This document shows positions 1 through 10,732 of a stretch of DNA of 10,732 nucleotides, piece by piece; position 1 is the first letter of the stretch; every line of letters starts with the position of its first letter. This DNA is from Armatimonadota bacterium (GTDB lineage Bacteria; Sysuimicrobiota; Sysuimicrobiia; Sysuimicrobiales; JACQTN01). Below the pieces are notes generated by a model. That model was given only the letters and a program-made list of their open reading frames with translations, did no database searches and was not told the origin of the DNA. The stretch covers positions 1 through 10,732 of the forward strand of contig JACQTN010000080.1 in the NCBI GenBank assembly GCA_016210785.1, read 5' to 3'. The position numbers were made by a program, and so were the translations under genes.

Positions 1-2
1 CC

Positions 3-1325
3 CGCAAGGGCCTGGACCGGGAGATCGTGGAGATGATCTCCCACATGAAGAACGAGCCGGCATGGATGCGGGCGTTCCGCCTGCACAGCCTGGAGACGTT
101 CCTGAAGAAGCCCCTGCCCCTGTGGGGGGCCGACCTCACCCAGATCGACTTCGACGACATCTATTACTACCTGAAGCCCACGGAGAAGAAGGGCCGCACC
201 TGGGAGGAAGTGCCGGAGGACATCAAGCGGACCTTCGAGCGGCTGGGCATCCCGGAGGCCGAGCGGAAGTTCCTGGCCGGCGCCGGCGCCCAGTACGAGA
301 GAGAGTCGGTCTACCACAACCTGAAGGAAGAGTGGGAGAAGCTCGGCGTCATCTTCCTGGACACCGACACGGCGCTGCGCGAGCATCCCCAGATCTTCGA
401 GGAGTACTTCGGCACCGTCGTGCCGCCGGAGGACAACAAGCTGGCGGCGCTCAACTCGGCGGTCTGGTCGGGCGGGTCGTTCGTCTACGTGCCCGAGGGG
501 GTGCGGGTGGACGTGCCGCTGCAGGCCTACTTCCGGATCAACGCCGAGAACATGGGGCAGTTCGAGCGCACGCTCATCATCTGTGAGCCCGGCTCCTACG
601 TCCACTACGTGGAGGGGTGCACGGCGCCCATCTACACGACCGACTCGCTGCACAGCGCCGTGGTGGAGATCATCATCAAGGAGGGCGCGCGCTGCCGGTA
701 CACCACCATCCAGAACTGGTCGGCCAACACCTACAACCTGGTGACGAAGCGGGCGGTGGCCTACCGCAACGCGACCATGGAGTGGGTGGACGGGAATTTG
801 GGCTCGAAGATCACGATGAAGTACCCGAGTGTGTTCATGCTGGAGGAGGGCGCCAAGGCGGAGATCCTGTCCATCGCCTACGCCGGCAAGGGACAGCACC
901 AGGACCCGGGCGGGAAGGTGATCCACGCCGCGCCCAACACCCAGTCCGTGGTGGTGAGCAAGTCCATCAGCAAGGACGGCGGCCGGGCGGGCTACCGGGG
1001 CCTGGTCAAGGTGTACAAGGGCGCCACGGGCAGCAAGTCGGCGGTGCGGTGCGACGCGTTGATCCTGGACGAGAAGTCGCGCTCCGACACCTACCCGACC
1101 ATGGAGATCGAAGAGGACGACGTGCAGATCACGCACGAGGCCACGGTCTCCAAGGTGAGCGACGAGCAGCTCTTCTACCTGATGAGCCGCGGGATCAAGG
1201 AGAACGAGGCCATGAACATGATTGTGCGCGGCTTCATCGAGCCCATCGTGAAGGAGCTGCCGCTGGAGTACGCGGTGGAGCTGAACCGCTTGATCGAGCT
1301 TGAGATGGAGGGTTCGGTCGGCTAA
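3..1325 (+). CDS. sufB: SufB, Fe-S cluster scaffold subunit (5' end outside window)
   Basis: SufB is the core subunit of the cytosolic SufBC2D complex, on which sulfur and iron are assembled into Fe-S clusters. The frame is open to the window edge and the residues before the first in-window ATG (position 27) still match SufB ([11 protein letters not shown], then [11 protein letters not shown]). The real start is therefore upstream, and I estimate 25-30 residues are missing. Two functional cysteines known from E. coli SufB are present: the sulfur-accepting Cys254 equivalent in EGCTAP (codon 618-620) and the Cys405 equivalent in RCDAL (codon 1050-1052). The conserved HEAT(V)SK segment and the C-terminal [26 protein letters not shown] ending are also intact. 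The sufC ATPase is not in the window and may lie upstream. sufD follows after 103 bp. The identification is essentially certain. Confidence 0.97.
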
Positions 1326-1341
1326 GGGTCGATGATCTTCA

Positions 1342-1356
1342 CCACCCGCGGGGTGG
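1342..1356 (+). other. Small hairpin in the sufB-sufD spacer
   Basis: A perfect 6-bp stem (CCACCC / GGGTGG) with a GCG loop lies 16 bp after the sufB stop. No T-tract follows, so it is not an intrinsic terminator. It could be an mRNA-stabilising or processing hairpin in the sufBD transcript, or chance in GC-rich DNA. Confidence 0.3.
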
Positions 1357-1428
1357 CCCCGGGAGCTCGCCGGCATCCTGGGGCCGTCCCATGACTACTG
1401 ACTACGCAGGCGCGTCGCGGAGGAGTTC

Positions 1429-2760
1429 ATGAGCGATCACTCGACGGTGCAGGCGCCCGCGCTGGCCGGCTTCACCCGCGAGGCCGTGGAGGCTCTCTCT
1501 GCGCGCATGGGAGAGCCCGGGTGGGCGCTGGAACAGCGCCTGGCGGCGTTTGCAGCCTTTGAAGCCCTGCCCATGCCGACGGTGCACGATGAGGGGTGGC
1601 GCAAGACCGACCTGAGCGGCCTGCGCCTGGGCAGCCTGCGGCCGTTTGCGGAGCCGGACGGACGGGCCGCGCTGCCGGCGCAGGTCTCCGCCTGGCTGGA
1701 GGCGGCGGGGGCTCGCGCCGGCTTCCTCCTGCAGCGGGACTCCCTGACGGTGCAGCGCGACCTGGACGGCGCCCTGCGGCGCAAGGGGGTCATCTTCACC
1801 GATCTGGACGCGGCGGTGCGCGAGCACGCCGGTCTGTTGCGCGAGCACCTGCACACCTGCGTCCGCCCCGACGAGATGAAGCTGCACGCCCTGCACGCCG
1901 CGTTTCGGAGCGGCGGCACCTTCCTGTACGTCCCGCGCGGCGTGGAGGTGGAGGTGCCGCTGCTCTCCCACGCGTGGATCGACACGGAGGGCGCGGCCGT
2001 CTTCCCCCATACCCTGGTGCTGGCGGAGTCCGGCAGCAAGGTCACCCTCATCGACGCGTACCGCTCGGCGGAGGGTCAGGCGCAGACCCTGGCCGTGCCG
2101 GTGGTGGAACTGATCCTGCGGGACGGCAGCACCGTGCGCTACGTGAACCACCAGGACTGGAGTCGCCACGTCTGGCAGGTGGGCGTCATCCGGGCGCTGT
2201 TGGAGCGGGACACCACGGTCAATAGCCTGGTGATCGCCTTTGGCGCGCAACTGATGCGCCTGGGCGTGGAGGCGCTGCTGCGGGGCTCCGGCGCCACCTC
2301 CGAGATGCTGGGCGTGTTCTTCGGGGACAGGCGGCAGCACTACGACTTCCAGACGCTGCAGGAGCACGTCGCCACCAGCACCACCAGCAACCTGCTCTAC
2401 AAGGGCGCCCTCACCGACCAGGCACGCTCGGTCTTCTCGGGCATGATCCGGGCGCACTACGGTGCCCAGAAGACCAATGCCTTCCAGATCAACCGCAACC
2501 TCATCCTCTCCGAGCAGGCCAAGGCGGACAGCATGCCCAAGCTGGAGATCATGGCCAACGACCTGCGCTGCACCCACGGCGCCTCGGTGAGCCGGCTGGA
2601 CGAGGAGCACATCTTCTACCTGCGCAGCCGCGGGCTGACCCGGGTGCAGGCGGTGAGGATGATCGTGGAGGGCTTCTTCTCCGACGTCCTGGATCGCATC
2701 CCCCTGCCGTACATCCGGGAGGCGCTGGAGCGCGAGATCGCGGCCAAGATGAGAGTCTAA
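1429..2760 (+). CDS. sufD: SufD, Fe-S cluster assembly protein
   Basis: A complete 443-residue SufB/SufD-family protein and partner of SufB in the SufBC2D scaffold. The C-terminal beta-helix domain carries LYKGALTDQARSVFSGMI and CTHGASVSRLDEEHIFYL. His383 in CTHGAS (codon 2575-2577) aligns with the E. coli SufD His360 that helps bind the nascent cluster at the SufB-SufD interface. Compared with SufB it lacks the EGCTAP cysteine, as expected for SufD. The ATG at 1429 is chosen because GGAGGAG (1419-1425) precedes it closely and the family N-terminus fits. It lies 103 bp after sufB and 70 bp before the Rieske gene on the same strand, so it is probably in one transcript with them. A long minus-strand open frame lies over it, but that is a high-GC shadow. 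Confidence 0.96.
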   Translation: MSDHSTVQAPALAGFTREAVEALSARMGEPGWALEQRLAAFAAFEALPMPTVHDEGWRKTDLSGLRLGSLRPFAEPDGRAALPAQVSAWLEAAGARAGFLLQRDSLTVQRDLDGALRRKGVIFTDLDAAVREHAGLLREHLHTCVRPDEMKLHALHAAFRSGGTFLYVPRGVEVEVPLLSHAWIDTEGAAVFPHTLVLAESGSKVTLIDAYRSAEGQAQTLAVPVVELILRDGSTVRYVNHQDWSRHVWQVGVIRALLERDTTVNSLVIAFGAQLMRLGVEALLRGSGATSEMLGVFFGDRRQHYDFQTLQEHVATSTTSNLLYKGALTDQARSVFSGMIRAHYGAQKTNAFQINRNLILSEQAKADSMPKLEIMANDLRCTHGASVSRLDEEHIFYLRSRGLTRVQAVRMIVEGFFSDVLDRIPLPYIREALEREIAAKMRV

Positions 2761-2830
2761 GCTAAGAAGCTGTGTGAGAAATGCCAAACCAGTTGACACC
2801 CTAGTGGAGAGGAGCGGAGCCTAGCCTCGC

Positions 2831-3175
2831 ATGGCAGAGTTCGTGCGCGTGGCAACCACAGACGAGGTGCCGCCGGGCGCCGCGAAGGTGGTGGAGGTCG
2901 CGGGTGAGCGGATCGCCCTGTTCAATCTCGGCGGGACTGTCTACGCCATCCACGACACCTGCACTCACGAGGAGGCCTCGCTGGCCGAGGGCGACCTGTA
3001 CGGGGAGGTGGTGGCCTGTCCCAAGCACGGGTCGCGGTTCCACGTTCCCTCGGGGCGCGTGCTGTCGCTGCCGGCGGTGAAGTCGGTGGCGGTGTACCCG
3101 GTGAAGGTCGAGGGGGCCGACATTTACGTCTCGCCGGAGGGACAGGTGGCCAAGGCGAAGCCGCACCGGCGCTAG
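2831..3175 (+). CDS. Rieske [2Fe-2S] ferredoxin-like protein of the suf operon
   Basis: A 114-residue small Rieske protein of the NirD/dioxygenase-ferredoxin type. Both ligand motifs are visible: Cys44-x-His46 (CTHEEASLAEG) and Cys63-x-x-His66 (CPKHGSRF), which bind the [2Fe-2S] cluster with two Cys and two His. There is no signal peptide or membrane anchor, so it should be cytosolic. In many actinobacterial suf operons a gene of this kind sits directly after sufD, and the same position here suggests an electron-transfer role in cluster assembly or repair. That role is inferred from neighbourhood and is not proven for the family. The ATG is preceded by a purine-rich AGGAGCGGAG (2810-2819) at a somewhat long spacing of 11 nt. 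In the actinobacterial order sufC would follow next; here a regulatory region follows instead. Confidence 0.9.
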   Translation: MAEFVRVATTDEVPPGAAKVVEVAGERIALFNLGGTVYAIHDTCTHEEASLAEGDLYGEVVACPKHGSRFHVPSGRVLSLPAVKSVAVYPVKVEGADIYVSPEGQVAKAKPHRR

Positions 3176-3216
3176 GATCCCTCTTACCCCTCTCCCCCGG
3201 GGCGCCGTGGGTACGA

Positions 3217-3287
3217 TGAGCGCGGTAGGGTGGAGCATGTTGCACGAATGTGGAACGTGCCGCCGCGACGTCGGTGAGCGCGGTAGG
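3217..3287 (+). repeat. Two spaced copies of a 13-bp repeat
   Basis: TGAGCGCGGTAGG occurs at 3217-3229 and again at 3275-3287, 58 bp apart. The flanks are loosely similar (TGG/GC followed by TGCAC and GAACG). A shorter GGTAGGGTG, matching 3224-3232, recurs at 3321-3329. No protein is encoded here. It may be a decayed tandem duplication or a pair of binding sites upstream of the sufS promoter. Confidence 0.45.
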
Positions 3288-3356
3288 ATGGCGCGCTCTG
3301 CACAGACGTCGAACGAACAGGGTAGGGTGCGGGGGGAACTGGCTGCCGGACAGCGT

Positions 3357-3386
3357 TTGACACTGCGGCACGGGGTATGCTATAGT
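3357..3386 (+). promoter_or_regulatory. Sigma70-type promoter for sufS-sufU
   Basis: A perfect -35 box TTGACA (3357-3362) and a -10 box TATAGT (3381-3386) are separated by 18 bp. An A at 3393-3394 would be the predicted start of transcription, about 20 nt before the SAM-I aptamer. This is the clearest promoter in the window. It would drive sufS-sufU independently of the sufB-sufD-Rieske transcript. Confidence 0.75.
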
Positions 3387-3413
3387 GCCTCCAACAATTG
3401 AATATCCTGGATT

Positions 3414-3571
3414 CTCTTATCCAGAGAGGCTGAGGGACGGGCCCAATGACGCCCGGCAACCTGTCCGGCTGCGTCCGGATGACGGTGCCAACTCCCGCGG
3501 AATCCCGGGGCCTCCGGAAAATTCGCGGCGTGAATTTTCTGGGGTGAAAATCCAATTCCGGAAGATAAGAG
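3414..3571 (+). promoter_or_regulatory. SAM-I (S-box) riboswitch aptamer
   Basis: The conserved SAM-I core is nearly complete: TTATCCAGAGAGG, GAGGGACGGGCCCAATGA, GCCCGGCAACC, GGTGCCAACTCC and, at the end, GATAAGAG. The helices can be drawn. P1 is CTCTTAT 3414-3420 with ATAAGAG 3565-3571 (7 perfect pairs). The P2 base is AGG 3427-3429 with CCT 3460-3462. The P2 upper stem is CGGGC 3438-3442 with GCCCG 3451-3455. P3 is TCCGG 3464-3468 with CCGGA 3475-3479. P4 is 3514-3524 with 3532-3542. SAM-I RNAs bind S-adenosylmethionine and normally switch off methionine and cysteine genes. Here the next gene is a cysteine desulfurase. Confidence 0.96.
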
Positions 3572-3593
3572 GTTTGCCGGCCGGCAACCCCTC
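3569..3593 (+). promoter_or_regulatory. Predicted antiterminator of the SAM-I switch
   Basis: GGTT 3571-3574 can pair with AACC 3586-3589, continued by GC 3576-3577 with GC 3584-3585. An alternative register pairs GAGG 3569-3572 with CCTC 3590-3593. This hairpin uses the 3' strand of P1 (3565-3571) and the 5' arm of the terminator (3586-3594), so it cannot coexist with either. That gives the usual logic of an OFF switch: without SAM the antiterminator forms, and with SAM P1 closes and the terminator forms. Confidence 0.65.
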
Positions 3594-3616
3594 CGAGGAA
3601 TTGGAGGGGTTTTTTT
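3586..3616 (+). terminator. Intrinsic terminator of the SAM-I riboswitch
   Basis: The 9-bp stem AACCCCTCC (3586-3594) / GGAGGGGTT (3603-3611) has an 8-nt loop and is followed by seven T (3610-3616). It lies 15 nt after the aptamer P1 and about 100 nt before the sufS start, so it acts as an attenuator rather than an end-of-operon terminator. Confidence 0.92.
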
Positions 3617-3716
3617 GTCCTCCACCGGAGCGCCTGAACGCGCCGGACCGGCCCATCAACAGCGTCCGGCGCACGCGACTTCGGGCGCCACGGCGCGGGA
3701 GCGGAAGGGGAAGAGC

Positions 3717-4985
3717 ATGGGACTGAGCGCAAGGGTGCGGGATGAGTTCCCTCTGCTGGGGCAGAGTGCGCACGGCAAGCCCATCGTCTACCTGGACAGC
3801 GCCGCCACCTCGCAGAAGCCGCGGGAGGTGATCGACGCCCTGGTGCGCTACTACGAGGAGTACAACGCCAACGTGCACCGGGGCATCTACGCCATCGCGG
3901 AGAAGGCCACCCTGGCCTATGAAGAGGCCCGCGGCAAGGTGGCCGGATTCATCAACGCCCGCCGGCCGGAGGAGGTGGTCTTCACCCGCGGGACCACCGA
4001 GGCCATCAACTTGGTGGCCTACGCCTGGGGGCTGCACTCGCTCCGGGCCGGGGACGAGATCATCCTCACCACCATGGAGCACCACAGCAACCTGGTGCCC
4101 TGGCAGCTCATCGCCGGAATGACCGGCGCCCGCCTCAAGTTCTGGGACTTCGACGGCGAGGGGAAGATCAGCTTGGAGGAGCTGGACCGCCTGCTGACCG
4201 GGCGCACGCGGATGGTGGCGCTGGCCCACCAGTCCAACGTGCTGGGCACCTTTAACCCGGTGGCGGAGGCAGCGCGCCGCGCCCGCGCCGCGGGCGCCCT
4301 GGTGCTGGTGGACGCGGCGCAGAGCGTGCCTCACATGCCGGTCGACGTGCAGCAACTCGGCGCCGACTTCGTCGCCTTCAGCGGCCACAAGATGTGCGGG
4401 CCCACCGGCATCGGCGCCCTGTGGGCCCGGTACGAGCACCTGGAGGCGCTGCAGCCATTCCACGGCGGCGGGGAGATGATCATGCTGGTGGAGCTGGACC
4501 GGTCCACCTACAAGGAGCCGCCGTGGAAGTTCGAGGCGGGCACGCCCAACATCGCCGGGGCGATCGTGTGGGGTGCGGCGGTGGACTACCTGACCCGCAT
4601 CGGCATGGAGGCCATCCGTGCCCACGAACAGCAGTTGACGGGATACGCGCTGGTCCAGCTCCAGGAGATCAAGGGCCTGCGCATCCACGGGCCGAAGAAC
4701 CCGGCCGAGCGCGGGGGCGCCATCGCCTTTTCCATGGACGGTGTTCACCCGCACGACATCGCCCAGGTCCTGGACCAGGAGGGGATCTGCGTGCGCGCCG
4801 GCCACCACTGCACCCAGCCGCTGCACCGGCGGCTCGGCGTGGCGGCTACGGTGCGGGCGAGCCTGTACCTGTATAATACTGCTGACGACATCGACGCCCT
4901 GGTGCGGGGGCTGGACAAGGTGCTGGCCTACTTCGCTCCGTCCCGCCGCTCCGGGGTAGGGGCGGAGGGCCGACGTGGCGCTTGA
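3717..4985 (+). CDS. sufS: SufS, type II cysteine desulfurase
   Basis: A 422-residue PLP enzyme that takes sulfur from L-cysteine as an enzyme persulfide, leaving alanine, and passes it to SufU. Visible motifs are TTMEHHSN (His122 stacks on PLP), the PLP-binding Lys225 in SGHK, and the catalytic Cys365 in RAGHHCTQPL, the signature of the group II (SufS) class. The ATG at 3717 is preferred over the TTG at 3615. It follows a purine-rich GGAAGGGGAAGAG (3702-3714), family homology begins just after it, and 3615 falls inside the terminator T-tract. The gene is downstream of a SAM-I riboswitch and terminator, so expression should fall when SAM is abundant. Its end overlaps sufU by 11 bp, which implies coupled translation. 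A short Arg/Gly-rich tail follows the family core. Confidence 0.96.
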   Translation: MGLSARVRDEFPLLGQSAHGKPIVYLDSAATSQKPREVIDALVRYYEEYNANVHRGIYAIAEKATLAYEEARGKVAGFINARRPEEVVFTRGTTEAINLVAYAWGLHSLRAGDEIILTTMEHHSNLVPWQLIAGMTGARLKFWDFDGEGKISLEELDRLLTGRTRMVALAHQSNVLGTFNPVAEAARRARAAGALVLVDAAQSVPHMPVDVQQLGADFVAFSGHKMCGPTGIGALWARYEHLEALQPFHGGGEMIMLVELDRSTYKEPPWKFEAGTPNIAGAIVWGAAVDYLTRIGMEAIRAHEQQLTGYALVQLQEIKGLRIHGPKNPAERGGAIAFSMDGVHPHDIAQVLDQEGICVRAGHHCTQPLHRRLGVAATVRASLYLYNTADDIDALVRGLDKVLAYFAPSRRSGVGAEGRRGA

Positions 4986-5436
4986 CGATCTCTACCGGGA
5001 GGTCATCCTCGACCACTACTCTCACCCCCGCAATCGGGGGGCGCTGGACCCGGCGGACATCAAAGTGGAAGGGGCCAACCCCCTGTGCGGGGATGAGCTG
5101 GCCTTCTACCTGCGGGTGGCGGACGGCCGGGTCAGCGAGGTGCGTTTCGAAGGACACGGGTGCTCCATCAGCCAGGCCTCCGCATCCATGATGACGGAGC
5201 AGATCCTGGGCAAGACGCTGGAGGAGGCGCGCGGGCTCATCGAGACGTTCAAGGCGATGATGCGCGGCCAGGACCCGCGGGAGGACCGCGACGTCGGCGA
5301 CCTGGTGGCGCTGCAGGGGGTGCGGAAGTTCCCGGTGCGCATTAAGTGCGCCACGCTGGCGTGGGTCGCGCTGCAGCAGGGGCTGGAGGAATACGAGGGG
5401 AAGAAGGCGGAGGCGAAGGCGACCACCGAGGAGTAG
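4975..5436 (+). CDS. sufU: SufU, zinc-dependent sulfur acceptor
   Basis: A 153-residue IscU-fold protein of the SufU type. In Gram-positive-type SUF systems SufU receives persulfide sulfur from SufS. Cys38 and Asp40 (PLCGD), Cys63 (HGCSIS) and Cys125 (IKCATLAW) match the zinc ligands and acceptor residues Cys41, Asp43, Cys66 and Cys128 of Bacillus subtilis SufU, with the same spacing. The insert between the second and third cysteine regions (GQDPREDRDVGDLVALQGV) is typical of SufU and not of IscU. The start is GTG at 4975 with GGAGGG (4964-4969) 5 nt upstream, inside the end of sufS. The last 15 residues (YEGKKAEAKATTEE-type tail) lie beyond the conserved fold, and their coding sequence is duplicated at 6035-6079 downstream of the next two genes. 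Confidence 0.95.
   Translation: MALDDLYREVILDHYSHPRNRGALDPADIKVEGANPLCGDELAFYLRVADGRVSEVRFEGHGCSISQASASMMTEQILGKTLEEARGLIETFKAMMRGQDPREDRDVGDLVALQGVRKFPVRIKCATLAWVALQQGLEEYEGKKAEAKATTEE
5392..5436 (+). repeat. Direct repeat copy 1 (3' end of sufU)
   Basis: This 45-bp segment ends exactly at the sufU stop codon and matches 6035-6079 at 38 of 45 positions without gaps. The last 25 bp match at 24 of 25. Both copies are read in the same codon phase and end in TAG. The two copies bracket the DUF433/DUF5615 cassette. Confidence 0.9.
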
Positions 5437-5445
5437 GCTGTTGGA

Positions 5446-5460
5446 CGCCTGCGCCAGGCG
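5446..5460 (+). other. Short hairpin after sufU
   Basis: CGCCTG (5446-5451), loop CGC, CAGGCG (5455-5460) forms a 6-bp perfect stem 9 bp after the sufU stop. No T-run follows, so it is a weak terminator candidate at best. It may be mRNA 3'-end structure. Confidence 0.3.
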
Positions 5461-5502
5461 CCGGCAGCCTTGGCGCGCGCGGGTGGAGAAAGGGTGACGT
5501 TG

Positions 5503-5712
5503 ATGGGTAAGTGGATCGTGGCAGATGCTGAACATCTCGGGGGGAAGCCGAGGATCGCCGGTACGCGCATCTCCGTCGAGTTCTTGCTCGAATCCCTAGC
5601 CGCCGGCATGACCATTTCTGAACTGGTGCGGGAGTACCCGTCTCTCACCGAGGAGGCAGTCAGAGGAGCGCTTGAGGAACTGGCCCACTCGGACCTCACC
5701 ACCGTCGCATGA
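5503..5712 (+). CDS. DUF433 (VapB45-like) antitoxin
   Basis: A 69-residue protein with the DUF433 pattern: GGKPRIAGTRISV at residues 13-25, then a helix-turn-helix-like region (LLESLAAGMTISELVREYP) and a C-terminal helix SLTEEAVRGALEEL. DUF433 proteins are commonly the antitoxin, and likely DNA-binding partner, of DUF5615 PIN-like toxins, as in Mycobacterium VapB45-VapC45. The ATG at 5503 is chosen because GGAGAAAGGG (5485-5494) lies 8 nt upstream; earlier GTG/TTG starts lack such support. The stop overlaps the toxin start as ATGA (5709-5712), the usual coupling of such pairs. It lies between the two copies of the sufU 3' end. The family call is confident; antitoxin function is inferred from family and context. 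Confidence 0.87.
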   Translation: MGKWIVADAEHLGGKPRIAGTRISVEFLLESLAAGMTISELVREYPSLTEEAVRGALEELAHSDLTTVA

Positions 5713-6079
5713 GGATTCTCCTCGACGAGAACCTCCCCGATCGGTTCTCCACGCGCTTCGCCAACTCGGACACACGGTCGACTCCGTCGCCAGCCTCGGG
5801 CTCAAAGGTGTCGACAACGGTAGCCTGTACCGACTCGCGGAATCCTACGACATCTTGTTCACCAAGGATAGGGAATTTGCCGCCAACACCAGGGCCTACA
5901 CGTCGGGGTCCGTCAAGATCATCCGGGTCACGATTCCCCAGCAACCCGGCCAGCGATTCGCCAGAGTATTCATAGACGCATTCAGCCGCACGGACTGGTC
6001 CGTAGTCACCACAGGTAGTGACTGGCCGCAGGACTACGAAGGGAAGAGCCCCGCGGCGAAGGCGACCACGGAGGAGTAG
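5709..6079 (+). pseudogene. DUF5615 PIN-like toxin, frameshifted
   Basis: The frame starting at ATG 5709 gives the family N-terminus MRILLDENLPDRF, with the acidic pair Asp6-Glu7. It then loses similarity. The rest of the domain continues in the -1 frame from about 5747 (LHALRQLGHTVDSVASLGLKG, later FTKDREFAAN) to the TAG at 6077-6079. Restoring one C at TTC/TCC (5745-5750) would read DRFLHALRQL and give a single protein of about 123 residues. Family members are PIN-like nucleases proposed to act as RNases. Read as given, the toxin is broken, but one missing base in a short run of pyrimidines could also be a sequencing error. I see no standard slippery heptamer for programmed frameshifting. 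The last 15 codons (YEGKSPAAKATTEE tail) are the repeat of the sufU end and are not expected of the toxin family. Confidence 0.82.
6035..6079 (+). repeat. Direct repeat copy 2 (3' end of toxin frame)
   Basis: The second copy of the 45-bp sufU 3' end, 643 bp downstream of the first. It differs at 7 positions: six lie in the first 20 bp, mostly in a block at 6048-6054, and one is near the end. It supplies the last 15 codons and the stop of the toxin reading frame, and ends 2 bp before the stop codon of the convergent aldo/keto reductase. Confidence 0.9.
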
Positions 6080-6081
6080 CC

Positions 6082-7062
6082 CTATTCGTTCGCCGGACTT
6101 GCCGCGCGAAGCTCGGCGATCAGCCGCGCTAATGCCGCCATCTGTTCTGGCGCGGATCGCGACCGTGCCACGGCCTCGGCGTTCCCACGGACTCGTTCTG
6201 GCCGCCGCGACGAGAATAGCACGCCACCCTGCGGGTTCGCCATGACGACTTGCTGCAGAAGCAGCGTTGCCAGCACGTCGCGGTTCGAGCAGTCAGCCTG
6301 CAGGGCTTCAGACCACCGGCGGGTCCGCGCGGGGGAAGCTGTAACATAAGTCCAGAGAGGGGCGAGATCACGGGCGAGTACCGAATGCGTGATGGTCGCG
6401 CGCCCGTGGCCGCCGGGCAATGCTCCAAGTGTTGGCTCGATGAAGCTGCGCGGAATCTGGATCACGGTGGGGAACCAGTGTCCTCGGGAAAGTAGATCCG
6501 CGGTTGTTGCCGGGTCCGTTGCCACGCCCACGTAGCGGGCCATGCCCGTTCGGACGCAGGCGTTCAAGGACTCAAGGAGTTCCTCCGAGATGTCGTGGAC
6601 GCGGCACTCGTGGAGCAGGAGAATGTCCACGAACTGTGTGTTCAGCTCCCGCAGGCTCGTCTCAAGGCTTGCCCGCGCGTCGGCGACACTGAACCGCCCC
6701 CCGCTGATGAGCGCGTCTGCTCCGCGCCTGACCTGACGTCTGAGCCATGGACTGGTACCCACCACTCTCCGGGCTACCGCGCGCGCCGCGGTCAGCCAGG
6801 TGGACCGTGGGGGGGGCGCGAGCCCGACCTTCGTGGTCACCGTGACTTGGTCGCGCCGGCCGGTCAGGAACCGCCCCAGGACGCGTTCCGCCTCGCCGAG
6901 CCCGTACACGCGCGCGGTATCGAAGTGGGTGATGCCCGCATCGAATGCCGCGTGGAGGAGCCGCAGCTTCTCGCGGTCGCCGAGCTGGCTACCGAAGGAA
7001 GCGCAGCCGTAGCCGAGCACCGAGACTTGAAGATCGGTCCCTGGCAGCACGATCCGTTTCAT
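6082..7062 (-). CDS. Aldo/keto reductase
   Basis: A 326-residue member of the aldo/keto reductase superfamily, NAD(P)H-dependent (beta/alpha)8-barrel oxidoreductases of the cytosol. The catalytic tetrad is visible: Asp48 (THFDTA), Tyr53 (RVYGLGEAE), Lys78 (TTKVGL) and His151 (LLLHEC). The N-terminus (LPGTDLQVSVLGYGCASFG) and GITHFDTARVYG are typical of the family. The ATG at 7062 overlaps the stop of the upstream GMC oxidoreductase (ATGA). It has no Shine-Dalgarno of its own, so it is probably translated by coupling. A longer frame upstream to 7287 is only the shadow of the oxidoreductase. The substrate is unknown; pairing with a GMC enzyme suggests sugar or alcohol/aldehyde chemistry on a shared compound. 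It converges on the toxin-antitoxin cassette, with 2 bp between stops. Confidence 0.9.
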   Translation of the reverse strand: MKRIVLPGTDLQVSVLGYGCASFGSQLGDREKLRLLHAAFDAGITHFDTARVYGLGEAERVLGRFLTGRRDQVTVTTKVGLAPPPRSTWLTAARAVARRVVGTSPWLRRQVRRGADALISGGRFSVADARASLETSLRELNTQFVDILLLHECRVHDISEELLESLNACVRTGMARYVGVATDPATTADLLSRGHWFPTVIQIPRSFIEPTLGALPGGHGRATITHSVLARDLAPLWTYVTASPARTRRWSEALQADCSNRDVLATLLLQQVVMANPQGGVLFSSRRPERVRGNAEAVARSRSAPEQMAALARLIAELRAASPANE

Positions 7063-8634
7063 CGCAGCACGGTCGTCTTCAGGTGGTCGGCGAGACGGAT
7101 CGCCAGGGCCAGGATGGTCAGGGTCGGATTCGCATATCCCGAGGTGGGGAAGACCGAGCTGCCCGCCACAAACAGGTTGGCGACGCCGTGAACGCGGCAG
7201 TCGGCATCCACGACGCCCGCTTTCGGGCTGGAAGCCATGCGCGTGGTGCCGATGTGATGGAAAGTGTCGCTGAGGCGCCGGGTCCACTCACTCCCACTAT
7301 TTGTGAGCCACTCGTCCCGCTGGACTCCCGCCAGGTTTAGGCGCGCGAATTCTGCGTCGACGGCGCGGACGAACGCTTCCATCGTCCGTCGTTCCAGGTC
7401 CGTCACCCGCCAGTCGAGCCGGGCGAAGGGAACGCCGAAAGCATCTTTCGTGTCCGCGAGCATGATCCGGCTGTCTGGATTCGGTGCCTGCTCGCAGATG
7501 GCGAGAAGGTACACTTCCCGCGGAAGCTCGGTGTGCGATCGTCCCCGGACATACTGCCGCACGAGCCGCAGCGCCGGGAAGATCCCGGAGCACGTACCGG
7601 AGGTCCCGCCACACGCGCGTGGACAACCTCCGGGCGCGCAGGCTACGGGCGAGCCGCAGGGCGGCCTCGGCCCCCGAATCGTCCGGGAACTGGTACCCGA
7701 CGTTGCCTCCACAATGGAGGAGTCCTTCTGCCTCCTGGACTCGCTCGCTCAGCCGCAGTTTGGGATAGTAGCGCACGCCGTCTCGGTAGAACACGCCGAA
7801 GACGTCTTGCAGTGGCCCCGGCTTGCCTGCCGCGATGGTGGCACACCTGCTCATCGGGTGATCCTGGAAGAAGCGCCCGACGAGATCGTGTCGGTTTCCA
7901 ACCCCGTTCGGCTCGGTGTCGTTCGACGCCAGCAGCAGGCGCGCATTCTCGATTCCGCCGCAGCAGAGTACAATTGCGCGCGCCCGCACCGAGATCCGCC
8001 GTCCTGTCAGGGTACGGGCCTCGATCACCTCAGCGAGCGCACCAGACTCATTGGTGCCAGTCCTGACCGCGGTCACATGAAACAGCGTCATGATGTTCTG
8101 GGCATTGCGGAACGCGCCTTCCAGCAGGCGACCAAAGTCCGGGCGGGGGGAGAACATGGAGAACGTCAGGTTGAGCTTCGCCGGATCAAAGTCGGGCTGG
8201 CGAACCCCCAGGAGGGTTCCGATATTCTGTGCCAACCCATCGACTGGAAGCTCCAGGAGAGCCTCCGCGCGCCCATAGTACGGGTCAATCTCCGCGCGCG
8301 TGATGGGCCAGCCGCTGTGCGGAACCCACGGCCTCTTTGAGAAGTCGATGCTGTCGAGGCGCATGCACTGACCGGGCCAGACACGAGTCGTCCCGCCGAA
8401 CCCGCGCTCGCGTCCACGCTCGGCCCCGTAGCTGGGCAGGCCAACAATCTCGACCTTGTTGAGATCATACGGCGTGCTTTCCCCGGGAGGGCCTCCACTT
8501 TCGAGGATGATGATTTCGGTCTGCGAGTTCAGGAATTCGCGGCTGAGGGCGAGGCCGGCCGCTCCTGTGCCGACGATACACAGATCTGTAGCCAGGGTGA
8601 CGTCCTGGTCTTCTTTGACGGCATCAACGAACAA
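7059..8634 (-). pseudogene. GMC-family FAD oxidoreductase, split by one extra base
   Basis: The glucose-methanol-choline family consists of FAD enzymes that oxidise alcohols or sugars. The N-terminal Rossmann motif is at residues 22-27 (VGTGAAGLA), and the middle holds GGTTRVWPGQ and CCGGIENARLLL. The C-terminal half has the catalytic-pair region: His in DTFHHIG (codons 7254-7259) and Asn in SGYANPTLTI (codon 7128-7130). The first frame runs from 8634 to about 7578 and the second from there to 7059. The switch is at a CCC run on the minus strand (7576-7578): with two C it reads RDLPALRLVRQYVRG without a break, giving about 524 residues. TTG at 8634 is taken as start because a strong GAGGGGGGAG (8641-8650) lies 6 nt upstream. 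It is either a recent pseudogene or a one-base sequence error; the rest looks undecayed. Confidence 0.85.
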
Positions 8635-8753
8635 CGGCTGGCTCCCCCCTCACGGTCCGGTACACTTGGCCTGATCGAGATCCTGGGTCTGCGCCGGCAG
8701 GCACAGTTCTCTGGACCGGTGGGGATCGCGAAGAGATGCCATGTGGCGTGATC
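8635..8753. other. Spacer between GMC gene and ABC ATPase
   Basis: Apart from the Shine-Dalgarno GAGGGGGGAG (minus strand, 8641-8650), I see no convincing terminator with a T-tract and no -10/-35 pair here. A small GCC-ATGT-GGC hairpin is present near 8738-8747. Whether the GMC-reductase pair is transcribed with the ABC genes or separately cannot be told. Confidence 0.4.
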
Positions 8754-9506
8754 TTACTGATGCAGGATCTTGGAGAGAAACAACTTCGTCCGCTCGTGCT
8801 GGGGCGCCGTGAAGAAGTGCTCTGGCGTGCCGCTCTCCACGATCTTCCCCTCGTCCATGAAGATGATGCGGTTGGCCACCTCGCGGGCGAACCCCATCTC
8901 GTGGGTGATCACCATCATGGTCATCCCGCCGCGGGCCAGGTCGCTCATGACGTCCAGCACTTCCTTGATCATCTCCGGATCCAGCGCCGAGGTCGGCTCG
9001 TCAAAGAGCATGATCTTGGGCTGCATGGCCAGCGCGCGGGCGATCGCTACCCGCTGCTGCTGGCCCCCGCTGATCTGCCCCGGGTAGGCATGGGCCTTTT
9101 CCGGCATGCCCACCCGCTCCAGGAGTTCCATGGCCGCCTTCTCCGCCCGGGCCCGCGGCCAGCCCCGCACCTTCATGGGGGCCAGGGCGATGTTCTGCAT
9201 CACGGTGAGATGGGGGAACAGGTTGAAGGACTGGAAGACCATCCCCACCTCGCTGCGGATGGCGTCGATGTTCTTCACGTCGCTGGTCAGCTCGATGCCG
9301 TCCACCACGATGCGGCCCCGCTGATGCTCCTCCAGCCGGTTGATGCAGCGGATCATGGTGGACTTGCCGGAGCCGGAGGGGCCGATCACCACCACCACTT
9401 CTCCCGGCGCGACCTGGAGGTCGATGCCCCGCAGCACGTGGAGTCTGCCGAACCACTTGTGCACCTGTTCCATGACGATGATGGGTTGCCCGTTGCCCAT
9501 GGACAT
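8754..9506 (-). CDS. Polar amino-acid ABC transporter ATP-binding protein (GlnQ/AapP type)
   Basis: A 250-residue ATPase that powers import of polar or acidic amino acids at the inner face of the membrane. In order it has Walker [10 protein letters not shown] (42-50), Q-loop Gln92 (FQSFNLFPH), signature [14 protein letters not shown] (146-159), Walker [14 protein letters not shown] (165-177) and the switch His202 (VITHEM). The spacing and the [14 protein letters not shown] and APMKV segments are characteristic of the GlnQ/HisP/ArtP/AapP group. ATG 9506 is preferred to TTG 9527: GAGGTGAG (9511-9518) lies 4 nt before it. The permease gene lies upstream on the same strand, but across an unusually long 381-bp spacer. 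The substrate-binding protein is not in the window. The exact amino acid cannot be named. Confidence 0.94.
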
Positions 9507-9541
9507 GAATCTCACCTCGGCCTGCAACGCATCTTGTGCAG

Positions 9542-9601
9542 GGATCGGGTCCCCGAACTCACCCCACGAAATCCTGCGGATTTCGCAGGGTCCCCGGATC
9601 C
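9542..9601. repeat. Palindromic hairpin element upstream of the ATPase gene
   Basis: CGAAATCC (9567-9574), loop TGC, GGATTTCG (9578-9585) is a perfect 8-bp stem. It is continued, after a 2-nt mismatch, by CCC/GGG (9563-9565 with 9588-9590). An outer stem, GGATC (9542-9546) with GATCC (9597-9601) and GGG with CCC next to it, can close the whole. No T-tract lies on either side. It is non-coding and adjoins the larger inverted repeat. Confidence 0.6.
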
Positions 9602-9640
9602 ATCGTTCGTTTGTGATTTCTTGAGGTGATCCCGTGCCTC

Positions 9641-9881
9641 CTTGCGCAAGTTCGCGTCAACTGCCAGGCAGAGGCCGAAGCCCACATCCTGGCGGAGCGA
9701 CTGCGGCCGAGCCGGGCTACCCATCTCGGCGAGCCAGAGAGGAGCGATGCCATGTCTGAGCCCGAAGGGCGAGTTTGGCATCGCAACGACAGAAAGCGAG
9801 CCGTAGATGGGTCGGCGAGGCCGCCCGGAGCGAAGCCGGATGTGGGCAAGGCCTTCTCCATGTTGCGCTTTCCTGCGCAAG
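9641..9881. repeat. Long imperfect inverted repeat between permease and ATPase genes
   Basis: The arms meet at an apex GCCC-GAA-GGGC (9760-9770). Matching blocks from inside to outside are: GCGATGCCA 9744-9752 with TGGCATCGC 9776-9784 (9 of 9); CCCATCT 9720-9726 with AGATGGG 9805-9811; GCCCACATCC 9680-9689 with GGATGTGGGC 9838-9847 (10 of 10); AGGCC 9672-9676 with GGCCT 9850-9854; and CTTGCGCA 9641-9648 with TGCGCAAG 9874-9881. The stretches between blocks are similar in length but poorly paired. The whole could fold as one long bulged hairpin in RNA or DNA. The span has no convincing gene. The outer edge lies 6 bp from the permease stop. It may be a MITE-like or fold-back repeat element, or a structured RNA in the operon. 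Confidence 0.7.
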
Positions 9882-9887
9882 CAAGCA

Positions 9888-10732
9888 CTAGCGCTCACCC
9901 AGCCCCATCTTGCGCTCCAGGATCCGGCTGCCGTGCGACATGCCGTAGGAGAAGACGAAGAAGACCACCAGGGCGAACGCGTACACCTCCTGCTCGCTGT
10001 GCAGGTACTTGGTGATGCCCAGCAGCGCCTTGCCCATGCCCAGCACCTCGCTGAGGCCGATGATGACCGTCAGCGACGTGTCCTTGAACAGGCTGATGAA
10101 CTGGCCGACCAGGGCGGGAATCATGTTGCGGAAGGCCTGGGGGAGTACGATGTAGAGCATGGTCTGCGCGCCGCTCAACCCCACCGCCCGCGCCGCCTCC
10201 ATGTGGCCGCGGGGGACGGACTGGATGCCCGCCCGCATGATCTCCCCCACGTAGGCCGACGAGAAGATGGTCATGGCGATGATGGCGCGCTGCACCTTGG
10301 TGAGCGCGTCGCCCGAGACCAGCGTGAAGAAGATGGAGAACCAGAGCAGCACGGTGATCAACGGCACTCCGCGGATGACCTCGATGTAGGCGGTGCAGAA
10401 CGCTCTGACGGCGGGCAGCCGCGAGACCCGGCCGATGCCGACCACCATCCCGATCGGAAAGGAGGCCGATATCGAGACCGTGGCGAGCAGGAGTGTTAGG
10501 TAGAGCCCGCCGATCTGATCCATGCGGACGGGGGCGAAGAGCACGGCGACGCCCACGAGCACGCCGCCCCAGAGCGCCGCCAGCGTCCGCGGTGGAGCGC
10601 CCGCGCGCGCGCCGGCCGCGGTCAGCAGCGCGGCGGCGCCGACCATCCCGGCCGCCCACCACGCGCGCGGCACGAACTCCAGCGGCAGCAGCCCCACCGC
10701 CCACAGGCGCAGGTTGTCGGTGACGACGGCCC
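9888..10732 (-). CDS. Polar amino-acid ABC transporter permease (HisM/AapM type), 5' end outside window
   Basis: An inner-membrane subunit of an amino-acid importer. The frame stays open to the window edge, and the residues before the internal GTG at 10697 (AVVTDNLRLWAVG) fit the AapM-type N-terminal region. The gene therefore starts beyond position 10732. Several hydrophobic segments are visible, for example GGLYLTLLLATVSIS, PLITVLLWFSIFFTLV and YAFALVVFFVFSYGMS. The cytoplasmic coupling loop with the EAA-type motif is MEAARAVGLSGAQTMLYIVLPQA, by which the permease contacts the ATPase. Segments EVIRGVPLITVL, SAYVGEIMRAGIQSVPRG and LFKDTSLTVIIGL are hallmarks of the HisM family, closest in style to the AapM/BztC group. 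The partner ATPase follows at 9506 after a 381-bp non-coding element. Confidence 0.92.
   Translation of the reverse strand, partial: AVVTDNLRLWAVGLLPLEFVPRAWWAAGMVGAAALLTAAGARAGAPPRTLAALWGGVLVGVAVLFAPVRMDQIGGLYLTLLLATVSISASFPIGMVVGIGRVSRLPAVRAFCTAYIEVIRGVPLITVLLWFSIFFTLVSGDALTKVQRAIIAMTIFSSAYVGEIMRAGIQSVPRGHMEAARAVGLSGAQTMLYIVLPQAFRNMIPALVGQFISLFKDTSLTVIIGLSEVLGMGKALLGITKYLHSEQEVYAFALVVFFVFSYGMSHGSRILERKMGLGER

Follow-up and report, generated by a model that had tools for sequence, protein, structure and literature searches.

The window analysed here, 10,732 nucleotides in length, is a whole contig of a MAG (G000, contig C567) of 3.73 Mb in 616 contigs, with 72% completeness and 4% contamination. 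Its plus strand carries sufB (positions 3 to 1325, with the 5' end beyond the contig edge; TIGR01980, 708 bits), sufD (1429 to 2760; TIGR01981, 249 bits against a cut-off of 222) and a Rieske-type ferredoxin gene (2831 to 3175; PF00355 and synteny) of the kind that adjoins sufD and sufS in the order. A riboswitch follows, and then sufS, encoding a cysteine desulfurase (3717 to 4985; TIGR01979, 594 bits; 60-72% identity to order relatives), and sufU, which overlaps the end of sufS (4975 to 5436; TIGR01994, 176 bits). The four neighbours typical of a SUF system (sufB, sufD, sufS and sufU) are thus present, sufC lying beyond the window, and the switch sits inside the suf operon. An in-frame TTG at 3615 is a possible start for sufS, but the 37 full-length matches of the order begin at residues 1 to 6 of the ATG form. 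The closest named relatives of this sufS (61-71%) include Armatimonadetes bacterium CSP1-3, Armatimonadota SKYB51, Bacillota-labelled Centralia MAGs and ANGP1 MAGs; judged by sufS similarity, the order is thus that of the CSP1-3/ANGP1 lineage. A preliminary description of this DNA had placed sufS and sufU directly behind the riboswitch, in a feature ending at 3716, the base before the sufS ATG; the family models bore this out, and the ORF list of the window has no gene between the terminator and sufS.

Further downstream, the last 56 bp of sufU (5381 to 5436) recur at 6024 to 6079 with 82% identity, behind a DUF433-DUF5615 pair that we take to be toxin-antitoxin-like and whose second ORF has the same AKATTEE tail as sufU. 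It looks as if this pair was inserted at the sufU 3' end, duplicating that end. On the minus strand, at 7059 to 8634, a GMC oxidoreductase is split over two frames, its N- and C-terminal domains falling in separate ORFs that overlap, which is a frameshift or a sequencing error.

The preliminary description had recognised a SAM-I aptamer with a 7-bp P1 and had proposed a search with the Rfam model. Rfam cmscan of the window returned RF00162 as the sole match over threshold, at 3414 to 3527 on the plus strand, scoring 61.2 bits where the gathering score is 44.4 (E = 1.6e-12). The 3' part of this alignment was poor, with P1 placed onto AAUUCGCG. Since P4 holds an insert of ~50 nt, and such an insert can make Rfam misplace P1, the 3' end at 3527 is misplaced. 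We have also used a lineage covariance model (R1) trained on 28 further SAM-I RNAs (23 of other genomes of the order, five of more distant ones), with both G000 copies left out. This model recovered a farther SAM-I held out of its training (L024, 63.9 bits) and gave the full extent of the SAM-I (S-box) aptamer as 3414 to 3571 on the plus strand (90.2 bits, E = 4.9e-19). P1 is formed by CUCUUAUC (3414 to 3421) and GAUAAGAG (3564 to 3571), a perfect match of 8 standard pairs, so that the aptamer was confirmed and the length given for its P1 was not.

Alignments to RF00162 and R1 revealed the P1-P4 junction with a closing P1 and the conserved core GAGGGA, GGCAACC and GGUGCCAA, which we take to be the SAM-I core motifs as read from these alignments. 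By eye, the P2 loop carries GG and GGUGCCAA carries CC, candidate partners for the P2-loop/J3/4 pseudoknot. Inside P4 lies an extra 13-bp hairpin (3512 to 3544, plus strand). In the second SAM-I copy of this genome, found before metK, a 12-bp hairpin of different sequence occupies the same place; the two differ in sequence and length, yet all their pairs are standard. Taken at the level of sequence, the riboswitch is present and looks complete. An aptamer that no longer binds SAM would turn the stretch into a translational or constitutive leader, with only a promoter and a leaky terminator. The Rfam score would fit such decay, being lower than the 73-86 bits of 37 of the 38 SAM-I copies of the order (57.3 in the remaining one, G037). 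However, the low value is due to the P4 insert misplacing P1, and under the lineage model all helices pair at 90.2 bits, although this model, too, scores most of the order's copies higher (mostly 93-112 bits). We consider the loss of SAM binding very unlikely.

Just upstream of the aptamer, at 3357 to 3386 on the plus strand, lies a predicted promoter, TTGACA-18-TATAGT with TG before the -10, which matches 11 of 12 consensus positions; a scan of 2700 to 5600 (2.9 kb) found this one against 0.2 expected from shuffles. Downstream, the preliminary description had reported an antiterminator overlapping P1 and a terminator with seven T, and both were recovered. The antiterminator (3569 to 3593, plus strand) pairs GAGG (3569 to 3572) with CCUC (3590 to 3593) and UUGCC (3574 to 3578) with GGCAA (3583 to 3587), with -11.4 kcal/mol in a 37-nt stretch without the terminator 3' arm; it has six paired bases in common with the terminator 5' arm and only three with P1. 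The intrinsic terminator (3586 to 3616, plus strand) has an 11-bp stem (3586 to 3611) and seven T (3610 to 3616). Scanning both strands of 2700 to 5600 gave two terminator sites against 0.9 expected, the second one on the minus strand. The same scan found no terminator between the Rieske gene and the leader, and therefore read-through transcription would also pass the attenuator.

This is the geometry of an S-box attenuator, with an antiterminator that would exclude both P1 and the terminator, and a terminator ending in a U-run. Equilibrium folding without ligand gave -91.8 kcal/mol for P1 plus terminator and -84.5 for the antiterminator fold, 7.3 kcal/mol apart. Thus, either the switch must use folding during transcription, which is how S-box attenuators usually act, or the modelled antiterminator is incomplete. 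Among the 38 SAM-I leaders of the order, 24 have a GC-rich hairpin and at least five T after the aptamer (T-runs found by script, stems by eye), and the other 14 have no such T-run within the stretch inspected.

The second over-cut-off SAM-I of the genome is on contig C387 (4994 to 5148, minus strand), before a gene for an archaeal-type methionine adenosyltransferase (metK, named by family model); a third match was far below cut-off (16.5 bits). The stretch from 3394 to 3617 (plus strand) is homologous to this metK leader, with 199 of 230 columns identical (86-87%, E about 2e-68 to 3e-69), from eight bases after the -10 hexamer through the T-run. The two promoters match in pattern (TTGACAC...TGCTATAGT), and the terminator hairpin is the same. 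The leaders differ in P1, which has 6 bp at metK and 8 bp at sufS. The nearest of the 38 order leaders was that of hom in G004 (L003), which precedes what we have named from its translation homoserine dehydrogenase; it has the same aptamer type and the same AACCCCTCCGAGGAATTGGAGGGGTT terminator hairpin, but no P4 insert. The local alignment score between the two G000 leaders was 301, as against 183 and 182 to the G004 leader, which indicates that the two copies share one ancestor. Most simply, this would be a duplication within this lineage, by which a common kind of riboswitch was apparently recruited to a new operon. The hom match of G000 starts at query residue 50, so that its leader is out of view and a third copy may exist. 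The aptamer core, a P1 strand and the terminator are kept in both copies, as expected under selection.

Both cassettes adjoin an interspersed genome repeat, two units of which lie upstream of the sufS cassette (3195 to 3315, plus strand; units 3214 to 3257 and 3272 to 3315 match each other), while at metK the repeat stands between leader and gene. The unit is ~60 bp, often in tandem, with instances at 3195 to 3345 of the window, in L143-L162 and at 4841 to 4943 of L174. The repeat has at least 57 matches in G000 at E<=0.01 (with 40 of the 203 initial candidates scored) and none at E<=0.001 in 215 loci (1.18 Mb) outside G000.

We have then surveyed 42 relatives of the same order. The stretch before sufS was visible in 28; one locus (L061) begins just before sufS and is uninformative, eight genomes have their SAM-I on a different contig from sufS (by eye), four have no close sufS, and one has a partial sufS and no over-cut-off SAM-I. 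The gene order was sufD-Rieske-sufS-sufU, preceded by sufB wherever the locus extended far enough, the exceptions being L044, without a sufU match, and L061, which starts only at sufS. A named relative from the order, ANGP1 NP_6 (L070), carries two tandem sufD-Rieske pairs before sufS. The gap between the Rieske gene and sufS was 4-123 bp in the 28 loci showing both genes, compared with 541 bp here, and the lineage model found no riboswitch in any of these 28 gaps.

Could the leader of another gene, hom or thr as in the relatives, have been wrongly joined to sufS during assembly? The MAG is fragmented into 616 contigs, leaders are repeats, and the leader of hom itself is out of view in G000. 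However, the genes flanking the insert, sufD-Rieske before it and sufS-sufU after it, are the usual neighbours in their native order, which chance would have had to restore, and for this reason we regard a chimera as extremely improbable.

With Rfam, 36 of the 42 other order genomes had over-cut-off SAM-I, 38 copies in all; the lineage model found the same 38 and two weak matches (E 0.03-0.05). The genes after these copies were thrB (15), thrC (13, of which two rest on matches of 26 residues at contig ends), hom (4), metY (4) and metH (1), with one copy cut off by a contig end. Hence, 37 of the 38 precede threonine or methionine genes and none precedes sufS or metK. We named these downstream genes from their similarity to reference ORFs, which had themselves been presumptively identified by their translations; the names of sufS, sufU and metK come from family models. 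Below-cut-off SAM-I matches were not beside the best sufS match when contigs were compared by eye. Outside the order, a SAM-I in L006 (G077) precedes a protein resembling, by eye, HcyD-type homocysteine synthesis, a plausible S-box target.

The survey was extended to further sufS loci. The lineage model gave no SAM-I at E<0.1 in 109 of them, 29 from the order with flanks of up to 1.5 kb and 80 from many phyla, Bacillota, which are rich in SAM-I, being thinly sampled. With Rfam, there was no SAM-I in 15 of these 80, nor in 40 further loci (of 60 fetched), 33 of which pass the SufS cut-off; the sets of 29 and 80 overlap in part. Between Rieske and sufS of a Chloroflexi contig (L074) there was a weak model match (17.9 bits, E 0.37), which we rejected, as Rfam searched to E 10 gave no SAM-I there. 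A partial match in L069 lay on the minus strand (13.2 bits, E 5.4). The main text of PMC3766115 contains 'suf', 'cysteine desulfurase', 'iscS' and 'nifS' zero times each. In the text of PMC2258182 that we searched, 'desulfurase', 'iscS' and 'nifS' occur zero times and 'suf' once, inside 'sufficient'; we do not thereby claim that the pairing is unpublished.

The SAM-I/sufS pairing was thus found in one MAG, the single member of its family among the genomes searched, and it may be a feature of that family only. The preliminary description had proposed SAM-I control of sufSU, and had named absence of the riboswitch before sufS in close relatives as grounds to reject it. As far as the loci allow this to be judged, that absence is what we observed in the 28 order loci. 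On the other side stands a complete-looking attenuator in cis with its own promoter. Such a distribution, together with the repeat beside the cassette at both loci and the other cysteine desulfurase-like genes of G000, would also suit a bystander that repeat-mediated recombination had brought into the Rieske-sufS gap, where it is tolerated; it would supply a promoter, and its SAM response would not be adaptive. However, after ~13% divergence since the duplication, the aptamer core, P1, antiterminator, terminator and P4 hairpin are all kept, which argues for selection, and the sufS copy has a better P1 than its metK counterpart. We consider a tolerated insertion rather unlikely, if a serious alternative.

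Overall, we think it probable that the leader, equipped with its own promoter, is a SAM-I riboswitch acting by transcription attenuation, derived from a duplicated cassette and set in the middle of the suf operon, where it would gate sufSU by SAM. The cassette would have been duplicated and then inserted between the Rieske gene and sufS. In S-box RNAs, SAM stabilises P1 and frees the terminator 5' arm, and transcription stops. Here, with SAM bound, P1 would hold and the terminator would halt transcription before sufS, whether started at the local promoter or reading through from sufBD. When SAM is low, the antiterminator would take part of the P1 3' strand and the terminator 5' arm, and sufSU would be transcribed, together with metK. 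That high SAM would stop transcription before sufSU follows from the predicted anatomy. In this way, sufSU would join the SAM/methionine regulon and the upstream scaffold genes, sufBD, would remain outside.

The arrangement shares with the transcription-attenuating SAM-I RNAs of RF00162 the aptamer core, P1-P4, the choice between antiterminator and terminator, and an intrinsic terminator before the first gene. It differs in the extra P4 hairpin, in its position inside an operon, and in preceding sufS-sufU and not genes of methionine, cysteine, the threonine branch or SAM. The gene set is that of suf operons under IscR, SufR or Fur, which are protein sensors of iron or Fe-S acting at the operon start, whereas here the predicted sensor is an RNA for SAM in mid-operon. 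Given the paralogy to the metK leader, this looks like lineage-specific rewiring and not general suf control.

The benefit to the cell is the most speculative part; it could be sulfur supply for refilling methionine and SAM, or Fe-S supply matched to SAM supply. The preliminary description had treated SAM as a proxy for sulfur supply, which would be odd logic, as sulfur-poor cells would then raise cysteine breakdown. The usual SAM-I targets refill SAM, and on one reading SufS therefore supplies sulfur for homocysteine here, which fits SAM-I logic at least as well. We propose only tentatively, and hold it doubtful, that the cassette moved as a unit from promoter to terminator and brought SufSU into the SAM regulon, where SufSU would donate sulfur for methionine and SAM (from cysteine via persulfide to homocysteine) under the same control as SAM synthetase, the scaffold half being free of SAM control. 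HcyD-type homocysteine synthesis (PF01837), a possible user of SufS sulfur, had no match in the 72% complete G000. For PF01053 there were a long match, a partial one and ten weak ones; the long one came closest to methionine gamma-lyase and O-succinylhomoserine sulfhydrylase, below the cut-off in either case. The absence of PF01837 and the PF01053 enzyme neither prove nor exclude SufS sulfur for homocysteine. Three further matches to the SufS query in G000 (the one shown, on C292, is 33% identical) mean that SufS may not limit sulfur flow.

The locus appears to be a clear natural example of a rewired regulon: within a single genome, an expression cassette carrying a riboswitch was apparently duplicated, and one copy now separates the two halves of an operon with a conserved gene order among the relatives examined. 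To judge from the sequences compared, sufSU looks like a new regulon member for a known switch, gained by lineage-specific recruitment. If functional, the arrangement would tie cysteine desulfuration, through which sulfur enters Fe-S clusters and other cofactors, to the SAM level by RNA alone.
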